Source: Flammeovirgaceae bacterium (lineage in GTDB: Bacteria > Bacteroidota > Bacteroidia > Cytophagales > Cyclobacteriaceae). From it: a stretch of DNA of 64,000 bases. The stretch spans positions 1 through 64,000 of the forward strand of contig JAJTHV010000105.1 of assembly GCA_021300095.1 (NCBI GenBank). The letters run 5' to 3'. The position numbers and the translations under genes are program-made. Below are positions 1 through 64,000 of this stretch, one piece after another. The notes beneath the pieces were generated by a model. That model was not told the DNA's origin. It made no database searches and saw only the letters and a list, made by a program, of their open reading frames with translations. How positions within the stretch are numbered: position 1 is the first letter of the stretch; every line of letters begins with the position of its first letter.

Positions 1-696
1 ATTTTCCTTAATTTTTTCTTTCATCACTTGCTTTACTTCATTCATGTCGATGGTGGCACCGAGTTCTTTTTCCAAAGAGGTAACGACTTTGTCATCAATG
101 CCGCATGGAACGATGTGATGAAAGTAGGATAGATCGGGAGATACATTGAGTGCGAGGCCGTGCATGGTTACCCAGCGGCTCGTTTTCACACCCATTGCAC
201 AAATTTTGCGTGCGTGTTTCATGCTGTCGAATCCAATCCATACGCCTGTCAAGCCGGGTATGCGACCCGCTGTGATTTGAAATGTCGCTAATGTTTGGAT
301 GACAGCTTCTTCCAGCAAACGCATGTATTGATGGATGTCGGTAAAGAAATTTTCAAGATCAATGATGGGATACACTACTAATTGACCGGGACCATGGTAG
401 GTAATATCTCCTCCGCGATTGATCGGGAAGTAGCTGGCTTCTATGGTGTGGAGGTCTTCTTTTTTAACTAACAGGTTTTTTTCATCACCGCTTTTTCCGA
501 GTGTGTACACGTGAGGGTGTTCGCAGAAGAGCAAGTAGTTGGAAGTGGGAACTTGTTCTGATTCCGCGAGATTTCGGTTTTGCTTTTTTATATCGAGGAT
601 TTGATTAAACAAATCAGTTTGGTAATCCCACGCTTGCTGATAGTCAATCAAGCCTAGATCGATGAAACGGGTTTGTTTGTTGATAGCGGTATTCAA
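1..696 (-). CDS. lipB: Lipoyl(octanoyl) transferase LipB, 3' end outside window
   Basis: The protein transfers octanoyl groups from acyl carrier protein to lipoyl domains, the first step of lipoate synthesis in the cytosol. Frame translation gives the family motifs RGGDITYHGPGQLVVYP, with the conserved His, and later GVKTSRWVTMHGLALNV and the catalytic Cys region HIVPCGI. 232 codons are visible and the frame is still open at base 1, close to the usual full length of about 230-250. No ATG precedes the conserved core. The frame opens after a TAG, and a TTG at 694-696 is the only reasonable start; it overlaps the TGA of the preceding short frame, so coupled translation is likely. Family is certain, start is inferred. 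Confidence 0.9.
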   Translation of the reverse strand, partial: MNTAINKQTRFIDLGLIDYQQAWDYQTDLFNQILDIKKQNRNLAESEQVPTSNYLLFCEHPHVYTLGKSGDEKNLLVKKEDLHTIEASYFPINRGGDITYHGPGQLVVYPIIDLENFFTDIHQYMRLLEEAVIQTLATFQITAGRIPGLTGVWIGFDSMKHARKICAMGVKTSRWVTMHGLALNVSPDLSYFHHIVPCGIDDKVVTSLEKELGATIDMNEVKQVMKEKIKEN

Positions 697-785
697 AACT
701 TCTTTTGCCTAGTAAAATTTTTGTCAATCACGGTTGTAGAGCCGGTAGGATCAAAACCATCTCTCATCAATAACTCTAAAATCAT
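693..785 (-). CDS. 30-aa frame in the toxin position behind a DUF433 antitoxin
   Basis: A 30-codon frame starts with an ATG that overlaps the TGA of the DUF433 gene (ATGA) and ends in a TGA that overlaps the TTG start of lipB. The peptide begins MILELLMRDGFDP and ends with a basic stretch, RQKKF. DUF433 genes are often followed by a PIN-like DUF5615 toxin of about 100-120 residues, and nothing of that size fits here. It may be a toxin remnant, a coupling leader for lipB, or chance. I do not recognise the sequence. Confidence 0.35.
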   Translation of the reverse strand: MILELLMRDGFDPTGSTTVIDKNFTRQKKF

Positions 786-991
786 TTCACCTGATTGCGA
801 TGGTAGGCAAATGCAAAAACGGATTGCAGATCGTCCTTTTCAAGCGTTGGATAGTTTGATAAAACATCTTCTTCTCGCCAACCATTTGCAAACAGTCCTA
901 GTAGAAACTCAACAGAGAGTCTGGTCCCTTTTACAATAGGTTTTCCTCCAAGAATATTCTTATCAGAAACTATTTTGTCTTTCCAATCCAT
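782..991 (-). CDS. DUF433 family antitoxin-like protein
   Basis: The 69-residue protein has the DUF433 signature: an N-terminal ILGGKPIVKGTRLSVEFLL segment followed by a helical WREEDVLSNYPTL region and a DLQSVFAFAY helix. DUF433 proteins are small winged-helix DNA binders, usually the antitoxin of a type II pair with a PIN-like DUF5615 toxin. The C-terminus (HRNQVK) is a little shorter than is common. It lies 36 bases downstream of the isomerase gene on the same strand and overlaps a 30-codon frame by four bases instead of a real toxin gene, so it looks orphaned. DNA binding and autoregulation are inferred from the family. Confidence 0.85.
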   Translation of the reverse strand: MDWKDKIVSDKNILGGKPIVKGTRLSVEFLLGLFANGWREEDVLSNYPTLEKDDLQSVFAFAYHRNQVK

Positions 992-1027
992 AATTCTAAG
1001 ATACTACGAAACCGAGCTAAAGTCAAC

Positions 1028-2026
1028 TCACTTCAATTTCCCCAACTCTTCTTTCAGATAATCAATCGCTTCGACAGGATTTGCTTCTACGCCATTTTCT
1101 TTGGCGAGGTAATACGAAATCCAATCGGTTAAATGAATGAGGTAGTAGTACTGTTCCAATAACGAAGCGCCCTCACCAACAATATCAATGATCGGGTTTG
1201 ATTTCTTTTCAAAAATCGGCCGGCAAATTTCCATTCGCTTTTCTACGCGTTCATGGTCGTGATCGGAGTAGAGGTAGATTACTTGTGCTTGATGCAAAAT
1301 GTTTTCAGGAAACTGCCATCCCACAATTTCGTTGTGATTCATTTCCGGAAAAGTATTGACGTGTGCCAACTGCTTGGCATTTTCGTTGATTTGATTTTGG
1401 AAACGAAGTGCCATGGCTTTGAGGCGCTCATCGCAATAGATAATCGGAAATTTGCCTTTCAGTTTTTTAGCAATTAATTCTGCTTCCGACTGGATGGCTT
1501 TTTCTCCACGATTTAAATACTCGATAGCATTTTCTGTTTCTTTCATGAAGGCAGCGCCAATCAGGTTGGTGTGATAGAGTGCATACAGCAATGAAACCAT
1601 CATATATCCCAAATTACCGCGCGGGCTTTTAGAACCTCCCGGAATTTGAATCCAAAACAAATTGTATTCTTTCGCAAGCTCTAACATTTTGCCACCCGAT
1701 GTAATGCAAATGATGTGGGCGCGCTTCAACATTGCCTTATTAATAGCAGCCAATGTTTCTTCCGTATCGCCACTGTAAGAGCATGCGATGAACAATGTAT
1801 GTGGGCTCACAAACTGCGGAATGTTGTAGCCTTTCGAAACGGTGATGGGTATGGGCACACGGCCAAAAGTTAATGACTCCACCAAATTGGCACCAATGCC
1901 GGAGCCGCCCATGCCGGTGATTAAGATATTTCGAATGTCGCTGCCCGGTCTTACCAGATCAACAGATTGACCGATCTTGAGTGCACTGGCTAGTTGCAGG
2001 GTAAAGCCTTCGATTAGTTTCTTCAT
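1028..2026 (-). CDS. Bifunctional phosphoglucose/phosphomannose isomerase (SIS domain)
   Basis: The 332-residue protein has a SIS sugar-isomerase fold with the phosphosugar loop ITGMGGSGIGANLVESL at about residues 36-52 and a second motif, IACSYSGDTEETLAAI, near 80-95. The C-terminal half carries PEMNHNEIVGW, typical of the archaeal-type bifunctional phosphoglucose/phosphomannose isomerases that interconvert glucose-6-P or mannose-6-P with fructose-6-P. The length matches that family (about 300-340). The gene is divergent from yraN with about 40 bases between the starts, so the two promoters must be compact or overlapping. A specific role in glycolysis versus mannose metabolism cannot be told from sequence. 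Confidence 0.9.
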   Translation of the reverse strand: MKKLIEGFTLQLASALKIGQSVDLVRPGSDIRNILITGMGGSGIGANLVESLTFGRVPIPITVSKGYNIPQFVSPHTLFIACSYSGDTEETLAAINKAMLKRAHIICITSGGKMLELAKEYNLFWIQIPGGSKSPRGNLGYMMVSLLYALYHTNLIGAAFMKETENAIEYLNRGEKAIQSEAELIAKKLKGKFPIIYCDERLKAMALRFQNQINENAKQLAHVNTFPEMNHNEIVGWQFPENILHQAQVIYLYSDHDHERVEKRMEICRPIFEKKSNPIIDIVGEGASLLEQYYYLIHLTDWISYYLAKENGVEANPVEAIDYLKEELGKLK

Positions 2027-2068
2027 TCTTTGTTCTTAACTTCGATTTTCAAAGGTAGATTATTTATT

Positions 2069-2422
2069 GTGAGCGATAAAATCGAAAAAGGGAAAGCAGG
2101 TGAAGATTTGGCTGCCCGATTTCTTCTGGAGAAGGGGTATCAGATTTTGGCACGAAACTATCGCTTCAAACGATCTGAGATTGATATAATCGCTCAGAAA
2201 GACAATTGCCTTGTTTTTGTAGAAGTAAAGTGGCGATCCACCGATGCTTTTGGTTATCCGGAAGAATTTGTCAACGAAAAGAAGGCTGCTAAGATTTTGG
2301 AAGGAGCCGATCAATATATCTACGAGGCGAACTGGAACGGAAACATTCGGTTTGATATTGTAGCCATCCGGCAGATCAATGGACAAACAGAAGTAGTGCA
2401 GATTGAAGATGCTTTTTATTAA
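2069..2422 (+). CDS. yraN: YraN family endonuclease-like protein (UPF0102)
   Basis: This small protein has the UPF0102/YraN fold, a Holliday-junction-resolvase-like nuclease core: KGKAGEDLAARFLLEKGYQI, then NYRFKRSEIDIIAQ and LVFVEVKWR. The D-x(n)-ExK arrangement (EIDII ... FVEVK) is the nuclease signature. The frame can extend to a TTG at 2030, but homologues start just before the GKxGE motif, so I chose the GTG at 2069, giving 117 residues. The TTG version would add a poorly conserved hydrophobic leader that abuts the divergent isomerase start. Its cellular role is unknown in the family. It ends directly against the convergent gene at 2423. Confidence 0.85.
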   Translation: MSDKIEKGKAGEDLAARFLLEKGYQILARNYRFKRSEIDIIAQKDNCLVFVEVKWRSTDAFGYPEEFVNEKKAAKILEGADQYIYEANWNGNIRFDIVAIRQINGQTEVVQIEDAFY

Positions 2423-3244
2423 TTACTTGGAATAGATTTCCTTTCCCTTCTCGTCCCACTCTTTGCGCAGGTAGGGTTTAATATCTTTTTCGAATGGTTC
2501 TTTGGGGTAAGTAATGATGCGCTTCCGCTTTCCGTTAGGGTAGTTTTCAATCCAATCTCCAACCTTTACATTGAAGCGATATTCGCCACACACTGCTACC
2601 ATACCATTTTCATGCAGCAGGTAATAGTACCCTTCTTTTTCTCCATACTCGATGGGCGTAATCTCTTTGATTTTTTTCCTTTCAGCAGGATCGTAGTAGG
2701 TAATGCGAGATTCTTTGGGCCAGCCTTTGTAATACTTTTCTTTATCTTCTAGTAAGTCTTGTTGATTATGGCGCATCCACCGGCCATGTTTGGTACCCAT
2801 ATAAAAAATACCTTCTTCAACTACTGTAGTACCAATCAGCTTTTTATAAGGTCCATGCAGCAACACGCCTTTGGTGGGGTCAAATTTTTCTACTCGTCTT
2901 ACTTCGGCACGTTTGTAGTCGTAATAGTAAATGTCGCGAGCAAATGTGTTGGGTACAGCCGGTTTTTTTAGTTTATAAAATAGCTCCAGCGTTACGTTAT
3001 TGCCATACCCTTTTCGGGCAAAACCCTTTTTAGTTTTAATGCCGTAGAAGACTTTTCTTTTTGGCTTTTTCTTTTTGGTAACGATTGGTTCCTCTTCTTT
3101 TTCCAGTTCTAACAGCGTAAATGGCCGGTCAGTATCAAATGTAAATTGCCCCTCTTGCACCTTGGGTTCGGTGCCTTGGGCAAGTAGCTCAGAGCTTAAG
3201 GCAACTACTAAAATGAAGATCGGTACACTTCGCATGGCAAACAT
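2423..3244 (-). CDS. Secreted MORN-like repeat protein, unknown function
   Basis: The 273-residue protein opens with a signal peptide (RSVPIFILVVALSSELLAQG) and a charged lysine-rich linker (KKKKPKRK). The C-terminal two thirds holds repeated GxxxGxWxxxxxNG-type strands such as GTKHGRWMRHN and VKVGDWIENYPNGKRK, which resemble the MORN/YwqK-like repeats common in Bacteroidota envelope proteins. It is likely exported to the periplasm or outer surface. Its stop codon directly follows the stop of convergent yraN. A perfect hairpin upstream (3331-3364) separates it from htpG, so it probably has its own promoter. Function is not known. Confidence 0.75.
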   Translation of the reverse strand: MFAMRSVPIFILVVALSSELLAQGTEPKVQEGQFTFDTDRPFTLLELEKEEEPIVTKKKKPKRKVFYGIKTKKGFARKGYGNNVTLELFYKLKKPAVPNTFARDIYYYDYKRAEVRRVEKFDPTKGVLLHGPYKKLIGTTVVEEGIFYMGTKHGRWMRHNQQDLLEDKEKYYKGWPKESRITYYDPAERKKIKEITPIEYGEKEGYYYLLHENGMVAVCGEYRFNVKVGDWIENYPNGKRKRIITYPKEPFEKDIKPYLRKEWDEKGKEIYSK

Positions 3245-3330
3245 TAACGAAAGTTACACAATATTATTTTCGATTTGAATTTTCAATTTTGAAAAACCCT
3301 TTGGCGTACCCATTTCACTGAAAGACCAAA

Positions 3331-3364
3331 AAAATGGGAGCCGAAATTTTCGGCTCCCATTTTA
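3331..3364 (-). terminator. Rho-independent terminator of htpG
   Basis: A perfect palindrome, ATGGGAGCCGAAA / TTTCGGCTCCCAT, is flanked by A and T runs on its two sides, so it can end transcription in either direction. It lies about 20 bases past the htpG stop and upstream of the next minus-strand gene. With both neighbours on the minus strand, its obvious job is ending htpG. Confidence 0.85.
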
Positions 3365-3382
3365 ATTTTAGTGACCAACAAA

Positions 3383-5275
3383 TTATCCCACCAATTCCAC
3401 ACTGCGCTTGATAAAGGCAGTGAGGTCGGCACCTGTCAACATGCTTTGTGAAAGCAAGCCAAGGTCATACGCCTGCTTGGCTAGTTTACCTTTTTGATCT
3501 TCACTTTCCGCTTTCAAGATACGTTGCACAATAGGATGATTGCCATTCACGGCTACATTGTAATTGTCGGGCATGCTTCCCATAAAGCTCATACCACCGC
3601 CACCACCGGTGCGTGCCATATCTTTCATTCTGCGCATCCACTCACTCATGGTAATGGTTACCGGCATATCGTCTGGCGACAATGATTCAATGGCCACACT
3701 CATGGCTTTGTTGTTAATGGCTTTTTCAAAAATGCCTTTCACCTGCTCTTCTTCTTCTTTGCTCAATACACTGGCCACTGCATCTGATTTTACAATCAGT
3801 TTGTCAATGATTTCACTATCTACCCGCTTGAGTTGAGTTTTCTCCAACTTCTGCTCCAGGTGGCCAATAAAGTGACTATCTAAAACGCCATCCAATAACA
3901 GTACATCATACGCTTTAGCTTTTGCACTTTGAATGAATGCATCTTGCTTGCCTTTGTTGTTGGTGTAGAGATAAATAACTTGCTCGTCTTTATCGGTTTG
4001 ATTCGGTTTTACTTTATCCGCATATTCATTCAAAGTGAAATACTGTCCGTCTACGTTTTTGAGAAGCGCAAACTCTTTGGCTTTCTCAGCGAATTTCTCA
4101 TCACTGATCATGCCGTAGCGCACAAACACGCTGATGTCGTCCCATTTCTTTTCAAATTCCTTGCGGTCTTTGTTGAACATATCCAACAACTTATCGGCTA
4201 CTTTTTTAGTGATGTGCGAGCTGATCTTCTTCACATTCGCATCACTTTGCAAATAACTCCGTGAAACGTTGAGCGGAATATCGGGTGAATCGAGTACACC
4301 ATGTAACAGCATCAGAAAATCAGGAACCACATCTTTTACTTCATCAGTGATGAATACCTGACGGGAATACAGTTGTATTTTGTTGCGTTGAATTTCAAAA
4401 TCGTTTTTGATTTTTGGGAAATACAAAACGCCTGTGAGGTTGAAAGGATAATCTACATTCAAGTGAATCCAGAAGAGCGGATCTTCAGTGAATGGATACA
4501 ATTCCTTGTAAAAGTTGATGTAATCTTCGTCTTTTAATTCGAGGGGGGCTTTGGCCCAAATGGGTGAAGTATTATTGATGATACGATCGGTAGTGACCGT
4601 TTTATATTTAGGCTTATTGTCGCTATCTACACCGTCTTCAACGCTTTCATCTTTCGTGCCGAACTTAATTTCGACTGGTAAAAATTTGCAGTACTTATCG
4701 AGAATGCCTTTTAAGCGGAATTCCTCCAAAAACTCTTCAGAGTCTTTGTTAACATGCAAAATCACATCGGTACCACGTGTTTCTTTGGTGGCTTCGGTCA
4801 ACTCAAATTCGGTAGAGCCATCGCATATCCATCGTGCCGCTTCGCTGCCTTCTTTGAATGATTTCGATACTACTTCAACCTTATCAGACACCATAAAGGC
4901 GGAGTAGAAGCCCAAGCCAAACTTTCCAATAATGTCTTTGGCATCGGTTTTATCTTTGAATTTCTCTACGAATTCCGCTGCTCCGGAAAACGCAATCTGG
5001 TTGATGTATTTTTTGATTTCCTCGGCAGTCATGCCAAGGCCTTTGTCACTTACGGTAATGGTTTTAGCTTCTTTATCGAAGCTCACTTCAATTTTGAGAT
5101 CACCCAATTCGCCATTGAATTCGCCCAAGGCTGCCAACTTCTTCAGTTTTTGAGTAGCGTCTACGGCATTGCTCACCAATTCACGCAAAAAGATTTCGTG
5201 ATCGGAATAGAGAAATTTCTTGATGATCGGAAAAATATTCTCGGTATGAATCGAGATAGTACCTTTTTCTGCCAT
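3383..5275 (-). CDS. htpG: Molecular chaperone HtpG (Hsp90)
   Basis: The 630-residue protein is a full-length bacterial Hsp90, an ATP-driven dimeric cytosolic chaperone. The GHKL ATPase domain shows EIFLRELVSNAVDATQKLK (about 28-46), DKGLGM (about 79-84) and IGKFGLGFYSAFMV (about 116-129). The middle domain has the NVSRSYLQSD segment, and the C-terminal dimerisation domain runs to the end. The length equals that of E. coli HtpG. It is monocistronic, with a strong terminator just downstream and a 90-base gap upstream. Heat-shock control is expected from the family, but I could not identify a specific promoter. Confidence 0.98.
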   Translation of the reverse strand: MAEKGTISIHTENIFPIIKKFLYSDHEIFLRELVSNAVDATQKLKKLAALGEFNGELGDLKIEVSFDKEAKTITVSDKGLGMTAEEIKKYINQIAFSGAAEFVEKFKDKTDAKDIIGKFGLGFYSAFMVSDKVEVVSKSFKEGSEAARWICDGSTEFELTEATKETRGTDVILHVNKDSEEFLEEFRLKGILDKYCKFLPVEIKFGTKDESVEDGVDSDNKPKYKTVTTDRIINNTSPIWAKAPLELKDEDYINFYKELYPFTEDPLFWIHLNVDYPFNLTGVLYFPKIKNDFEIQRNKIQLYSRQVFITDEVKDVVPDFLMLLHGVLDSPDIPLNVSRSYLQSDANVKKISSHITKKVADKLLDMFNKDRKEFEKKWDDISVFVRYGMISDEKFAEKAKEFALLKNVDGQYFTLNEYADKVKPNQTDKDEQVIYLYTNNKGKQDAFIQSAKAKAYDVLLLDGVLDSHFIGHLEQKLEKTQLKRVDSEIIDKLIVKSDAVASVLSKEEEEQVKGIFEKAINNKAMSVAIESLSPDDMPVTITMSEWMRRMKDMARTGGGGGMSFMGSMPDNYNVAVNGNHPIVQRILKAESEDQKGKLAKQAYDLGLLSQSMLTGADLTAFIKRSVELVG

Positions 5276-5364
5276 AATGGTTCAAATTTTGGGTTAGAAT
5301 GATTGCATCTATTCTACACAATGATTGTTCCAAAAGGGAAAAGTGTCAGGTTGTCAGAAAAATA

Positions 5365-6399
5365 CTATCGATGTGAGGGCATGTGATTGTCCAGAAAATT
5401 ATCAGCTGCCTTGTTCCATGCATCCAAAGCGTCACTTCGCTTTTTGTTGAGTTCGGTATTCACCTGATTGTATTTCGTTACGGCAGCGTTAAAATCTGCT
5501 ACCAGTTTGTTAAAGGCATCCACATCTTGTTGGGTACGGTCAGCCTGCTTTTTTGATTCCAAAGCTTTTTTGCGCTTTTCGATGTTGTCATTTTTCAGTA
5601 AAAAGTCGGGGAGTTCGGAGCTTTTGCTTGCTTCATGCTTGTAAAACTCAAGCATTCGTTCGCAGGCCACTTTTAATGTTTTGTCGCCTTTGTAGGTGGA
5701 TATAGGGCTCATGTTTTTCAATCCTTCAGTGCTACTGGCGAATAGTGCATTTTTAGTTTGCTCCATGGCGTTGACATCTCCCTTTTTCAAAGCATCCATC
5801 CAATAGACCTCATCTTTATAACTCTTAAAGAAGATGAGGTAAATGCGATTGTAATATTTATAAACAGCACTTGCTTCTTCCATTTTTTTGGAAAGTTTGG
5901 AAGAGGACTCAATCAAACGAATTTTATTTTTTGCTGCGAATGCTTCGAATTCTTTATCAAAGATTAAGTAGGCCTTATCGGCACGTTCGTTGGCTTTTTC
6001 CTTGGCCAACATAAAAGCCTCCATCGCATCGTAGGATTGTTCCGCAATTTCTTCCATGTTCACAATCTTCGCGTAATCTTCATTTAAAAGAGCTGAAGTG
6101 ATTTGAAAATAAGCAAGTGCAGAATCGCGTAAGGCAGGATCTCCGTTAAATGGCTTTAGCTTGCGCATGTTGGTAACCGCTTGCTTAATGGTTTGCATCA
6201 ACTCCAATCGTTTCTTTTCAACCTTGCGAGCGCTTTTATTGTGAGACGTGGCACTGCTATAGGCCATCATATCATTCGAAATCAATTTACACTGTTCACC
6301 TACATAGCCTAAGTATTCGGTAGCGACCGTCATATTTTGAGCTTGTGATAGGTGGATAAATGAAATGAATGTAAATACGAAAATAAAAACAGCTCGCAT
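5365..6399 (-). CDS. Secreted helical surface protein (LIC11966-like)
   Basis: A signal peptide (VFIFVFTFISFIHLSQAQ) precedes about 320 residues that are almost entirely alpha-helical and lysine/glutamate rich, with coiled-coil-like stretches near 130-180 and 270-330. The overall pattern resembles proteins annotated as LIC11966 family surface proteins in Bacteroidota and Leptospira; this assignment is from memory and tentative. The gene starts 6 bases after the stop of the Prc-type protease gene, so the two are almost certainly co-transcribed. The protease might process or clear this protein, but that is only an inference from the operon. Confidence 0.6.
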   Translation of the reverse strand: MRAVFIFVFTFISFIHLSQAQNMTVATEYLGYVGEQCKLISNDMMAYSSATSHNKSARKVEKKRLELMQTIKQAVTNMRKLKPFNGDPALRDSALAYFQITSALLNEDYAKIVNMEEIAEQSYDAMEAFMLAKEKANERADKAYLIFDKEFEAFAAKNKIRLIESSSKLSKKMEEASAVYKYYNRIYLIFFKSYKDEVYWMDALKKGDVNAMEQTKNALFASSTEGLKNMSPISTYKGDKTLKVACERMLEFYKHEASKSSELPDFLLKNDNIEKRKKALESKKQADRTQQDVDAFNKLVADFNAAVTKYNQVNTELNKKRSDALDAWNKAADNFLDNHMPSHR

Positions 6400-6405
6400 A
6401 ATGTA

Positions 6406-8436
6406 TTATGGTTTTGTAAGTGATAGATAATTCAGTATGATTTGAAAAGCTTCTTCAATATAGGCACTGCGCTCAATATCCTTGAGTAACTCTTGACTCG
6501 CCATGTTTCGGTTTTCATCCAACCCTAGCAAAGCCCCATCAAATTTATTTTGCATGACACGATATAAAGGTTTAGTGCTGGCACTTTTTGTTTCATCAAG
6601 CTGCTTGACATGCGCTTGCGATGCAAGATGATGCTGAATGTATGCGTTGATTTCTAACAATTGAGGCGCTTGATAGAAGTTTTGGAAATCACGCAATTGC
6701 TTGAACCAAGCCGAATTTTGGATACGCTCTTCGCTTCGGTTTTTCAAAGGTGCAACTGTTGGTTTTGTCAGTGGGGTGTAATATACTTTCTTAATTACCG
6801 AATCACTGGGTAACGCATGGCGATTAGTGCGCTCACTGATTTGCAAAATGCTGTAGAAGTCGGGCAGATATATATCCGGCTGCACACCTTTACGCTGGTG
6901 ACTTTTACCGGTGATCCGATAGGCTTTAGAAAGAGTAATTTTTACAAAACCTAAAGAGTCTTTTCCCTGAATTAAAGGAAAAACATTTTGCGCGGTAGCT
7001 TTTCCGTAAGAAGTGCTGCCCACCACCAATGCTCTGTTGTAATCCTGCAATGCAGCTGTCGTAATTTCGGATGCAGAAGCACTAAACCCATTAATCAAGA
7101 TGACCAGCGGTCCATCATAGGCTAAGCCCTTGTGAATATCCTTTAAAGAAATGATTTGCCCATCTTTTGATTTGGAGAGCGCCATAGGCCCAACGTCAAT
7201 AAATATTCCTGCCAATTCAATCGCCTCTTGTACGGACCCTCCACCATTGAATCGTAAGTCGAGGATGAGTCCTTGAATGTTCTCTTTTTTTAGTTTAATG
7301 ATTTCTTTGGCAACATCACTCGCACAACTTTGCCCTTCACCACCCCAATCCGAATAGAAGCCGGGCAATGAGATGTAACCAACTGATTTTTCGCCTTTGA
7401 GCAAAAGGCTTTGCACATTGCTTTCGATGGATTCGCGCTTTTCTTTGTGCAACAATACTTCAACGGAGCTGCCATCCGCTTTCTTAAAAGTAAAAGTTCC
7501 GGAAAGCCTATCTGCTGAATTTATTTTTCCTTCAAATTCATTGTCATCAAAATCCAATGGATTAGAAACTTCTCCATTGGGCCAAGACACTGATATAATG
7601 GCATCTCCTTTATTGATCAGATGACTGTTCCAGGCAGGCCCACCCGGAGCTAGCCGGTCGACAACAATTTCTCCCAACGCGTTTTCATCCAGATCAAATC
7701 CAAAGGAGTAGGCTGACGATGAGAGTGAACTTTCAAAATCTTTTATTTCGCTTAGTGTAAAATAGTTGGTATGCGGGTCGAACGAGATAGCGATGGATTT
7801 GAGTAGCACATTGGCAACAAACTCTTTGGGTGAAACACTGCCGCGAAGTAATCGATTAAGTTTGGCCAACGTTTTATCACGCACTTTTTCGCGAGACACT
7901 TTTTCTACTGCCATCCAGTCTTTCACTGTCATTGCTTTGGCAGTCTGCGCCATCCGCGAAAGCGTAGATGACTTGAGCCAAATTTCCCAATCCCTTTCCA
8001 ATTCGCTGAGAGTTGTTTCGTGCTCCGTAGTTTGATTCACTGAAAAGTACAAACTGTCTTTTTTGGAATAGTCAAAGGGCTTAGCTGTTTTGAGGGTAAC
8101 AATTCGCACAGCATCCGTTAACCTTTTCTGATACACTTGCGTGGCCTTGTCAATAAACTCGCAGCTATTGTTTTTAGTCGGATCATTCAGGTGCAACGGG
8201 AGTGCACTTATCTCTCTTACATCGGATTCCAGAAAATACAAGCCATCCGGATCAAGGATTTCTACTACTTCATTGATTACACGTGCATGAAATTTTTCAT
8301 CGATCGGTGGAGGACTAAAATGCTCCGCCTTGATTTTGTTCACTAAAAGATGTGGCGTGGTGCACGAGTTTCCGGTTTGACTAAACGACACGCCAAACCA
8401 TAATAGAAAAAACAAAGTAAATAGAGCGCGCTTCAA
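6406..8436 (-). CDS. Carboxy-terminal processing (tail-specific) protease, S41 family
   Basis: The 676-residue protein matches Prc/Tsp proteases in length. It has a signal peptide (LFTLFFLLWFGVSFSQ), an N-terminal helical domain, a PDZ-like domain at about 240-330 (YSFGFDLDENALGEIVVDRL) and the S41 catalytic domain at about 340-510. The catalytic Ser lies in NGFSASASEITTA (near 455) and the catalytic Lys in STSYGKATAQN (near 480). A C-terminal helical region follows, as in the Prc group rather than the shorter CtpA group. It acts in the periplasm and trims or degrades proteins from their C-terminus. It heads an operon with the downstream surface protein gene. Confidence 0.92.
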   Translation of the reverse strand: MKRALFTLFFLLWFGVSFSQTGNSCTTPHLLVNKIKAEHFSPPPIDEKFHARVINEVVEILDPDGLYFLESDVREISALPLHLNDPTKNNSCEFIDKATQVYQKRLTDAVRIVTLKTAKPFDYSKKDSLYFSVNQTTEHETTLSELERDWEIWLKSSTLSRMAQTAKAMTVKDWMAVEKVSREKVRDKTLAKLNRLLRGSVSPKEFVANVLLKSIAISFDPHTNYFTLSEIKDFESSLSSSAYSFGFDLDENALGEIVVDRLAPGGPAWNSHLINKGDAIISVSWPNGEVSNPLDFDDNEFEGKINSADRLSGTFTFKKADGSSVEVLLHKEKRESIESNVQSLLLKGEKSVGYISLPGFYSDWGGEGQSCASDVAKEIIKLKKENIQGLILDLRFNGGGSVQEAIELAGIFIDVGPMALSKSKDGQIISLKDIHKGLAYDGPLVILINGFSASASEITTAALQDYNRALVVGSTSYGKATAQNVFPLIQGKDSLGFVKITLSKAYRITGKSHQRKGVQPDIYLPDFYSILQISERTNRHALPSDSVIKKVYYTPLTKPTVAPLKNRSEERIQNSAWFKQLRDFQNFYQAPQLLEINAYIQHHLASQAHVKQLDETKSASTKPLYRVMQNKFDGALLGLDENRNMASQELLKDIERSAYIEEAFQIILNYLSLTKP

Positions 8437-8507
8437 GAATGAAAATCGGTTTTTGTAAAAATAACACCCGAATGGGAATATCGGATGCCTGAATGATTAT
8501 AAAAAGA

Positions 8508-8532
8508 GAAGCCCTCCGGTTGAGAGGGCTTC
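8508..8532 (-). terminator. Terminator downstream of rng
   Basis: A 9-bp stem, GAAGCCCTC / GAGGGCTTC, with a 7-base loop lies 24 bases past the rng stop. On the minus strand the stem is followed by TCTTTTTATA, giving a usable U-tract. Confidence 0.85.
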
Positions 8533-8555
8533 ATTAAAAAGGTCTTGGTTCAGAA

Positions 8556-10142
8556 TTAATCCCCCGCCAATGCCGGAGTGCTTTTTTCTTGCGCTAACTC
8601 AATCTCTTCGCCATCCGGATTCAAGAATTTGTATTCGGTAATGGCTAAAGAAGAATCTTTGATCAACTCCACCGGGCGCTTGTATTTGAAATACCACTTC
8701 ATGCGCTTGGAGATAAATCCTTTCGTATAGTATGCAAACAAGAAAGGGTGTAATGCCAACACCAATTTTTTCTCGTTTTGGTTTTCGAAGAGATAGCGCA
8801 CATGCTCTTCAATTTTATCGGTCACCAAAATAGAAGCTTCAATCTTGCCACTGCCATTGCAAGTAGGGCACACTTCTTTAGTAGCGATGTTCATTTGCGG
8901 GCGCACACGCTCGCGGGTGATTTGCATCAAACCAAATTTGGAAAGCGGCAGAATAGTGTGCTTCGCCTTATCGCTTTCCATCTCTTCTTTCACTTTGTTG
9001 TAGATGAGCTTCTTATTGTCGATGCCACGCATGTCAATGAAATCCACTACAATGATGCCACCCATATCGCGTAAGCGAAACTGACGCGCCACTTCTTTGG
9101 CGGCTTCGAGGTTTACAGAAAGAGCAGTGGTTTCCTGACTTTCTTCGCGATTGGATTTATTTCCGCTGTTTACGTCAATGACATGCAATGCTTCGGTGTG
9201 CTCAATGATCAGGTAGCCGCCACCTTTCAAACTCACCGTTTGGCCGAAGGCTGATTTGATTTGCTTTTCAACACCAAAGTGCTCGAAAATTTTGGCCTTG
9301 CCGGTGTAGAGTTTTACAATTTTCTCTTTATCAGGAGCGATGTTGTGAATGTAGCTCTTTACTTCATCGTAGATCTTCTTGTCATCTACCATCACGTTGT
9401 CAAACGATTCGTTCAACACATCGCGCAAGATGGAGGATGTTTTACTGAGTTCTCCGATGATTTTATCGCGCGGGTTGCCATCGACCATGCGGGTCATGCC
9501 ATCTTCCCACATTTTCACCAGGCTGCGCATATCTTTGTCGAGCTCGGCTACTTCTTTGCCTTCGGCAACGGTGCGTATGATCACACCAAAATTTTCAGGT
9601 TTGATAGATTGAATGAGGCGCTGCAAACGCTTACGCTCTTCGCTGCTGGCAATCCGTTTTGAAATGCTCACCCCGGATGAGAAGGGTACCAAAACCAGGT
9701 ATCGCCCGGCTAGGGATAACTCGCACGAAAGTCGCGGCCCTTTTGTAGAAATGGGCTCTTTCACCACTTGCACCGGAATGAGTAGATTTTTGGTAAGCTG
9801 CTGGCCTATTTTGCCATGCTTGTCAATATCTTTCTCCAGTTGAAACTTATCCAGTTTCCCACCGGTGATTTTCTTTGAACGAACAAGTTTGGTGAATTTT
9901 TGAAGGGACCCAAACTGCGCACCTAAATCGAGGTAATGAAGAAAGGCATCTTTCTCAAAACCAATATCGATAAATGCAGCGTTGAGACCCGGCACTATTT
10001 TTTTAACAGTGCCTAGGTAAATATCACCAACTACAAACTTGCTTCCGTTGGTTTCTTCATGAAACTCGGCAAGTTGCTTGTCCTTTAAAAGGGCTATGCG
10101 ACATCCGTCCTGAGTAGCACTAATGATTAGTTCGTTACTCAA
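8556..10142 (-). CDS. rng: Ribonuclease G (RNase E/G family)
   Basis: The 528-residue protein has an N-terminal S1 RNA-binding domain (VGDIYLGTVKKIVPGLNAAF, about 38-57) and the RNase E/G catalytic core. The magnesium-binding aspartates sit in VIDVNSGN (near 306) and VVDFIDMRG (near 350), followed by ITRERVRP. A Zn-link motif, CPTCNGSG (near 420), supports dimerisation. The length fits RNase G rather than RNase E, which has a long degradosome tail. It cleaves single-stranded RNA in rRNA maturation and mRNA decay. The gene cluster with the HU and COX24-like genes is one I know from other Bacteroidota. Confidence 0.95.
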   Translation of the reverse strand: MSNELIISATQDGCRIALLKDKQLAEFHEETNGSKFVVGDIYLGTVKKIVPGLNAAFIDIGFEKDAFLHYLDLGAQFGSLQKFTKLVRSKKITGGKLDKFQLEKDIDKHGKIGQQLTKNLLIPVQVVKEPISTKGPRLSCELSLAGRYLVLVPFSSGVSISKRIASSEERKRLQRLIQSIKPENFGVIIRTVAEGKEVAELDKDMRSLVKMWEDGMTRMVDGNPRDKIIGELSKTSSILRDVLNESFDNVMVDDKKIYDEVKSYIHNIAPDKEKIVKLYTGKAKIFEHFGVEKQIKSAFGQTVSLKGGGYLIIEHTEALHVIDVNSGNKSNREESQETTALSVNLEAAKEVARQFRLRDMGGIIVVDFIDMRGIDNKKLIYNKVKEEMESDKAKHTILPLSKFGLMQITRERVRPQMNIATKEVCPTCNGSGKIEASILVTDKIEEHVRYLFENQNEKKLVLALHPFLFAYYTKGFISKRMKWYFKYKRPVELIKDSSLAITEYKFLNPDGEEIELAQEKSTPALAGD

Positions 10143-10246
10143 AACTTAAAAAATTGGATGTTGAAAATAATAGGACTACTTCTGTTGAAAGAGCGCTGAA
10201 ACAATGCAACGCCCTTTGAATAAGAGGGGCACCAGGCCCCTGCTTA

Positions 10247-10336
10247 CTATTTCTTCTTATGACGGTTTTTTCTCAAACGCTTTTTACGTTTGTGAGTAGC
10301 CATTTTGTGCTTCTTTCTTTTCTTACCACTTGGCAT
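10247..10336 (-). CDS. 29-aa COX24/AURKAIP1-like ribosomal peptide
   Basis: A 29-codon frame encodes a peptide beginning MPSGKKRKKHKMATHKRKKR and ending in RHKKK. Nearly two thirds of its residues are Lys, Arg or His. This is the conserved Bacteroidota mini-protein with the COX24_C/AURKAIP1 domain (mitochondrial mS38 / bacterial bS22-like), thought to be part of or bound to the small ribosomal subunit. It lies between rng and the TPR gene on the same strand. The identity is recognised from the almost invariant MPSGKKRK start. It is short enough that automatic gene calling often misses it. Confidence 0.85.
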   Translation of the reverse strand: MPSGKKRKKHKMATHKRKKRLRKNRHKKK

Positions 10337-10415
10337 AATGCTTTTTGGTTTAGGCTCATCGTTCTACTTTGTGTAGAATCTCTCTTTGGGAGAGTGACGA
10401 GCGATGGTTTAACAT

Positions 10416-11246
10416 TTATTTTACTTTTAACTCTTGCAGATAAGAATCTGCAGTGGATTGTACTGCGGGATCATTATCTAACTTTTTTACTTTTTCAAAT
10501 TGGGCTTTCGCCTTTTCATTCTTTCCTGCATTCATATAAGCTACGCCTAACAATAGCTGACCTTGCACATGATTGGGGTTTACTTCAATCAAATCATTCA
10601 GCCTTTCGATGGCCCGGTCGTATTGCCCCGACTGCATGGAGAGCATACCCAAATTATAAAGCGCGAACTCATTTTTGGGATCCTCGGATAACACATCACG
10701 AATTTTCTGAATTCCTTGCATGGGAGATGAACTCAGGTACGTCATGGCCATTTTTATCCTTGCTTCGTAGTTTTTTGGATTGCCTTCAATGGCTTTCCCT
10801 AAAAATTCCTGCGCTTTCAATGCCATGGCTTGTTGCTTTTCGGCACCCATCGCGAAGGTGTAGGCTTCGTAAAAACTATTGCCTGCCTTCAGGAAACTTT
10901 CGCTTGTTTTAAAGAACGTTGCTGATTGCTCGGCATACCAGGCAGCACTGTCAAATTGACCCGCTTGCGTGTATAGGCTTCGCAAAGAGTCGGCAAAGAT
11001 AGCATTTTTTTGATTCGTTGAACCCTGTAAGTATTGGGTTCTCAAGCTTTTGATGGCGTTGCTTAAAGCAACAGGTACATCGCTGTGACCTTTGGATGGG
11101 ATGGTTTTGCCCGCTTTGACAGAATCGGTAGCCGCTAATTGGTTTTCATTTTCTACCACCGCTTTGGGTAGCATAAAAATGAGCCAGATAATAAGGGCAC
11201 TGACTATAATAAGAATGAGGCGAGTCTTCAGCATAAGTGGTGGCAA
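10416..11246 (-). CDS. Membrane-anchored TPR protein
   Basis: The 276-residue protein has one N-terminal transmembrane helix (LILIIVSALIIWLIFMLP, about 9-26), an alanine-rich linker and a C-terminal domain of at least three tetratricopeptide repeats, for example NEFALYNLGMLSMQSGQYDR followed by AIERLNDLIEVNP and QGQLLLGVAYMNAGKNEKAK. The TPR part should lie in the periplasm and act in protein-protein contacts. It sits between the HU gene (36 bases upstream) and the COX24-like peptide, so the HU-TPR-peptide-rng run may be one transcript. The partner is unknown. Confidence 0.85.
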   Translation of the reverse strand: MPPLMLKTRLILIIVSALIIWLIFMLPKAVVENENQLAATDSVKAGKTIPSKGHSDVPVALSNAIKSLRTQYLQGSTNQKNAIFADSLRSLYTQAGQFDSAAWYAEQSATFFKTSESFLKAGNSFYEAYTFAMGAEKQQAMALKAQEFLGKAIEGNPKNYEARIKMAMTYLSSSPMQGIQKIRDVLSEDPKNEFALYNLGMLSMQSGQYDRAIERLNDLIEVNPNHVQGQLLLGVAYMNAGKNEKAKAQFEKVKKLDNDPAVQSTADSYLQELKVK

Positions 11247-11282
11247 GATGCCCGCTTACCAAAGCAAGCGGCACCCAAAAAA

Positions 11283-11627
11283 TTAACCATTTTCTTCCAT
11301 CTCGTTGGTATCGTCATGCGCCATGCTCTCAGCCATCTGCTTTACTTTATCGCTATTCTTGATTTTGTTCACAAAAATTTTGGCGGGCTTAAAGCTGGGG
11401 ATGTAATGCTCATCGATTACAATAGCTGTATTGCGTGAAATATTGCGTGCAATTTTTTTCTTTCTCTTTTTATTGATGAAGCTGCCAAATCCACGCACAT
11501 AAATATTATGACCGGAGGCCATGTTGTTCTTTACAATATTAAAGAACGCTTCAACAGAAGCTGATACATCAGCTTTATCGATTCCGGTTTTATCAGCAAT
11601 TTGATTGATTACGTCAGCTTTCGTCAC
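11283..11627 (-). CDS. HU/IHF family DNA-binding protein
   Basis: The 114-residue protein has the HU/IHF fold: the helical N-terminus MTKADVINQIADKTGIDKAD, the conserved GFGSF at about 47-51, and the DNA-bending beta arm with KKRKKKIARN followed by IDEHYIPSFKPAK. It extends about 20 acidic residues beyond a standard 90-residue HU (ending in DDTNEMEENG), as is common in Bacteroidota. It bends and compacts DNA as a dimer. The arm has IPSFKPAK where IHF and HU have IPA-F-P-K. It is the first gene of a minus-strand run and diverges from mutY across about 250 bases. Confidence 0.93.
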   Translation of the reverse strand: MTKADVINQIADKTGIDKADVSASVEAFFNIVKNNMASGHNIYVRGFGSFINKKRKKKIARNISRNTAIVIDEHYIPSFKPAKIFVNKIKNSDKVKQMAESMAHDDTNEMEENG

Positions 11628-11875
11628 AAGAGTAGAGTTTTAGTTCTAAATTTTTTGGGATGGCAAATTTATAAGCAGTTCGTTCAATTCCAAAATTAAT
11701 TTACTGACTATCAACAATGTGAACACTTAAAACACGCCAAAGAGTTGATTGATTTGGTTGAAAGCGGTTTTTTTTGGTTTTAAAATTATTGTGCACTTCT
11801 TTACCGGTTGTGAACCACAATCTTGTTCAGCATGCGCGCAGAAGGCCATTTCTTGGTTTACTTTGTTATTAAACT

Positions 11876-12937
11876 ATGATTCAACCTTCGGCTTTCGCGC
11901 AAAAAATAATTGGCTGGTATATGGACCACAAACGACCATTGCCTTGGCGCGAAACAACTGACCCTTATAAAATTTGGCTTTCGGAGATTATTTTGCAACA
12001 AACCCGTGTGGCGCAGGGCCTTCCTTACTACGAACGATTTGTTAAAACCTATCCGACCGTAGAAGCATTGGCGGCAGCACCTCAGCAAAATGTGCTGCGG
12101 TTGTGGCAAGGGCTGGGTTATTATTCGCGCGCACGCAATTTGCATACCTGTGCAAAACAGATTGTTGAAATGTATCGAGCGTCTTTTCCAACCAGCTTTA
12201 ACGAACTACAAAAATTACCGGGGGTAGGCCCCTACACAGCTGCAGCCATTGCATCGATTGCTTTCAAAGAATCGGTAGCAGTGGTAGATGGCAATGTATA
12301 TCGGGTGTTAGCGCGAGTATTTGGCATTGAAACGGATACCGCCAGCACAGAAGGTAAAAAATATTTTTTTGAAAAGGCCAACCAATTAGTGCCGGCAAAA
12401 GATCCTGACTTATTTAATCAGGCCATGATGGAGTTTGGTGCGCTGCATTGCTTGCCGCAAAATCCTAAATGCGATGACTGTATTTTTTCTAGCATGTGCA
12501 TAGCTCGAAAACACGAGTTACAAAACGTGCTGCCCGTCAAATCAAAAAAAACAAAAATCAAGAAGCGGTATTTCTACTACTTCGACATCCGGTTTAAGAA
12601 CAAGCGGTTGATGAAGCAGCGAACCGCTAAAGACATTTGGCAAGGCTTGTATGATTTTTATCTGATTGAAAAAAAGAGAGCTGTAAAATCGACTGATCTC
12701 CTGCTGGAAGAAAAGAGTACCGTGTCAGCTCATTTGCCGGCTAAACTGCCTCCCGCTATCAAACATTTACTTTCCCATCAGCAGTTGTTTATTCATCTCA
12801 TGGCCGTCAACTTAAAATCCGAAAAAGAATTTTTACGTGCTGCAAGGCAGCTTGGACTGCAGATTTTTTCGAAAAAACACGTGGAGCAAATTCCAAAACC
12901 GATTGTGATAGAGAAATATTTCAAGAGTACTGAATGA
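11876..12937 (+). CDS. mutY: A/G-specific adenine DNA glycosylase MutY
   Basis: The 353-residue protein removes adenine mispaired with 8-oxoguanine. It shows the HhH motif LPGVGPYTAAAIASIAF (about 111-127), the catalytic Asp in VDGNVYRVLARVFGI (about 137-151), the catalytic Glu near EIILQQTRV (about 37-45) and a [4Fe-4S] cluster loop with four cysteines, CLPQNPKCDDCIFSSMC (near 197-213). A C-terminal NUDIX-like 8-oxoG recognition domain follows. The start ATG at 11876 gives the usual N-terminus. Order mutY-ssb-gldE-gldD is conserved in gliding Bacteroidota. A divergent 250-base region separates it from the HU gene. Confidence 0.97.
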   Translation: MIQPSAFAQKIIGWYMDHKRPLPWRETTDPYKIWLSEIILQQTRVAQGLPYYERFVKTYPTVEALAAAPQQNVLRLWQGLGYYSRARNLHTCAKQIVEMYRASFPTSFNELQKLPGVGPYTAAAIASIAFKESVAVVDGNVYRVLARVFGIETDTASTEGKKYFFEKANQLVPAKDPDLFNQAMMEFGALHCLPQNPKCDDCIFSSMCIARKHELQNVLPVKSKKTKIKKRYFYYFDIRFKNKRLMKQRTAKDIWQGLYDFYLIEKKRAVKSTDLLLEEKSTVSAHLPAKLPPAIKHLLSHQQLFIHLMAVNLKSEKEFLRAARQLGLQIFSKKHVEQIPKPIVIEKYFKSTE

Positions 12938-13041
12938 ACAGCAAAAGAAACGATCGGAAAACGGAATAACCCCTCAAAAATCAAGGAATAGCGCTAAAAT
13001 CTGCCCTTTCAATTATACGCACTCCTTCCCTGAATTTTTGG

Positions 13042-13066
13042 TATTTTTGCAATCCAACTAAAGGAG
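13042..13066 (+). promoter_or_regulatory. Candidate ssb promoter -7 box and strong ribosome binding site
   Basis: A TATTTTTG at 13042-13049 matches the Bacteroidota -7 consensus TAnnTTTG, 26 bases before the ssb start codon. No good TTG -33 element is placed at the expected 19-21 bases upstream. An AAAGGAG follows at about 13060-13066, a clear Shine-Dalgarno site, which is uncommon in this phylum. Confidence 0.45.
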
Positions 13067-13075
13067 AACATAATT

Positions 13076-13516
13076 ATGTCAGGTGTAAACAAAGTGATAC
13101 TCGTAGGTAGATTAGGAAAAGAACCGGAAGTACGAAATCTGGAAAATGGGGCTACCGTAGCCAATTTTACCATGGCAACTAGCGAAACATATAAAGACAA
13201 AACGACAGGCGAGCGCAAAGAAATCACCGAATGGCACAACGTAGTGTTATGGCGCGGCCTAGCCGATATTGCTGCTAAGTATTTGCACAAAGGCGATCAG
13301 GTTTATATTGAAGGAAAGTTGCGTACACGCAGTTGGGAAAAAGAAGGGGTTACTCGCTATACCACCGAAATTGTTGGTGATAACATGACCATGCTGAGCA
13401 GCAAGCCCGGTGGAGGCAATAATTCCGAAAGATCTACAACTTCATCACCGGCAAGTCAGGCGGCCCCGAGTGATTTTGGTGCTGCTCCACATGCCACAGA
13501 TGATCTGCCCTTTTAG
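13076..13516 (+). CDS. ssb: Single-stranded DNA-binding protein
   Basis: The 146-residue protein has an OB fold (about 1-108) beginning [20 protein letters not shown] with [19 protein letters not shown] and [15 protein letters not shown], the standard SSB core strands. A low-complexity Ser/Pro/Ala linker then leads to the acidic tip DDLPF, which docks SSB partners such as RecG, RecO and PriA. It binds single-stranded DNA as a tetramer during replication and repair. Retrons make single-stranded DNA, so SSB is a potential contact of the msDNA further along the window; that link is only a thought. It has a clear AAAGGAG ribosome binding site. Confidence 0.97.
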
Positions 13517-13538
13517 ATCCGCATTAACACTCTAAAAA

Positions 13539-14888
13539 TTGGAAACAGATAGTTTGTTCATGTCGTTGGGATTTGTTTTTTCGGAAATACATTTCGAAAT
13601 CAATTACTTCTATACCATTAGTTTTTTAGCAATTGCCGTTCTGCTTTTTATGTCGGCTATGATTTCGGCATCCGAAGTGGCCTTCTTTTCATTAAAAGCA
13701 GATGATTTTGAGCGCTGCCGCGAATCAGACGATCCGGCTGATAAGAATATCGTGCAATTACTCAAGAAGCCGCGCCTATTACTAGCCACTATTCTCATCA
13801 TGAATAATTTTGTGAATGTAGGCGTTGTTACCATCTCCACTTTTTTAATGTGGGAAATGGCCGGCACACGTAAGCCCACCGAAACCGTTGTGGGTTTAGT
13901 AACATTTGGTGCTACGTTTGCCATTACGTTCTTTGGCGAAATCATTCCGAAAGTATATGCCACCCGCCACAACTGGACGTTTGCCAGACGCATGGGTGGC
14001 ACGTGGTTAATGCTCGAAAAAGTTTGGCACTTGATATCCTATTTGTTACTGAGCATGAGTAATGTGATCGAGCGCAGAATTGAAAAGAAGGGCTACAGCA
14101 CCACGGTGGATGAATTGAATCAGGCGCTCGACTTGACTACTGAAAACAATGAAACAACGGCCGAAGAAAAAGACATTCTTAAAAGCATTGTAAACTTTGG
14201 CACGTTGGCCGTGAAGCGGGTAATGAAGTCGCGCATGGATATTTCTGCCGTTGATGTGGATCTGAATTTTAAAGAATTAATGGAGCAAGTGAATAAATCA
14301 GGCTTCTCACGTATTCCGGTCTACAAAGAAACACTCGATCATATCGAGGGAATTCTATACATCAAAGACTTGCTGCCCTACTTGGAAGAAAGCGAGAATT
14401 TCAAATGGCAAAAGCTTCTTCGCCCAGGTTATTTTGTACCTGAAACAAAAAAACTCGACTCGCTCCTGAAAGATTTTCAAAGCAAGCGCGTGCATATGGC
14501 GGTGGTGGTCGATGAATACGGAGGCACTTCCGGCTTGGTAACATTGGAAGATTTAATAGAAGAGATTATTGGCGAAATAAACGATGAGTTTGACGAAGTC
14601 AATTTGGGCTACCAAAAAATTGATGATCGCACGTTTGTGGTTGAAGGAAAAACATTGGTGCACGACATGTGCAAAGCTCTGGAAGTGGAGGCTACTATTT
14701 TTGATGATGTGAAAGGAGAGAGCGAATCAGTGGGTGGTTTGATTTTAGAATTACATGGGTCATTGCCCAAAGTAGGCGAGCAGATTCGATTTGATCGTTT
14801 TACTTTTACTATCCTAACGGCCGATCAAAAGAAAATTAATCGCGTGCGCGTAAACATGGCAGATGAAAGTGAAAAAGACGAAGATTAA
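13539..14888 (+). CDS. gldE: Gliding motility-associated protein GldE (CNNM + CBS)
   Basis: The 449-residue membrane protein has a DUF21/CNNM transmembrane domain of four helices at about 25-200, including FLAIAVLLFMSAMISASEVA, then a CBS pair at about 210-330 (VMKSRMDISAVD, VVVDEYGGTSGLVTLEDLIE) and a CorC/HlyC domain at the C-terminus. These are the hallmarks of GldE, which is linked with GldD to the gliding and type IX secretion machinery. The start is TTG at 13539; the nearest ATG at 13560 would drop seven residues, so either is possible. Its end overlaps gldD by 26 bases, so the two are translationally coupled. Confidence 0.92.
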   Translation: METDSLFMSLGFVFSEIHFEINYFYTISFLAIAVLLFMSAMISASEVAFFSLKADDFERCRESDDPADKNIVQLLKKPRLLLATILIMNNFVNVGVVTISTFLMWEMAGTRKPTETVVGLVTFGATFAITFFGEIIPKVYATRHNWTFARRMGGTWLMLEKVWHLISYLLLSMSNVIERRIEKKGYSTTVDELNQALDLTTENNETTAEEKDILKSIVNFGTLAVKRVMKSRMDISAVDVDLNFKELMEQVNKSGFSRIPVYKETLDHIEGILYIKDLLPYLEESENFKWQKLLRPGYFVPETKKLDSLLKDFQSKRVHMAVVVDEYGGTSGLVTLEDLIEEIIGEINDEFDEVNLGYQKIDDRTFVVEGKTLVHDMCKALEVEATIFDDVKGESESVGGLILELHGSLPKVGEQIRFDRFTFTILTADQKKINRVRVNMADESEKDED

Positions 14889-15486
14889 GAATATTTGTTT
14901 TGTGCTGCTGCTCCCCGCGATGGGTTTGTTTGTGACGAGTTGCACCACCAACTATCAACCGAAGCCCAAGGGATATAATCGCCTGATATTGCCGGAAGCA
15001 AAATACCAATCCTTGCCGGATAGCCTGCCATATCGATTTGAATATTCTACTTCAGCTAAGCTCATGCGCGATACTTCGTGGATTAGTGAAAAGCATTGGG
15101 TAGAAATTTATTACCCCACGTTAAAAGCCAACATCCACATTACATACAAGCAATTGCTGAACAAAGAAGAGCTACTGAAAGAATTCTTAGACGATGCCTA
15201 CAACCTCACCAGCAAGCAGCAAATCAAAGCGTATGGCATTGACGAAGTGAAGATGGTAACACCACTTGGAAAAACGGCTCTTATCGCAGAGATCAGTGGC
15301 GAAGTGCCCAGTCAGTTTCAATTCACTATGACCGATTCTTCGAAAAACTTTTTGCGTGGAGCGTTGTATTTCAATGCCAAAGTGCACAATGACTCCCTTG
15401 CTCCGGCCATCGACTTCATGAAAAAGGAAGTGATGCACCTGATCAATACGCTGGAGTGGAGGAAGAGTAATTCGGTGATTCGGTAA
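14863..15486 (+). CDS. gldD: Gliding motility lipoprotein GldD
   Basis: The 207-residue lipoprotein has a basic N-terminus, a hydrophobic stretch and a lipobox ending in LFVTSC (Cys near 28). The mature part has the GldD pattern PKPKGYNRLILPEAKYQ followed by LPYRFEYS. GldD is required for gliding and type IX secretion in Flavobacterium johnsoniae and sits in the envelope. The gene overlaps gldE by 26 bases. Its last codons (encoding NSVIR) lie inside an AT-rich repeat (15469 onward), so the C-terminal tip may have been changed by that repeat. Confidence 0.92.
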   Translation: MKVKKTKIKNICFVLLLPAMGLFVTSCTTNYQPKPKGYNRLILPEAKYQSLPDSLPYRFEYSTSAKLMRDTSWISEKHWVEIYYPTLKANIHITYKQLLNKEELLKEFLDDAYNLTSKQQIKAYGIDEVKMVTPLGKTALIAEISGEVPSQFQFTMTDSSKNFLRGALYFNAKVHNDSLAPAIDFMKKEVMHLINTLEWRKSNSVIR

Positions 15487-15530
15487 TTCGATGATTAGCT
15501 AATTTGAAAATTCGGTGATTTGAAAATCCT
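15469..15530. repeat. Short AT-rich direct repeats between gldD and a toxin-antitoxin pair
   Basis: The 12-mer AATTCGGTGATT occurs exactly at 15469-15480 and 15509-15520, with further degenerate copies between (TAATTCG, GATGATTAGCTAATTTG) and GATTTGAAAAT after it. The repeat includes the gldD stop codon. It looks like a degenerate intergenic repeat and marks the left edge of the toxin-antitoxin pair. I saw no matching copy on the right side. Confidence 0.6.
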
Positions 15531-15565
15531 CAATTATTACTAGTAGTTTTTTGTAAATTTGATAG

Positions 15566-15757
15566 ATGGCAGCGATCACGAAGGAAAAATTGATAGAAAC
15601 GATTAAGGATCTTCCTGAAACCTTTTCATTAGAAGATCTTTTCGAGCGACTGATTTTTTTGCAAAAAATTGAGTCTGGAATAGAGCAGTCAAAATCCGAT
15701 CAGGTTCTTTCAACAGCAGATGCCCGGGCGAAACTTAGTCAATGGCTACTGAAGTAA
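15566..15757 (+). CDS. Type II antitoxin-like protein
   Basis: The 63-residue protein starts MAAITKEKLIETIKDLPETF and consists of two predicted helices plus a C-terminal DARAKLSQWLLK segment. The pattern is that of short antitoxins encoded directly before ParE/RelE toxins in Bacteroidota. The last 16 bases overlap the toxin start, so the pair is translationally coupled. The C-terminal segment is the expected toxin-wrapping part. No clear DNA-binding fold can be named from the sequence. The assignment depends mainly on the overlap with an evident ParE-like toxin. Confidence 0.7.
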   Translation: MAAITKEKLIETIKDLPETFSLEDLFERLIFLQKIESGIEQSKSDQVLSTADARAKLSQWLLK

Positions 15758-16050
15758 AATGGACACCTCAATCGCTGGAGGACATCGATAACATTGCCAG
15801 TTTTATTGCCAAAGATTCTCTTTACTATGCTAAAGTTCAAACGGAGAGATTCTTCGAACGGGTTAAAGTTTTAGAACAATACCCGGAGTTCGGTTCAATC
15901 GTTCCTGAATTAGCCATTTCTACTATTCGACAAGTAAATGAAGGAAGATATCGAATTATTTATCGAATCGTTACCCCTCAACGAATTGATATTTTAACAG
16001 TCCATCACAAAAGCAGATTGTTGACGAGTAACCCACTTTTTAGTGAATAA
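15742..16050 (+). CDS. RelE/ParE superfamily toxin
   Basis: The 102-residue protein has the RelE/ParE fold: VKWTPQSLEDIDNIASFIAK at the N-terminus, a central helix ending FFERVKVLEQYPEFGSIVP, and the strand pair EGRYRIIYRIV and RIDILTVHHKSRL. The YRIIYRI and HHKSR pattern is typical of ParE-like members, which usually poison DNA gyrase, while RelE-like relatives cut mRNA; which applies here cannot be read directly. The antitoxin gene overlaps it upstream. The pair is inserted between gldD and recG and is a likely recent acquisition. Confidence 0.85.
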   Translation: MATEVKWTPQSLEDIDNIASFIAKDSLYYAKVQTERFFERVKVLEQYPEFGSIVPELAISTIRQVNEGRYRIIYRIVTPQRIDILTVHHKSRLLTSNPLFSE

Positions 16051-16082
16051 CAATATCTTAATTTGCACACAGCCAAATTAAA

Positions 16083-18172
16083 ATGTCTTTCTTCGATACT
16101 TCACTGGAATTCTTAAAAGGCGTAGGGCCGCAGCGCGCAACTTTGCTTCAAAAAGAATTGAAGCTGTTTACCTTTGGCGATTTAATTCAGCATTATCCGT
16201 TCCGCTACGAAGACCGTACCCGCTTCTATTCCTTACGGGAAGTCAATGAACTGATGCCATTCATTCAGGTAAAAGGAAAAATCACCGACATCGAATTGAT
16301 TGGCGATAAATTCAAACGCAGACTGGTAGCTTACTTTACAGATGGCGAAGGCGAAATTGAGTTAGTTTGGTTTCAAGGCATCAATTGGGTGATGCAGAAA
16401 GTGAAACCCAATGTGGATTATGTAGTATTTGGCAAACCTTCGCGCTACGGCAGCAAACTATCCATGGCACATCCGGAAATAGATGTGCTCACCGAAAAAA
16501 GTGAGAAAGGTGGCTATCTGCAGCCGGTCTATCCACTTACCGACAAATTGCGCAATCGCTACATCGATAATAAGTTTATTATCAAACTGCAGCAAGATCT
16601 GCTGAAGGCGGCAATCTCACACATTCGCGAAACTTTGCCGGCTTCCATTGTACAACAACAAAATTAATCGGCAAAAAAGAAGCGATCATCAACATTCACT
16701 TTCCGCGCAACAACGAGTGGCTGCTGAGTGCCCAGCGCAGACTGAAGTTTGAAGAATTGTTTTTTATTCAACTACAGCTAATCAAGTTAAAGCTGGTTCG
16801 TCAAGGTAAATTCAAAGGAATCGTTTTTAGCGACACCGCTATCCTCACCAAATTCTATAAAGAACATTTGCCATTCGATCTTACCAACGCACAGAAAAAA
16901 GTCGTTCGCGAAATATATACCGATATGAAGTCGGGCAAGCAGATGAACCGCTTATTGCAAGGCGATGTGGGTAGCGGCAAAACCATTGTAGCTTTTATCT
17001 CTATTTTACTTGCCATCGGTGGCGATGCACAGGCTGCCCTGATGGCTCCCACTGAAATTTTAGCGCAGCAACATTATGCCAACCTTAAAAAGTATGCAGA
17101 CAAAATGGATATTCCCATTGCCCTGCTTACCGGTTCAGTAAAGAAAAGCGCGCGCAAACCCATTCACGAGCAATTGGTGGAGGGCACATTGAAAATACTA
17201 ATCGGCACCCATGCATTGCTGGAGGAAGAAGTGAAGTTTAAAAAACTGGGGCTCGCCATAATTGATGAGCAACATCGCTTTGGAGTAGCACAACGCTCTA
17301 AACTGTGGCAGAAAAATGCCGATTTCTACCCGCATGTATTGGTGATGACAGCTACACCAATCCCTCGCACGCTTGCCATGACTCTCTATGGCGATTTGGA
17401 AATTTCAGTGATTGACGAATTGCCGAAAGGTCGCAAGCCGATCAAAACCACACATCGTTTTGATTCACACCGGTTGCAGGTAAATGGATTTATCAAAACA
17501 CAACTAGAGGTGGGGCGTCAGATTTATATGGTGTATCCGCTCATTGAGGAATCTGAGAAGCTGGATCTGAAACATCTCATGGATGGCTATGAAAGTATTG
17601 CACGCGCGTTTCCCGATGTGCCGATCAGCATTGTGCACGGGCAAATGAAACCAGAAGCGAAAGATTACGAGATGGCGCGTTTTGTAAAAGGCGAAACCAA
17701 AATCATGGTAGCTACCACTGTGATCGAAGTAGGCGTAGATGTGCCCAACGCTTCGGTAATGGTGATTGAAAGCGCACAACGATTTGGGCTGTCCCAAATG
17801 CATCAATTGCGTGGACGTGTCGGTCGTGGAGCTGAGCAGTCGTATTGTATTTTAATGACCGATCATAAACTGAGTGCCGAATCCAAGACTCGCATTGAAA
17901 CTATGGTGCGAACCAACAACGGATTTGAAATTGCGGAGACTGACCTGAAGCTGCGAGGTCCGGGTGATTTGATGGGGACTCAGCAGAGTGGCGCGCTGGA
18001 TTTGCTGATTGCAGACTTGGGTAAAGATGGCGAGCTGCTGCAACAGGCCCGTGAGGCCGCCCAATTGGTGTTAGAAAAAGACCCACTGCTTCAACAGCCC
18101 GAAAATCATTTGATTCTACAACAAATCGAGTCGATCAAAAAGGCAGCTGTTAATTGGAGTCGGATAAGCTAG
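16083..18172 (+). pseudogene. recG: ATP-dependent DNA helicase RecG, split by a frameshift
   Basis: RecG remodels stalled replication forks and Holliday junctions. The first frame (16083-16667) encodes the N-terminal wedge/OB domain, from LEFLKGVGPQRATLLQKELK to ETLPASIVQQQN, then stops. The remaining protein continues at once in the -1 frame with KLIGKKEAIINIHFP and keeps all helicase motifs: Walker A GDVGSGKT, DEQHRFGV, TATPIPRTLAM and VIEVGVDVPNASVMV with QLRGRVGRG. Restoring one A in the A-run at 16660-16663 joins both parts into about 695 residues, the normal RecG length. All catalytic motifs are intact, so this is a very recent mutation or a sequencing error in a homopolymer. Confidence 0.9.
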
Positions 18173-18203
18173 CAAATCATTATTTTTGGGAAATTCTTCC
18201 CCA

Positions 18204-20777
18204 ATGATCTCCCGCGTTTTTCTAGTGCTCGCGTTGATGCACTTTAGCTTACTATTGACCGCGCAAGTCGGCAATTCATTTCTCACCCATTATTCACCCC
18301 GCGATGAACGCATCGATTACCGCAGTATGGGCATGGTGCAAGATGCCAGCGGCTTAATCTATTTCACCAATAAGCGTGGCGTATTAGAATTCGATGGAAA
18401 AAACTGGCACCTCATTGCCACACCGGGTGCTGTTTACACGCTATGTCTTCTCCAAAATCAATTGTATGTGGGCGGTGTATTTGGTTTTGGAAAAATTGTG
18501 CAGCAAGGAAGTGACAAAGCGTTTCAATCCGTATTTGCCAAGCCTTCCATCTTTTCGTCCCTCGTGGCAGCCGATAAGATATATACTGTCAGCGAGTCTT
18601 CCCTTTTCATAATTAGCGCAGATAAAGTAACAACAGAAATCAAAGCCGATAGCGCAAACCTATTCCATGGATTAGTAGAGGTTCGAGATAGTGTTTTTGT
18701 AAAAACCGGATTCCAACATCTGCTGCAAGTGCAGAATAACAAATTGGTGGAAACGAAACTCACCCTTCCCATGACGGAAGAAATTGTTTTTGCTACCGCA
18801 CAGAAAAAAACAGGCGATGTATTGCTAGGCACCGAAGCCGGATCGGTTTATATAATGAAGGGAAAATCGAGCCCCGAATTGCTCTCACTGCAAGATGCCC
18901 CCTATCTGCGACAAAACACGTTGGAGTTTGGCGTGTGGATGAACGAAAAACAAATTGCGCTGGGCACCTTGCTGGGAGGTGTACTGCTGATTGATGTAAC
19001 CACCGGAGCCACCATTGACCACTTGGATTTTAGCACCGGCCTACCGGACAACGAAGTTTTTGCCTTAATGGCCGATCAAAATGGCGGTGTCTGGGTAGCC
19101 CACGAATATGGATTTACACGCATTGCTCCCTCTCTGCCTTTCCGGTCGTTTAATCATTTTCCTGGTTTAAATGGAAACTTGTTATGCATCCAATCCATTC
19201 GCGGGCAAATATATGTTGGCACCTCTCTGGGCTTATATCTGCTGGCCAAAGATGAGTCATCGGCAGCGCGTCCAACGATTACAGTACAAATGAATCAACA
19301 GCGCAGAAGTCGATTTGGTTTTTTGCGCAAACGATCGGATCAAACTTCATCAGCATCATCTCCTACCTTCGAAACCAAAGTGATGAAGCCAGTAGGTTAT
19401 GCTTACCGAAAGGTGGCCGGAATTGAAGGGAAAGTCATTCAGCTAATTGAAGTAAATGGGAAGCTGATCGCAGCTGGTTTGGGAGGCGTGTTTGAGGTGC
19501 AAGGGGACAAAGTTAAGTCAATTGCCGCTACTCCTATCAAAACTATTTTCTTCTCCACTTCGCTGCAACAGTTATTGGTCGGCACCTACCATAATCAAGT
19601 GAAGACGTTTGCTGTGAACGGAGTCAATTGGAATGAAACGCACTTGCTCGATACACTCAATGATCATATCAGTTACGCATTTGAAGATAATCTGCAAAAT
19701 ATTTGGATGTGCGGAAGTAGCAAAGCCTACCGCATTGAAACACTGGATGGAACAATAACCGATGCAACAACATTTTCTATTTCCAATTCGTCATTAGATG
19801 AAATGGTAGGCGTTGCTTATGGAAACGAAGTTTATTTGGCGGCTTCGGGTGAGTTCAAACGCTTCGATCACAAAAATTCATTTGTTCGCTACGATTCGTT
19901 GCCTGGCCCACATCGCTACTTTGCATCCGCAGGCTATTTCTGGTTTAATGACGGAATACAATGGCGAACGGTAGATGCGCGCCTGAAATCATTGAAATTG
20001 CAATGGCTTGGACTTTTCCCTAATTTAAGATTTCTGGCACCCGATGAAAATGCACAAAGTTTGTGGATCATTACAGCTAATAATGAACTATATAAATTTA
20101 GCAATAGCCAAACATCTGGAGAGGATTCTCACTTTCCCTTGCTTTTGCGTCAGGTGCGTGGGCAGCAAATCAATTTGATAAAAGGAAAGCGCGTGACGAT
20201 GGATCAACCGGAGAACGAATTAGCATTTGAATTTATTCAACCCGACTACATCAGCAGCCATGCCATGCAATACCGATATCAGGTAAAAGGATTAACCAAT
20301 GGCTGGACAAGCTGGTCGAACTCTCATCACATTGCCAACTTCCCCTATTTGCCTCCCGGAGATTACGAATTGGCGATGCAATCGCGCGATGTGCTGGGCA
20401 ACGAATCCAAAGTAGAGCTTATACCATTTGAGATTTTACCCCCGTACTGGAAGCGCTGGTGGTTTTATGCACTGGAGTTTGGTTTTTTTGGAATACTCAT
20501 GTTGCTATCGGTTAAGCTGAGTGTGGCGAATGAAAAATACCGCACCGTCAGTGAAGTGTTGTCCCTACTAACAGTAATTATTTTTATTCAATTTTTGCAG
20601 ACAGCGATTACCACCTCCATTGAAATCAGAAGCTCGCCTGTATTTGAATTTTTTATTCAGGTATTCATTGCACTCATAGTCTTTCCGGTGGAAAACTATT
20701 TTCGAAAATTCATGAAGGCTGCAGCCGAGGGAAAATTTCAACTTAAAATAAAACAAGGAAAGGAGGTTAATTCGTAA
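18204..20777 (+). CDS. Two-component-type beta-propeller/Y_Y_Y sensor without output domain
   Basis: The 857-residue protein has a signal peptide (VFLVLALMHFSLLLTAQ), then a long periplasmic beta-propeller sensor of short repeats such as MVQDASGLIYFTNKRGVLEF and LMADQNGGVWVAHEYGFTRI. A Y_Y_Y domain follows at about 690-760 (MQYRYQVKGLTNGWTSWSN), then three membrane-spanning segments (YALEFGFFGILMLLSVKLSV and two more) and a basic tail. The hybrid sensors with this architecture normally end in a histidine kinase or LytTR/HTH part, which is absent here. I used the ATG at 18204; a TTG six codons earlier would put extra residues before the signal peptide. It probably signals through a partner protein. 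Confidence 0.8.
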   Translation: MISRVFLVLALMHFSLLLTAQVGNSFLTHYSPRDERIDYRSMGMVQDASGLIYFTNKRGVLEFDGKNWHLIATPGAVYTLCLLQNQLYVGGVFGFGKIVQQGSDKAFQSVFAKPSIFSSLVAADKIYTVSESSLFIISADKVTTEIKADSANLFHGLVEVRDSVFVKTGFQHLLQVQNNKLVETKLTLPMTEEIVFATAQKKTGDVLLGTEAGSVYIMKGKSSPELLSLQDAPYLRQNTLEFGVWMNEKQIALGTLLGGVLLIDVTTGATIDHLDFSTGLPDNEVFALMADQNGGVWVAHEYGFTRIAPSLPFRSFNHFPGLNGNLLCIQSIRGQIYVGTSLGLYLLAKDESSAARPTITVQMNQQRRSRFGFLRKRSDQTSSASSPTFETKVMKPVGYAYRKVAGIEGKVIQLIEVNGKLIAAGLGGVFEVQGDKVKSIAATPIKTIFFSTSLQQLLVGTYHNQVKTFAVNGVNWNETHLLDTLNDHISYAFEDNLQNIWMCGSSKAYRIETLDGTITDATTFSISNSSLDEMVGVAYGNEVYLAASGEFKRFDHKNSFVRYDSLPGPHRYFASAGYFWFNDGIQWRTVDARLKSLKLQWLGLFPNLRFLAPDENAQSLWIITANNELYKFSNSQTSGEDSHFPLLLRQVRGQQINLIKGKRVTMDQPENELAFEFIQPDYISSHAMQYRYQVKGLTNGWTSWSNSHHIANFPYLPPGDYELAMQSRDVLGNESKVELIPFEILPPYWKRWWFYALEFGFFGILMLLSVKLSVANEKYRTVSEVLSLLTVIIFIQFLQTAITTSIEIRSSPVFEFFIQVFIALIVFPVENYFRKFMKAAAEGKFQLKIKQGKEVNS

Positions 20778-20805
20778 CTTGAACTTTGAAATCGAACCAT
20801 AGCTT

Positions 20806-20952
20806 ATGAAGAAGAGCATTTTTAAAGTAATGGCATCCATTAATAAAATCATTCTTCCCCGCTACAGTAAAAAAGACATCACCAAGTTGAGCAAACTAGA
20901 GAAGGCTATTGTAGCCTATCGGTATTGGATAACATTGAATGCGCTGGATTAA
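20806..20952 (+). CDS. 48-aa conserved Bacteroidota small protein
   Basis: A 48-codon frame encodes MKKSIFKVMASINKIILPRY through AIVAYRYWITLNALD. Very similar mini-proteins, with an NK-LLPS-(T/S)K core and a C-terminal YYVTKNALD-like end, recur across Bacteroidota. Some are labelled SsrA-binding protein in databases, which I think is a propagated mislabel. It starts 28 bases after the propeller gene stop. It is basic and helical; I know of no function. Confidence 0.7.
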   Translation: MKKSIFKVMASINKIILPRYSKKDITKLSKLEKAIVAYRYWITLNALD

Positions 20953-21003
20953 ACAGGCCTTGGTCGGCAAGGAAGAATGTGAAGTCAGCCGCCTCACCAT
21001 GGC

Positions 21004-21696
21004 CTAGGTATTTAGCCACCGCATAAATTTACCCCACAGGGTAGTTGGCATTTTCTCCAAAGGAGTTTCTGTTATCTCTATTGCCTCTGCTAATTTCTTC
21101 ATTTTTTTCGCAGGTGTGGCTGGCTTTACCCGGTTGAGGTAGTGATTGGTTTTCTTTTCTTTTTCTTCGGCTAGCTTTTGTTTCCGTAATAGCTCAGCTT
21201 CACGTTGTTCACGCTCGCGTTGCAATGCTACCGGGTTCTTGCGTGGACGCTCTTGGTATTCGCGAGTAGCAGAACGCTGTCTTTCGTTGCGTGGCTTTCT
21301 ATCTTTTTCTTCGGATGTGCCTTCTGCGCTTTCGTCTGTCTTTTTCTTTTTCTCCGGAATTTCAATTTTACCTAATACTTTCAGTCCAGCCAATTCAATT
21401 TTAGGAGCTTTAATCACTTCCGGCAGAGCAGTTTCTTCGCTCGTAATTTCGGCAGCGGGTGTTTCGATAACCGGAGTGTCTTCGACAGGGATAGTAACTT
21501 CTTGCTTTTCTTCGGCCATTACTTCTTCTACCGAAGCGAGGAGGTGAGGAGCAAATTTTTCCGTTACCCAATGTGCGTGTGCATCTTCAATTTTAGCGTT
21601 CGAGTCTTCGCTGATGACAACTTGCTTGGAAGCCAAAAACTGAATGATTTCTGGGGTGCTGATTCCCAACTTTCGCGACAACTGCCCGAGTCTCAT
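21004..21696 (-). CDS. IF-2 N-terminal-like helical protein
   Basis: The 230-residue protein begins MRLGQLSRKLGISTPEIIQF, the small helical fold found at the N-terminus of translation initiation factor IF-2. A long acidic and then very basic low-complexity region follows (about 60-200), with runs such as IPEKKKKTDESAEG and LLRKQKLAEEKEKKT and a coiled-coil tendency near 155-185. The real IF-2 GTPase domain is absent, so this is not infB. Similar short proteins exist in Bacteroidota without a known role. An RNA- or ribosome-related role is only suggested by the domain and charge. Confidence 0.7.
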   Translation of the reverse strand: MRLGQLSRKLGISTPEIIQFLASKQVVISEDSNAKIEDAHAHWVTEKFAPHLLASVEEVMAEEKQEVTIPVEDTPVIETPAAEITSEETALPEVIKAPKIELAGLKVLGKIEIPEKKKKTDESAEGTSEEKDRKPRNERQRSATREYQERPRKNPVALQREREQREAELLRKQKLAEEKEKKTNHYLNRVKPATPAKKMKKLAEAIEITETPLEKMPTTLWGKFMRWLNT

Positions 21697-21747
21697 AGAT
21701 GAAAAATTTGCGCAAATATAGGGCGGCTGGCTATACCAACAAACGGC

Positions 21748-22155
21748 CTAGTCATCAAATCCCTTCTGACGCCATTTCTTCTTTTCTCCGGCTTTCTTCT
21801 TTTCGAGGATTCGTTTTTGCTTGGCAGCCTTGCTGGGCTTAGAGGGCTTGCGTACTTTTTTCTTGGTGAAGGCTTTTACCAACAGCTTTTCCAGTTTTTT
21901 AATGACCTCTTCTTTGTTCTGTAGCTGTGAACGCTTCTCTTGCGAGGTGAGCATCAACACACCCTCTTTGGTAATGATGGATGCCAGTTTTTCGAGTATC
22001 ACATTCTTCTCATCCTCCGACAATGCCGATTGATGGATATTCCACGAAAGTGTGACCTTGGTGTTGACCTTGTTTACATTTTGTCCACCCGGCCCGCTGC
22101 TGCGCGAAGTAGTGAAAACAAATTCAGAATAGTAGTTCGATACAGACGGGTTCAC
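21748..22155 (-). CDS. arfB: Alternative ribosome-rescue factor ArfB (YaeJ)
   Basis: The 135-residue protein contains the release-factor catalytic loop SRSSGPGGQNVNKVNTKV (GGQ near residues 22-24) but none of the codon-recognition domains of RF1/RF2. The basic C-terminal tail (KKAGEKKKWRQKG) is the segment that enters the empty mRNA channel of stalled ribosomes. It hydrolyses peptidyl-tRNA on ribosomes stuck on truncated mRNA. The length is that of ArfB (about 135-140). It follows the VOC gene by 21 bases on the same strand, so the two are likely one operon. Confidence 0.95.
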   Translation of the reverse strand: MNPSVSNYYSEFVFTTSRSSGPGGQNVNKVNTKVTLSWNIHQSALSEDEKNVILEKLASIITKEGVLMLTSQEKRSQLQNKEEVIKKLEKLLVKAFTKKKVRKPSKPSKAAKQKRILEKKKAGEKKKWRQKGFDD

Positions 22156-22176
22156 GTGTGTTGGTTCAGTATTGTT

Positions 22177-22566
22177 TTACTTAGGTACGGGCACGGAATG
22201 TAAAGCAATCCGATTGCCTTCCGTGTCTAGAAGTAAGCCCATAAAACCATATTCCGGTGAAATTTCCGTTTTTGGCATCAGTACTTTGCCACCGGCAGCT
22301 TCCACTCGATTTAATACCAATTGCAGATCCGGGTTCCCATTCAAATAAATCAGGGGTCCTTCGGTAGCGGATGGTTTATGATAACCGCCACTGTCAACTA
22401 ATGCGCCACCCACTTGCGTCATCGGATCATCGATTGGAAACATGCGCATTTTAATGTTGTCCAAATCAAGTGGTGCCAACTTTATCTGGAAAATGGTTTC
22501 ATAAAATTGTGTGGCCCTTCCAATATCGGTAGTCGGAATCTCGAACCAACTGATCGCGTTTTGCAT
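22177..22566 (-). CDS. VOC (glyoxalase/bleomycin-resistance) family protein
   Basis: The 129-residue protein has the vicinal oxygen chelate fold: two beta-alpha-beta3 modules, with AISWFEIPTTDIGRATQFYE at the start and KVLMPKTEISPEYGFMGLLL in the second half, then DTEGNRIALHS near the end. It belongs to the general VOC group that includes glyoxalases, dioxygenases and resistance proteins, and the substrate cannot be predicted. It is a cytosolic protein, 21 bases upstream of arfB. Confidence 0.88.
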   Translation of the reverse strand: MQNAISWFEIPTTDIGRATQFYETIFQIKLAPLDLDNIKMRMFPIDDPMTQVGGALVDSGGYHKPSATEGPLIYLNGNPDLQLVLNRVEAAGGKVLMPKTEISPEYGFMGLLLDTEGNRIALHSVPVPK

Positions 22567-22624
22567 AGTGAATTGGGTTTAGCGATGAAATTTATTTCAA
22601 TTTAATTTATTTCCTGATAATACA

Positions 22625-23743
22625 TCACATGCCACGTCCACCTGTCAGGAACTGATAAGTAGCCGGGCTTATTCTTCGAAAGGCAGCTCCCAGCAAAACA
22701 CAAATGCCGATAACCAGGAGAGGCAAAAGTACAAACGTAATCATGCGATAGCCCGTGGTGAATTGCAACCATTCAAACATAGCATCAATAAAAATGGCGA
22801 CCCACGGTGCATGCAGCGCATAAATGAAAAATGAAAATGCGGTGAGCCATACAAACCATTTTTGATGCATAAACAAACGCACCAACTGATCCAATCCAAA
22901 CCAACAAGTGATCAGCCCGCAGACAATCACAACTTTATGAAGCAATGTGATTATAGGATAGACAGCTTCTCCAATCACCGATTGACCCTCGAATACTAGC
23001 CATGTTTTAAGTAAAGAAAGTGCTACAAATGCCACACCCCAATAAACCGGCTTGAGATATTTAGCAGGCGTTTCAATGGAGAAATTGGTTTTCTGAATCC
23101 AAACTCCCAATGAAAAGAACAGTAATCCTTCTCCTTCAATCAAAATCAAACCTCCTGTAGATAGCCAAAACAAAAATGCTATAGTAAAGAAAATCCATCG
23201 CGCGTAAGCGTGCAACACACACCAACGAATAGCAGGATAGGCCAGGTTATAAAAAAACAACACGCGAATAAACCACAATTGATAAGCCACCGGAAAGAAC
23301 AACCACCGACCAATTACTTCATACCAATGATATTCGTGCAGAAACATGCGCTGCTCATCAATTTGCAACATGTGTGTTTGAGCAAGCAGGCGTTTTCCCA
23401 ATGGGCTCAACTCAAACGCATAGCAGAGCAACAGCGCGATGGCACTCCACACAAAGTAAGGCACGAGCAATGACTTAAACCGCTTTCCAATTCGTTCTTT
23501 ATTAGGAGTAGCATCATGCGCGGCATATAGATAGCCCGAGATGATGAACAACATGGGGATGCGAAAGCGAAACAATCCATTGGCCAACCAATATTCGATA
23601 AAGGAAGTGATGGTAAGCGATTCGCCCGGCAAAGTCCACGGCTGCAGGTAGCGATCTTGCAGATTGTAGCCATGCACGAACACGAGCAGCACCATCGATA
23701 CAAACGACCAAAATTTAAACTTTTGACTCATGAACGAAGTCAT
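22625..23743 (-). CDS. Acyltransferase family 3 membrane protein
   Basis: The protein, about 372 residues, has ten or so hydrophobic helices in the pattern of the acyltransferase-3 family (OafA/PglD-like). The N-terminal region has FWSFVSMVLLVFVHGYNLQD, where the motif-1 His lies, and FRIPMLFIISGYLY, a hallmark of this family. Such enzymes O-acylate cell-surface sugars in the inner membrane. The start chosen is ATG at 23743; a TTG two codons earlier overlaps the stop of the OmpA gene. It follows the OmpA gene by two bases, so they are co-transcribed. The acceptor is unknown. Confidence 0.88.
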   Translation of the reverse strand: MTSFMSQKFKFWSFVSMVLLVFVHGYNLQDRYLQPWTLPGESLTITSFIEYWLANGLFRFRIPMLFIISGYLYAAHDATPNKERIGKRFKSLLVPYFVWSAIALLLCYAFELSPLGKRLLAQTHMLQIDEQRMFLHEYHWYEVIGRWLFFPVAYQLWFIRVLFFYNLAYPAIRWCVLHAYARWIFFTIAFLFWLSTGGLILIEGEGLLFFSLGVWIQKTNFSIETPAKYLKPVYWGVAFVALSLLKTWLVFEGQSVIGEAVYPIITLLHKVVIVCGLITCWFGLDQLVRLFMHQKWFVWLTAFSFFIYALHAPWVAIFIDAMFEWLQFTTGYRMITFVLLPLLVIGICVLLGAAFRRISPATYQFLTGGRGM

Positions 23744-23745
23744 GC

Positions 23746-24489
23746 TCAATTATTTTTTCGTTTGATCAGAATTTCCACGCGCCTGTTTTTTCGTCTGCCT
23801 TCGGGGGTATCGTTTGGTTGTATGGGTAGGGAGTTGCCAAAGCCGATGAATGAAATACGTTCCGGATTAATGCCTCGATCTAATAAGTATTCTGCCACTG
23901 CTTCTGCTCGCTGCGAAGAAAGTTCCAGATTAAAATCTTCTTTGCCGGTGTTATCCGTATGTCCGGAGATGGAAGCTGTAGACTTTGATTCCTTTTTCAA
24001 AAAGACAGCGATTGAGTCGAGCGTGGTATAAATCTCCTCACGCAAGTGGTAACTGTTCGTTTCGAAAAGCACTTCGCCTAACACAATAACACTATCCGAA
24101 GCCGCGGGCGGTGGCGTAGGCTTGGGCTTTTCTTTGGGCGGCATTTTCGCAATCGGTTTGTCTTGCTTTATCCGCACCGTGTCGATCGATGGGGTTCTTT
24201 TGCTATTGAATTTACTTGCCTTGTTATAATCGTATCGTCTGCTGCGTTGCCCATCGCGCCATCCGATAAAAGCCCGGCATTTTTTATTAAAGCATACCAA
24301 CCGAGTTAAGAAAAAATGATGAGGAGCACCCTTGCGTCTGGTTACGGCTGCATTTTCTTTGCTAAGATGCGAAACGAACAGAGGCACCTTACTTTCTCTT
24401 TTTTCTTGTGCATGACTGCCAAGGCTAAAGAAAACAAATAGCAGGGCAGGCAGGCATTTATAGGTGAATGAAAGAAAAGGATTCGGCAT
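23746..24489 (-). CDS. OmpA family outer-membrane protein
   Basis: The 247-residue protein has a signal peptide (CLPALLFVFFSLGSHAQ), a basic middle region with two cysteines (LVCFNKKCRAFIGWRDGQRS), a proline-rich linker (KPTPPPAAS) and a C-terminal OmpA peptidoglycan-binding domain at about 135-245. The latter shows ISGHTDNTGKEDFNLELSSQ and ISFIGFGNSLPIQPND. It should tether the outer membrane to peptidoglycan. There is no N-terminal beta-barrel of OmpA size, so it may be a periplasmic or lipid-linked variant. The gene overlaps the possible TTG start of the acyltransferase. Confidence 0.9.
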   Translation of the reverse strand: MPNPFLSFTYKCLPALLFVFFSLGSHAQEKRESKVPLFVSHLSKENAAVTRRKGAPHHFFLTRLVCFNKKCRAFIGWRDGQRSRRYDYNKASKFNSKRTPSIDTVRIKQDKPIAKMPPKEKPKPTPPPAASDSVIVLGEVLFETNSYHLREEIYTTLDSIAVFLKKESKSTASISGHTDNTGKEDFNLELSSQRAEAVAEYLLDRGINPERISFIGFGNSLPIQPNDTPEGRRKNRRVEILIKRKNN

Positions 24490-24626
24490 GTGATTTAATG
24501 TCTTAGTGCATTATTTTATGCAAAGCATGTTAACCTACTATTTTTATTTTATGATTTGAACGTAATGTCGGCATTTTTTGATATGCAGCTCATTAGTTTT
24601 GCATGATCTTTGTTTGATAGTAAGGC

Positions 24627-25361
24627 ATGCAAAAATACGTTTTTATCGCCCTGATTGTGCAACTGGCGGGTTGTGCATCGTATGTTCCTCTTTCACATTC
24701 ATCAACTGCGCCCGTATTGCGAGCCCGACTGGAAGAGCCCGATGTTAAGATTTACCTGCAGCATCTCGAAAACAAATACCAGCATTATGTTTTTGATTTG
24801 GAGATTGAAAATCAAGGATCGGATGCAGTTTATATATCGCCTCAACAAATTTCATTTTACTTTTCAGATCAACGTTTTCCCAGACGAGAACTGTTGGAAG
24901 AAGGAGAGAAGTATACCCGCCTGAAGCGAAAGCAATTTGTGCGTAAACCCATAGAAGTAAAAGAGCTATACGAACAAAAAGAACGGAGCCGAGCAACGGT
25001 GGCCACAGTTTTTGCTTTGGTGAGCGTAGGGATGATGGTCTATGATGAGGCCAAAGATGCAAAAGACCGTTCGCGCAGCCATGTTACTGAAAAAGATGTG
25101 GTTCGCGCAGCTACCCGCGATGCCCTGGTGTCGTTAGCATTTACAGCTGCTGACATAGCACAAAAATCTACCCAACAAGCCCAAGAAGACAGTTACTTTA
25201 TCACCAACGAAATTTTTACGGAAGGAAAAATTGACGCCTGCCAGCGAAAACGTGGTAAAATATTTTTACCGGTAGGAGAAAGTCTACGCTATTTACGAAT
25301 GGTTGTGCCGATCGAAAACAAAGAATACATTTTCGATTTCAAGCACAAAGGATCCGAGTGA
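24627..25361 (+). CDS. Lipoprotein of unknown function
   Basis: The 244-residue protein has a lipoprotein signal with the lipobox LAGC (Cys16). The mature part has beta-rich segments (YVFDLEIENQGSDAVYISPQ) that resemble a small extracellular Ig-like domain, a central basic helix around 110-125 and a hydrophobic segment, VATVFALVSVGMMVYDEA, near 127-144. No known family is recognised. A TAGTTTTG -7-like box lies at 24594-24601, but without a properly spaced TTG. It diverges from the OmpA gene and converges with the amidohydrolase gene. Confidence 0.65.
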   Translation: MQKYVFIALIVQLAGCASYVPLSHSSTAPVLRARLEEPDVKIYLQHLENKYQHYVFDLEIENQGSDAVYISPQQISFYFSDQRFPRRELLEEGEKYTRLKRKQFVRKPIEVKELYEQKERSRATVATVFALVSVGMMVYDEAKDAKDRSRSHVTEKDVVRAATRDALVSLAFTAADIAQKSTQQAQEDSYFITNEIFTEGKIDACQRKRGKIFLPVGESLRYLRMVVPIENKEYIFDFKHKGSE

Positions 25362-25366
25362 TCAGG

Positions 25367-26581
25367 TTATTTTTTCCCGAATGGGATTCGCTTTAATGCA
25401 ATGTGCCCGTTGCTTACTACGAGCAACACATCTTGTAAAAACCGAATTTCTTCCAGTGGATTGCCGGGCACCAGAATAAAGTCGGCATCAAATCCTTTTT
25501 CAATCTGACCGGTAGTTGATGCAAGACCTAGCAATTCAGCGCTGCGCACTGTTGCCGCTTGCACTGCTTCATAAGGCGACATGCCCATACGCACAAAGTG
25601 CGCGCACTCCAATGAAATACGACTGGTGGTGTTGGCAGTATATCCATTGTCTGCACCAGTAGCAATCTTTACTCCCAATGCATAAGCTTTCTTGAAGACT
25701 TTTTCTGCTTGGGGCATCATAAATTTGCCACGCAACTCTAACACGGGACCTATATAGTCGCCACCGGGTTGTGTTAAATCTTCTAACGTGATGAAAGTAG
25801 GCACCAGAAAAGTCCCCCGCTCTTTCATCAATTGCAATGTTTCATCCGACAGAAAGGTGCCATGCTCAATACTTTTAGCTCCGGCTAAAACAGCCGCACG
25901 TGCGCCTTCATCTCCATGTGCGTGAATCATCACCGGCACATTGCGCTTAGCAGCTTCTTGAACGATCACCCGAATTTGTTGTTCGGTATATACTTGTTCA
26001 CGTGGGTCCGTTTCCGGTCGACCGGCACGTTCGGTGCCGCGTGTTTTAATAACCTTGGCGCCTCTGTCAATATTTACGTTCACTAGTAATCGCAACTCTT
26101 CATCGGTGCGCACACCATTGATCAGCGCTCCCAGTCGGGTATCAGCAAGGATGGTTTCTTCTAAGTTGGGTGATACGTAAACGCCAGCCGGAACTACATC
26201 GGGACCTGTAATTCTTCCCGATTTACTGAGCTCCATCAAGACTACATCCTGAAATGCCGCAACACCGGCTGTTCGCACGGTGGTTACACCCGTTTCTAAA
26301 GCGCGTTTCGCGGAAGCGAGATTATCCAAATGCGAATGTGCATCGATCAAACCTGGAAGCAAGTAGTATCCTTCGCAATCAATCAATTCATATCCGGAAG
26401 TATCATCGCCCGCTTTTCCGATACGTTCTATTTTTCCGGCTCGCACAAATACAATCGCATTCGGATAAACCTTGTTTTCTTTTCCATTGAAGAGATTAGC
26501 ATGTATGAATGCCTGCGGTTTGTTATTCTGTGCAAACAAAGAGAGATGGCATAGAAACAATAAGGTGACGACTAGTCTCAT
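25367..26581 (-). CDS. Secreted amidohydrolase (imidazolonepropionase-like)
   Basis: The 404-residue enzyme has a signal peptide (MRLVVTLLFLCHLSLFAQ) and an amidohydrolase TIM barrel. The metal-binding HxH lies in LIDAHSHLDN (about 79-88), with further ligands in MIHAHGDEGARAAV (near 219) and SIEHGTFLS (near 238), and the catalytic Asp in ATGADNGYT. Such enzymes hydrolyse C-N bonds, for example in peptides such as Xaa-Pro or in imidazolones; the substrate cannot be told. It is exported to the periplasm. It converges with the lipoprotein gene with only a few bases between the stops. Confidence 0.88.
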   Translation of the reverse strand: MRLVVTLLFLCHLSLFAQNNKPQAFIHANLFNGKENKVYPNAIVFVRAGKIERIGKAGDDTSGYELIDCEGYYLLPGLIDAHSHLDNLASAKRALETGVTTVRTAGVAAFQDVVLMELSKSGRITGPDVVPAGVYVSPNLEETILADTRLGALINGVRTDEELRLLVNVNIDRGAKVIKTRGTERAGRPETDPREQVYTEQQIRVIVQEAAKRNVPVMIHAHGDEGARAAVLAGAKSIEHGTFLSDETLQLMKERGTFLVPTFITLEDLTQPGGDYIGPVLELRGKFMMPQAEKVFKKAYALGVKIATGADNGYTANTTSRISLECAHFVRMGMSPYEAVQAATVRSAELLGLASTTGQIEKGFDADFILVPGNPLEEIRFLQDVLLVVSNGHIALKRIPFGKK

Positions 26582-26659
26582 AATTTTTTTAATTCACGCT
26601 AGAGTGGATGGTTCTTCTAAAATACGCTTAATTTTTTCAATTGAAAAGCAACGAACGAA

Positions 26660-27709
26660 TCACTTGGTAGTCATTGTCAGCAAAGCGATGGCTATTTCGG
26701 AGGCGGAGATGGTCGTATAAATGGGCTGTAGTACTTTTAAAATACATTCCGAAAAAAAAGCAGGATCTGTGTTGTTGCTTTGTGGTTGCCACACACCCAT
26801 GCACGCCAATAGCGTGTAGCGCGATTCGTAAACATCAAAAACGATAATTGGATAAATTCCATTTTCCTCGATGGCCGATGCATAGAGAAAGACCGGATAG
26901 TCGAAGAGATCAGCTGTACGTAAATCAGGAATTAAGTTGGCATCAAAGAACTCGTAATTAACTAACTGTGTAGGCAGCTGCAGGTAGTCAAGATTTGTTT
27001 TTACTTCCTGCAATTTTTGCTTCATGAGGGCAAGCGGTGTTTGAGCCTCATCAAATAGTTGAATAGAAACCCACTGCTTGCTGGAGAGCTTGAAAAACGA
27101 GAGTGAGTCGGTGGCAATGGAAAGCTTATAGTCGAAGAAGGAATAGCCCGGAACAAAATACCCCGGATAATAAAAGTGCATGCCCAAAGCTTTACAGTAT
27201 TCCATCTTTTTGTAGATGAGGTATTTCCCCAAGCTGTATTTTTTGTAATCCGGATCGTAGACAGAAACAATTCCTTCGGCAGCGGTTTCTCCTAAATCAA
27301 AGTAGCCAATAGCAATCAGCCGGCCGACATGATATACGGCTACTTCATAGGTGTTAAACACAGATATTTCCTCGGAGTGGCCATACAGCAGATGTTGCAA
27401 AGATTCGGATGGTTGAAAAGCAACCGATGCGCGATAGCGGGAATAAAGATTTTCTTTTTCAGGCGTGATCGTAGCTGGGCGTATGTGTGTGGTAAATTTA
27501 GCGTTTCGTTTAAACAGTTTAACCTGTGTGTTGTCGGCTGTATAATTAGAAAGATCTACTCGTAACCATATCGTATTGTACATGGTTGATTTGAAATGAA
27601 TGAACTGAGTGGTGAAAATGGTTTGCCCCATGCGAAACCATCCGCGTTCCAGATAGGCATCTAACTCAGATGCCGTGATGTGTGTGGGCGACTGTGCTTC
27701 GGCAAACAT
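26660..27709 (-). CDS. Arginyl-tRNA--protein transferase-like protein (ATE/Bpt family)
   Basis: The 349-residue protein shows features of arginyl/leucyl-tRNA-protein transferases: LERGWFRMGQTIFTTQFI near 20-40, an IWLRVDL strand, a C-terminal GNAT-like core with VYDPDYKKYSLGKYLIYKKM and MHFYYPGYFVPG. These enzymes attach Arg or Leu to acidic N-termini and mark proteins for degradation. The usual N-terminal cysteine cluster of the eukaryotic ATE1 is absent. Length and core fit Bacteroidota sequences annotated as arginine-tRNA-protein transferases. It follows the DUF2177 gene by 14 bases. Activity is not certain. Confidence 0.7.
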   Translation of the reverse strand: MFAEAQSPTHITASELDAYLERGWFRMGQTIFTTQFIHFKSTMYNTIWLRVDLSNYTADNTQVKLFKRNAKFTTHIRPATITPEKENLYSRYRASVAFQPSESLQHLLYGHSEEISVFNTYEVAVYHVGRLIAIGYFDLGETAAEGIVSVYDPDYKKYSLGKYLIYKKMEYCKALGMHFYYPGYFVPGYSFFDYKLSIATDSLSFFKLSSKQWVSIQLFDEAQTPLALMKQKLQEVKTNLDYLQLPTQLVNYEFFDANLIPDLRTADLFDYPVFLYASAIEENGIYPIIVFDVYESRYTLLACMGVWQPQSNNTDPAFFSECILKVLQPIYTTISASEIAIALLTMTTK

Positions 27710-27723
27710 GACAACCAGAAATC

Positions 27724-28137
27724 TCAGCTACGGAAGATCCATTTATGGATGCCATATCCGGCCATACTCACCAATGAAGTAAGTACTGCACCCCATGCTA
27801 TGTCGATGAATACGATAGCTATGGGCCAGTTTTTTAAAGTGGCCAGATTAGTCAAGTCGTAAGTGGCATATGTAATAACACCAAAGAAGGCGCCCAGCCA
27901 CAAAGCCGTGAAGAGCGAATTTTTTTCTACGGCAGGCAGAATCACAAACACAAAAATGCCAACAATGAACAGGAGATAAAAGACAATTGCGGCAGTCCAG
28001 TTTACCTGATCCGCCAATAATCCAAACAAATGCTTGCGATAAAGATTCTTAGCCAGAAAGCCAAGCCACACCATGTCAATAGCAAAAAACACAATGGACG
28101 TGAGCACATACGAAGCCAACCATTTAAAGATCATCAT
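27724..28137 (-). CDS. DUF2177 family membrane protein
   Basis: The protein has four hydrophobic helices over about 137 residues: VLTSIVFFAIDMVWLGFLAK, IVFYLLFIVGIFVFVILPAV, LWLGAFFGVITYATYDLTNL and IAIVFIDIAWGAVLTSLVSM. The ATYDLTNLATLKNWP and DxxWG motifs are those of DUF2177, inner membrane proteins of unknown function. I chose the ATG at 28137 rather than a TTG 12 codons upstream, because homologues start just before the first helix. It is followed closely by the ATE-like gene and diverges from the histidine kinase gene. Confidence 0.85.
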   Translation of the reverse strand: MMIFKWLASYVLTSIVFFAIDMVWLGFLAKNLYRKHLFGLLADQVNWTAAIVFYLLFIVGIFVFVILPAVEKNSLFTALWLGAFFGVITYATYDLTNLATLKNWPIAIVFIDIAWGAVLTSLVSMAGYGIHKWIFRS

Positions 28138-28265
28138 AGCGAAGTTGAATGTAGGCTGCGAAGATACAAGCAATCGGGCGATACCAACGCATCGCTTCGC
28201 CCAAAGAGCTTTTTTATTATGCCATTTTATTAGTAGCTTACCTAGATATTATACCTAAACTCCCC

Positions 28266-29576
28266 ATGAAACTGATAAACTTTCTACGACCTACGGATTG
28301 GTCTAAGTTGAGTGCAACAGGGAGTATTTTAAGCTACGAATTGCGAAAGAACATCGTGTTTTCTCAAATTTTGGTTCTTTCTATGATTGGGTTGCTCATC
28401 CACCTGGTAGCGGATTCCATTCGTGGTGATTATGGAATTACGGGGGTTGTTGTATTCACCATGCTGGTAACCGGATATACCTATTACCTGAATGAACAGC
28501 AGAAACACAAGAAGGCGCGCACCTTCTTTTTTATCAGTGTAAACATTATTTTTTTTGTATTGGCATCCTGGGTGCCGAGGGAGTGCGCGGTCAACATATT
28601 GTTTATTGCATTAATGGGTATTGCGTTAGTGGCGCATCCGTATCGCGAACAGAAGTTAGCGGTCATGTATGTATCCATTTCACTACTTGCCATAATTATA
28701 TTGGAAGTTACCAGCTATCAGCCGCTCGGAAATTCATTTCGGTTGCTGGAACACTCTTCGCTCTTTAATTCGATTATCAATATCGTTTCGGCTATTGTTA
28801 TTCTTTCAATCTGCTTGTTATTTTCTGTTCGATTGAATCACCGGGCTGAGGTGCTATTGTTAAAACGTGAAAATCAATTGTTGAAGACCAACGAAAAGCT
28901 GGATCGTATTTTGTACAGTGCATCACATGATCTGAGGGCACCACTCCATTCGATCAAAGGATTAATGAATCTGGCAGCAATGGAGGCGCAATCGGATAAC
29001 ATGAAGTATTACTTTTCATTGGCCGATGAGCGCATCGCTAAACTGGATCGATTTATTGTAGACATCCTTGAATTTTCGCGGAGCACCAAAAATCAGTTAG
29101 CCATGGAGCAAGTCTCCATCCGCGAAATGGTGAATGAAATAGCGGATGCCCTCAAGTACATGGATGGAGCATCACGTATTCAGTTGATTCGAGAGTTTGG
29201 CGACATCGATTTTGTAACGACCGATCGCAGAGCTGTCTCTGTTATTTTGACCAATTTGGTTTCTAACTCTGTGAAATATCATAACTATCAACAAGACAAT
29301 CTTTGGATCAAGATTATGATTGCGCGTTCTGCAGATAAGGTATGTATTAGCGTTTCCGACAATGGCATGGGGATACCCAAAGATCAGCAGGAGAAAGTTT
29401 TTGATATGTTTTTTCGGGCCACCGATCAAGCCAACGGATCCGGTCTGGGATTGTTCATTGTGAAAGAAATGGTAGATCAATTGAACGGCCACATATCACT
29501 TCACTCTGAATTTGGAAGCGGCAGCGAATTTTCTTTTTGTATTCCACAAGAAGAGAATGATAGAGTGCTTGCGTAA
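28266..29576 (+). CDS. Membrane sensor histidine kinase
   Basis: The 436-residue protein has six hydrophobic helices at about 30-195, a short coiled coil and then a HisKA domain with the phosphorylated His in LYSASHDLRAPLHSIKGLMN (about 216-235). The HATPase domain shows the N box VILTNLVSNSVKYHN, G1 SDNGMGIPKDQQEKVFDMF and G2 ANGSGLGLFIVKEMV. There is no receiver domain in this protein and no response regulator gene next to it. It is a plasma-membrane kinase whose signal is unknown. It diverges from DUF2177. Confidence 0.95.
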   Translation: MKLINFLRPTDWSKLSATGSILSYELRKNIVFSQILVLSMIGLLIHLVADSIRGDYGITGVVVFTMLVTGYTYYLNEQQKHKKARTFFFISVNIIFFVLASWVPRECAVNILFIALMGIALVAHPYREQKLAVMYVSISLLAIIILEVTSYQPLGNSFRLLEHSSLFNSIINIVSAIVILSICLLFSVRLNHRAEVLLLKRENQLLKTNEKLDRILYSASHDLRAPLHSIKGLMNLAAMEAQSDNMKYYFSLADERIAKLDRFIVDILEFSRSTKNQLAMEQVSIREMVNEIADALKYMDGASRIQLIREFGDIDFVTTDRRAVSVILTNLVSNSVKYHNYQQDNLWIKIMIARSADKVCISVSDNGMGIPKDQQEKVFDMFFRATDQANGSGLGLFIVKEMVDQLNGHISLHSEFGSGSEFSFCIPQEENDRVLA

Positions 29577-29715
29577 TTCAATTACTTTATTCGTTCGAAT
29601 ACAGAACTTTCAATAGAATGTTTCGTAAAAAGAATTGGCTCTTGAAAATGCCATTCGTTCACATTTTCTTAATGTAGAATTTGATGAAAAGCGCAGTAGC
29701 TTGCGCAAAATTTAT

Positions 29716-30207
29716 ATGAAGTACAGCCTGTTTTTAAGCCTTCTTATTTCCTTCGCAGCCCATGCACAAGTGGCTGAATTAAAGTCAGAAGAGATATTGA
29801 AATTATTGCCCAGTGAAATTGACGGTTATAAAGTAACGGACGAGTTTAAAACACGTCACATTAAAATTGGGACACTTACCTATACTCTTTGCGAAAAGAA
29901 ATTTCGTAAAAAGGACAAATACATTACACTTTTGTTGTTTGATTTCGCACATGCCGAAATAATGTATAAGCAATCCATGAGTACGTGGAATAAAGTTCGT
30001 CCGGTAGAGTCTGATTCAGTTGTTTTACGTTCCGTGGCTTTCGCTAATTGCGAAGGTTGGGAATCGTATTTGCGCCACACCAATCAATCTCAAATCTTTA
30101 TTGGAATTTGCGGCCGCTTTTTTCTGAATATGACTGGCGACAAGGTGCTGTTGGAGGATTTAAAAGCAGTATTGGATCGCGTGCCCATCGATCAATTCCC
30201 TCGATAA
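29716..30207 (+). CDS. Secreted protein of unknown function
   Basis: The 163-residue protein has a signal peptide (KYSLFLSLLISFAAHAQ) and a mature domain of about 145 residues with alternating beta and helical segments, including LLPSEIDGYKVTDEFKT and YITLLLFDFAHAEIMYKQ. Two cysteines (CEKKF, FIGICGRF) could pair. The frame can run back to a TTG at 29635, but the ATG at 29716 places a proper signal peptide at the start. It is exported to the periplasm or outside. No family is recognised. Confidence 0.6.
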   Translation: MKYSLFLSLLISFAAHAQVAELKSEEILKLLPSEIDGYKVTDEFKTRHIKIGTLTYTLCEKKFRKKDKYITLLLFDFAHAEIMYKQSMSTWNKVRPVESDSVVLRSVAFANCEGWESYLRHTNQSQIFIGICGRFFLNMTGDKVLLEDLKAVLDRVPIDQFPR

Positions 30208-30214
30208 AATTCGA

Positions 30215-30592
30215 TCATTCTACTCCTTTAATAACCGATTGAGCCGATGTGAATATGCGCTTCATTCGTTCCAATGAGGCAGCACTGTTTTTCTTCTTAT
30301 TGAATTTTATCACCAGTCGATCGTTGGATATCTTCAACGAAAACAAGGTGCCATCTTTCAGCATGAGCAGTGCATCGTATTGACGGATAGAACTCCCAAA
30401 GAGAACATCCGGATGAAAGGCCTCATCAATAGCTTTGCGCACTTCTTTTACCTTCTCTTCCGGAAAACGTGCGCGCAATTCATAACTGTTGTCAGTATCC
30501 AGCACGGAAACTATTGTTCTGCTACGATTACTAAATCCAGTAGATCCGAATAAGAAAAGAATACTTAGTGCGATTGGAATGAAGCGATTCAT
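30215..30592 (-). CDS. Secreted small protein of unknown function
   Basis: The 125-residue protein has a hydrophobic leader (PIALSILFLFGSTGF) and a small alpha/beta domain with YELRARFPEEKVKEVRKAID and LMLKDGTLFSLKISNDRLVI. Its stop is only 7 bases past the convergent gene on the plus strand. It is exported or membrane-anchored. No family is recognised. Confidence 0.6.
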   Translation of the reverse strand: MNRFIPIALSILFLFGSTGFSNRSRTIVSVLDTDNSYELRARFPEEKVKEVRKAIDEAFHPDVLFGSSIRQYDALLMLKDGTLFSLKISNDRLVIKFNKKKNSAASLERMKRIFTSAQSVIKGVE

Positions 30593-30716
30593 GCTGGTGA
30601 TGTTTTATTACCTTCTTTGCAAGGATCGCGCCAATGCAAAAAACAACGCCAGTGCACGATTTATGAGAGCGTGAGTGTTCGCAGATGTAAAGAAGTGTTC
30701 GGATTTGGGCGAACAG

Positions 30717-31670
30717 CTAAGGTTTCAAATTTTGCCAAGTTTTTTCTAAAAGATTTTTAGTGGCTTTGATTCCCTCGCTTTCGCTCAGTTGGTCTCCTTC
30801 GTATTCCACACCAATATATCCATTGAAGCCCGCATCTTTTACTAATTGCAACATGCGTGTGTAGTCAATAATTTTTTCGTTTCCCTGCTCATCAAATTGA
30901 TAGGATTTCGCGCTTACCCCCTTTGCAAATGGCAGCATATCCCCAACACCCTGATAGCGATCGTATGCTTCTTTGCAATCTTTTGAAGGTTCGGTACTTC
31001 CCCACTTAGCGGCTGTGCACCAGTTACCAAAATCCGGAAGGGTGCCCACGTTAGGTAAATTTACTTTTGTAATCACCTCGGCCACCCATTTGCCATCGGC
31101 ACTGAAGAGTCCATGGTTTTCAATTAGCACGTTGATGTTTTTAGAACCGGCATAGGCTCCCAACTCTTGAAGCGAAGTGATCATGGCAGCCTTAACTTCT
31201 TCTTTTGTTCCATCGCCAAACGCATTTACACGAATGGAATGACAGCCTAAAATTTTGGCAGCATCCACCCATTTGTGATGATTGGTAACCGCGATGCTGC
31301 GCTCTTCTTCTTTTGGGTTTCCTAAATCGCCCTCATTATCCACCATGATTAATAAACTCTTTACTCCCAACGAATCGGCTTTCGCTTTCATCATTTTCCA
31401 ATAAGCGGTGTCGGTAGCATGATCTTTATAAAATGAATTCACATATTCAATGGCGTTGATACCAAAATCATTTTTGGCGATAGCCGCAAAATCTTCCGGG
31501 TGCCATGCACCATTTTCAATGGCCCGGTGAATCGACCATTGTGCCAATGAAATGTTGAGCGTGGGAGTCTGAGCAGGTGTTTCCACAGAAGTTTTTGGTT
31601 TACATTGAGTCAGGCTGAAAAGCAAGAAGACAATTGTCAGGCGAGACAAAGAGCAGGTCATTTTTTTCAT
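30717..31670 (-). CDS. Lipoprotein sugar phosphate isomerase/epimerase-like (TIM barrel)
   Basis: The roughly 317-residue protein has a lipoprotein signal (MTCSLSRLTIVFLLFSLTQC) and a xylose-isomerase-like/AP-endonuclease-2 TIM barrel. Conserved metal-ligand segments are INAIEYVNSF, HSIRVNAFGDGTKEE, NVLIENHGLFSADGKW, GTLPDFGNWC and IGVEYEGDQL. Such enzymes in Bacteroidota are often secreted to the periplasm and act on sugars or inositols. I took the ATG at 31670, which starts MKKMTC, rather than an upstream ATG ten codons earlier. The substrate is unknown. Confidence 0.85.
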   Translation of the reverse strand: MKKMTCSLSRLTIVFLLFSLTQCKPKTSVETPAQTPTLNISLAQWSIHRAIENGAWHPEDFAAIAKNDFGINAIEYVNSFYKDHATDTAYWKMMKAKADSLGVKSLLIMVDNEGDLGNPKEEERSIAVTNHHKWVDAAKILGCHSIRVNAFGDGTKEEVKAAMITSLQELGAYAGSKNINVLIENHGLFSADGKWVAEVITKVNLPNVGTLPDFGNWCTAAKWGSTEPSKDCKEAYDRYQGVGDMLPFAKGVSAKSYQFDEQGNEKIIDYTRMLQLVKDAGFNGYIGVEYEGDQLSESEGIKATKNLLEKTWQNLKP

Positions 31671-31760
31671 AACCGAATGTACATAAATATTTTGAAGCAA
31701 TCACCTCCTCTATACAGACTTACGCTTCTCATAGCAGATGTAGTATATTTGCCGCTTGTT

Positions 31761-32663
31761 ATGATGAAACACAATCAATTTGTTCTATTCCTATTCGGGT
31801 TAATTGCATTCGGAGTCATAACTGCCTGCACATCGGATCAAACTGTTGGAGTAATTCGCCAGGCAGTAAAAATAGAGGTGGAGACAAATCACCAAAATGA
31901 AGAGCAGGCAAACTTACCTAACCCTGAAAAGAGTATCCTGCCCGAATCTTTTGTTACTAAGTCGTATTACGATGCTGAGCATCTTTTATTGAAAGAGGAG
32001 AAATGGTCGGATGACGGAAAGCTGGAATGGAAAAAAGAGCTTGTATATGACGAAGCGGGAAATAACCTAGAGCGGTGGACTTTGCATCACGACAGTGTGG
32101 TTGAGCGAATCGTTCAGAAGTTCAATGCTGCGAACCGATTGATTCGAGCGGAGGAATATGGATCAAATGAAAAGCTGCTGCGAAAGAGTTCGGCTGCCTA
32201 TGACCGCAATGGAAAAGGCGTGGTAACAACGTTCACAAACATACAAGATGAATTCGTTAAATCAATGGAAAGCGTTTACGATTCATCGGGCCGATTGATT
32301 GAGAATCGATATTTTATTCAGCTTTCCGGTGAACAATTAGATAGGATTTCAATGCCCGGAATAAATAGCTGGCTACAGAAAAATACCTACCTATACGATG
32401 CGAAAAACAATTTAATCCAAACGATGCAAGTCGATTCCAATTTGGTGATGAGTTTGAATACTTCCTTGGGTTATGATAGCTTGAATAACCTGACAACCAA
32501 AATTATTCAAAGTACGGATAGAAGTAGAGCGCAACATTATCGCTATGAGTATCAATACAATCATGCCGGTGAATGGACAAAGAAGAGAACATTTTTAAAC
32601 AATCACCTGATAGCCATCACCATCAGGCGAATACTTACACCTGCTACTGAAATCAAAAAATAA
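31761..32663 (+). CDS. Lipoprotein with YD-like repeats
   Basis: The 300-residue lipoprotein has a signal with the lipobox ITAC (LIAFGVITAC, Cys near 22). The mature part consists of repeated strands of the type YDxxGNxLxxxxxxxD, such as LVYDEAGNNLERWTLHHD, YDSSGRLIENRYFI and YLYDAKNNLIQTMQVDSN, in the style of YD/RHS repeats but few in number. This suggests a small extracellular beta-structure on the outer surface, without the large toxin core of RHS proteins. The start was moved from an overlapping upstream frame to an ATG at 31761 that gives the signal peptide. Confidence 0.7.
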   Translation: MMKHNQFVLFLFGLIAFGVITACTSDQTVGVIRQAVKIEVETNHQNEEQANLPNPEKSILPESFVTKSYYDAEHLLLKEEKWSDDGKLEWKKELVYDEAGNNLERWTLHHDSVVERIVQKFNAANRLIRAEEYGSNEKLLRKSSAAYDRNGKGVVTTFTNIQDEFVKSMESVYDSSGRLIENRYFIQLSGEQLDRISMPGINSWLQKNTYLYDAKNNLIQTMQVDSNLVMSLNTSLGYDSLNNLTTKIIQSTDRSRAQHYRYEYQYNHAGEWTKKRTFLNNHLIAITIRRILTPATEIKK

Positions 32664-32692
32664 ATCGTAGGTAAACTTGTAAAACGCTATCC

Positions 32693-33994
32693 ATGAATAA
32701 ACATATTTTTATTTTATTATCATTTGCTCTGCTGGTGATCGATAGTCACGCACAGAAATCTACATCTAAACAAAAAGAAGATCCGTATACGAAGCAAGTG
32801 CAACTGCTTACAAAAAACCCACACGTACAAAGGGCATTTGCTATTATTGATCAGCTAGAGCCAACAACGCGTAAAGAGCATATTGAATTGAATCAGGTGC
32901 CTGCGCCACCCTTCAAGGAATCGGTTCGTGCGGAATACTTTCGCAAAATGTTGGAAACTGCCGGAGCTGATAAAGTTTGGATCGATTCAGTCGGCAATGT
33001 ATTGGCTTTGCGCAAAGGAAAAAAGAGCACACGCACGATCGTGCTCGATGCACATGTCGACACCGTTTTTCCGGAAGGAACGGATGTAACTGTCAAAATA
33101 AAAGGTGATACACTTTTCGCTCCGGGTATTTCAGATGATACGCGTGGATTGATTGCGATGCTAACTGTGCTACGTGCTTTAGAGAAGGCATCTATTGAAA
33201 CAACAGACGATGTACTTTTTGTTGGAACAGTGGGCGAGGAAGGTCTCGGTGACTTGCGTGGTGTGAAATACATTGTTGAGAAAAGTAAAATTAAAATTGA
33301 TGTATGGATTGCGCTAGATGGAACGGCCATCGATCAAGTTATCAACGGAGCACTCGGTTCGATTCGGTACAAGGCCACCATCACCGGCCCGGGTGGTCAC
33401 TCGTGGGGCGCATTTGGAATTGGCAATCCGCATCATGCCATGGCAAAATCGATTAATTATTTTTCAGATGCAGCAGCACTGTTTACCTCGAGTGGTGTGA
33501 AGACCAGTTTTAATGTCGGTCGCACGGGCGGTGGCACATCCGTCAACTCGATTCCATTTGAATCGTGGGCAGAGGTGGATATGCGTTCAGAGAGCCCATC
33601 GCAACTCAAGAAGATTGATTCAATTTTTAAGGTGAGCATGAAGAAGGGGGTAAGTGAGTACAATCAAAAGGTAAAGCAAGGCCCACCCTTGCAATTGAGT
33701 TTACAACAAATTGGATACCGACCATCGGGAGCAACCGCAGAGTCATCTCCTTTGGTACAAAAAGTATTTGCAGCTGCACGTTACTTCTCGGTGGTACCCC
33801 AATTAGCCATTGTGTCTACCAACGCCAACGTTCCCATTGCACACGGCATACAGGCTATTACAATTGGGGCAGGAGGAAAGAGCGACCATGAACACGCGTT
33901 GGGAGAGTGGTGGCTAAATGAAAAGGGAGCAGATGGTATTAAGTTCGCACTACTCACTTTGTTACTCGAAGCCGGCATTGAGAAAGGCAAATGA
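32693..33994 (+). CDS. M20 family metallopeptidase (secreted)
   Basis: The 433-residue protein has a signal peptide (HIFILLSFALLVIDSHAQ) and a di-zinc M20 peptidase fold. The metal-binding residues appear in VLDAHVDTVF (about 116-125), GISDDTRGLIAML, GTVGEEGLGDLRGVK and the late HEHALGEWW. A dimerisation insertion, with ATITGPGGHSWGAFG, precedes the C-terminal metal-binding part. It probably cleaves small peptides in the periplasm (tri- or dipeptidase type); the exact substrate is not known. It is 29 bases downstream of the lipoprotein gene and likely cotranscribed. Confidence 0.92.
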   Translation: MNKHIFILLSFALLVIDSHAQKSTSKQKEDPYTKQVQLLTKNPHVQRAFAIIDQLEPTTRKEHIELNQVPAPPFKESVRAEYFRKMLETAGADKVWIDSVGNVLALRKGKKSTRTIVLDAHVDTVFPEGTDVTVKIKGDTLFAPGISDDTRGLIAMLTVLRALEKASIETTDDVLFVGTVGEEGLGDLRGVKYIVEKSKIKIDVWIALDGTAIDQVINGALGSIRYKATITGPGGHSWGAFGIGNPHHAMAKSINYFSDAAALFTSSGVKTSFNVGRTGGGTSVNSIPFESWAEVDMRSESPSQLKKIDSIFKVSMKKGVSEYNQKVKQGPPLQLSLQQIGYRPSGATAESSPLVQKVFAAARYFSVVPQLAIVSTNANVPIAHGIQAITIGAGGKSDHEHALGEWWLNEKGADGIKFALLTLLLEAGIEKGK

Positions 33995-34031
33995 GTTTAG
34001 GGCATTTAGAAAAATTCAATTTACATGACAA

Positions 34032-34070
34032 AGCCTCACCCCTTGTCACTCCGAGGCACGAGGAGTCTTA
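34032..34070. repeat. REP-like intergenic element remnant
   Basis: The segment reads GCCTCACCCC followed by GTCACTCCGAGGCACGAGGA, then GTCTTATCGG. It resembles the dispersed bacterial intergenic repeats of the form GTCATTCCGAGCGnAGCGAGGAATCT and CCTCACCCC. It lies in the 199-base gap between the M20 gene and the HelD gene, where I see no gene. Recognition is from memory and not checked. Confidence 0.4.
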
Positions 34071-34193
34071 TCGGAGCAGAAGCTAAATGTGGATGGAGCC
34101 AGTAGCTGCCTTGTTCCTTTCTTAGTGCCTGGGTGTCTCAGTGGTGAATTATATTTTTTTTAAACGCATCAGTGCAAATGATGATTTTTTGAT

Positions 34194-36227
34194 ATGAACG
34201 AAACGGAACAAGAAGAGCGAAATTATTTAGAAGAGATGAAAGATAAATTGCTCTTCGCCATCCAGCGCATGGAGGAGCGCGTAAAGCAGGTTTCAACGGA
34301 GCTGCGGCAGAGTAAAGAATATATGTACGAACATCAATCGGGAATGGATGATGCGGACCGAGTAGCTGCGGGGCAATCCATTCATCGCATGGCATCAACA
34401 GGCGAATCAGCTGTCGGGTGGAAAAAGAAGTTAATTAAGTTGGGCACTTCTCCTTACTTCGGTCGGATTGATTTCAAAACGAATAGTCAACCGCAACCTA
34501 TTTACATTGGCATGTACACGTACACCGATGAAAATGAAAAAGCGAATTTGATTTACGATTGGCGTGCTCCCATTTCATCTATGTTTTATGATTTTGAATT
34601 GGGCGATGCCTCGTACACCACACCTTCCGGAAAGATCAACGGCACGATCACGCGCAAGCGGCAATATAAAATCCGCGAAGGCCGCATGGAGTTCATGATT
34701 GAAAATGATGTACACATTCATGACGACTTGCTGCAAAAGGAACTGAGCAAATCAAGTGACGACAAAATGAAGAACATTGTTGCCACTATTCAACGCGATC
34801 AGAATGCCGTGATCCGAAACGAGACGGCTTCGGTCATGATCATTCAAGGAGTAGCCGGCTCCGGAAAAACATCCATAGCGTTGCATCGCATCGCGTTTTT
34901 GTTGTATCGCTTTCGCGAGGATATTGCCGCCAAGGATGTGTTGATCATTTCACCTAACAAAGTTTTTGCCGACTACATTTCAAACGTATTGCCCGAGTTA
35001 GGTGAAGATTGGATTCCGGAGATGGGCATGGAAGATTTAGCCAATGAAGTGCTGGAAGAGAAATTTCGATTTCAAACATTCTTTCAGCAAGTGGCTTTGC
35101 TGCTGGAGAAGCACCCGCCTGCTTTTGTAGAGCGCATTCAATTCAAATCTACGTTTGAGTTTTTGAGTAAGCTCAATCAATACATGGTGCACTTGGAAAA
35201 TAATTTTTTCACGTTCACCGAATTGAAAATTGGTAAAGTAGTAGTGCCATTTCCATTTATATTAGAACGATTCAAATCGTATCACCGCATACCGCTTTTG
35301 AAACGCGCACCCGAGGTGGTAAAAGACATTCAGCAATTTGTGCGAAACGAATTGCAACGCAAATTGACAGGCCACGAAAAAAATCAGATCTGGCAAGCCG
35401 TGCCGCGCCTGGTACGCACGAGCAACATCCTTGATTTGTACAAAGAGTTTTACACCTGGATCGGTAAGCCGGAATATTTAGAAATGACAGGGGATACGTT
35501 GGAGTATGCAGACGTGTTTCCGTTGATCTATTGTAAAATTCGATTGGAAGGAGCCATCAACTTTGACCATGTGAAACATTTGCTGGTCGATGAAATGCAG
35601 GATTATACTCCTGTGCAGTATGCAGTGTTGTCGCGATTGTTTCGCTGCAAAAAAACCATTCTTGGCGATGTCAATCAGATGATCAATCCGTACAGCGCTT
35701 CTTCATCCGAACTAATTGAACGCGTATTTCCGCAAGGTGATATGGTTCGCTTGGTTCGTAGCTATCGATCTACCTATGAGATCAGCCAGTTTGCGCAGCG
35801 AATTGCGTACAATCCCGAGTTGATTCCATTAGAGCGACATGGTGAAGAGCCGAATGTTAAAGAGTTTCAATCTAATCCGGAAGAAGTAGAAGAGATCAAA
35901 AACATGGTTCGTGAATTTGCTTCATCGCGTCATAAAACGTTGGGCATCATTTGCAAAACACAAGATCAGGCAGCATTTGTATATGAGTCTATTCGCGCAA
36001 GTGGTGTTTCGTTACTCACTCCAGAGAGTACTTCTTTCAAAGAAGGAGTGATTGTTACCACCGCTTACTTGGCCAAAGGATTGGAATTTGATGAAGTGAT
36101 TATTCCATTTGCCTCTGCACGCAACTACCATACCGATGTAGACAAACGAATGTTGTACATAGCATGTACACGAGCCATGCATCGGCTTACCGTTACATAT
36201 GCACGCGAGAAGACAGTGTTTATATAA
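34194..36227 (+). CDS. HelD/HelR-like UvrD-family helicase
   Basis: The 677-residue protein matches HelD-type proteins: an N-terminal antiparallel coiled coil (RNYLEEMKDKLLFAIQRMEE), then a UvrD-like ATPase with Walker A IQGVAGSGKTSIALHRIAF (about 217-235), helicase motif II LLVDEMQDYTPVQY, and motif V/VI TTAYLAKGLEFDEV and LYIACTRAMHRL. HelD in Gram-positives enters RNA polymerase and recycles stalled complexes. The same arrangement in Bacteroidota is less studied. It is a single-gene unit converging with the unknown paralogue pair at 36255-36973. Confidence 0.85.
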   Translation: MNETEQEERNYLEEMKDKLLFAIQRMEERVKQVSTELRQSKEYMYEHQSGMDDADRVAAGQSIHRMASTGESAVGWKKKLIKLGTSPYFGRIDFKTNSQPQPIYIGMYTYTDENEKANLIYDWRAPISSMFYDFELGDASYTTPSGKINGTITRKRQYKIREGRMEFMIENDVHIHDDLLQKELSKSSDDKMKNIVATIQRDQNAVIRNETASVMIIQGVAGSGKTSIALHRIAFLLYRFREDIAAKDVLIISPNKVFADYISNVLPELGEDWIPEMGMEDLANEVLEEKFRFQTFFQQVALLLEKHPPAFVERIQFKSTFEFLSKLNQYMVHLENNFFTFTELKIGKVVVPFPFILERFKSYHRIPLLKRAPEVVKDIQQFVRNELQRKLTGHEKNQIWQAVPRLVRTSNILDLYKEFYTWIGKPEYLEMTGDTLEYADVFPLIYCKIRLEGAINFDHVKHLLVDEMQDYTPVQYAVLSRLFRCKKTILGDVNQMINPYSASSSELIERVFPQGDMVRLVRSYRSTYEISQFAQRIAYNPELIPLERHGEEPNVKEFQSNPEEVEEIKNMVREFASSRHKTLGIICKTQDQAAFVYESIRASGVSLLTPESTSFKEGVIVTTAYLAKGLEFDEVIIPFASARNYHTDVDKRMLYIACTRAMHRLTVTYAREKTVFI

Positions 36228-36254
36228 GATTGATTTTTGGAATATTCGCTCACC

Positions 36255-36623
36255 TCACGAAAACATTTTTTTCTTAGCTACCACGATTTCTCCTACGCAG
36301 GCATCGATTTCTACATAAAAGGGTTCGTTGGTCAGATGTATCACCGCACGGTTCATCACCTGCTTTTCGATAGATTGATAGTATTCCATGCTGACGTTTG
36401 ATTTTTTTAAAGCAATCAATTTGTCTTTAATCAAATCCATCATTTGCTTGTCGGGCTTTGTTTGAAACTTGTAATCCAAGTAAGTGATTAAGTCGCCCAG
36501 CAGGCGATTGATGATCAACTCGCGGTGTTGTTTTAAAATATCTTTTAGCTGTACGATCAACACTTCTTCGTTGGTGTCAATAAGCGATTTTGTTCCCAGC
36601 AGTGCTGACTTTATGGTCTTCAT
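36255..36623 (-). CDS. Unknown helical protein, paralogue B of a tandem pair
   Basis: The 122-residue protein is a homologue of the gene just upstream: both have MK-I-S-L-G at the start, then QxKxxLxxHRxxLINxLLxD, an IKxKLxxL segment and the end LxNExFxxEID. The whole chain is predicted to be alpha-helical, without signal peptide or transmembrane helices, so it is cytosolic. Its start codon overlaps the stop of the upstream paralogue by one base (TAATG). No known family or DNA-binding motif is recognised. Confidence 0.7.
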   Translation of the reverse strand: MKTIKSALLGTKSLIDTNEEVLIVQLKDILKQHRELIINRLLGDLITYLDYKFQTKPDKQMMDLIKDKLIALKKSNVSMEYYQSIEKQVMNRAVIHLTNEPFYVEIDACVGEIVVAKKKMFS

Positions 36624-36973
36624 TAGTTCGTTTGTTTTTGAAGGAGTAATTGATCCACCTCTTTAAAGAAGGCTTCGTTGTTTAGTTTGATAATTGACCT
36701 GCGCTGAATTTCGTGTACAATGGAAGCATAGTTGGTTAAATCGATGTCGCGCGATTGCAGGTAGGTCAATTTATTTTTAATGATTTCTACTTCTTCGGGC
36801 GTGGCGAAAGCGTGGTATTTCTGCCCGATAAAATAGGGGATGTCTTTTAATAAAGTATTGATCAGCTTGGTACGGTGGCGATTGAGCACTTCTTTCACTT
36901 GAAATAGTCGCACGCTCTTGTCTTTGGCAGTAATGGGGCAGCGGCCAATCAGATTGGATTCGATCATCTTCAT
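36623..36973 (-). CDS. Unknown helical protein, paralogue A of a tandem pair
   Basis: The 116-residue protein starts MKMIESNLIGRCPITAKDKS and shares the pattern HRTKLINTLLKD, EEVEIIKNKLTYLQ and LNNEAFFKEVDQ with the downstream gene. Identity is modest, so the duplication is old or the two have diverged for different jobs. All helical, no leader. The gene stands behind a clear promoter with twin repeats (see the next entries), which suggests a tightly controlled operon of these two genes. Function is unknown. Confidence 0.75.
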   Translation of the reverse strand: MKMIESNLIGRCPITAKDKSVRLFQVKEVLNRHRTKLINTLLKDIPYFIGQKYHAFATPEEVEIIKNKLTYLQSRDIDLTNYASIVHEIQRRSIIKLNNEAFFKEVDQLLLQKQTN

Positions 36974-36994
36974 ATGCGCTTATGTTTACACAGG

Positions 36995-37026
36995 CAAACA
37001 TATGAAAACTAAAATATTTAGCAAAA
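36995..37026 (-). promoter_or_regulatory. Bacteroidota-type promoter of the paralogue pair
   Basis: On the minus strand, TTTTG at 37022-37026 and TATGTTTG at 36995-37002 are separated by exactly 19 bases, matching the consensus TTG-N19-TAnnTTTG of the Bacteroidota sigma factor. Transcription should begin about 10-20 bases before the ATG at 36973. A 7-base inverted repeat, TATGTTT / AAACATA (36981-36987 and 36996-37002), surrounds the start point. Confidence 0.75.
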
Positions 37027-37045
37027 CAATACTAAAATATTTAGC
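37008..37045 (-). promoter_or_regulatory. Twin operator-like direct repeats
   Basis: The 15-mer ACTAAAATATTTAGC (plus strand) occurs exactly at 37008-37022 and 37031-37045, a 23-base period, which places the copies on nearly the same helix face. One copy fills the spacer between the -33 and -7 boxes and the other lies just upstream of -33. Each copy is a near-palindrome (CTAAA...TTTAG). This placement is what a repressor site would show. The regulator is unknown. Confidence 0.7.
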
Positions 37046-37087
37046 TTAATGTGTTGAATTTAGGGGAATTTGGCAGATTCTGGATTG

Positions 37088-37744
37088 TTATTTTTTCCAC
37101 CAATCATCGTTTTCATCCTCTTCGTCTTTGCCAAAGCCGTAATCGAAGGGGTTTCCGTTTTCGTCATCGTAGTTCTCATCCAGGTGGTAGGGGTAATATT
37201 TCATCCAATCATCGCCATACTTTCTTCGGATATGTTGCACCTCAATTTCCAATGCACGCGCCCGTTCCTCTTCAGGCGTGAGTTTTTCATCGATGCGATC
37301 GGCCATCAAATCTTTGAAGAAGGCACACTGACAATAATCACCCAGCGCGCAGGTGGTAGGCGGGGTGCCTGGCTTGCACATGTCAAAAAAGCCCATGTGC
37401 CATTGCTTGACTGTTACTACCTGATCTATATTTTGACGGATGGTTTCGTATTGAAATAATTCGGGCACTTCTGTCTGCAATACAAAATGACAATTGTAAG
37501 CCGACAGCATGCGGTTGAGCGCTTCCAGCAGTTGTTGAATTTGTTTTTCATTCAGCATCGATGCGGGAGGAAGCATTTCAGAGCGAATGCCCGTCCACTC
37601 GCTCAGCACTCGCCTGGGTGCATTTTCTTCTTCGGCATCAGCGCTAATCCAGTCTTCGAGCGAGAGCTCGCGACTGGGTAAATTCTCCATTACCTCAGTG
37701 GCCTCTTGAATATCGGCTAGTAATTGTTGAATGTATTTTTGCAT
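37088..37744 (-). CDS. Conserved hypothetical protein with Cys-rich segment
   Basis: The 218-residue protein has a helical N-terminal half and a central cysteine cluster, DMCKPGTPPTTCALGDYCQC, which could bind a metal ion or a cluster, then an acidic C-terminus ending FGKDEEDENDDWWKK. No leader is seen. I do not recognise the family. The gene lies just upstream of the twin-repeat promoter on the opposite side, head to tail with the paralogue pair. Confidence 0.6.
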   Translation of the reverse strand: MQKYIQQLLADIQEATEVMENLPSRELSLEDWISADAEEENAPRRVLSEWTGIRSEMLPPASMLNEKQIQQLLEALNRMLSAYNCHFVLQTEVPELFQYETIRQNIDQVVTVKQWHMGFFDMCKPGTPPTTCALGDYCQCAFFKDLMADRIDEKLTPEEERARALEIEVQHIRRKYGDDWMKYYPYHLDENYDDENGNPFDYGFGKDEEDENDDWWKK

Positions 37745-37768
37745 ACGCGATCACGCGCTGTTGAATCA

Positions 37769-38551
37769 TCAATACAAGCGCTTGGCTTTATCCGGTTGTT
37801 TCAAGTTTATCCAAAAGATGTGTAGCGGTTCTTTTTTATCAATCTTACCGTTTTGATTCGTATCGAGCCGGGCGTAAATGTACATGACATCGTTTTGCGA
37901 ATCGTATTGCGAGCGCTCTACGGAATAGTTGGGAGGTACTAATTGAATGCGCTCCTGACCTGACACGTTGAAGGAATAAAACCGTCTTAGATCCAAGCGG
38001 TTGATGAGTGTATCCCGATTGGTATCTTCATCATATACAGAAACCATATAATTATTTCGGTTGATTGGTTTTTTATCAATTGAGTCTTGCTCAAACGAAG
38101 GGTAGTAGAGCGATTTAATCAGCACCGGTTTATCAAACAATGAGTTTAGTTTTTCGGTAGTTAAATCATAATGCGCAATGGCCAACAGGTTATATCCAAA
38201 GAGTAAATCGAAGCCGGGCATGAAATGTGTAACTCGGTCGCTTCCGTAGTAATCATCATCATATCTTTTTTTGTAATACGAACTACCATTGTCTTCTTCC
38301 GTACGCACTTTGTAAACTGTCACCAATCGGTGTTGTTTTAGTCCTGTGAGGACTACAGAGTTTGGATCGGTAGTAATCTGACTGAATGAGAGGTTTCCTT
38401 GAATGCCGTTTACTTTAGCCGTGTCCGTTTGATTTAATGGTGAGTCAGAGTTAGTAATTCGCAATTGCTCTTCGTTGGTTGTTTTAGGATCTGATCCGCA
38501 GGAAAAGAGGAGGAAGGATAGACAAATTGGTAGTAGTAATATTGTTTTCAT
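37769..38551 (-). CDS. Lipoprotein with EF-hand-like calcium loop
   Basis: The 260-residue lipoprotein has the leader ILLLPICLSFLLFSC (lipobox LFSC). The mature domain is beta-rich and contains DTNQNGKIDKKE near the C-terminus, an EF-hand-type calcium loop, plus a related DEDTNRDTLINRLD segment near 180. It is likely anchored in the outer membrane and may bind calcium. No family name is known to me. It starts 76 bases after the stop of the VWA gene on the same strand. Confidence 0.65.
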   Translation of the reverse strand: MKTILLLPICLSFLLFSCGSDPKTTNEEQLRITNSDSPLNQTDTAKVNGIQGNLSFSQITTDPNSVVLTGLKQHRLVTVYKVRTEEDNGSSYYKKRYDDDYYGSDRVTHFMPGFDLLFGYNLLAIAHYDLTTEKLNSLFDKPVLIKSLYYPSFEQDSIDKKPINRNNYMVSVYDEDTNRDTLINRLDLRRFYSFNVSGQERIQLVPPNYSVERSQYDSQNDVMYIYARLDTNQNGKIDKKEPLHIFWINLKQPDKAKRLY

Positions 38552-38627
38552 TTAAGATAGAGTTAATCTTAGTTAAGAATAATTCAATTGAAAAGATACT
38601 TAAATAGTAGATGCATGAATCACTATT

Positions 38628-40862
38628 CTAAAATATTTCCTGAAGTATTTCTGCGATTGCAACAGCATCTTTAGCCCAATAATATTTTCCTCCGGTTGCT
38701 AATGATATTTTCTTAAAGTCTTCGTCCGAGAATGAATTGTCAACAAATCGCGGCTTTCCAAAGAGGTCTTTACCAAATTTCACCAAACCCTTACTTCCAA
38801 CACCAATAGCGTAGATTGCCACATTTTTTTTCTTTGCCAATTCGCTGGCAAGGGCAGGTGATAACAAGCCCGCTGTATTATCGCCATCACCAATTATTAC
38901 AATTTTTTTCTTTTCATTTGGATCAGCATTCATGGATTTTAAGGCAACACGTATAGCTTCACCAATAGCAGTACCGCTTTCTACGGATTGATAAGTAAAG
39001 GATTCAACCCGCTGTTTTGAGTAGCAGGCTCCATCGACATTAACCCATTTAGTATTCCCTCCGAAAGCGATTAATCCAATATTACAATTGGTGTGCTTTT
39101 CAAAAAAATTGGCAACCCCTATTTTAACAGCCCCGAGCCGACTGGGTGTGTAATCTTCAATGAGCATGGATTGAGATACATCAAATGCGATAACACCACT
39201 ATATGTTGGACTCGCCAATTTTTTTATCTTCTTTTTTACTATGAGATTAGATGGAACCACCTCGATTTTGGATTTTCCTTGAACGATCTCTACTCTTTTT
39301 ATTTTACTGTTGAGGTATTGATAATTAAATAGTTTCCCAATGTCATATACACCTGGCTGATCAAACGTAATTGAATAGGTGTATTTTTTTTGTGCATAAT
39401 AAGTTTCATTTATGATTGTATCTAGGTGTAATTCATTCAAAAGATTTGAATGGATGCCGTTTTTACTGATTTCAATTGATGGTAAAGGATAGATTAATCC
39501 ACGGCTTGATAGTGTGAACGAATAAACGATTGAGTCGCCTGCTGAAATTGAAGTAGCTGACGCTGTATCTTTTACTATCCATTCTCCTACAGGATAATAG
39601 AAATCTAAATTGTAGATTTTACTTTTTTCAGGTATTGGATCTACTACTATTTGAGTTCGTTTTGTTTGGTAGGTAATCAATTTATCAATTGAATCGAGAT
39701 GGGTAAGCGACATTCTAGCTATTTTTAATGACATAGGTTCAAAGGTCAAAGTCTCTGCCTTTGTTGGACAATAGGCAGCGCTAAAGAGTTTATATGCATA
39801 GTAGGTTTGATCCTTAAACTTTTTTTCTTCACTCTTGATTTCAGAAACCAAACTATTTTTAAGCCAACAATCATCTTTTTTTAGATTTGTTTTTTCCCAC
39901 AAACGAATTTGATCTCCCAGCTCTGTAAACTGTAACCTAATTTTGTTTAGTTGATGTACATAAAAAAGTATGCTAATCGTAACGCATTCGCCAATCACTA
40001 TTCGATCTTTCGATTTGCTGATATGAAGATATGACATCGGATAACCTTGTAGCGCCAGACTATCTCTTTTTTTCTGTCCTAGTCGTTCAGAATTAGTTGT
40101 TCTTAATCGCGAAATAATCGGTATCCAAATATTTTTGATTTCTACTTTCCTTACGCTATCGGCACGATCAATTAAAGCTTGCCAATTACCTGATTCACTG
40201 ACCAAATAATCAGCATGCGGCTTGAGTTCCGGTGTTATAAAAATAGCAGAGTGCCGAACGTACCCCTCTTTGTCTTTAGTTTTAATGCGGTATTGCCAAG
40301 GCGCCCAACCAATCACCGTTACTGAATCACCTGCTTGTATACGCCCAATTCTATTTTCAATTTTTGTATCGGCAAATAAACTCCAACCCGCATCTTTGTC
40401 AGAAGATGAATTCACAATTGTGGTTATTGGTTCCAATGACTTGTAGTTTAATGGCTTGCTGACATTTGGGTCTAATTTGAATTGAATGGGAACTGTAAAC
40501 AGCTGCCTCATTGGTTTACCTCCTTTTTGGGCTGGAAGCCAGTTAGCTTTGTTTAACTTAAGAACCCTCATCACTTCTTCATCGCAGTCTTTAGACAATC
40601 CTGAAACAATTCTTAATGAACTGGATTCAATAAATCCATCTGCCCCAACTACAAAGGAAACAAAAAGCGTTCCCTCAATATTATTCTGCCTTGCAGATGT
40701 TGGGTAACCCAAATTTTCAAATAGATATTGATAGAATGCTACCATCCCGCCTGGATAGGAAGCTGATTCATCAGGCATCTGAAATTCATCATTACTTTGA
40801 GCGTAACAATTCGCGATAAGTAATTGTAGAAATAGAATAACGGGAATTAACAATGCCCTCAT
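38628..40862 (-). CDS. Secreted fusion protein: TonB_C, SH3-like, BatD-like and VWA domains
   Basis: The 744-residue protein has a signal peptide (LIPVILFLQLLIANCYAQ), a TonB C-terminal-like domain at about 25-130 (GTLFVSFVVGADGFIES, NKANWLPAQKGGKPMRQLF), an SH3-like segment near 160-200 (IGRIQAGDSVTVIGWAPWQY), a beta-sandwich middle that recalls BatD, and a C-terminal von Willebrand A domain at about 560-735. The VWA keeps the MIDAS residues DVSQSM, an SGTAIG threonine and GDGDNTAG. BatA and BatD are normally separate proteins, so their combination with TonB_C is unusual. It probably acts in the envelope. Function is unknown. Confidence 0.75.
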   Translation of the reverse strand: MRALLIPVILFLQLLIANCYAQSNDEFQMPDESASYPGGMVAFYQYLFENLGYPTSARQNNIEGTLFVSFVVGADGFIESSSLRIVSGLSKDCDEEVMRVLKLNKANWLPAQKGGKPMRQLFTVPIQFKLDPNVSKPLNYKSLEPITTIVNSSSDKDAGWSLFADTKIENRIGRIQAGDSVTVIGWAPWQYRIKTKDKEGYVRHSAIFITPELKPHADYLVSESGNWQALIDRADSVRKVEIKNIWIPIISRLRTTNSERLGQKKRDSLALQGYPMSYLHISKSKDRIVIGECVTISILFYVHQLNKIRLQFTELGDQIRLWEKTNLKKDDCWLKNSLVSEIKSEEKKFKDQTYYAYKLFSAAYCPTKAETLTFEPMSLKIARMSLTHLDSIDKLITYQTKRTQIVVDPIPEKSKIYNLDFYYPVGEWIVKDTASATSISAGDSIVYSFTLSSRGLIYPLPSIEISKNGIHSNLLNELHLDTIINETYYAQKKYTYSITFDQPGVYDIGKLFNYQYLNSKIKRVEIVQGKSKIEVVPSNLIVKKKIKKLASPTYSGVIAFDVSQSMLIEDYTPSRLGAVKIGVANFFEKHTNCNIGLIAFGGNTKWVNVDGACYSKQRVESFTYQSVESGTAIGEAIRVALKSMNADPNEKKKIVIIGDGDNTAGLLSPALASELAKKKNVAIYAIGVGSKGLVKFGKDLFGKPRFVDNSFSDEDFKKISLATGGKYYWAKDAVAIAEILQEIF

Positions 40863-40927
40863 GTGCTCATACTTAATTCTTGAAAATAGATATTCTATTG
40901 ATATATTCAGGAAGAAGATAAAACTTT

Positions 40928-42082
40928 TTACTTGATCGTTACCACCGTGCCGGGTCTTGGCATTACTTGATGCGCGGAATCGGGAGTGAAACTGCCTTTG
41001 TGAAGGCGCTTGCCAAGCCCCTTAAAGTTCGTCATTCGCACGAGGCGAGCTTTTTCAAAGGCCAATGACTCACCAAAAAAATCTTCCCAGTGAATCCACA
41101 CGACATTCGCTGCCTTGTCGGGATGATTCGGGAACAGATCGCGTAAGATGTTTACAGGATATTTTTTCTTTACATAATCTGAGGAAGCCGCACAAAGAAA
41201 AGCAACATCCACAGGCCGTTCGCGCAACACATCCAGCGGAGGCCGCCCCAATGGATAATGACTAGCCGATGTTTGAATGAACAACCGATAGTCGATGCGG
41301 TTATTGGTTTTAAAATCGATGAGATACGAATAGGTGCATCCTTCCTTCCATTGCCCGCGACTGGTAGTGTCGGTGGCGTGAACGAAATTCTGTTTAAAAT
41401 AATTTGCCTTCAGTTTTCCTTTCATCAAGTGAATCGGCAAACCAAAAATTTTATAATGAGGTGCATGATCGGAGCGGATGGGCAACACGGAAATAGACGT
41501 AGATGCGTTGATAAATGAAACGGGTGTAGGTTGTTCCGGATTGTATGTAATTTCTTTGGTGAGCGGATGGTATTGCTGCGGTGCGAGAAAGTTTTGCAGA
41601 ATCGAACCTCCGTTTTCATTCCCATAAATGGGTGTAGTGCTGGCGATTCTTTTTTTCTCCAATAGTAAAGGCAAGTCGCTTAGGTGGTCATAATGCGAGT
41701 GAGCGATCCACACACTTTTTGTGTCATTTAAATTGACACGCTGCTTGTGCAGTACATCTTCATATTTCTGAAATGCGATCGTATCTGAAAACAATTTGCT
41801 TTGGGTGAATCCGTGTGTGGAAAAGAAAGGATCGACAACAATGTTCTCTTGCCGATAACAAATAATCAGATGCCCGCAGCCCAGATACAAAACTCGGATA
41901 GAGTCGGGTGAATTTTGAATATGAAAAGTAAACTGATCAACTGCCGGAATGATGCTTCGCGGAAATCCTTTCTCCGGAATATTTTTAGCACAGGCTGTTG
42001 TCAACAGAATGATGGCGACTATGCCAAGCAGCTTATCTGATTGTTTGAGAGATTGATTTGCTATGTTGATGATGAATCCCAT
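40928..42082 (-). CDS. Metallo-beta-lactamase fold lipoprotein hydrolase
   Basis: The 384-residue protein has a lipoprotein leader (VAIILLTTAC) and a metallo-beta-lactamase fold of the UlaG/NAPE-PLD-like group. The zinc motif HxHxDH appears in WIAHSHYDHLSDLPLLL (near 126-142), with further histidines in LPIRSDHAPHYKIFG and SHYPLGRPP. It is anchored in the envelope. The start codon is adjacent to the stop of yedK, so the two genes are co-transcribed. The substrate, perhaps a lipid or a lactone, is not known. Confidence 0.82.
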   Translation of the reverse strand: MGFIINIANQSLKQSDKLLGIVAIILLTTACAKNIPEKGFPRSIIPAVDQFTFHIQNSPDSIRVLYLGCGHLIICYRQENIVVDPFFSTHGFTQSKLFSDTIAFQKYEDVLHKQRVNLNDTKSVWIAHSHYDHLSDLPLLLEKKRIASTTPIYGNENGGSILQNFLAPQQYHPLTKEITYNPEQPTPVSFINASTSISVLPIRSDHAPHYKIFGLPIHLMKGKLKANYFKQNFVHATDTTSRGQWKEGCTYSYLIDFKTNNRIDYRLFIQTSASHYPLGRPPLDVLRERPVDVAFLCAASSDYVKKKYPVNILRDLFPNHPDKAANVVWIHWEDFFGESLAFEKARLVRMTNFKGLGKRLHKGSFTPDSAHQVMPRPGTVVTIK

Positions 42083-42868
42083 TCAAAAAAGACTTCCCTG
42101 TTGTTCTTCCAACTCCTGATAGCGATGTGGCTGTTGCGCTTCCGGTCGATTGCCAACGGATTCTTTGCCGGTCAGGCGTTTTACTGTATACGATTCTAAC
42201 TCTTGATCATTGTACGGTTGAGCCAATTCCGCAATTAATTCCTGATCAGCTTTTTCGTGAATGGGTTTCAACCATTCTAATTCGAATTGCTTCGGTAAGA
42301 TCAATGGCATGCGTGGTCCTTCACTCGCTTTCGGATTGTTGTGTATGCGTGTCATCAAGGCATTGGCACGCGTGGTCACGATCGTATAGGTTTTGCGCAC
42401 CAGTCCGGAAGATTTATCCACCCACTCATCCCACAGTCCGGCCATGGCCATGGGCTCCTCATTTTTCAAACGGATGTGATATGGAAACGCTTTCCCGTTT
42501 TTGTGATGGTGTTCAAAAAAGCTGTCCACCATTACAATACATCTGCGCTCGCGGGCACTTTCGCGGAAAGCCGGTTTCTCAAACATGGTTTCGGCACGTG
42601 CATTGATCGTACTGTTGCTGATAGTGACAGCTTCCACAGGTGACTTAATCCAATTGGGGATAAGCCCCCACGAAAAAAAATGAATTTGCTTCGAGTCGGC
42701 AAGCAACACGGGCACCGAAGGATGATCGAAGCCCGAAGCCGAGTAGACCGGTGCTATGTTCAGAAGTTGTAATTGTTCGAGCAGCCACTTTACTTCTTCT
42801 TCGCCATGTCCATATCGTTTCGCCAGTTTTTCGGCACGTTTGGCGAGATATGCTTTATTGTAACACAT
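42083..42868 (-). CDS. yedK: SOS response-associated peptidase / abasic site processing protein (SRAP, YedK)
   Basis: The 261-residue protein begins MCYNKAYLAKRAEK, where Cys2 is the catalytic residue of SRAP/HMCES proteins. Asn, Glu and His positions that complete the active site occur in TISNSTINARAETM, VDSFFEHHHKNGKAF and RIHNNPKASEGPRMPLILP. It crosslinks to abasic sites in single-stranded DNA and protects them at stalled forks. Length (about 220-260) fits. It follows a 65-aa gene by 16 bases and precedes the MBL gene directly. Confidence 0.93.
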   Translation of the reverse strand: MCYNKAYLAKRAEKLAKRYGHGEEEVKWLLEQLQLLNIAPVYSASGFDHPSVPVLLADSKQIHFFSWGLIPNWIKSPVEAVTISNSTINARAETMFEKPAFRESARERRCIVMVDSFFEHHHKNGKAFPYHIRLKNEEPMAMAGLWDEWVDKSSGLVRKTYTIVTTRANALMTRIHNNPKASEGPRMPLILPKQFELEWLKPIHEKADQELIAELAQPYNDQELESYTVKRLTGKESVGNRPEAQQPHRYQELEEQQGSLF

Positions 42869-42884
42869 GGGGAGTACCTAGGGA

Positions 42885-43082
42885 TTATTTGAAGATGTTG
42901 CTTTCGGCTGCCATCTTTTTGTATTCGGGTAAAATTTTCTCGTACAGTGCTTCGTCTACTTTTTTCAAGGCGTTCATCAGCGAGCCAATGCCGGAGTCTT
43001 TCAGGCTTACGCGCTGGCTTTTGATGTCTTCCATTTTGGTGCGAATGGTTCTTTCCAACTTGATCAATTCTCGTTCGGTCAT
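42885..43082 (-). CDS. 65-aa helical protein upstream of yedK
   Basis: The protein starts MTERELIKLERTIRTKMEDI and is an almost continuous charged helix with a few hydrophobic residues, ending KKMAAESNIFK. It has no leader and should be cytosolic. It precedes yedK by 16 bases on the same strand, suggesting a shared transcript and a possible DNA-damage-related context. A longer overlapping frame on the same strand (42790-43185) does not look like a protein. Unknown function. Confidence 0.6.
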   Translation of the reverse strand: MTERELIKLERTIRTKMEDIKSQRVSLKDSGIGSLMNALKKVDEALYEKILPEYKKMAAESNIFK

Positions 43083-43160
43083 AAAAGTAGTCGTTGAGCT
43101 TGCAAGGTAAGAAAGGCTTTGTTAGGAAGTACTTTGAAAAGGGCTTTCCAAAAGAATATT

Positions 43161-43976
43161 TTAGTCCACTATTTTCCATTGCCATGTAACCTGATAAGGA
43201 TAAACTTCATAGAGCGATGAATCTTCTGTGAACGAATAGCCATTTTTGTAGTCTTGTTTCCCCGCCTTCATGAATGCTTTAGCCTGATCCGTTTTGCCCA
43301 ATGCTTCTAAACATTTGGCCTTGTAATATTTGGCATCTGAAAACTGCGGATACAATCGAAGAGCTTCGTCAAATGCACGAATGGCTTTTTCAGTTTCACC
43401 TAATTCGAAGCGACAAATTCCGAGGTAGAACAAATCAACAAAATGTACCCAGTCGCGACCTCTCTCTTTGGTTGCCGTTTCAACTTCAACTGTTAAAATC
43501 TTTAGCGCTCTACTTGGCTCGTTCAGCTGCAGATAACATAGCGCCATATAGAATTCATGCGAATGATCTTGTTCGAAGCCACGGCCAAACTCTCTTTTAT
43601 ACAGATTGAAGGTGCGAAGTGCCTCTTCATAGTTTTTCGAAAAAATGCATTGTAGGAAAGCAAACCGTCCCAGGTAATTTCTTCGATCTAATTGAACGGC
43701 TTTCCTAAAATAGAATTTGGCCTGATCGTATTTTCTGGTTTTCCAGTACGGCATCGCCTTTTGTTGCCATAAAACGGCAATGGTGCTATCCTCTTGAATT
43801 CCTAGGTCTATCCATCGTTGCCACTCCTTTTCCAAATAATGATGATTCCAGGCTCCAGCCTTCAGGTACTTGTCAATAATCGCTTGCTGCTCTTTTTCTT
43901 TAGAAGCAGCTATTTCTTTTGGTTGACCCGCACAGGCAAACCAGACGAACATGGAAAGAATTTGGATTGACTTCAT
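43161..43976 (-). CDS. TPR lipoprotein
   Basis: The 271-residue lipoprotein has a leader ending in VWFACAG (lipobox FACA, Cys near 15) and five or so tetratricopeptide-like repeats, such as WQQKAMPYWKTRKYDQAKFY, FYLGICRFELGETEKAIRAF and AKYYKAKCLEALGKTDQAKA. I took the ATG at 43976, which gives a proper leader; an upstream TTG would add ten residues. It is likely in the periplasm or outer membrane and mediates protein contacts. Partner unknown. Confidence 0.8.
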   Translation of the reverse strand: MKSIQILSMFVWFACAGQPKEIAASKEKEQQAIIDKYLKAGAWNHHYLEKEWQRWIDLGIQEDSTIAVLWQQKAMPYWKTRKYDQAKFYFRKAVQLDRRNYLGRFAFLQCIFSKNYEEALRTFNLYKREFGRGFEQDHSHEFYMALCYLQLNEPSRALKILTVEVETATKERGRDWVHFVDLFYLGICRFELGETEKAIRAFDEALRLYPQFSDAKYYKAKCLEALGKTDQAKAFMKAGKQDYKNGYSFTEDSSLYEVYPYQVTWQWKIVD

Positions 43977-44177
43977 CAATAGTTGGTTATTTGGCAAATT
44001 AATCAAGTCAAGAGTCCTTCGCCTCTAGCTACTAGGTGTTTAACATTACTTTAACAGATTTTTCAAAATACAAATAAGGTTAAGTACCTCCGCGTCTTAT
44101 CACAAAACTGTCAGATCTTACACGTTGTAATCGGGTTCGTCAAAAATCCTTAATTTGCCATCCACAAATTTCAAGTC

Positions 44178-44654
44178 ATGATCATTAAAAAATTGGCGGT
44201 TCCGCTGGTCAACGAAAAAATTTTACCACAAGTCGAGCATTGTTATATCGCCACCGCGGCCGTGTCAGAGGAGGGATTTGATTTTATTCGTAGCCGCATT
44301 CCTACCAAAACTAAGATGGACATTGTTACCGGAGTTACCGGGCCCCTATCGCGTGAAGTGTTGCATAGAATTTGGCGCAACTACCAAGGTCGCATTACCC
44401 TCAACATCTACTCGAAAAATATTTTTCATGCCAATGTTTACATTTTCGATTTGCCATTTCGCAAAACCATTGCATTTATTGGTTCAGGTACATTTACACT
44501 GGAAGGCCTGAAAGATCACGAAGAACTCTTTTATAAAATTACCGATGCGAAAGAAATTGAAAATTTGAAGTCGTGGTTTGTAGGCTACTATGAATTTTCA
44601 GAGCCATTAACGGAAAAAGTCATTCAGGAATATGAGCAAGCAAACCCTGCCTGA
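44178..44654 (+). CDS. Phospholipase D-like protein with altered HKD motif
   Basis: The 158-residue protein has the N-terminal PLD-like alpha/beta fold: YIATAAVSEEGFDFI, TKMDIVTGVTGPL and NIFHANVYIFDL, then IAFIGSGTFTLEGLKDHEEL. In PLD enzymes the motif is HxKxxxxD; here the His (84) and Asp (91) are present but the Lys position (86) is Asn. It carries one PLD module, whereas active PLD enzymes have two modules or dimerise. The substitution could mean loss of phosphodiesterase activity. Similar single-domain PLD proteins sit in restriction and defence loci, but here the neighbours do not show such a system. Confidence 0.75.
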   Translation: MIIKKLAVPLVNEKILPQVEHCYIATAAVSEEGFDFIRSRIPTKTKMDIVTGVTGPLSREVLHRIWRNYQGRITLNIYSKNIFHANVYIFDLPFRKTIAFIGSGTFTLEGLKDHEELFYKITDAKEIENLKSWFVGYYEFSEPLTEKVIQEYEQANPA

Positions 44655-44666
44655 TGGCTGGCAAGT

Positions 44667-45128
44667 TTACTTCAATGACTCAAAACTATATTGAGCGTTT
44701 TGCCAGAATTCGTCCAGCGCGATGATGCGTGGTTTGAAAAATGAAATCAAATCGGGCCAGTGGTCTTTGTTGAAGATCGAAACATCCTGAAGTTCGCTAC
44801 AAATTCTGCTGATCGTTTTTCCATCGGCAATCGGTGCATGCAGTTGCCACTTCCATTCTTCGCCTACGGTGGCGTGCAGCATCGTTTTTAGTTCTTCAAA
44901 TTGTTCAAAAAACAATTCGCGGATGGCCGTATCGCGATGTTCGAGGGCAATGAAAATCATGGCGGTGTTCGGTTGGGCAGCCATTCGAAAGTGTACATCT
45001 TTCAAGCCCGTGCGGTAGTTCACCCAATTGATTTTTACGCCATCGGCTGAAGGCACCGGGCTCATGTATCGACCGAATGTAGTCCAGAATTCTTCGCGCA
45101 AGCGCGCTGCTTCATCGCGTTTAAACAT
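44667..45128 (-). CDS. DUF4268 family protein
   Basis: The 153-residue protein matches DUF4268: REEFWTTFGRYMSPVPSADG near the start, WVNYRTGLKDVHFRMAAQ in the middle and a C-terminal helix, FKPRIIALDEFWQNAQ. DUF4268 is often the C-terminal half of restriction-linked or endonuclease-like proteins, but here it is a standalone domain. No catalytic motif is recognised. It is convergent with the PLD-like gene, with 12 bases between. Confidence 0.8.
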   Translation of the reverse strand: MFKRDEAARLREEFWTTFGRYMSPVPSADGVKINWVNYRTGLKDVHFRMAAQPNTAMIFIALEHRDTAIRELFFEQFEELKTMLHATVGEEWKWQLHAPIADGKTISRICSELQDVSIFNKDHWPDLISFFKPRIIALDEFWQNAQYSFESLK

Positions 45129-45176
45129 GGCACTAAGTAATGAGAATGCTTTTCAACTGACTCCGACTCAATGAAC

Positions 45177-48100
45177 TCATTGTTTGATGATTTTGAGGGG
45201 CTTTTCCCCATCTATCTTTAAAGTATAAAAGCCGGGCGATAGTAGCGACAAATCAAGTGCATAGTCGAGTAGTTGGCCACTCACAATTAGTTTACCTGAA
45301 TTGTCATAAATGCTGAATGTGTTTCCAATTAAATTTTTAGAAGGATAGAGAGTTATGCTTTTATCGGTAGGATTGGGTGCGAAACTCGTTTCTCCGTAGG
45401 CATTGGTTTCAAAAAATACCGAAGCATACCACGGATTTACACTTCTGCATGTAATATGAACGCGTGCTTCGTATTTAGTAGCCGGTCGCAGTCCCTCGAG
45501 TGTCACTTCTTTTGATGTTGATTGGATCGTTTTCCAAGCGGTGCTACCAACAATGGAGTAATCCAGTGAATACGGAACAGGACTAAAAGTATCGCTCCAC
45601 GAAAACCTCGAACCTGTGTAAGTGATGTCGCTGGCAATGAGATCGAAAGGCGTATGGCAAATGGTAGTGAAGGTTAATGAGGTAAAATCTTTTGTGTTGA
45701 TACAATACGGAGCAACACGCACCACATAGTTGGTGCCCGGCTCTAAGCCATTGATTACATACGAGGTCGAATTTACTTGAATTGATGTTTCGGGTCCACC
45801 GGAAGAAAGAGAATAAAGCAAAGTATAGTTGGCGGTAGCGGATTCATCAAACCATTGGACTCTGGCACTAAAAGGAGTGACAGAATCAGTAATTAGTCCG
45901 AATACTTTTGGGCACAGTGTGGTGAATGATGTGTTAATGTAATCCGAGTCGAGATTTGTACAGGCCATTTTTCCACGAACAAAATATTTTTGAGCAGGTT
46001 GCAGTTGAGACATAACTCTGTCCGCCCCAATCAAAGTCCAGTTCTGAAGATCTGTGCTGTATTCTAAAATTACAGAGCCACTGTAGCTGCCTGTCCAATT
46101 TACGGTTGCAGAATTGAATCGAATGTTGGTCATGCTGATCGATATCAACTTGGGGCAGAGTGTGGTAAACTGTCGGTAGTTAAATTCGACCGTAAAATTG
46201 CAACGACCACGAAAGCGGATGTCGTAGGTGGTGCCTGGCAGTAAATTATTAATTCTACTACTGTTATAGGAATAACTGTACTCGAGCGTCAGCCACTCGT
46301 TTTTACCACTTGGTGAATATTGAATTTCGAAAGAGTTAATGTCGATGGCTTGTACATCGACAGAATTGGTATTGATATTGTACAAAGAGAAGCTGGATGT
46401 GTTTACGCAATCAGTAGTGAACGTTTTGTATGCATAATCTGTAAAGCCAATGTAGCACTTAGCCCTAATTCTTAGTTTATATGATGTGGCATACTGCACA
46501 CTAAACGTAGGCGAGGTAATCTGGTACCAGTAGGGAGTCCCCACAACGGAATAGTCAATCTGAAATTGATCGAATGTAGTGTTCGCTGGTAAAACAATCG
46601 TTGCCGAATAATTGGATGGCTGCACTTGAACCAGTGCGGGATTCAAACAATCGTTGGGAGCGTTTTGCCAGATTTCCAATTGATTGCCATCATGAGGCCA
46701 AAAATTGTAATAGTGTGCCGCAATCACTTCAGGTCGGCCATCACCGTTTAAGTCGTTGATATTTATTTGCGTTTCTACAGTCCCGGAATTCGTATTATTC
46801 AACGGCATTCCGTAATCAAATACTTCTTCAAAAGAAGCATTGGAGAATGGTTCGTGGGCTTCATTTTTGTTTTTTATAAAAACAGATTTTCGATTCGTAA
46901 AGCCTACTATCAGATCAACCTTACCGTCACCATTCATGTCGCCAGCCTTTACTTGTGAAGCAGCATATTTATTTAAGGGCACGTGATGGGTAAGTTGAAT
47001 GACAGAAGGATCGTTTCCGTTTTCAGTAACTTTCAAGTAAGTGCTATCATAGGGAGAATAGGAAATAAGGTCTTTCCAGCCATCTTGATTCAAATCATTG
47101 GCTATATACTTTGCTATTCGCGCGGGCTGCAAATCATCTAGGGTAATTTCTGTGAATGCAAAAGACCCCGGTTGTGTGCTCTCATTTTTTAATAGCGGCA
47201 CCTTTGTATGATTTACGGCACTTAGTATGACTTCCGGTTTGCCATCATTGTTCAAATCGGCACTACTAAAACTATTCGGATAATAGGGTAGTGTTACTGA
47301 AAATTGCTTCGAAAAGTTTTCAGCCAATACCAACCCTTTTGGGTTTTGATTACGAATGACATTAATAGTTGATTGACCCTGAGTAAACGATTGAAGCGTA
47401 GCTATATCAATATGACCATCCTGATCGAAATCACGGAAAAGAACATCAAAAAAATACCCAATGGGCATATCTACTGGAGGAGCAAAAAAGAGAAATCCGG
47501 GTACAGATAAATTAGGGTAAACTCGAATACCATTTCGGTAAGTACCAATCACATCTTTACGCCCATTTCCATCCAAATCAACAAGCCATTCAACGGAATT
47601 AAATTCAACGGTAAACGTATTTCTCACAAACGATTCAATCGTAATGTCTCCGCCTTGATTTACATTTTGGTAAATGGAGAAACTGGGGTAGTGTGAAGCA
47701 ACAATATCCGGTTTGCCATCCCCATCCATATCTTCTACCATCGCTTGGTAGATAAATAAATCGCTGATACCAACACGAAGTGTTAAGTCCTTTTTTGTAA
47801 AATCACCTGAAAACGTTGGCACAAACTCTTGTGTGGATTCTGCCCTTAATCCTGATTGTACATCGAGCAACGAAATAGTGCCAAAGGATGCCCCCGCCGG
47901 AACCTTTACTTTTAGTTGTGTTGAAGTACCCAACAAGATAGTGGCTCGAATCGCACCAAAATTGACGATGTTTTTTTCTGGCGCTACATTAAAATTATCG
48001 CCTGTAATAATCACTTCTGAACCCACTGCAGCTGCCAATGGAGAAACAGAGGCAATCACCGGCTTCACAGCTGTAAAAATGTTTAACTGACTTGAAGCAG

Positions 48101-50288
48101 TACTGGCAAAGCCATTAGTCGCGATGAGTCGATAGTAGTAGGTTTGCTGAGGCTGAAGGTTGAAGATTGGAGCAGAAACATTAACAAACTCAGTAGTATC
48201 CGACAATGGATAAGTAGCAGTGACGGAACCTAACGATGGCGTAAGCCCATATTCAAAGTAGTAGGATGTGAATAAGCTATTGGGATTTATCTGTCCATAC
48301 AAAATAGCTGTGGTTTCTGTTACATCTACAGTTTGCTTTATTTTTACGAGCGGTGCTAATGAAATGGTGGTGAACTCTGTTGTAGAATAGGAACTCCCAT
48401 TTTCATTAGTTGCCACAAGACGCACAAAATAGCGTGTTTGACTTTGCAAGCCAGTCAATGTGCCTTCTACCTTGTCAATGTATTGGTATGACGGAGATGA
48501 GCTGCCATAGGCTGTGGTAGGTCCGTATTCAAAATGATAACTGACAGTGCTTCCTCTTGGAACTAGTGTTCCTTTTATCTTTACTGTGGTAGCCGTAATA
48601 TCAAATAGCGATAAGCCAGTGATAATGGGCTCGTCTATCACACCCACAGCATCCCACGCATTGTTTACCTCTTCATATATCGTTGAATTTTTTCCGTACA
48701 GGTCGTCTGTGGCTAGCAATGACCCAATGCGACTGTCCAGATAATCCGAATAGTAACTTAGATATTCGGTTAAGTTGCGATAGGCAATTTTTGATGCGGC
48801 ATCCATGCCAATGGCATTGACTGTATATTTTTCCTCATTGTCATTTACTCCATTACCACCTTCGCACAAAAGATAATACCAAAAATTTTGAACTCCGGAG
48901 TTGTAGTGAACTCCTCCATTATCTTCATAGCCGGTATACCACATATCCCCCAACCAGGTGTCAGGTTGATTTTTGAGATTGGGATTACTGAAATCGCGCA
49001 GGCCTCCGGTTCGATAGTACTTAGCCAATTGCCAAGTTGCGGTGTCACCAAAGGTGTTGAACTCAATTGCCTTTCCGAAAATATCAGAGAATGATTCGTT
49101 GAGCGCTCCGCTTTCACCATAGTATTGAAGTTGTGCTTCGTATTGCGTGACTCCGTGTGTGAGTTCGTGGGCAACTACGTCTAGCTCGACCAGTGGATTG
49201 TTGTTACTGCCATCTCCAAACAGCAGTGTATTTCGCGACCAAAAGGCATTGTTCAAACCAACATCTACATGTACATACGATCGTATACTGCTTCCGAAAT
49301 TATCATAACTGTTACGATTATGAGTTTTGAAATAGTATTCATAGGATTGTTCAGCAGCCCATTGAACAGAAACGGCAACTTTTTGATACGGTTCATTGTA
49401 TTCTGTAGTAGAAGAGTAGAAATTGTAGACAGGCACATTGAAACCAAAAATCCAGGCTAGGACGCTTGCATTGTTATAGTTGTAAGTCTCAATCTGTCCT
49501 CCATTCATGGTTTGCCCGATTAATCGACTTGAACCATCATCAAATTTTTCAATGCGAATGGGCAGCGTTCCATAATAGTTCGTCAAGCCAGTTCCTACTC
49601 CGTAGGGAAGCGGAGGCGATTTTCTTTCTTTTTCAGTGAAGCAATTATGAACCAAACTTACTTTGTTTATCACTTGCCCAGTGCGTGCATCGATCGAAAT
49701 TCGCCAACGCTCAATCAACGATACATCGATATCAAAAACATAGGCAACTGAAAAGCTCTCTGGAGTAAATGTAAAATTCTTAGATACTATTAATTTTTTT
49801 CCGTGCTGCCGAGTGGTATCTTTTGTATTCAGAGCCCGAACCGCATTTTGAAAAGCCTGACTCTCGTTCAAACTTGTTTGCACATCAATGTTTAAACTTC
49901 GCACAGATTTACCATTGGCCGATTTTACAAATCCATTTTTTTCATGCACACGATAGCCCATGCCATCAATGGCAATGCCCTTATAATATTGTTGCAAAAA
50001 GCGATGCTGCATGCCAAGCTGATCGGTAGACGATTCCGTTTCTGAAAAAGAAAATTCGGCAGGAATGTTAAAATAAGTGCGAATGTTAGTAATAAATTCC
50101 GCTGATGCGACTGCGCCTTCTTTGAACTCGACAGCACGTGGTGGCTCGTTGGTATTGCCATAATATACAGTGCCATTTGGCGTGGTCGAAGAACTAATTG
50201 CCTTTGCAGCAGAACTTTTTTGTTTCTGCGCAAGAAGCGGACCAACACACAGAAAACTTATCAGTACGAGAATAATTCGATTTGCCAT
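45177..50288 (-). CDS. Giant secreted M4 metallopeptidase with FG-GAP propeller and type IX sorting domain
   Basis: The roughly 1700-residue protein has a signal peptide (IILVLISFLCVGPLLAQ), an FTP propeptide region, and a thermolysin-type M4 domain with the zinc motif VAHELTHGVTQYEAQ (near 375) and ESFSDIFG as the third-ligand helix. Then come two Fn3-like domains, an IPT/TIG domain (GSEVIITGDNFNV) and seven FG-GAP calcium repeats (DMDGDGKPD, DLDGNGRKD, DFDQDGHID, DLNNDGKPE, DLNQDGWKD, DMNGDGKVD, DLNGDGRPE), enough for one seven-bladed propeller. About five more Fn3 modules precede the type A CTD (APNPTDKSITLY ... LSPGFYTLKIDG). It is exported by the T9SS. I took the ATG at 50288. Confidence 0.93.
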   Translation of the reverse strand: MANRIILVLISFLCVGPLLAQKQKSSAAKAISSSTTPNGTVYYGNTNEPPRAVEFKEGAVASAEFITNIRTYFNIPAEFSFSETESSTDQLGMQHRFLQQYYKGIAIDGMGYRVHEKNGFVKSANGKSVRSLNIDVQTSLNESQAFQNAVRALNTKDTTRQHGKKLIVSKNFTFTPESFSVAYVFDIDVSLIERWRISIDARTGQVINKVSLVHNCFTEKERKSPPLPYGVGTGLTNYYGTLPIRIEKFDDGSSRLIGQTMNGGQIETYNYNNASVLAWIFGFNVPVYNFYSSTTEYNEPYQKVAVSVQWAAEQSYEYYFKTHNRNSYDNFGSSIRSYVHVDVGLNNAFWSRNTLLFGDGSNNNPLVELDVVAHELTHGVTQYEAQLQYYGESGALNESFSDIFGKAIEFNTFGDTATWQLAKYYRTGGLRDFSNPNLKNQPDTWLGDMWYTGYEDNGGVHYNSGVQNFWYYLLCEGGNGVNDNEEKYTVNAIGMDAASKIAYRNLTEYLSYYSDYLDSRIGSLLATDDLYGKNSTIYEEVNNAWDAVGVIDEPIITGLSLFDITATTVKIKGTLVPRGSTVSYHFEYGPTTAYGSSSPSYQYIDKVEGTLTGLQSQTRYFVRLVATNENGSSYSTTEFTTISLAPLVKIKQTVDVTETTAILYGQINPNSLFTSYYFEYGLTPSLGSVTATYPLSDTTEFVNVSAPIFNLQPQQTYYYRLIATNGFASTASSQLNIFTAVKPVIASVSPLAAAVGSEVIITGDNFNVAPEKNIVNFGAIRATILLGTSTQLKVKVPAGASFGTISLLDVQSGLRAESTQEFVPTFSGDFTKKDLTLRVGISDLFIYQAMVEDMDGDGKPDIVASHYPSFSIYQNVNQGGDITIESFVRNTFTVEFNSVEWLVDLDGNGRKDVIGTYRNGIRVYPNLSVPGFLFFAPPVDMPIGYFFDVLFRDFDQDGHIDIATLQSFTQGQSTINVIRNQNPKGLVLAENFSKQFSVTLPYYPNSFSSADLNNDGKPEVILSAVNHTKVPLLKNESTQPGSFAFTEITLDDLQPARIAKYIANDLNQDGWKDLISYSPYDSTYLKVTENGNDPSVIQLTHHVPLNKYAASQVKAGDMNGDGKVDLIVGFTNRKSVFIKNKNEAHEPFSNASFEEVFDYGMPLNNTNSGTVETQININDLNGDGRPEVIAAHYYNFWPHDGNQLEIWQNAPNDCLNPALVQVQPSNYSATIVLPANTTFDQFQIDYSVVGTPYWYQITSPTFSVQYATSYKLRIRAKCYIGFTDYAYKTFTTDCVNTSSFSLYNINTNSVDVQAIDINSFEIQYSPSGKNEWLTLEYSYSYNSSRINNLLPGTTYDIRFRGRCNFTVEFNYRQFTTLCPKLISISMTNIRFNSATVNWTGSYSGSVILEYSTDLQNWTLIGADRVMSQLQPAQKYFVRGKMACTNLDSDYINTSFTTLCPKVFGLITDSVTPFSARVQWFDESATANYTLLYSLSSGGPETSIQVNSTSYVINGLEPGTNYVVRVAPYCINTKDFTSLTFTTICHTPFDLIASDITYTGSRFSWSDTFSPVPYSLDYSIVGSTAWKTIQSTSKEVTLEGLRPATKYEARVHITCRSVNPWYASVFFETNAYGETSFAPNPTDKSITLYPSKNLIGNTFSIYDNSGKLIVSGQLLDYALDLSLLSPGFYTLKIDGEKPLKIIKQ

Positions 50289-50332
50289 GCACACAGTCCG
50301 TAACATCTGCTATACGAGTTAATGATTTATCA

Positions 50333-53300
50333 CTATCGGATGATCTGTACCCAATTTTTGCAGGAAGCAAAATCACCTACTACCAAGCGGAAAAAATAGA
50401 CCCCTTCGGACAAACCTTTTCCACTCCATTCATTTTTGTAATCGTTCGACTCGAATACTTGATTTCCCCAACGATCAATCACGGTCAGCTGCACAGGTAT
50501 GCCTACGGTGGAAGGTGCCAATTGATCTATTCCGAAACGTACCTCAAACTGATCGTTAAATCCGGGTGTGCTTTCAGGTGTAATGACGTTGGGAACAAAT
50601 AACGTATAAAATGGTAATTGAACTGACTCTTCGGTAGGACAAAATTGCTTTTGAGCAATCAACTTTATAGAATAGCGACCATCTTGCTTGTATACATGTT
50701 GCAACGATGTTTCTTCGGATACCGTGCCATCACCAAAATCAAAACGGAAGATAACTCCGTCCGCAGGAGGAGTTAAATTTTGCACAATTACCGAAGGACG
50801 ATCGCTGCAGTTGCCTTCCAGTCGATGGTTCCATTTCAGTTCTACTTTGTCAATTACGGTTATCTCAACCGTATCTTTTTTCTTGCACCCATTGGCATCG
50901 ATCGTATTTACGAAATACGTGGTGCTGACCTGCGGTTGCACAACAGGTGATGCGTTGGAAGAAGTAAATGAGCGATCCGCTGTAAACCAATCATAAATCG
51001 TTGCACCTGGCGCTGACAAGGTGTGTGAATTGCCTTCGCAGATTTGTAAATCGTCTTCCGCCTTTACCGTGTTTCGATTGAAGCTAATTACTTTGATTAC
51101 CGAATCGGCCTTGTTGCATGTATTCGGATTAATGGCTTTCAGTTTTACGCGGTACACACCGGCATCTTCAAAATCGCCTATAATCGATGTGGTATCTGTT
51201 TTAGTTTTCGGAAGAATAGTGCCATTGTCAAAATTCCACAAATAGCTTTCGGCTTGCGTACTCTGATTTTTGAAACGTATCTGCTCCGGATAGCATATTG
51301 TATTAATTCCCGGCCGCGTAAAATTGATATCGTAAGTTTGAAATGCTGCGCGCACGTTTTTTACGACACCCAACAATACGGTGTCTCTTTTACTACACCC
51401 ATTGGCATCTGCGGCTAGCAAATAATAAAATGTGGACTCACTGGGTTGCACAAAAGGCGAGGCTTGAGAGGAAGTAAATTTGCCATCACTGCTTGTCCAT
51501 TGATAGGTAGCTGCACCAGTTGCAGTTAACTGGTGGCTTCTTCCCTCGCATACAATCGCATCCGAGCCTACAATTATCTCCGGATTAAAATAGTTGATGA
51601 TCTGAAACGTAGAGTCAGTTTGGCTACACGTACTCAAGTCAGTAATTTTTAATTTCACCCGATACTGTCCGGTATTCTTGTAGCGATGAATCAGCGAGCG
51701 CGGATCTGTAGCCACTTGATTGACAATTCTTCCATCGCCAAAATCCCATTGAATGGTTCTTCCTCCGGTACTTAAATTCTGAAAGACGATCGTATCCGGA
51801 AAGCACACATTGTTAAATCCGGGTTGCGTTAAGTCTATCGAGTTGGTTTGAAACACTGCTTTGAGTGAGGACAAATCAAATTTGAATGCCGCGTTGTTAC
51901 AATTCTGACTTCTATTTAAACGTGATTTGGCATTGCGTGTAGTAGGAAAATCGGAACTGGGAAGGTTATTGGTATTTCCAAATGCACAACCGGAACATAC
52001 GGCATGATACACGATACCAAACTTGTCGAAACGCGATGTGCCGCCATCTACATGGGTTTTTGAAGAGCTCCCGCCCAGATACGTTGAGTATACCAAGGAA
52101 GAAGCATTCCCATTTAAAACCATAAAATAAAAATCTGAACCGGAAGTAGTCTTTTGAAAAGCGTCATCTGTAATAGGCATTCCGTTTGTGCTGCTTTGCC
52201 AGAAGCCGGTGCTGGGGCTTGAGTTCACGAAGCCTCCCCAGCCGGCTAAATATATGTTATCACAGTCGTTTACTAAAAATGCAGTAGGTGAAATATTAGG
52301 AACGATTAGACCATTGCCCGAACCGGAGCCAAAGACGGTGGAGAATTCGAGCGTACTCAAATCGGGTGAAAACTTTTGCAGAAACTGGCCACTGTTGGGA
52401 TTATGATATACGCCCGGAGTCACTGGTATTGGGCCGGTAGTTTGACCATAACAAAACACGTTTCCACTTGCATTCAAATCGATGAAATAGACTTGATCAA
52501 ATGAAAATGTTCCGGTGAAAGTAGCGTTGAGAATGACACTTCCATCGGCTGCTACACGTGCTATCCAACCGTCAACTACTCCATTGAAAGTAGTTTGGTA
52601 GCTGCCCGCTGTTACGGGAAAATCTGTGCTGGTAGTTCCACCTGCCAAAACAAGATTATGGTTACTATCAAATTTGATGGAGTACGCAGCATCGAAACCG
52701 GTGCCACCTATATAACTTGACCAGATGATGGTGGAAAGATCAGGCGCAAATTTGACAACTACCCCATCGGTTGTGCCGCTGTTAAACGAATTATCAAATC
52801 CATTGACAATGGGAAAATCGGCCGAACCGGTTACGGAGCTAATGAACACATTTCCGGCATCATCCGTAATCACATCACCTCGCATTTCATCACCATAATT
52901 TACGACCAGCGGACCACCCGATTGTTTGGGTAAGTTCAATCCATCATTGCCCGACCCGCCCAAAAAAGTAGAGCCAATTAAGCGATCGCCTGTGGGCGGA
53001 AGCCGAGTCACTACGATGTCCCATACATCGTTCGTGTTGAGTACCCGATTAAAGACACTTGTTCCTGAGTTGAAGGATGGATCGAATGAGCTGCCCAGCG
53101 TTGGATAATTGTCTGAACTGGAAATTCCCAACACGATTAAGTCACCCGTTGCCTTATCCACAACAAGGCTTTCGGGCGAATCATTGTTTCGACCGCCCAG
53201 AAGAGTGGCATACAAGAAGCGGGTTCCGGAAGAGTCATATTTGATAATGGCCATATCAAATTGCCCTTTATGATCGGGTTGAAAGGCTCCGGTGGTAGCT

Positions 53301-54154
53301 GGAAAAAACCCGCCATTCGATTGGGTAGTTACACCGGCTGAGTAAAGTGTGCCATGCTCACCGGGCGTGGCGGTGCTTCCCCAGTTGTCGGCTGTGGAGC
53401 CAGAGTAGGTTGAAAAAATGAGAAGCGGATCAATTACTAAAGTGCGGCATTCATCATAGTCATCGGGAAAAGAAAAGGTGACCAGATTGTTTTGTAAGCG
53501 ATATTCACTGGCAACGGTGTGTTGCTCCTGGTCGAAAGATTGATACGATACAGGCTTTAACTCTGTTAATGTGCCAAGTGAAGTTTTGATTTGTAATGCA
53601 CCATACATTTTCTCTACACCATCTACACCACAGTATTCGACTTTTATCTGAGATGGATCGGCTTCGGGGCGCACAATGAAATCATATTTTAGATTGTTGC
53701 CCTTGGAGGAAACCCGAAAATCGATTCCGTTGTATACATTCTTATATGTTATAGATCCATAAGCCAATGCATGGGAAGCCCACCGGCAGGAATCACTTCC
53801 AACAAAATAGTTGTAGTATCCATCCAGTTGATTTTCTATAACGGGCTTCGCAGTGGTATTTGAGCCAATCAGATTGATGCGAAAGTAATGACCGTTTATT
53901 TCCTCGCCAGACGGATGTCCATCAGATTCATTGACCTCGCCATGACCAGCCAGATGGCGATGTTCCATTTCCTCCAGGTCGAGTAGCAAAACCGAAAACC
54001 CGCTGGCAGAAACACCCACTCGCCCGCCAGGCACTTGCGCTTGAAAATCGATGTCATTACTCCACTGCCCTTTGTTTTGTATGAATTTTAACCCAGTGTA
54101 ATTTTGAACCAAAGCATGAAGTGAAACGAATAGAAGCAAAAAGGCAAAACGCAT
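50333..54154 (-). CDS. Secreted SBBP/PKD-repeat protein with type IX (gliding) C-terminal sorting domain
   Basis: The 1273-residue protein has a signal peptide (FAFLLLFVSLHALVQ) and an N-terminal domain of the DUF7948 type (KFIQNKGQWSNDIDFQAQVP). SBBP-type repeats follow at about 230-700 (GGTGFDAAYSIKFDSNHNL, VLAGGTTSTDFPVT), then PKD domains (IQWDFGDGRIVNQV, YLWNFDNGTI, FRFDFGDGTVSEET) alternating with Ig-like parts. It ends with a gliding-motility-type T9SS CTD (LTVIDRWGNQVFESNDY, LSEGVYFFRLVVGD). The C-terminus is of type B and needs a PorP/SprF-like partner. It is 44 bases upstream of the M4 gene and probably shares its transcript. Confidence 0.9.
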   Translation of the reverse strand: MRFAFLLLFVSLHALVQNYTGLKFIQNKGQWSNDIDFQAQVPGGRVGVSASGFSVLLLDLEEMEHRHLAGHGEVNESDGHPSGEEINGHYFRINLIGSNTTAKPVIENQLDGYYNYFVGSDSCRWASHALAYGSITYKNVYNGIDFRVSSKGNNLKYDFIVRPEADPSQIKVEYCGVDGVEKMYGALQIKTSLGTLTELKPVSYQSFDQEQHTVASEYRLQNNLVTFSFPDDYDECRTLVIDPLLIFSTYSGSTADNWGSTATPGEHGTLYSAGVTTQSNGGFFPATTGAFQPDHKGQFDMAIIKYDSSGTRFLYATLLGGRNNDSPESLVVDKATGDLIVLGISSSDNYPTLGSSFDPSFNSGTSVFNRVLNTNDVWDIVVTRLPPTGDRLIGSTFLGGSGNDGLNLPKQSGGPLVVNYGDEMRGDVITDDAGNVFISSVTGSADFPIVNGFDNSFNSGTTDGVVVKFAPDLSTIIWSSYIGGTGFDAAYSIKFDSNHNLVLAGGTTSTDFPVTAGSYQTTFNGVVDGWIARVAADGSVILNATFTGTFSFDQVYFIDLNASGNVFCYGQTTGPIPVTPGVYHNPNSGQFLQKFSPDLSTLEFSTVFGSGSGNGLIVPNISPTAFLVNDCDNIYLAGWGGFVNSSPSTGFWQSSTNGMPITDDAFQKTTSGSDFYFMVLNGNASSLVYSTYLGGSSSKTHVDGGTSRFDKFGIVYHAVCSGCAFGNTNNLPSSDFPTTRNAKSRLNRSQNCNNAAFKFDLSSLKAVFQTNSIDLTQPGFNNVCFPDTIVFQNLSTGGRTIQWDFGDGRIVNQVATDPRSLIHRYKNTGQYRVKLKITDLSTCSQTDSTFQIINYFNPEIIVGSDAIVCEGRSHQLTATGAATYQWTSSDGKFTSSQASPFVQPSESTFYYLLAADANGCSKRDTVLLGVVKNVRAAFQTYDINFTRPGINTICYPEQIRFKNQSTQAESYLWNFDNGTILPKTKTDTTSIIGDFEDAGVYRVKLKAINPNTCNKADSVIKVISFNRNTVKAEDDLQICEGNSHTLSAPGATIYDWFTADRSFTSSNASPVVQPQVSTTYFVNTIDANGCKKKDTVEITVIDKVELKWNHRLEGNCSDRPSVIVQNLTPPADGVIFRFDFGDGTVSEETSLQHVYKQDGRYSIKLIAQKQFCPTEESVQLPFYTLFVPNVITPESTPGFNDQFEVRFGIDQLAPSTVGIPVQLTVIDRWGNQVFESNDYKNEWSGKGLSEGVYFFRLVVGDFASCKNWVQIIR

Positions 54155-54160
54155 AGATTA

Positions 54161-54168
54161 CAAAGGTA
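54161..54168 (-). promoter_or_regulatory. -7 box near the start of the SBBP/PKD gene
   Basis: On the minus strand TACCTTTG matches TAnnTTTG and lies only 7 bases before the ATG at 54154, so the transcript would be leaderless or nearly so. No TTG lies at 19-21 bases upstream; the nearest is 26 away. The match alone could be chance. Confidence 0.35.
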
Positions 54169-54438
54169 CTAAATTATGACTTTCGATTAGCAGGCAAATA
54201 CCGATGATGGTAGTTGTGTGTTTCCGGCTGATAAATTAGTTAGCACATGGTCGGGTAAAGATGAAAAGGATTCGCACTTAGGTAGGTACACCCACACCCA
54301 TTAAGGAAGTAACATTTCCATAATGTTTTCTTTTTTTTGATTTGAAACTAAACAATTGATTTTTCGAAATGCGCTAATTAATTCTTTGCAATTGTTCGTT
54401 CTATTTCGGATAATTGACAGATCTAATGCAAAAGAAAT

Positions 54439-57400
54439 TTGAGACTCGTCAAGCAAATAAACCTTTATTTTCAAGAGGGCAACTCGGACAAAGTTTACGA
54501 AATAGATCTGTGCGAATCTGGTGACGGATACATTGTCAACTTTCGGTATGGTCGCAGAGGTGCATCGCTGAAAGAAGGAACAAAGACAATTTTTCCGGTA
54601 GCACTGCCGGAAGCTGAAAAAGTGTTTGCGGCCTTGGAACAGGAGAAACGCAAGAAGGGATACACCGCAGCAGGTGAAGCACCATTGGTGATTTCAGCCA
54701 TGCCACGCACTACCTCCAGCGGAATTGATAAAAGACGTAAGGCAATTCTCAAAATTCTGAAAGTAGCAGCTGCAGGTGAAGAGCCCGAAACGTGGCGACT
54801 TTCACGTGTAATTTGGAGAGCCGGTGATTTAAAACTGAAAGAAGCAATTCCTTCGATTCATAAATTAACAGACACTTCAGATTCATTTACGCTTTATTCC
54901 ATCGTGTGGGCCATTGGCCGTTGTGGCTCTGCATCAGATGTTCCGTTATTAAAAACACTTCAGGCTAAACCAGTATTGCCACAACATATCAAGCAACTGA
55001 TTACAGAGGTGTTGCTAAAGCACACAGAAGGTTCAGAGAAAGAGCAGTTACTAAATCAAATCCTCGGAGGCTTGCCATTGCCAATTCAAAAAAATGTTCA
55101 GGAAAAAAATTACAAACTTCTGACCAAGCAATTGCGCGAGTACTTGTTTGAACTGAAAACCACTTCCAACGAATACCTCGTTAACCTCTATCAACTTTCT
55201 CGTCAAGATCAGTCGCTGCACAAGGTGCTCTTGACTATTCTGGAAGAAGTACCCTTGGCTGTGAATTTTTTCAAGCACATACGTCATATTTTTAAGACGT
55301 CTGAAATGCTGGAAGACTATGCTACCTATGCAGTGATCGCAAAAAATATTGAAAAGCGCCCGGGTAATTTTAGTTCTTTCTATTACGAACAAGGTCAAAG
55401 ACAGAACAGTGCATTTACAAATACCACCAAGGGCTACCTGACATCACGCGTGTTGCGTTTTCTTCGCAACTACGGAGAAATGGGTGAGCCAGCCTATACT
55501 GAATTAGCTTCGGAATTATTGTTGGCATTTCGCGATGATCAGGATGCAACCAAACCGTATCAAACAGCTGATGTCAGTTATCACTACAACTCGACCACTC
55601 GTACACATATCCGAGAGGAGAAGATAACCCATTTTGACAGTTATGCTCCTTTTCAAGCGTTTAACTCTATACTTTATAAGAACAGCGCACGCTATCTGCC
55701 TGGCAAACAAGCATGGAAGTGTATAGCACCATTTGTTCCGGGCAACCCCACACCCACTTCGCGTGAAGAAGCGTATCCGCATCTGTGGAATAAAGCTCCG
55801 GAAGAAATTATCGCTTTGCTTGCCAACAGTAAAGCAAATCGAGTGCATGAATTTGCATTGAAAGTTTTTACTGCCAATCCAACATTCGAAGCGCAAGTTG
55901 AAATGCAGCATGTCGTTCAATTTGTGCGTGCGCCATTTTTGTTGACACAACAGCTCGGGTTGACTCTGGCAAGAAAAAAATTCGATCGGTTAGATCCCAA
56001 CAAGGAATTGTTGATTGCCATGTTGGAGAGTAGTCTGGCAGAAGCACGTGAGCAAGCTTTTTCATGGATCGACAACGAACGGAAATTATTACTGAGCGAT
56101 GCCGAATTTGTTGTCAGAATTTTGCTGGTGACAAGAAAAGAAACACATGAGTGGATACGCTCCTTCCTTGCTTCGATTAGCATGGCGCCAGCGCAGAGCG
56201 AGGTGATTGCAGCCAAACTGATTACTCACCTGATCAGCATGGAAATCGAGACAGAAGAAGACCGATTGCTGCTCCGTCAGTTATCGGATACTTTGGTGAA
56301 TGTGTTTTCTTCAACATTGCGAAACATTCACCTGCAGGTGATTCGCGATATGTTCGCGAATCCTTCCGAGGAAATACACGCACTCGCAGGGAAAATCCTG
56401 TTGAAGCATGAAACAAAAGCAGAAGATTTGCCGGACGATTTCCTCGCATTGCTTTTGCAGTCCGGAAATCCATACACACGCGGCATTGGCATATCGTTAC
56501 TAGGTCAATTTTCGGATGCAGCATTGCTGGCCAAAAAAGAAGTATTGATTAGCTTTTGCATTTCACCTTTGGAGGATGTTCGCAGTGCTGTCCGACCAAT
56601 CATCTTCCGTTTGGTGCAATCAACGCCCGACTTTGGTATTACTCTGATTGATCTTTTTGTGCCCGCATTTTTGATGAAAGAATCCTACGAAGGATTGCAC
56701 GAAGATTTATTGAGTTTGTTGGCCAATGAGTTGGGTGGCAGCTTGTCGGCAATCTCGAAAGAGCGTTCATTACGATTGTTGCATTCTAAGTTCAAGTCGG
56801 CTCAGCAATTGGGTTGTATCTTGTTGAAGAAAAATATCAAGGAAGAAGAACTTACTGTAGCTGAGTTGGTGAAGATGGGCAACAACCCTACACAAGAAGT
56901 ACGACTTTATGCGTGGGAAGCCTTCAAGCGAAACAAAGAAAAAGTGCGGGCAGAAAAAGAAGAAGCTTTGAAACTGACCGACTCTTCTTGGGATGATACT
57001 CGCCTTTTCGCATTTGACTTTTTTCGAGAGCAGTTTTCAGAATATGATTGGAATACAGAATTGCTGGTAATGCTTTGTGATAGCGTGCGCGAAGATGTGC
57101 AAGCTTTCGGGCGGGAAATGATTACCCGCTTCTTTGTGGCTGATCAGGGCACTGACTATTTATTGAAGCTCAGTCAACATCCAAATACGAAGGTACAGTT
57201 GTTCACAACAACTTACTTAGAGCAACATGCCACCGATAACTACGAGGTACTTCAATCATTAAAACCTTACTTTATCACGCTGCTCTCACAAGTAAACAAG
57301 GGACGCGTTGCCAAAATAAGAGTAATGGAATTTTTGCGGAAAGAGGCGCTGAAGAATGAGACTAACGCAAATTTTGTTTTAGAAATCCTCAAGCGTGTTT

Positions 57401-57525
57401 CAGCTTCGGTGGCGATTGCCGAAAAGGCACAATGCATTGCGCTGATGCGCGATATTCAAAGTCATTTCGCTGCATTACAGTCGCTGCTCATTGTCAAACC
57501 CTATTCCGACTATATAAAAGCCTAG
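54439..57525 (+). CDS. WGR-domain HEAT/ARM-repeat protein, retron-associated
   Basis: The 1028-residue protein has an N-terminal WGR domain (about 1-75: LVKQINLYFQEGNSDKVYE, then VNFRYGRRGASLKEGTKT), the DNA-end-binding domain known from PARP proteins. The rest is a helical solenoid of HEAT/ARM-type repeats to the end, with segments such as LLILHSKFKSAQ-like helices and NPTQEVRLYAWEAF. No nuclease or enzyme motif is seen. The start is TTG at 54439, placed exactly at the domain boundary; an ATG at 54426 is in another frame. It is followed after 3 bases by the SWIM gene, and both lead into the retron RNA and RT. It is a candidate effector or sensor of the retron. Confidence 0.88.
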   Translation: MRLVKQINLYFQEGNSDKVYEIDLCESGDGYIVNFRYGRRGASLKEGTKTIFPVALPEAEKVFAALEQEKRKKGYTAAGEAPLVISAMPRTTSSGIDKRRKAILKILKVAAAGEEPETWRLSRVIWRAGDLKLKEAIPSIHKLTDTSDSFTLYSIVWAIGRCGSASDVPLLKTLQAKPVLPQHIKQLITEVLLKHTEGSEKEQLLNQILGGLPLPIQKNVQEKNYKLLTKQLREYLFELKTTSNEYLVNLYQLSRQDQSLHKVLLTILEEVPLAVNFFKHIRHIFKTSEMLEDYATYAVIAKNIEKRPGNFSSFYYEQGQRQNSAFTNTTKGYLTSRVLRFLRNYGEMGEPAYTELASELLLAFRDDQDATKPYQTADVSYHYNSTTRTHIREEKITHFDSYAPFQAFNSILYKNSARYLPGKQAWKCIAPFVPGNPTPTSREEAYPHLWNKAPEEIIALLANSKANRVHEFALKVFTANPTFEAQVEMQHVVQFVRAPFLLTQQLGLTLARKKFDRLDPNKELLIAMLESSLAEAREQAFSWIDNERKLLLSDAEFVVRILLVTRKETHEWIRSFLASISMAPAQSEVIAAKLITHLISMEIETEEDRLLLRQLSDTLVNVFSSTLRNIHLQVIRDMFANPSEEIHALAGKILLKHETKAEDLPDDFLALLLQSGNPYTRGIGISLLGQFSDAALLAKKEVLISFCISPLEDVRSAVRPIIFRLVQSTPDFGITLIDLFVPAFLMKESYEGLHEDLLSLLANELGGSLSAISKERSLRLLHSKFKSAQQLGCILLKKNIKEEELTVAELVKMGNNPTQEVRLYAWEAFKRNKEKVRAEKEEALKLTDSSWDDTRLFAFDFFREQFSEYDWNTELLVMLCDSVREDVQAFGREMITRFFVADQGTDYLLKLSQHPNTKVQLFTTTYLEQHATDNYEVLQSLKPYFITLLSQVNKGRVAKIRVMEFLRKEALKNETNANFVLEILKRVSASVAIAEKAQCIALMRDIQSHFAALQSLLIVKPYSDYIKA

Positions 57526-57528
57526 TCC

Positions 57529-59169
57529 ATGGAGTTTAACTACAAGTTTAAAGGAGATACTTCAGTTGGGGGCAATGCCCATGCAACGAATATGAGTTTT
57601 GCTCCCGATGTGTTGCGCGATCCTACGTATTTCTCTGGCTACCTAAACAAACACATTCCATTTCGCGAAGCTATTTCAGCGCTGCATGATATTGTGGTTT
57701 CTGATTTTCGATTTAAGCCAAAAGATAAATCAGATTACAAAGCGTGGGCGCAGCAACAGGAAGATATTTGGTTGGCCGAGTACATTCGCAGTTCGGCTGA
57801 TGTTGAACTTAAGTTGAGAAGTATTCGCGATGAACTGGAAGTGATTCGAAAGCAGAAGGACGAGATCAGCGGCCCGTTTTACAAAGCAAGAAAAAAATAT
57901 TTTGACTATCTCTATTCCGCCAACCGCGATGCATGGATTGTATTAGATCCTGTGATTACCGTTCACCCGGATGAATTGTTCTTCGAATGTTTTAGTCAGG
58001 ATGAATCATCGTATGGTAAGTTGGGGTGCAACTATAATGTCTTCAATAAACTGAGTGAGTTCAAATGTGGTACTACCAACATTGATTACTCATCAGACTT
58101 GTATCAGGAGTTCCAAAAAATTCGTGAGTATAAAGAAACGCACTTTGCCATTGATCCTTCTGGATTTGAAGTGCAAACCACACGGGAAGAAAGTTACAAA
58201 GAAGTGAAGATTGATGTGCCGGCCAGTTGGGTGCGCGGCTTTTTGCAGGTAAGTTCAGCAATGACGCTTCCGGCTGCCAAATTTGAATTGCATCCGATGG
58301 ATGTCTACAATATTTGCTTTATGCTTCGCAGGCATAAGGAAAAAGAAGGCCCACGATCAATTCGTTGGATATTGAAACCCGGTGAGCCGGTGAAACTTAT
58401 TTTCGAGCCGTGGAATTTTGAAGTAAAATGTCCCCGTTCCATCTACACTGGAAATGTAGCACGCGAAATTCGGATTTGGGGAAGAAGAAGATTGCTCTTG
58501 CTAGAGCGATTGATTCCGATTGCCCAGTCATTTCATGTGGTGCTTCTCGGTTCCGGTCTACCTTCATTTTACATCGCAGATTTAGGCGACATGAATTTCA
58601 CGTTGGGGCTTTCCGGCTGGACGGCAAACGATTGGTCGCGATTGGGTAATTTTGATTTGCTCGCACCACGTCAACAAACGGATAGTATGACCATGCAAAA
58701 AGTGTATTCAGGATTGCGGGAAAAATGGGTTGAAAAACCAGAGACTCTCGCTACACGCTTGCAGTTAGATCAAAGTGTGGTGCTCGGTGCGCTTGCCGCG
58801 TTTACACAAACCGGTCGTGTAATCTATGATATTAATCAAAGCGCTTACCGTATTCGAGAGTTATCGCGTGAAGCGTTGCCAATGGAAGAGTTGCGATTTG
58901 CCAATCCACGCGAGGATGCGGCCACTCGTTTTGTACTGACTAAAAATATAGTGAATAGGTCAGCAACGGTAACTCCCGAGGGCATGACAAAACTGAATGG
59001 AACCGTGCGCGATAAGGATCATTCTTTTCAGGCGGAGTTGATCATTGATAAAGACGAGCGAGCGTTGAAAGGAAAATGTACGTGCAATTTTTATCAGCAA
59101 AATAAAATGATGCAAGGTCCATGCGAACACATGTTGGCATTGAGAATAGCGCAGCGTGAAATGAAGTAA
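57529..59169 (+). CDS. Winged-helix SWIM zinc-finger protein, retron-associated
   Basis: The 546-residue protein has a large N-terminal alpha/beta region without a known family, a predicted winged helix at about 400-450 (LATRLQLDQSVVLGALAAF then TGRVIYDINQSAYRI) and a C-terminal SWIM zinc finger, KCTCNFYQQNKMMQGPCEHM (about 517-536), with the CxCx(n)CxH ligands. SWIM domains bind DNA or proteins. The gene lies 3 bases after the WGR-HEAT gene and 130 bases before the retron RNA. The pair, together with the RT, matches the arrangement I recall for type XIII retrons (ARM + WHSWIM). Molecular role is not known. Confidence 0.88.
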   Translation: MEFNYKFKGDTSVGGNAHATNMSFAPDVLRDPTYFSGYLNKHIPFREAISALHDIVVSDFRFKPKDKSDYKAWAQQQEDIWLAEYIRSSADVELKLRSIRDELEVIRKQKDEISGPFYKARKKYFDYLYSANRDAWIVLDPVITVHPDELFFECFSQDESSYGKLGCNYNVFNKLSEFKCGTTNIDYSSDLYQEFQKIREYKETHFAIDPSGFEVQTTREESYKEVKIDVPASWVRGFLQVSSAMTLPAAKFELHPMDVYNICFMLRRHKEKEGPRSIRWILKPGEPVKLIFEPWNFEVKCPRSIYTGNVAREIRIWGRRRLLLLERLIPIAQSFHVVLLGSGLPSFYIADLGDMNFTLGLSGWTANDWSRLGNFDLLAPRQQTDSMTMQKVYSGLREKWVEKPETLATRLQLDQSVVLGALAAFTQTGRVIYDINQSAYRIRELSREALPMEELRFANPREDAATRFVLTKNIVNRSATVTPEGMTKLNGTVRDKDHSFQAELIIDKDERALKGKCTCNFYQQNKMMQGPCEHMLALRIAQREMK

Positions 59170-59190
59170 AGAACACCTCTAAAACACATT

Positions 59191-59225
59191 TACCTTCTCT
59201 CATTGGAGAAGGTAAGGGTTGAGGA
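59191..59225. repeat. REP-like hairpin between the SWIM gene and the retron RNA
   Basis: TACCTTCTC / GAGAAGGTA forms a 9-bp stem with a 6-base loop, followed by AGGGTTGAGGA. The form CTCTC-ATTGG-AGAAGG...GGGTTGAGG resembles the common bacterial intergenic repeat with CCTCTCCnTTGGAGAGGG...GGGGTGAGG. It may also act as a weak transcription terminator or processing point after the SWIM gene. No T-run follows, so termination is unlikely. Confidence 0.5.
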
Positions 59226-59258
59226 AATAGAAAGAAGAGTTTAAGAGATGTCTTAAAG

Positions 59259-59266
59259 TATTTTTG
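59259..59266 (+). promoter_or_regulatory. Candidate -7 box upstream of the retron RNA
   Basis: TATTTTTG matches TAnnTTTG and lies 32 bases before the a1 segment, in an AT-rich stretch. It lacks a TTG at the expected upstream distance. It could start a separate msr-msd/RT transcript in addition to read-through from the WGR-SWIM genes. Confidence 0.35.
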
Positions 59267-59298
59267 AAATTATAAATATTAAAATTAGTTTTAACCTG

Positions 59299-59518
59299 GT
59301 AGCAGACGAGGGTATTAAGACTTGCAACCCGGGCGGTGTATCACCGTCCTTGTACACAGCTTGCTAACGCGCCACTGGCCCGTTCTTAACTGTGCGATCC
59401 TGCAACCTACACACTATTTCCGGTGCGAATTCCGGGAATTGAAATAATGTGTAGGTTGCGTCTCGCTGGAGTTGACCGCTCCAGTCCTGAGTATGACGAA
59501 GTGTACCCTCGCTGCTAC
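59299..59518 (+). ncRNA. Retron msr-msd noncoding RNA
   Basis: The 220-base region directly before the RT gene has complementary ends: a1 (59299-59314, GTAGCAGACGAGGGTA) pairs with a2 (59504-59518, TACCCTCGCTGCTAC) over 15 pairs with one bulged A. Inside, two msr hairpins can form: GGGCGGTG-TAT-CACCGTCC (59331-59349, one G-U pair) and AACGCGCC-ACT-GGCCCGTT (59366-59384). The msd is a long 19-base hairpin with one mismatch, arms 59402-59420 and 59441-59459 around a 20-base loop; a smaller CTGGAG/CTCCAG hairpin is at 59466-59484. The RT start follows a2 by 14 bases. The first unpaired G after a1 (59319) is a candidate branch point. The RNA would be the template and primer for msDNA. Confidence 0.9.
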
Positions 59519-59532
59519 TTTTTTTATGACCT

Positions 59533-61029
59533 ATGGCCGATTCACAATCTACGCGTCAGCAATTATACGATCGAATTAAGAATTCTTCGAAAGATGCGGT
59601 CGTGCTGGAAGAAATGAAGCGTCTGGGCTTCTGGGCAAAAAATGAAAGTGCCCCTTCACTACCGGAAATTCTAATTCAGAAAGAAGCGGCACTCGTTCAA
59701 GAGTTGCGACAACTGACAGAACAGCAGCAAAAATTAAAAGACAAGCAACAACTATTAAAAGAAGTTCGCAAAGCACGATTGGAAAAATCACGTGCGAAGC
59801 GGGAAGAAAATAAGAAACTCCGTAAAGAAGCACGCGAAGCAAAAGCAGCACGCTGGAAGGAGAAGAAAGAAAAAGATATTGTTTATTTAGGTGCGAATGT
59901 ATCAGGTGGTTTATCTCACACAGCCAGTGATGCAACTTTGCTTGGCAAACATCAGTTGCCAATTTGGAATTCGGTAGAAGAACTCGCTCGCGACATGAAA
60001 GTAAAAGTGGGTGAGTTACGATTTTTAGGATTTAACCGTGCCGTCAGTAAAGTCAATCACTACAAACGATTTTATATTCCTAAAAAAACGGGAGGCAAGC
60101 GCTTGATCTCAGCACCGATGCCTCGTTTGAAAACGGCTCAAACTTGGATTTTAGAAACGATCTTGAATAAAGTGGCGCCAAGCGAACAAGCGCACGGCTT
60201 TGTGTTAAAGCGCTCGATCGTGAGCAATGCATTGCCGCACGTAAAAGCCGATGTAGTGATCAACATTGATCTGAAAGATTTTTTTCCTTCTATTCATTAT
60301 CCGCGCGTGAAAGGCGTGTTTCAATCACTTGGATACTCTGAACAATTAGCTACACTTTTTGGATTGATTTGTACTGAACCGGATTGCGATACGGTGGAGT
60401 TGGATGGGACTACGTACTATGTTTCGAACTCGGAAAGATTTTTACCGCAGGGAGCGCCTACCAGTCCTGCCATTACCAATATCCTTTGTCGCAAGTTAGA
60501 TGCGCGGTTAAAAGGCATTTCGACTAAACTGAATTTCACCTACACGCGCTATGCCGATGACCTTACTTTTTCAACATCGGGCGAGCATGTAAATAAAACA
60601 AAGACGCTGCTCGGGTTTATTAAGAAAATTATTCGCGAAGAAGGTTTAGTGATTCATCCGGATAAGCTGCGCGTGCAACGCAAAGGAGCCCGCAAAGAAG
60701 TGACGGGTTTGGTAGTAAACGATAAACCTTCCATTGCTGCCAAAGAGTTGGATAAATTCAGAGCATTGATTTATCAAATTGAGAAAGACAAAACCTTGCA
60801 GGGCAAGCATTGGAAAAACTCTCCGCACCTGCTCGCCTCTATGAAAGGCTATGCGAATTTTGTTGCGATGGTTGATCCTGCTAAAGGAAAACCATTGGTG
60901 CTGCGCGTGAATAAAATTCTGGATGAACACGGCTATAAACATGTGATCAAGCATAAGCCAAAGCCAAAAGTTGTTGCTGCTTCAGAGCAACCTGTTCCTG
61001 CAAAGAAACCGTGGTGGAAATTTTGGTAA
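59533..61029 (+). CDS. Retron reverse transcriptase
   Basis: The 498-residue protein has an unusual N-terminal extension of about 125 residues, with a very basic coiled-coil-like segment near 55-115 (LEKSRAKREENKKLRKEARE), before the RT domain. The RT shows the retron-specific NALPH (NAxxH, about 232-236), the catalytic NIDLKDFFPSI (about 244-254), QGAPTSPAITN (about 306-316), the active site YADDLTF (near 340) and the VTGL motif (about 390-393). It ends with KKPWWKFW. Such enzymes use the msr-msd RNA to make branched RNA-DNA (msDNA). The ATG at 59533 is the only sensible start. The RNA just upstream is its template. Confidence 0.96.
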   Translation: MADSQSTRQQLYDRIKNSSKDAVVLEEMKRLGFWAKNESAPSLPEILIQKEAALVQELRQLTEQQQKLKDKQQLLKEVRKARLEKSRAKREENKKLRKEAREAKAARWKEKKEKDIVYLGANVSGGLSHTASDATLLGKHQLPIWNSVEELARDMKVKVGELRFLGFNRAVSKVNHYKRFYIPKKTGGKRLISAPMPRLKTAQTWILETILNKVAPSEQAHGFVLKRSIVSNALPHVKADVVINIDLKDFFPSIHYPRVKGVFQSLGYSEQLATLFGLICTEPDCDTVELDGTTYYVSNSERFLPQGAPTSPAITNILCRKLDARLKGISTKLNFTYTRYADDLTFSTSGEHVNKTKTLLGFIKKIIREEGLVIHPDKLRVQRKGARKEVTGLVVNDKPSIAAKELDKFRALIYQIEKDKTLQGKHWKNSPHLLASMKGYANFVAMVDPAKGKPLVLRVNKILDEHGYKHVIKHKPKPKVVAASEQPVPAKKPWWKFW

Positions 61030-61146
61030 GTAGTTCATTCCTTAATAGATCGACTTATCCCAAATTAAGTTTTTGTTAAGGGATTTTAATTTGCGGTTTT
61101 ACTAGTACCTTTCTTTCCTATTCTACACCCTTAAACCACACACGTC

Positions 61147-61470
61147 ATGGGAAAATTTGTTATCAGCACACGTACAAACGGAGATTTTCAATTCAATCTG
61201 AAGGCCGACAATGGTCAGGTAATTTTAACAAGCCAGGGTTACACTACGCGCGCAGCCTGCGAAAATGGCATTGAATCAGTGCGTACCAATGCGACAGATG
61301 ATGCGCGCTATGAACGCAACCGTTCGGCCAATGGCAAAGATTACTTTAATTTAAAAGCAGCCAATGGCCAAGTTATAGGTTCGAGCGAAATGTACGAAAG
61401 CACCGCAGCCATGGAAAATGGAATTGCTTCAGTAAAAAAGAATGCGCCTGATGCAACGGTGGAAGGTTAA
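61147..61470 (+). CDS. yegP: YegP family protein (two DUF1508 repeats)
   Basis: The 107-residue protein consists of two copies of the DUF1508/YegP module: residues about 1-52 (FQFNLKADNGQVILTSQGY, ENGIESVRTNA) and 55-107 (YFNLKAANGQVIGSSEMYES, ENGIASVKKNA). The fold is a small beta-alpha unit whose role is unknown. It lies 117 bases after the retron RT, on the same strand, but it is a common housekeeping-type gene in Bacteroidota, so a functional link with the retron is not implied. A terminator follows at 61507. Confidence 0.93.
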   Translation: MGKFVISTRTNGDFQFNLKADNGQVILTSQGYTTRAACENGIESVRTNATDDARYERNRSANGKDYFNLKAANGQVIGSSEMYESTAAMENGIASVKKNAPDATVEG

Positions 61471-61506
61471 GCGAGACATCGCGTAAATCGTTAGCGGTAT
61501 CATCAG

Positions 61507-61532
61507 AAAGAAGAGTGATCTCTTCTTTTTTT
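61507..61532 (+). terminator. Rho-independent terminator of yegP
   Basis: A 9-base stem AAAGAAGAG / CTCTTCTTT with a TGAT loop is followed by TTTT. It lies about 36 bases after the yegP stop. Confidence 0.8.
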
Positions 61533-61632
61533 ATGCCGAGCATGTTCACCAATAACCAACAAAACTTTATGCTGAGTTAATTTTCGCATCATATTGGTTG
61601 GGTAGTATTGTAACCTCCTAACACTACTCAAC

Positions 61633-63534
61633 ATGTCTGCAAAACTACTCGCCACCATCTTTTTGAGTTTCATTTCGATTCCAGTGCTCGCGCAGCGAGT
61701 AACCGAAGATCAATTCCTAGTGGCTCCTTATCTTCAGTTTTCCACCAAAACAGGAATGTACATATTATGGGAGACCCGCGAAGCGGCTACCTCGCGCATT
61801 GATTTTAGCGAAGCCATGATGAAGGATAAGAAACCAAGACTCGACCAACATGTCACACTTTCCGGCACCCGACTGATGCACGAATTATTTCTTTCGAACC
61901 TCAAACCCGAAACAAATTATTTTTGGCAAGCAACATCGGTTACGGCCAAAGGAGATACGATCCGATCAGGAGTTTATACATTTAAAACGGCTGTGAACGA
62001 TAGCAGTGCATATATGTTCGCATTGGTAGGCGATACCCAGCGCAATGACCGTACACCTTGGGCATGGGGAAAAATTTCAGCGCTTGTTTGGCAAGACCGT
62101 CCAAACTTTGTGGTACATGCTGGTGACATTGTAGATGCGGGCTTAGATAAAAGTGACTGGTTGGATAATTTCTTTCCCAATTCACGACCACTTATTAATC
62201 GAGTGCCCTTGTTTACAGTGTTGGGAAATCATGAACAAGATGCTCCCTATTATTATCAATACATGGTAGCTCCGGCTCCGGAATATTATTACACGTTCAC
62301 CTACGGCAACGCCCAATTTTTTATGATCGACACTAATCGTGATGTAACCGAAGGTTCGGATCAATACAATTGGCTGGAAAGAGAACTCGCTAAGTCGAAG
62401 GCTACTTGGAAGATTGCGATTCATCATCACCCGCCTTATTCATCGGACAGTGATGATCATGGAGATACGAAGAACGCACTCTCTACTTTGGGAACACATG
62501 CGCGCAACTTGGTGCCGTTGTACGAGCAGTATGGCTTAGATTTGTGTCTCTTCGGTCACACGCATCTATACGAGCGCAGTTGGCCGATTAAGGAAGATAA
62601 AATCAATATGAAGAATGGAGTGGTGTACATCAATTCAGGCGGTGCTGGTGGAAATTTGGAAGACTTTGCTCCTACACGTAGTTGGTTTACGCAAGAATTA
62701 CAAGCCGTGCATCATTACTGCACATTCAATGTGTTTGAAAACAATCTTTCCTTTAAAGCTATTGACCATGAGGGGAAAATGATCGATGCGTTTCAGATGA
62801 CGAAGCCGGAAGCAGATAAAAGTCAGGCGAGAATTATACAGCCACCGGTTCCGATCATCAATACCACTGGCTCATTGTTTGAAAATGAAACAAATGTAAA
62901 GTTAGAGGCTGCGTTTGAAGGATTGGAGATTCGCTACACACTGGATGGCACCGAGCCTTCGCGCAACAGCGTTGTATATTCCCAGCCCCTTAAAATAAAT
63001 AAGACTACTACTCTTTCTACACGCGCCTATTCAAAAGACGGTAAGGCCAGCCGCTTAAATAAAATGCAACTGACAAAAATGGCTCCACAACCTGCTGCCA
63101 AGTTGAAGAAGACGGAGCCCGGGGTTCGCATGAGTTATTATGAAGGGGTGTGGAGTCAGGTACCTGATTTCTCAAAACTCAAACCAGTTAAGAGTGGCAT
63201 GGTGAAGCAAATCGGGCTTTCGGAGATTGGCCATCGCAATGACGAATTTGGTGTGGTGCTGGAAGGATATGTGGAGGTTGCAAAAACGGGAGTTCAAACT
63301 TTCTATTTGAATTCAGATGATGGGGCCAAGCTTTACATCAACGATGTGTTAGTAGTAGATCATGATGGCGATCACAGTGCAATAAAAAAAATGGGACAAA
63401 CGATATTGGCGCAGGGCAAACATAAAATCCGCATAGAATACATCGAGGTAAGGGGCTCGCAATTTCTTCAGGCTGGCATGGTGCAAGAAAGTATGGGCGC
63501 AGTTCCTTTTGCTGCTTTTCAGCTTTCACACTGA
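61633..63534 (+). CDS. Secreted metallophosphoesterase with chitobiase-like and PA14 domains
   Basis: The 633-residue protein has a signal peptide (LLATIFLSFISIPVLAQ), a purple-acid-phosphatase-like Fn3 domain (about 25-115) and a metallophosphoesterase domain at about 125-380. The metal-binding motifs are LVGDTQRN, VHAGDIVDAG, LGNHEQD, IHHHPPYSS and LFGHTHLYERS. A CHB_HEX-like domain follows (about 415-480: RYTLDGTEPSRNS) and then a PA14 domain near the end (FYLNSDDGAKLYIND, VVDHDGDH). It acts in the periplasm or outside on phosphate esters, possibly attached to glycans. The substrate is unknown. Confidence 0.92.
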   Translation: MSAKLLATIFLSFISIPVLAQRVTEDQFLVAPYLQFSTKTGMYILWETREAATSRIDFSEAMMKDKKPRLDQHVTLSGTRLMHELFLSNLKPETNYFWQATSVTAKGDTIRSGVYTFKTAVNDSSAYMFALVGDTQRNDRTPWAWGKISALVWQDRPNFVVHAGDIVDAGLDKSDWLDNFFPNSRPLINRVPLFTVLGNHEQDAPYYYQYMVAPAPEYYYTFTYGNAQFFMIDTNRDVTEGSDQYNWLERELAKSKATWKIAIHHHPPYSSDSDDHGDTKNALSTLGTHARNLVPLYEQYGLDLCLFGHTHLYERSWPIKEDKINMKNGVVYINSGGAGGNLEDFAPTRSWFTQELQAVHHYCTFNVFENNLSFKAIDHEGKMIDAFQMTKPEADKSQARIIQPPVPIINTTGSLFENETNVKLEAAFEGLEIRYTLDGTEPSRNSVVYSQPLKINKTTTLSTRAYSKDGKASRLNKMQLTKMAPQPAAKLKKTEPGVRMSYYEGVWSQVPDFSKLKPVKSGMVKQIGLSEIGHRNDEFGVVLEGYVEVAKTGVQTFYLNSDDGAKLYINDVLVVDHDGDHSAIKKMGQTILAQGKHKIRIEYIEVRGSQFLQAGMVQESMGAVPFAAFQLSH

Positions 63535-63753
63535 TTGAGATGGATAATTTCGTCTAACAGGCTCAGGTAGCTTCATCAAATACCGGTATAAAGTTTTTGT
63601 TTGACTATGTCTTGATTAGATTAACTTCAATCCTAAATCAGTAAGGGTTTTATTTTCACAGTTATTGATAGGTTTCATAAGAATGAAGGCATTAGCTAAT
63701 ACCAAACATGATTTCACTTGAATCATTACATTTGGTTCTTTTAAGATTTATTC

Positions 63754-64000
63754 ATGGAAACGCCCAATCCCTTTATTGCTGCCGTTGTGCAAACCTCGCC
63801 TGTGTTTTTCAACAAAGCGCAAACTGTTGAAAAGATTCAAAGCCTTATTGGTGAGGCCGCACGACAAAAAGCGTCACTCATTCTTTTTCCGGAAGTCATT
63901 ATTCCGGGCTATCCGCGCGGATTGATTTTTGGCACCACTGTTGGTAGTCGATCAAACGAAGGAAGAGAAATGTTTTTACGCTACTGGGAAAACTCTATTG
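63754..64000 (+). CDS. Nitrilase / carbon-nitrogen hydrolase, 5' part only
   Basis: The first 82 codons are visible before the window ends. They show the branch-1 nitrilase pattern: IAAVVQTSPVFFNKAQTVEK at the start, then ASLILFPEVIIPGYPRGLIF with the catalytic Glu in FPE. Enzymes of this group hydrolyse nitriles to acids in the cytosol. The catalytic Lys and Cys lie beyond the window and cannot be checked. A TACATTTG box at 63727-63734 may be a -7 element. Confidence 0.9.
   Translation, partial: METPNPFIAAVVQTSPVFFNKAQTVEKIQSLIGEAARQKASLILFPEVIIPGYPRGLIFGTTVGSRSNEGREMFLRYWENSI

Follow-up and report, generated by a model that had tools for sequence, protein, structure and literature searches.

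Nucleotides 59299 to 59518 of the window, by which we mean the whole 64,000-nucleotide stretch of Flammeovirgaceae bacterium DNA analyzed here, are in our reading the template RNA of a chromosomal type XIII retron, and we put the probability of this reading, together with the course of events proposed below, at roughly 0.88. The RNA is structured, is conserved among relatives, and is associated with type XIII genes; it is bounded by a1 and a2 strands and has msr and msd hairpins between them, as the template RNA of a retron does. The RNA model, the tandem and trans RNAs, the predicted clamp-like fold of one partner protein, and the C-terminal peptide of the RT come from the present computation. 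Our literature search returned nothing on the RNA or mechanism of type XIII, on tandem retron RNAs, or on a retron clamp. In PMC11953036, PADLOC type XIII is named once in Variovorax, as an annotation, and the words XIII, SWIM, and WGR are absent from the main text of PMC12548924. PADLOC includes msr-msd models, according to PMC9252829.

The type XIII locus

A WGR gene, a SWIM gene, the RNA, and an RT gene follow one another in the window, all on the plus strand and in a compact operon order. The WGR_XIII protein (54439-57525, +) consists of a WGR domain and a long HEAT solenoid and is matched by PADLOC WGR_XIII with an E value of 0 and by the Pfam families WGR and HEAT_2. The SWIM_XIII protein (57529-59169, +; PADLOC SWIM_XIII, E = 2.8e-238) is laid out as a two-domain fold predicted to resemble the PCNA clamp (about residues 34-369), a helical part, and a C-terminal SWIM zinc finger. 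The type XIII retron reverse transcriptase (59533-61029, +) matches PADLOC RT_XIII with E = 3.9e-187 and 620.9 bits, the type XIII profiles for RT, SWIM, and WGR all having E < 1e-180 in PADLOC. YADD and VTG are visible in its translation, which is that of a retron-clade RT with an intact catalytic motif, and the closest solved structures by sequence are those of the Retron-Eco1/Ec86 RT (7v9x and 8qbk; E = 7.3e-45 for Ec86). With an RT_XIII gene that has SWIM_XIII and WGR_XIII as neighbors, the locus belongs to the type XIII retrons, a class that reportedly goes back to the classification of Mestre et al. 2020. In the window's own genome, PF00078 is matched once and the RNA is present as a single copy.

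A promoter-like element, TTTTTG-N19-TAGTTTTA (59261-59294, +), lies ahead of a1. It was recognized by sequence, judged against the Bacteroidota consensus, and a similar block can be seen by eye in Cytophagales relatives; no sigma-70-like site was found. Immediately downstream of the RT gene is a DUF1508 gene (61147-61470), which is also present in the near-identical genome L024 and was not seen in the other loci of the neighborhood comparison. An alternative gene order, in which the RNA or RNAs and the RT come first and WGR and/or SWIM lie downstream, is found in L029, L030, G463, G425, and G406.

Fold of the RNA in the window

The minimum free energy (MFE) of the segment 59299-59518 is -97.4 kcal/mol, compared with -64.0 (SD 4.7) for shuffled sequences (z = -7.10; 0 of 200 as good). 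The a1 strand (59299-59315, +) and the a2 strand (59503-59518, +), the latter followed by a T run at 59519-59525, are apparent both in the sequence and in the MFE fold, and a1 also from the pairing of own and swapped partners described below. The first-pass annotation, which was made from the letters of the window, had described this match as extending over 15 positions with a single bulge, and it is present as described: 59299-59314 and 59504-59518 form 15 Watson-Crick pairs with a bulged A at 59306, to which a G-U pair (59315-59503) is added. The stem is extended by P0, whose 5' strand ACUU (59320-59323, +) has its partner in AAGU (59499-59502, +) in the consensus structure; the first of these pairs, at the foot of the stem, covaries among C-G, U-A, and A-U.

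Inside this frame are an msr hairpin, P1 (59331-59349, +), which is supported by covariation and has a UAU/GAU/UUU-type loop, and a long msd stem (59374-59485, +), which is taken from the consensus structure. The basal helices of the msd are 59374-59378:59481-59485, 59381-59385:59474-59478, 59388-59391:59470-59473, and 59394-59397:59463-59466. Above them are the 5' arm (59402-59420, +), hypervariable among relatives, and the complementary 3' arm (59441-59459, +), each of 19 nt and with one mismatch, a C-A at 59414/59447; the arm length and the single mismatch are as the first-pass annotation had them. An apical hairpin (59428-59440, +), in which four of five pairs have compensatory changes, closes the stem. 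The MFE fold differs from the consensus in having a second msr hairpin (59355-59394) and a local 3' hairpin (59465-59472:59478-59485). No Rfam family matched the RNA at its gathering score, and the sole match in a relaxed Rfam search of the region was to an miRNA far below threshold (18.9 bits against a cutoff of 70).

Covariation and consensus structure

The alignment A2, of 29 copies, has 92.8% of cells paired and compensatory changes in 41 of 50 pairs; 0 of 500 shuffles reached as high on any of five measures, and slid structures paired 36-43% of cells. A2 is a free MAFFT alignment, but the structure was predicted from it and the shuffles ignore relatedness. The alignment A3 (68 copies, 62 distinct rows) has 95.7% of cells paired and compensatory changes in 44 of 50 pairs, counts that lean towards the structure because A3 was fitted to the model; one of its five measures, the number of further pair types, was not above the shuffles, 389 of 500 being as high. 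Together with the low folding energy, the compensatory changes bear out the structured msr-msd RNA that had been read at this position, and we regard the msr-msd reading as supported.

The consensus consists of the foot step C/A/U-CUU:AAG-G/U/A, one msr hairpin, a stretch with little pairing, and a single long msd stem. Two msr hairpins had been proposed. The first, 59331-59349, is strongly conserved, with 99.1% of cells paired and compensatory changes in seven of eight pairs in A2. Of the second, only the inner core of five pairs stands (59368-59373:59377-59382, within 59368-59382, +; 88.3% of cells paired, double changes in three pairs); its outer pairs are mostly unconserved, being present in 10 to 23 of 27-29 copies, with one pair in 29 of 29. 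The local 3' hairpin 59465-59472:59478-59485 is likewise patchy (7 to 28 of 29 copies) and was rejected. A single long msd hairpin had also been proposed, and the hairpin itself holds; its extent does not, the stem being longer, with a long-range base that reaches 59374/59485. The nine pairs of this base (59374-59378:59481-59485 and 59381-59385:59474-59478) are paired in 94.6% of cells, and six of them show double changes. Since the core of the second hairpin and the msd base share bases, the two are mutually exclusive, and the msd base has the stronger support. Because the small competing hairpin is also conserved, one may guess that the RNA passes through two states, perhaps one before it is copied and one afterwards.

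An a1/a2 stem without covariation across homologs had been set beforehand as the observation that would speak against the RNA, and covariation was found. In 65 copies (near-duplicates L008, L010, and L021 left out), a1 and a2 pair with a mean of -26.0 kcal/mol within their own locus and -13.4 kcal/mol when the 5' strand of one locus is combined with the 3' strand of another, and for the window 0 of 64 swapped partners were as good. Weak a1/a2 pairing, in which 11 to 50 of 62-64 swapped partners were as good, occurs mostly in AT-rich copies (L030, L061, one copy of L062, L067, L072, L074, L075, and one copy of L076); in both L074 copies and one L076 copy the a1 windows are displaced because the model matches start about 20 nt late.

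Distribution among relatives

One scan of genome contigs gave 26 distinct loci, and whole-genome searches added more. Records whose titles name members of the Bacteroidota, Planctomycetota, Acidobacteriota, and Verrucomicrobiota have this RNA in the same place, between SWIM and RT. On a 2.8-Mb replicon of Methylobacterium bullatum, it also lies upstream of an RT match that is nearly full-length, covering 98% of the query. A covariance model of the RNA, built from 29 copies, gave 68 matches in 54 of 78 sources, the 54 including the training copies and the near-duplicates window/L008, L002/L010, L020/L021, L005/L056, and L012/L070. The model had no match in 16 non-XIII RT loci (L034-L049). The other eight unmatched sources are the partial contigs L024 and L027, the loci L051, L052, and L066, in whose genomes the RNA is found at another place, and the subclade-B loci L033, L077, and L078.

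Among 390 genomes of the order, the RNA was found in 29, RT_XIII in 41, and both in 28, so that the RNA is present in 28 of 41 RT_XIII genomes compared with 1 of 349 genomes without a detected RT_XIII; the whole-genome RNA searches, over 40 genomes, lost some weak matches. The sole RNA-only genome, G491, is 72% complete and is a member of the genus with split loci. The 13 RT_XIII genomes of the order without an RNA match have RT scores of at most 528 bits, against at least 558 bits for the rest. The nine of these 13 genomes that were examined form, with G280, a clade of their own on the RT tree (subclade B; 10 loci, support 100/100). The RT tree omits L008, L010, L021, L024, and repeat fetches of split loci, as does the tail count given below; it further omits L033, L077, and L078, which have the same genes as L129, L122, and L121, and the broken or split RT frames of L012, L070, and L025.

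Subclade B comprises L121-L130 (G484, G433, G558, G471, G398, G521, G446, G533, G280, and G566). RT and SWIM are far apart in several of its genomes; a SWIM gene is present somewhere in 44 of 45 RT_XIII genomes searched, and subclade B is among the keepers of RT and SWIM. In its ten loci, no candidate RNA was seen by eye near the RT and the RNA model gave no significant match, one of the model searches having been run with stricter filters; one match, in L125, had E = 0.13. Six peptide patterns found no RT relative in viral contigs, and none of the phage records covers 80% of the RT in one place.

Tandem and trans copies with variable arms

Between relatives, the msd arms are hypervariable yet remain complementary. 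Two or three tandem RNAs are present in 12 of 54 sources, and of the 16 within-locus pairs, 15 are less alike in the arms than in the scaffold; one L061 pair, for instance, differs at 20 of 26 arm positions and at 1 of 141 scaffold positions. A second L061 pair departs from this (1/26 in the arms, 6/141 in the scaffold), and in L014 and L062 the scaffolds of the tandem copies are also strongly different (29-43%). Between some genomes the arms are better kept than the scaffold, with differences of 0/27 against 14/126 for L076/L073 and 2/27 against 14/145 for L075/L071, and for this reason the arms seem to be persistent types and not filler that is free to vary. When mapped on the RT tree, the tandem label changes seven times, six of the changes being forced by well-supported branches. 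In the Saprospiraceae locus L014 (1633-2686), three template RNAs have longer and strongly diverged msd stems, and a possible fourth, partial RNA was seen by eye before the RT, where the model has no match.

Enrichment of palindromes in the arms was considered and set aside (p = 0.09 for 4-mers, 0.17 for 6-mers, and 0.016 for 8-mers; 71 arms in 52 clusters). ACTA, CTAC, and TACC are over-represented in the arms, from which we claim nothing, as the shuffles ignore relatedness.

The RNA also occurs away from the RT. In G428 and G415 the RT is apart from WGR and SWIM, a WGR-SWIM-RNA arrangement lies about 65 kb distant, and there is an additional intact RNA with none of the WGR, SWIM, and RT genes in the 17 kb around it. 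Intact RNAs with none of these genes within 17 kb (L113:8418-8603 and L117:8307-8492) have the same neighbors in two species, and their arms contain ACCGGT and are unlike those of the SWIM-linked copy. G464 has the RT, an intact RNA, and the SWIM gene each on a contig of its own.

msd-only fragments and the possible limits of the template

The genomes G428, G415, and G491 were searched with the msd, and G428 and G415 then with the whole 787-nt region as query. Besides full copies, the matches in query coordinates were 342-474 (97%), 391-469 (100%), 410-481 (99%), 352-391 (100%; its flanks agree between G428 and G415), 358-410 (77%), and 354-379 (96%); the remaining hit, 519-549, is inside the query locus itself. 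All the fragments fall within 342-481 of the query, the closing AAGG being at 484-487. The isolated msd-only fragments of 97-100% identity are at L145:376-508, L139:295-373, L140:264-335, L141:332-371, and L142:290-329, and it is possible that they are insertions of RT-DNA. If so, their confinement to the msd would make the template run from about 59361 to about 59498 of the window (+), on the evidence of a single genus; the 5' limit of this predicted reverse-transcribed segment is aligned from the G428 and G415 fragments, and the 3' limit is set just 5' of the second P0 strand.

Another explanation is that the fragments are ordinary duplications of DNA or decayed full copies and carry no information on reverse transcription. 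In its favor, L118, from a different genome, is a degenerate copy with its flanks included, two of the fragment matches are short or weak (L143, 77%; L144, 26 nt), L145, the sole fragment tried, yielded no empty site, and 40 of the 47 first-look candidates in G428 were scored. However, the fragments of 133, 79, 72, and 40 nt (97-100% identical) have sharp ends, and all stay within 342-481. We therefore consider duplication or decay unlikely, albeit the most serious of the competing explanations, and retain RT-DNA insertion as the possible origin. The window's own genome had no msd fragments: apart from the locus and the self-match of its hairpin, there was a single 75% match, to query positions 174-238, which precede a1. 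For genus g206, six genomes were searched, with 40 first-look candidates scored in each; the off-locus matches were weak or short there and scattered along the query.

Predicted branch site and priming

The first-pass annotation had named G59319 as a candidate branch G. This position is A in L002, L004, L005, and L007 and is thus unconserved. G59324 (+), in contrast, is invariant in alignments A1 and A2, lies directly 3' of P0, and is inside an invariant CUUGC motif. We suggest that G59324 is more likely than G59319 to be the branch (priming) guanosine; a conserved G beside a1/a2 is what a retron has, and G59324 would serve as the primer. In Retron-Eco1, the priming G is immediately 3' of a1 and a UUU loop is the recognition site of the RT, as stated in PMC11754653, and the same architecture is given in PMC8989520.

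It could be argued that a retron-like RNA is copied here without 2'-5' branching, as in defense-associated RTs with other priming, given that the UAGC priming context of Eco1 is absent and the candidate context is CUUGC. This is improbable, since the RT scores as a retron RT against both PADLOC and the PDB and the conserved G follows the closing stem directly, in retron-like fashion. That the RNA is instead a structured leader which regulates or protects the RT mRNA without being reverse transcribed would suit its place just upstream of the RT start codon, the T run after a2, and the switch-like competition of the small alternative hairpin with the msd base, but is very hard to reconcile with RNAs that lie away from the RT, about 65 kb off after SWIM or with no WGR, SWIM, or RT in 17 kb, with genomic fragments restricted to the msd, and with tandem copies that mostly share a common scaffold and have different arms.

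Partner proteins and the RT tail

The AF2 model of SWIM_XIII was built from 17 sequences and has a pLDDT of 63 and a pTM of 0.50, with low confidence in the N-terminal half. Its best Foldseek match is PCNA (E = 3.2e-7). Residues 34-369 align to human PCNA (3p87_A) in VIA-align with a Z of 17.0, which clearly exceeds the background Z that the tool states, and an rmsd of 3.1 over 221 residues at 10% identity; the best 50 matches listed are all PCNA, except for one 9-1-1 clamp. The sequence searches (Pfam and PDB) gave no match to PCNA, and the likeness therefore stands on this moderate model. In the model, of mean pLDDT 63, the protein is predicted to have the two-domain fold of a clamp. The AF2 model of WGR_XIII (pLDDT 87.7) has the WGR domain on a HEAT solenoid, and its structure search gave only generic HEAT-solenoid matches. 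Pfam detected no toxic enzyme domain in either partner protein.

The RT ends in the peptide KKPWWKFW (61003-61026, +), which follows a variable linker. WW is present within the last 14 residues in 45 of 51 RNA-linked RTs, a count that excludes the split loci L051 and L052 (no WW) and L066 (WW) and keeps near-identical rows such as L005/L056; those without it are L025 (split frame), L031, L032, L060, L063, and L079. In the last of these, the Methylobacterium bullatum RT (L079:8001-9464), the frame runs into a hydrophobic, arginine-rich C-terminal end and not into a WW peptide. The tail is found in 0 of 10 distinct subclade-B RTs, in whose ten genomes the RNA model is also empty. A terminal aromatic peptide together with a clamp-like partner suggests docking of the RT on the SWIM protein, and WWKFW could be a client peptide that docks on SWIM_XIII as clients do on a clamp.

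Proposed course

We propose that transcription of the RNA begins a short way before a1 and that a1/a2 and the short CUU:AAG step close its base. The RT would prime from the 2'-OH of G59324 and copy from about 59498 back to about 59361, and the product would be an RT-DNA of roughly 138 nt, built around a single long, imperfect hairpin that has a variable pair of arms. The particle of RT, RNA, and DNA is probably tethered through the C-terminal WWKFW of the RT to the clamp-like SWIM protein and probably forms, with the WGR-HEAT protein, a phage-responsive unit. As a working idea, the clamp might be released from, or loaded by, the RT-DNA. An anti-phage role is probable by analogy with the retron class, and the priming site, the docking, and the trigger are likewise drawn from what is known of the family or from a model.

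A more far-reaching proposal joins several of these elements: SWIM would be a bacterial PCNA-like clamp on which the RT docks through a C-terminal WW-x-aromatic peptide, tandem and trans hairpin DNAs with diversified arms on a constant scaffold would provide a small repertoire of baits for one RT and clamp, and RT-DNA would occasionally be inserted into the host genome. We offer this combination tentatively and expect that it is rather more apt to fail than to hold as a whole. A PCNA-like clamp partner, if true, would link retrons to replication-clamp biology, and arrays of template RNAs with diversified arms, if true, would give retrons a novel means of changing what they detect. The covariation-backed RNA model, with its predicted branch site, template limits, and partner peptide, makes the type XIII class directly testable.

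Comparison with known systems

The locus in the window is closest to the type XIII retron as described by the PADLOC profiles RT_XIII, SWIM_XIII, and WGR_XIII, all three of which match very strongly in a compact operon order. Retron-Eco1 (Ec86) is alike in its a1/a2 ends, the conserved G after a1, the msr hairpin with a short loop, and the msd hairpin. However, the RT in the window has about 125 extra residues at the N terminus, residue 16 of Ec86 corresponding to residue 141, and the C-terminal WWKFW; the motif at the predicted priming site is CUUGC here and UAGC in Eco1, and the msd stem is longer here. In place of the effector that is the partner in Eco1, there are a clamp-like protein, as predicted, and a WGR-HEAT protein. 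Compared with the PCNA sliding clamp, SWIM_XIII has a similar predicted fold, to which an extra helical insertion and a SWIM finger are added.
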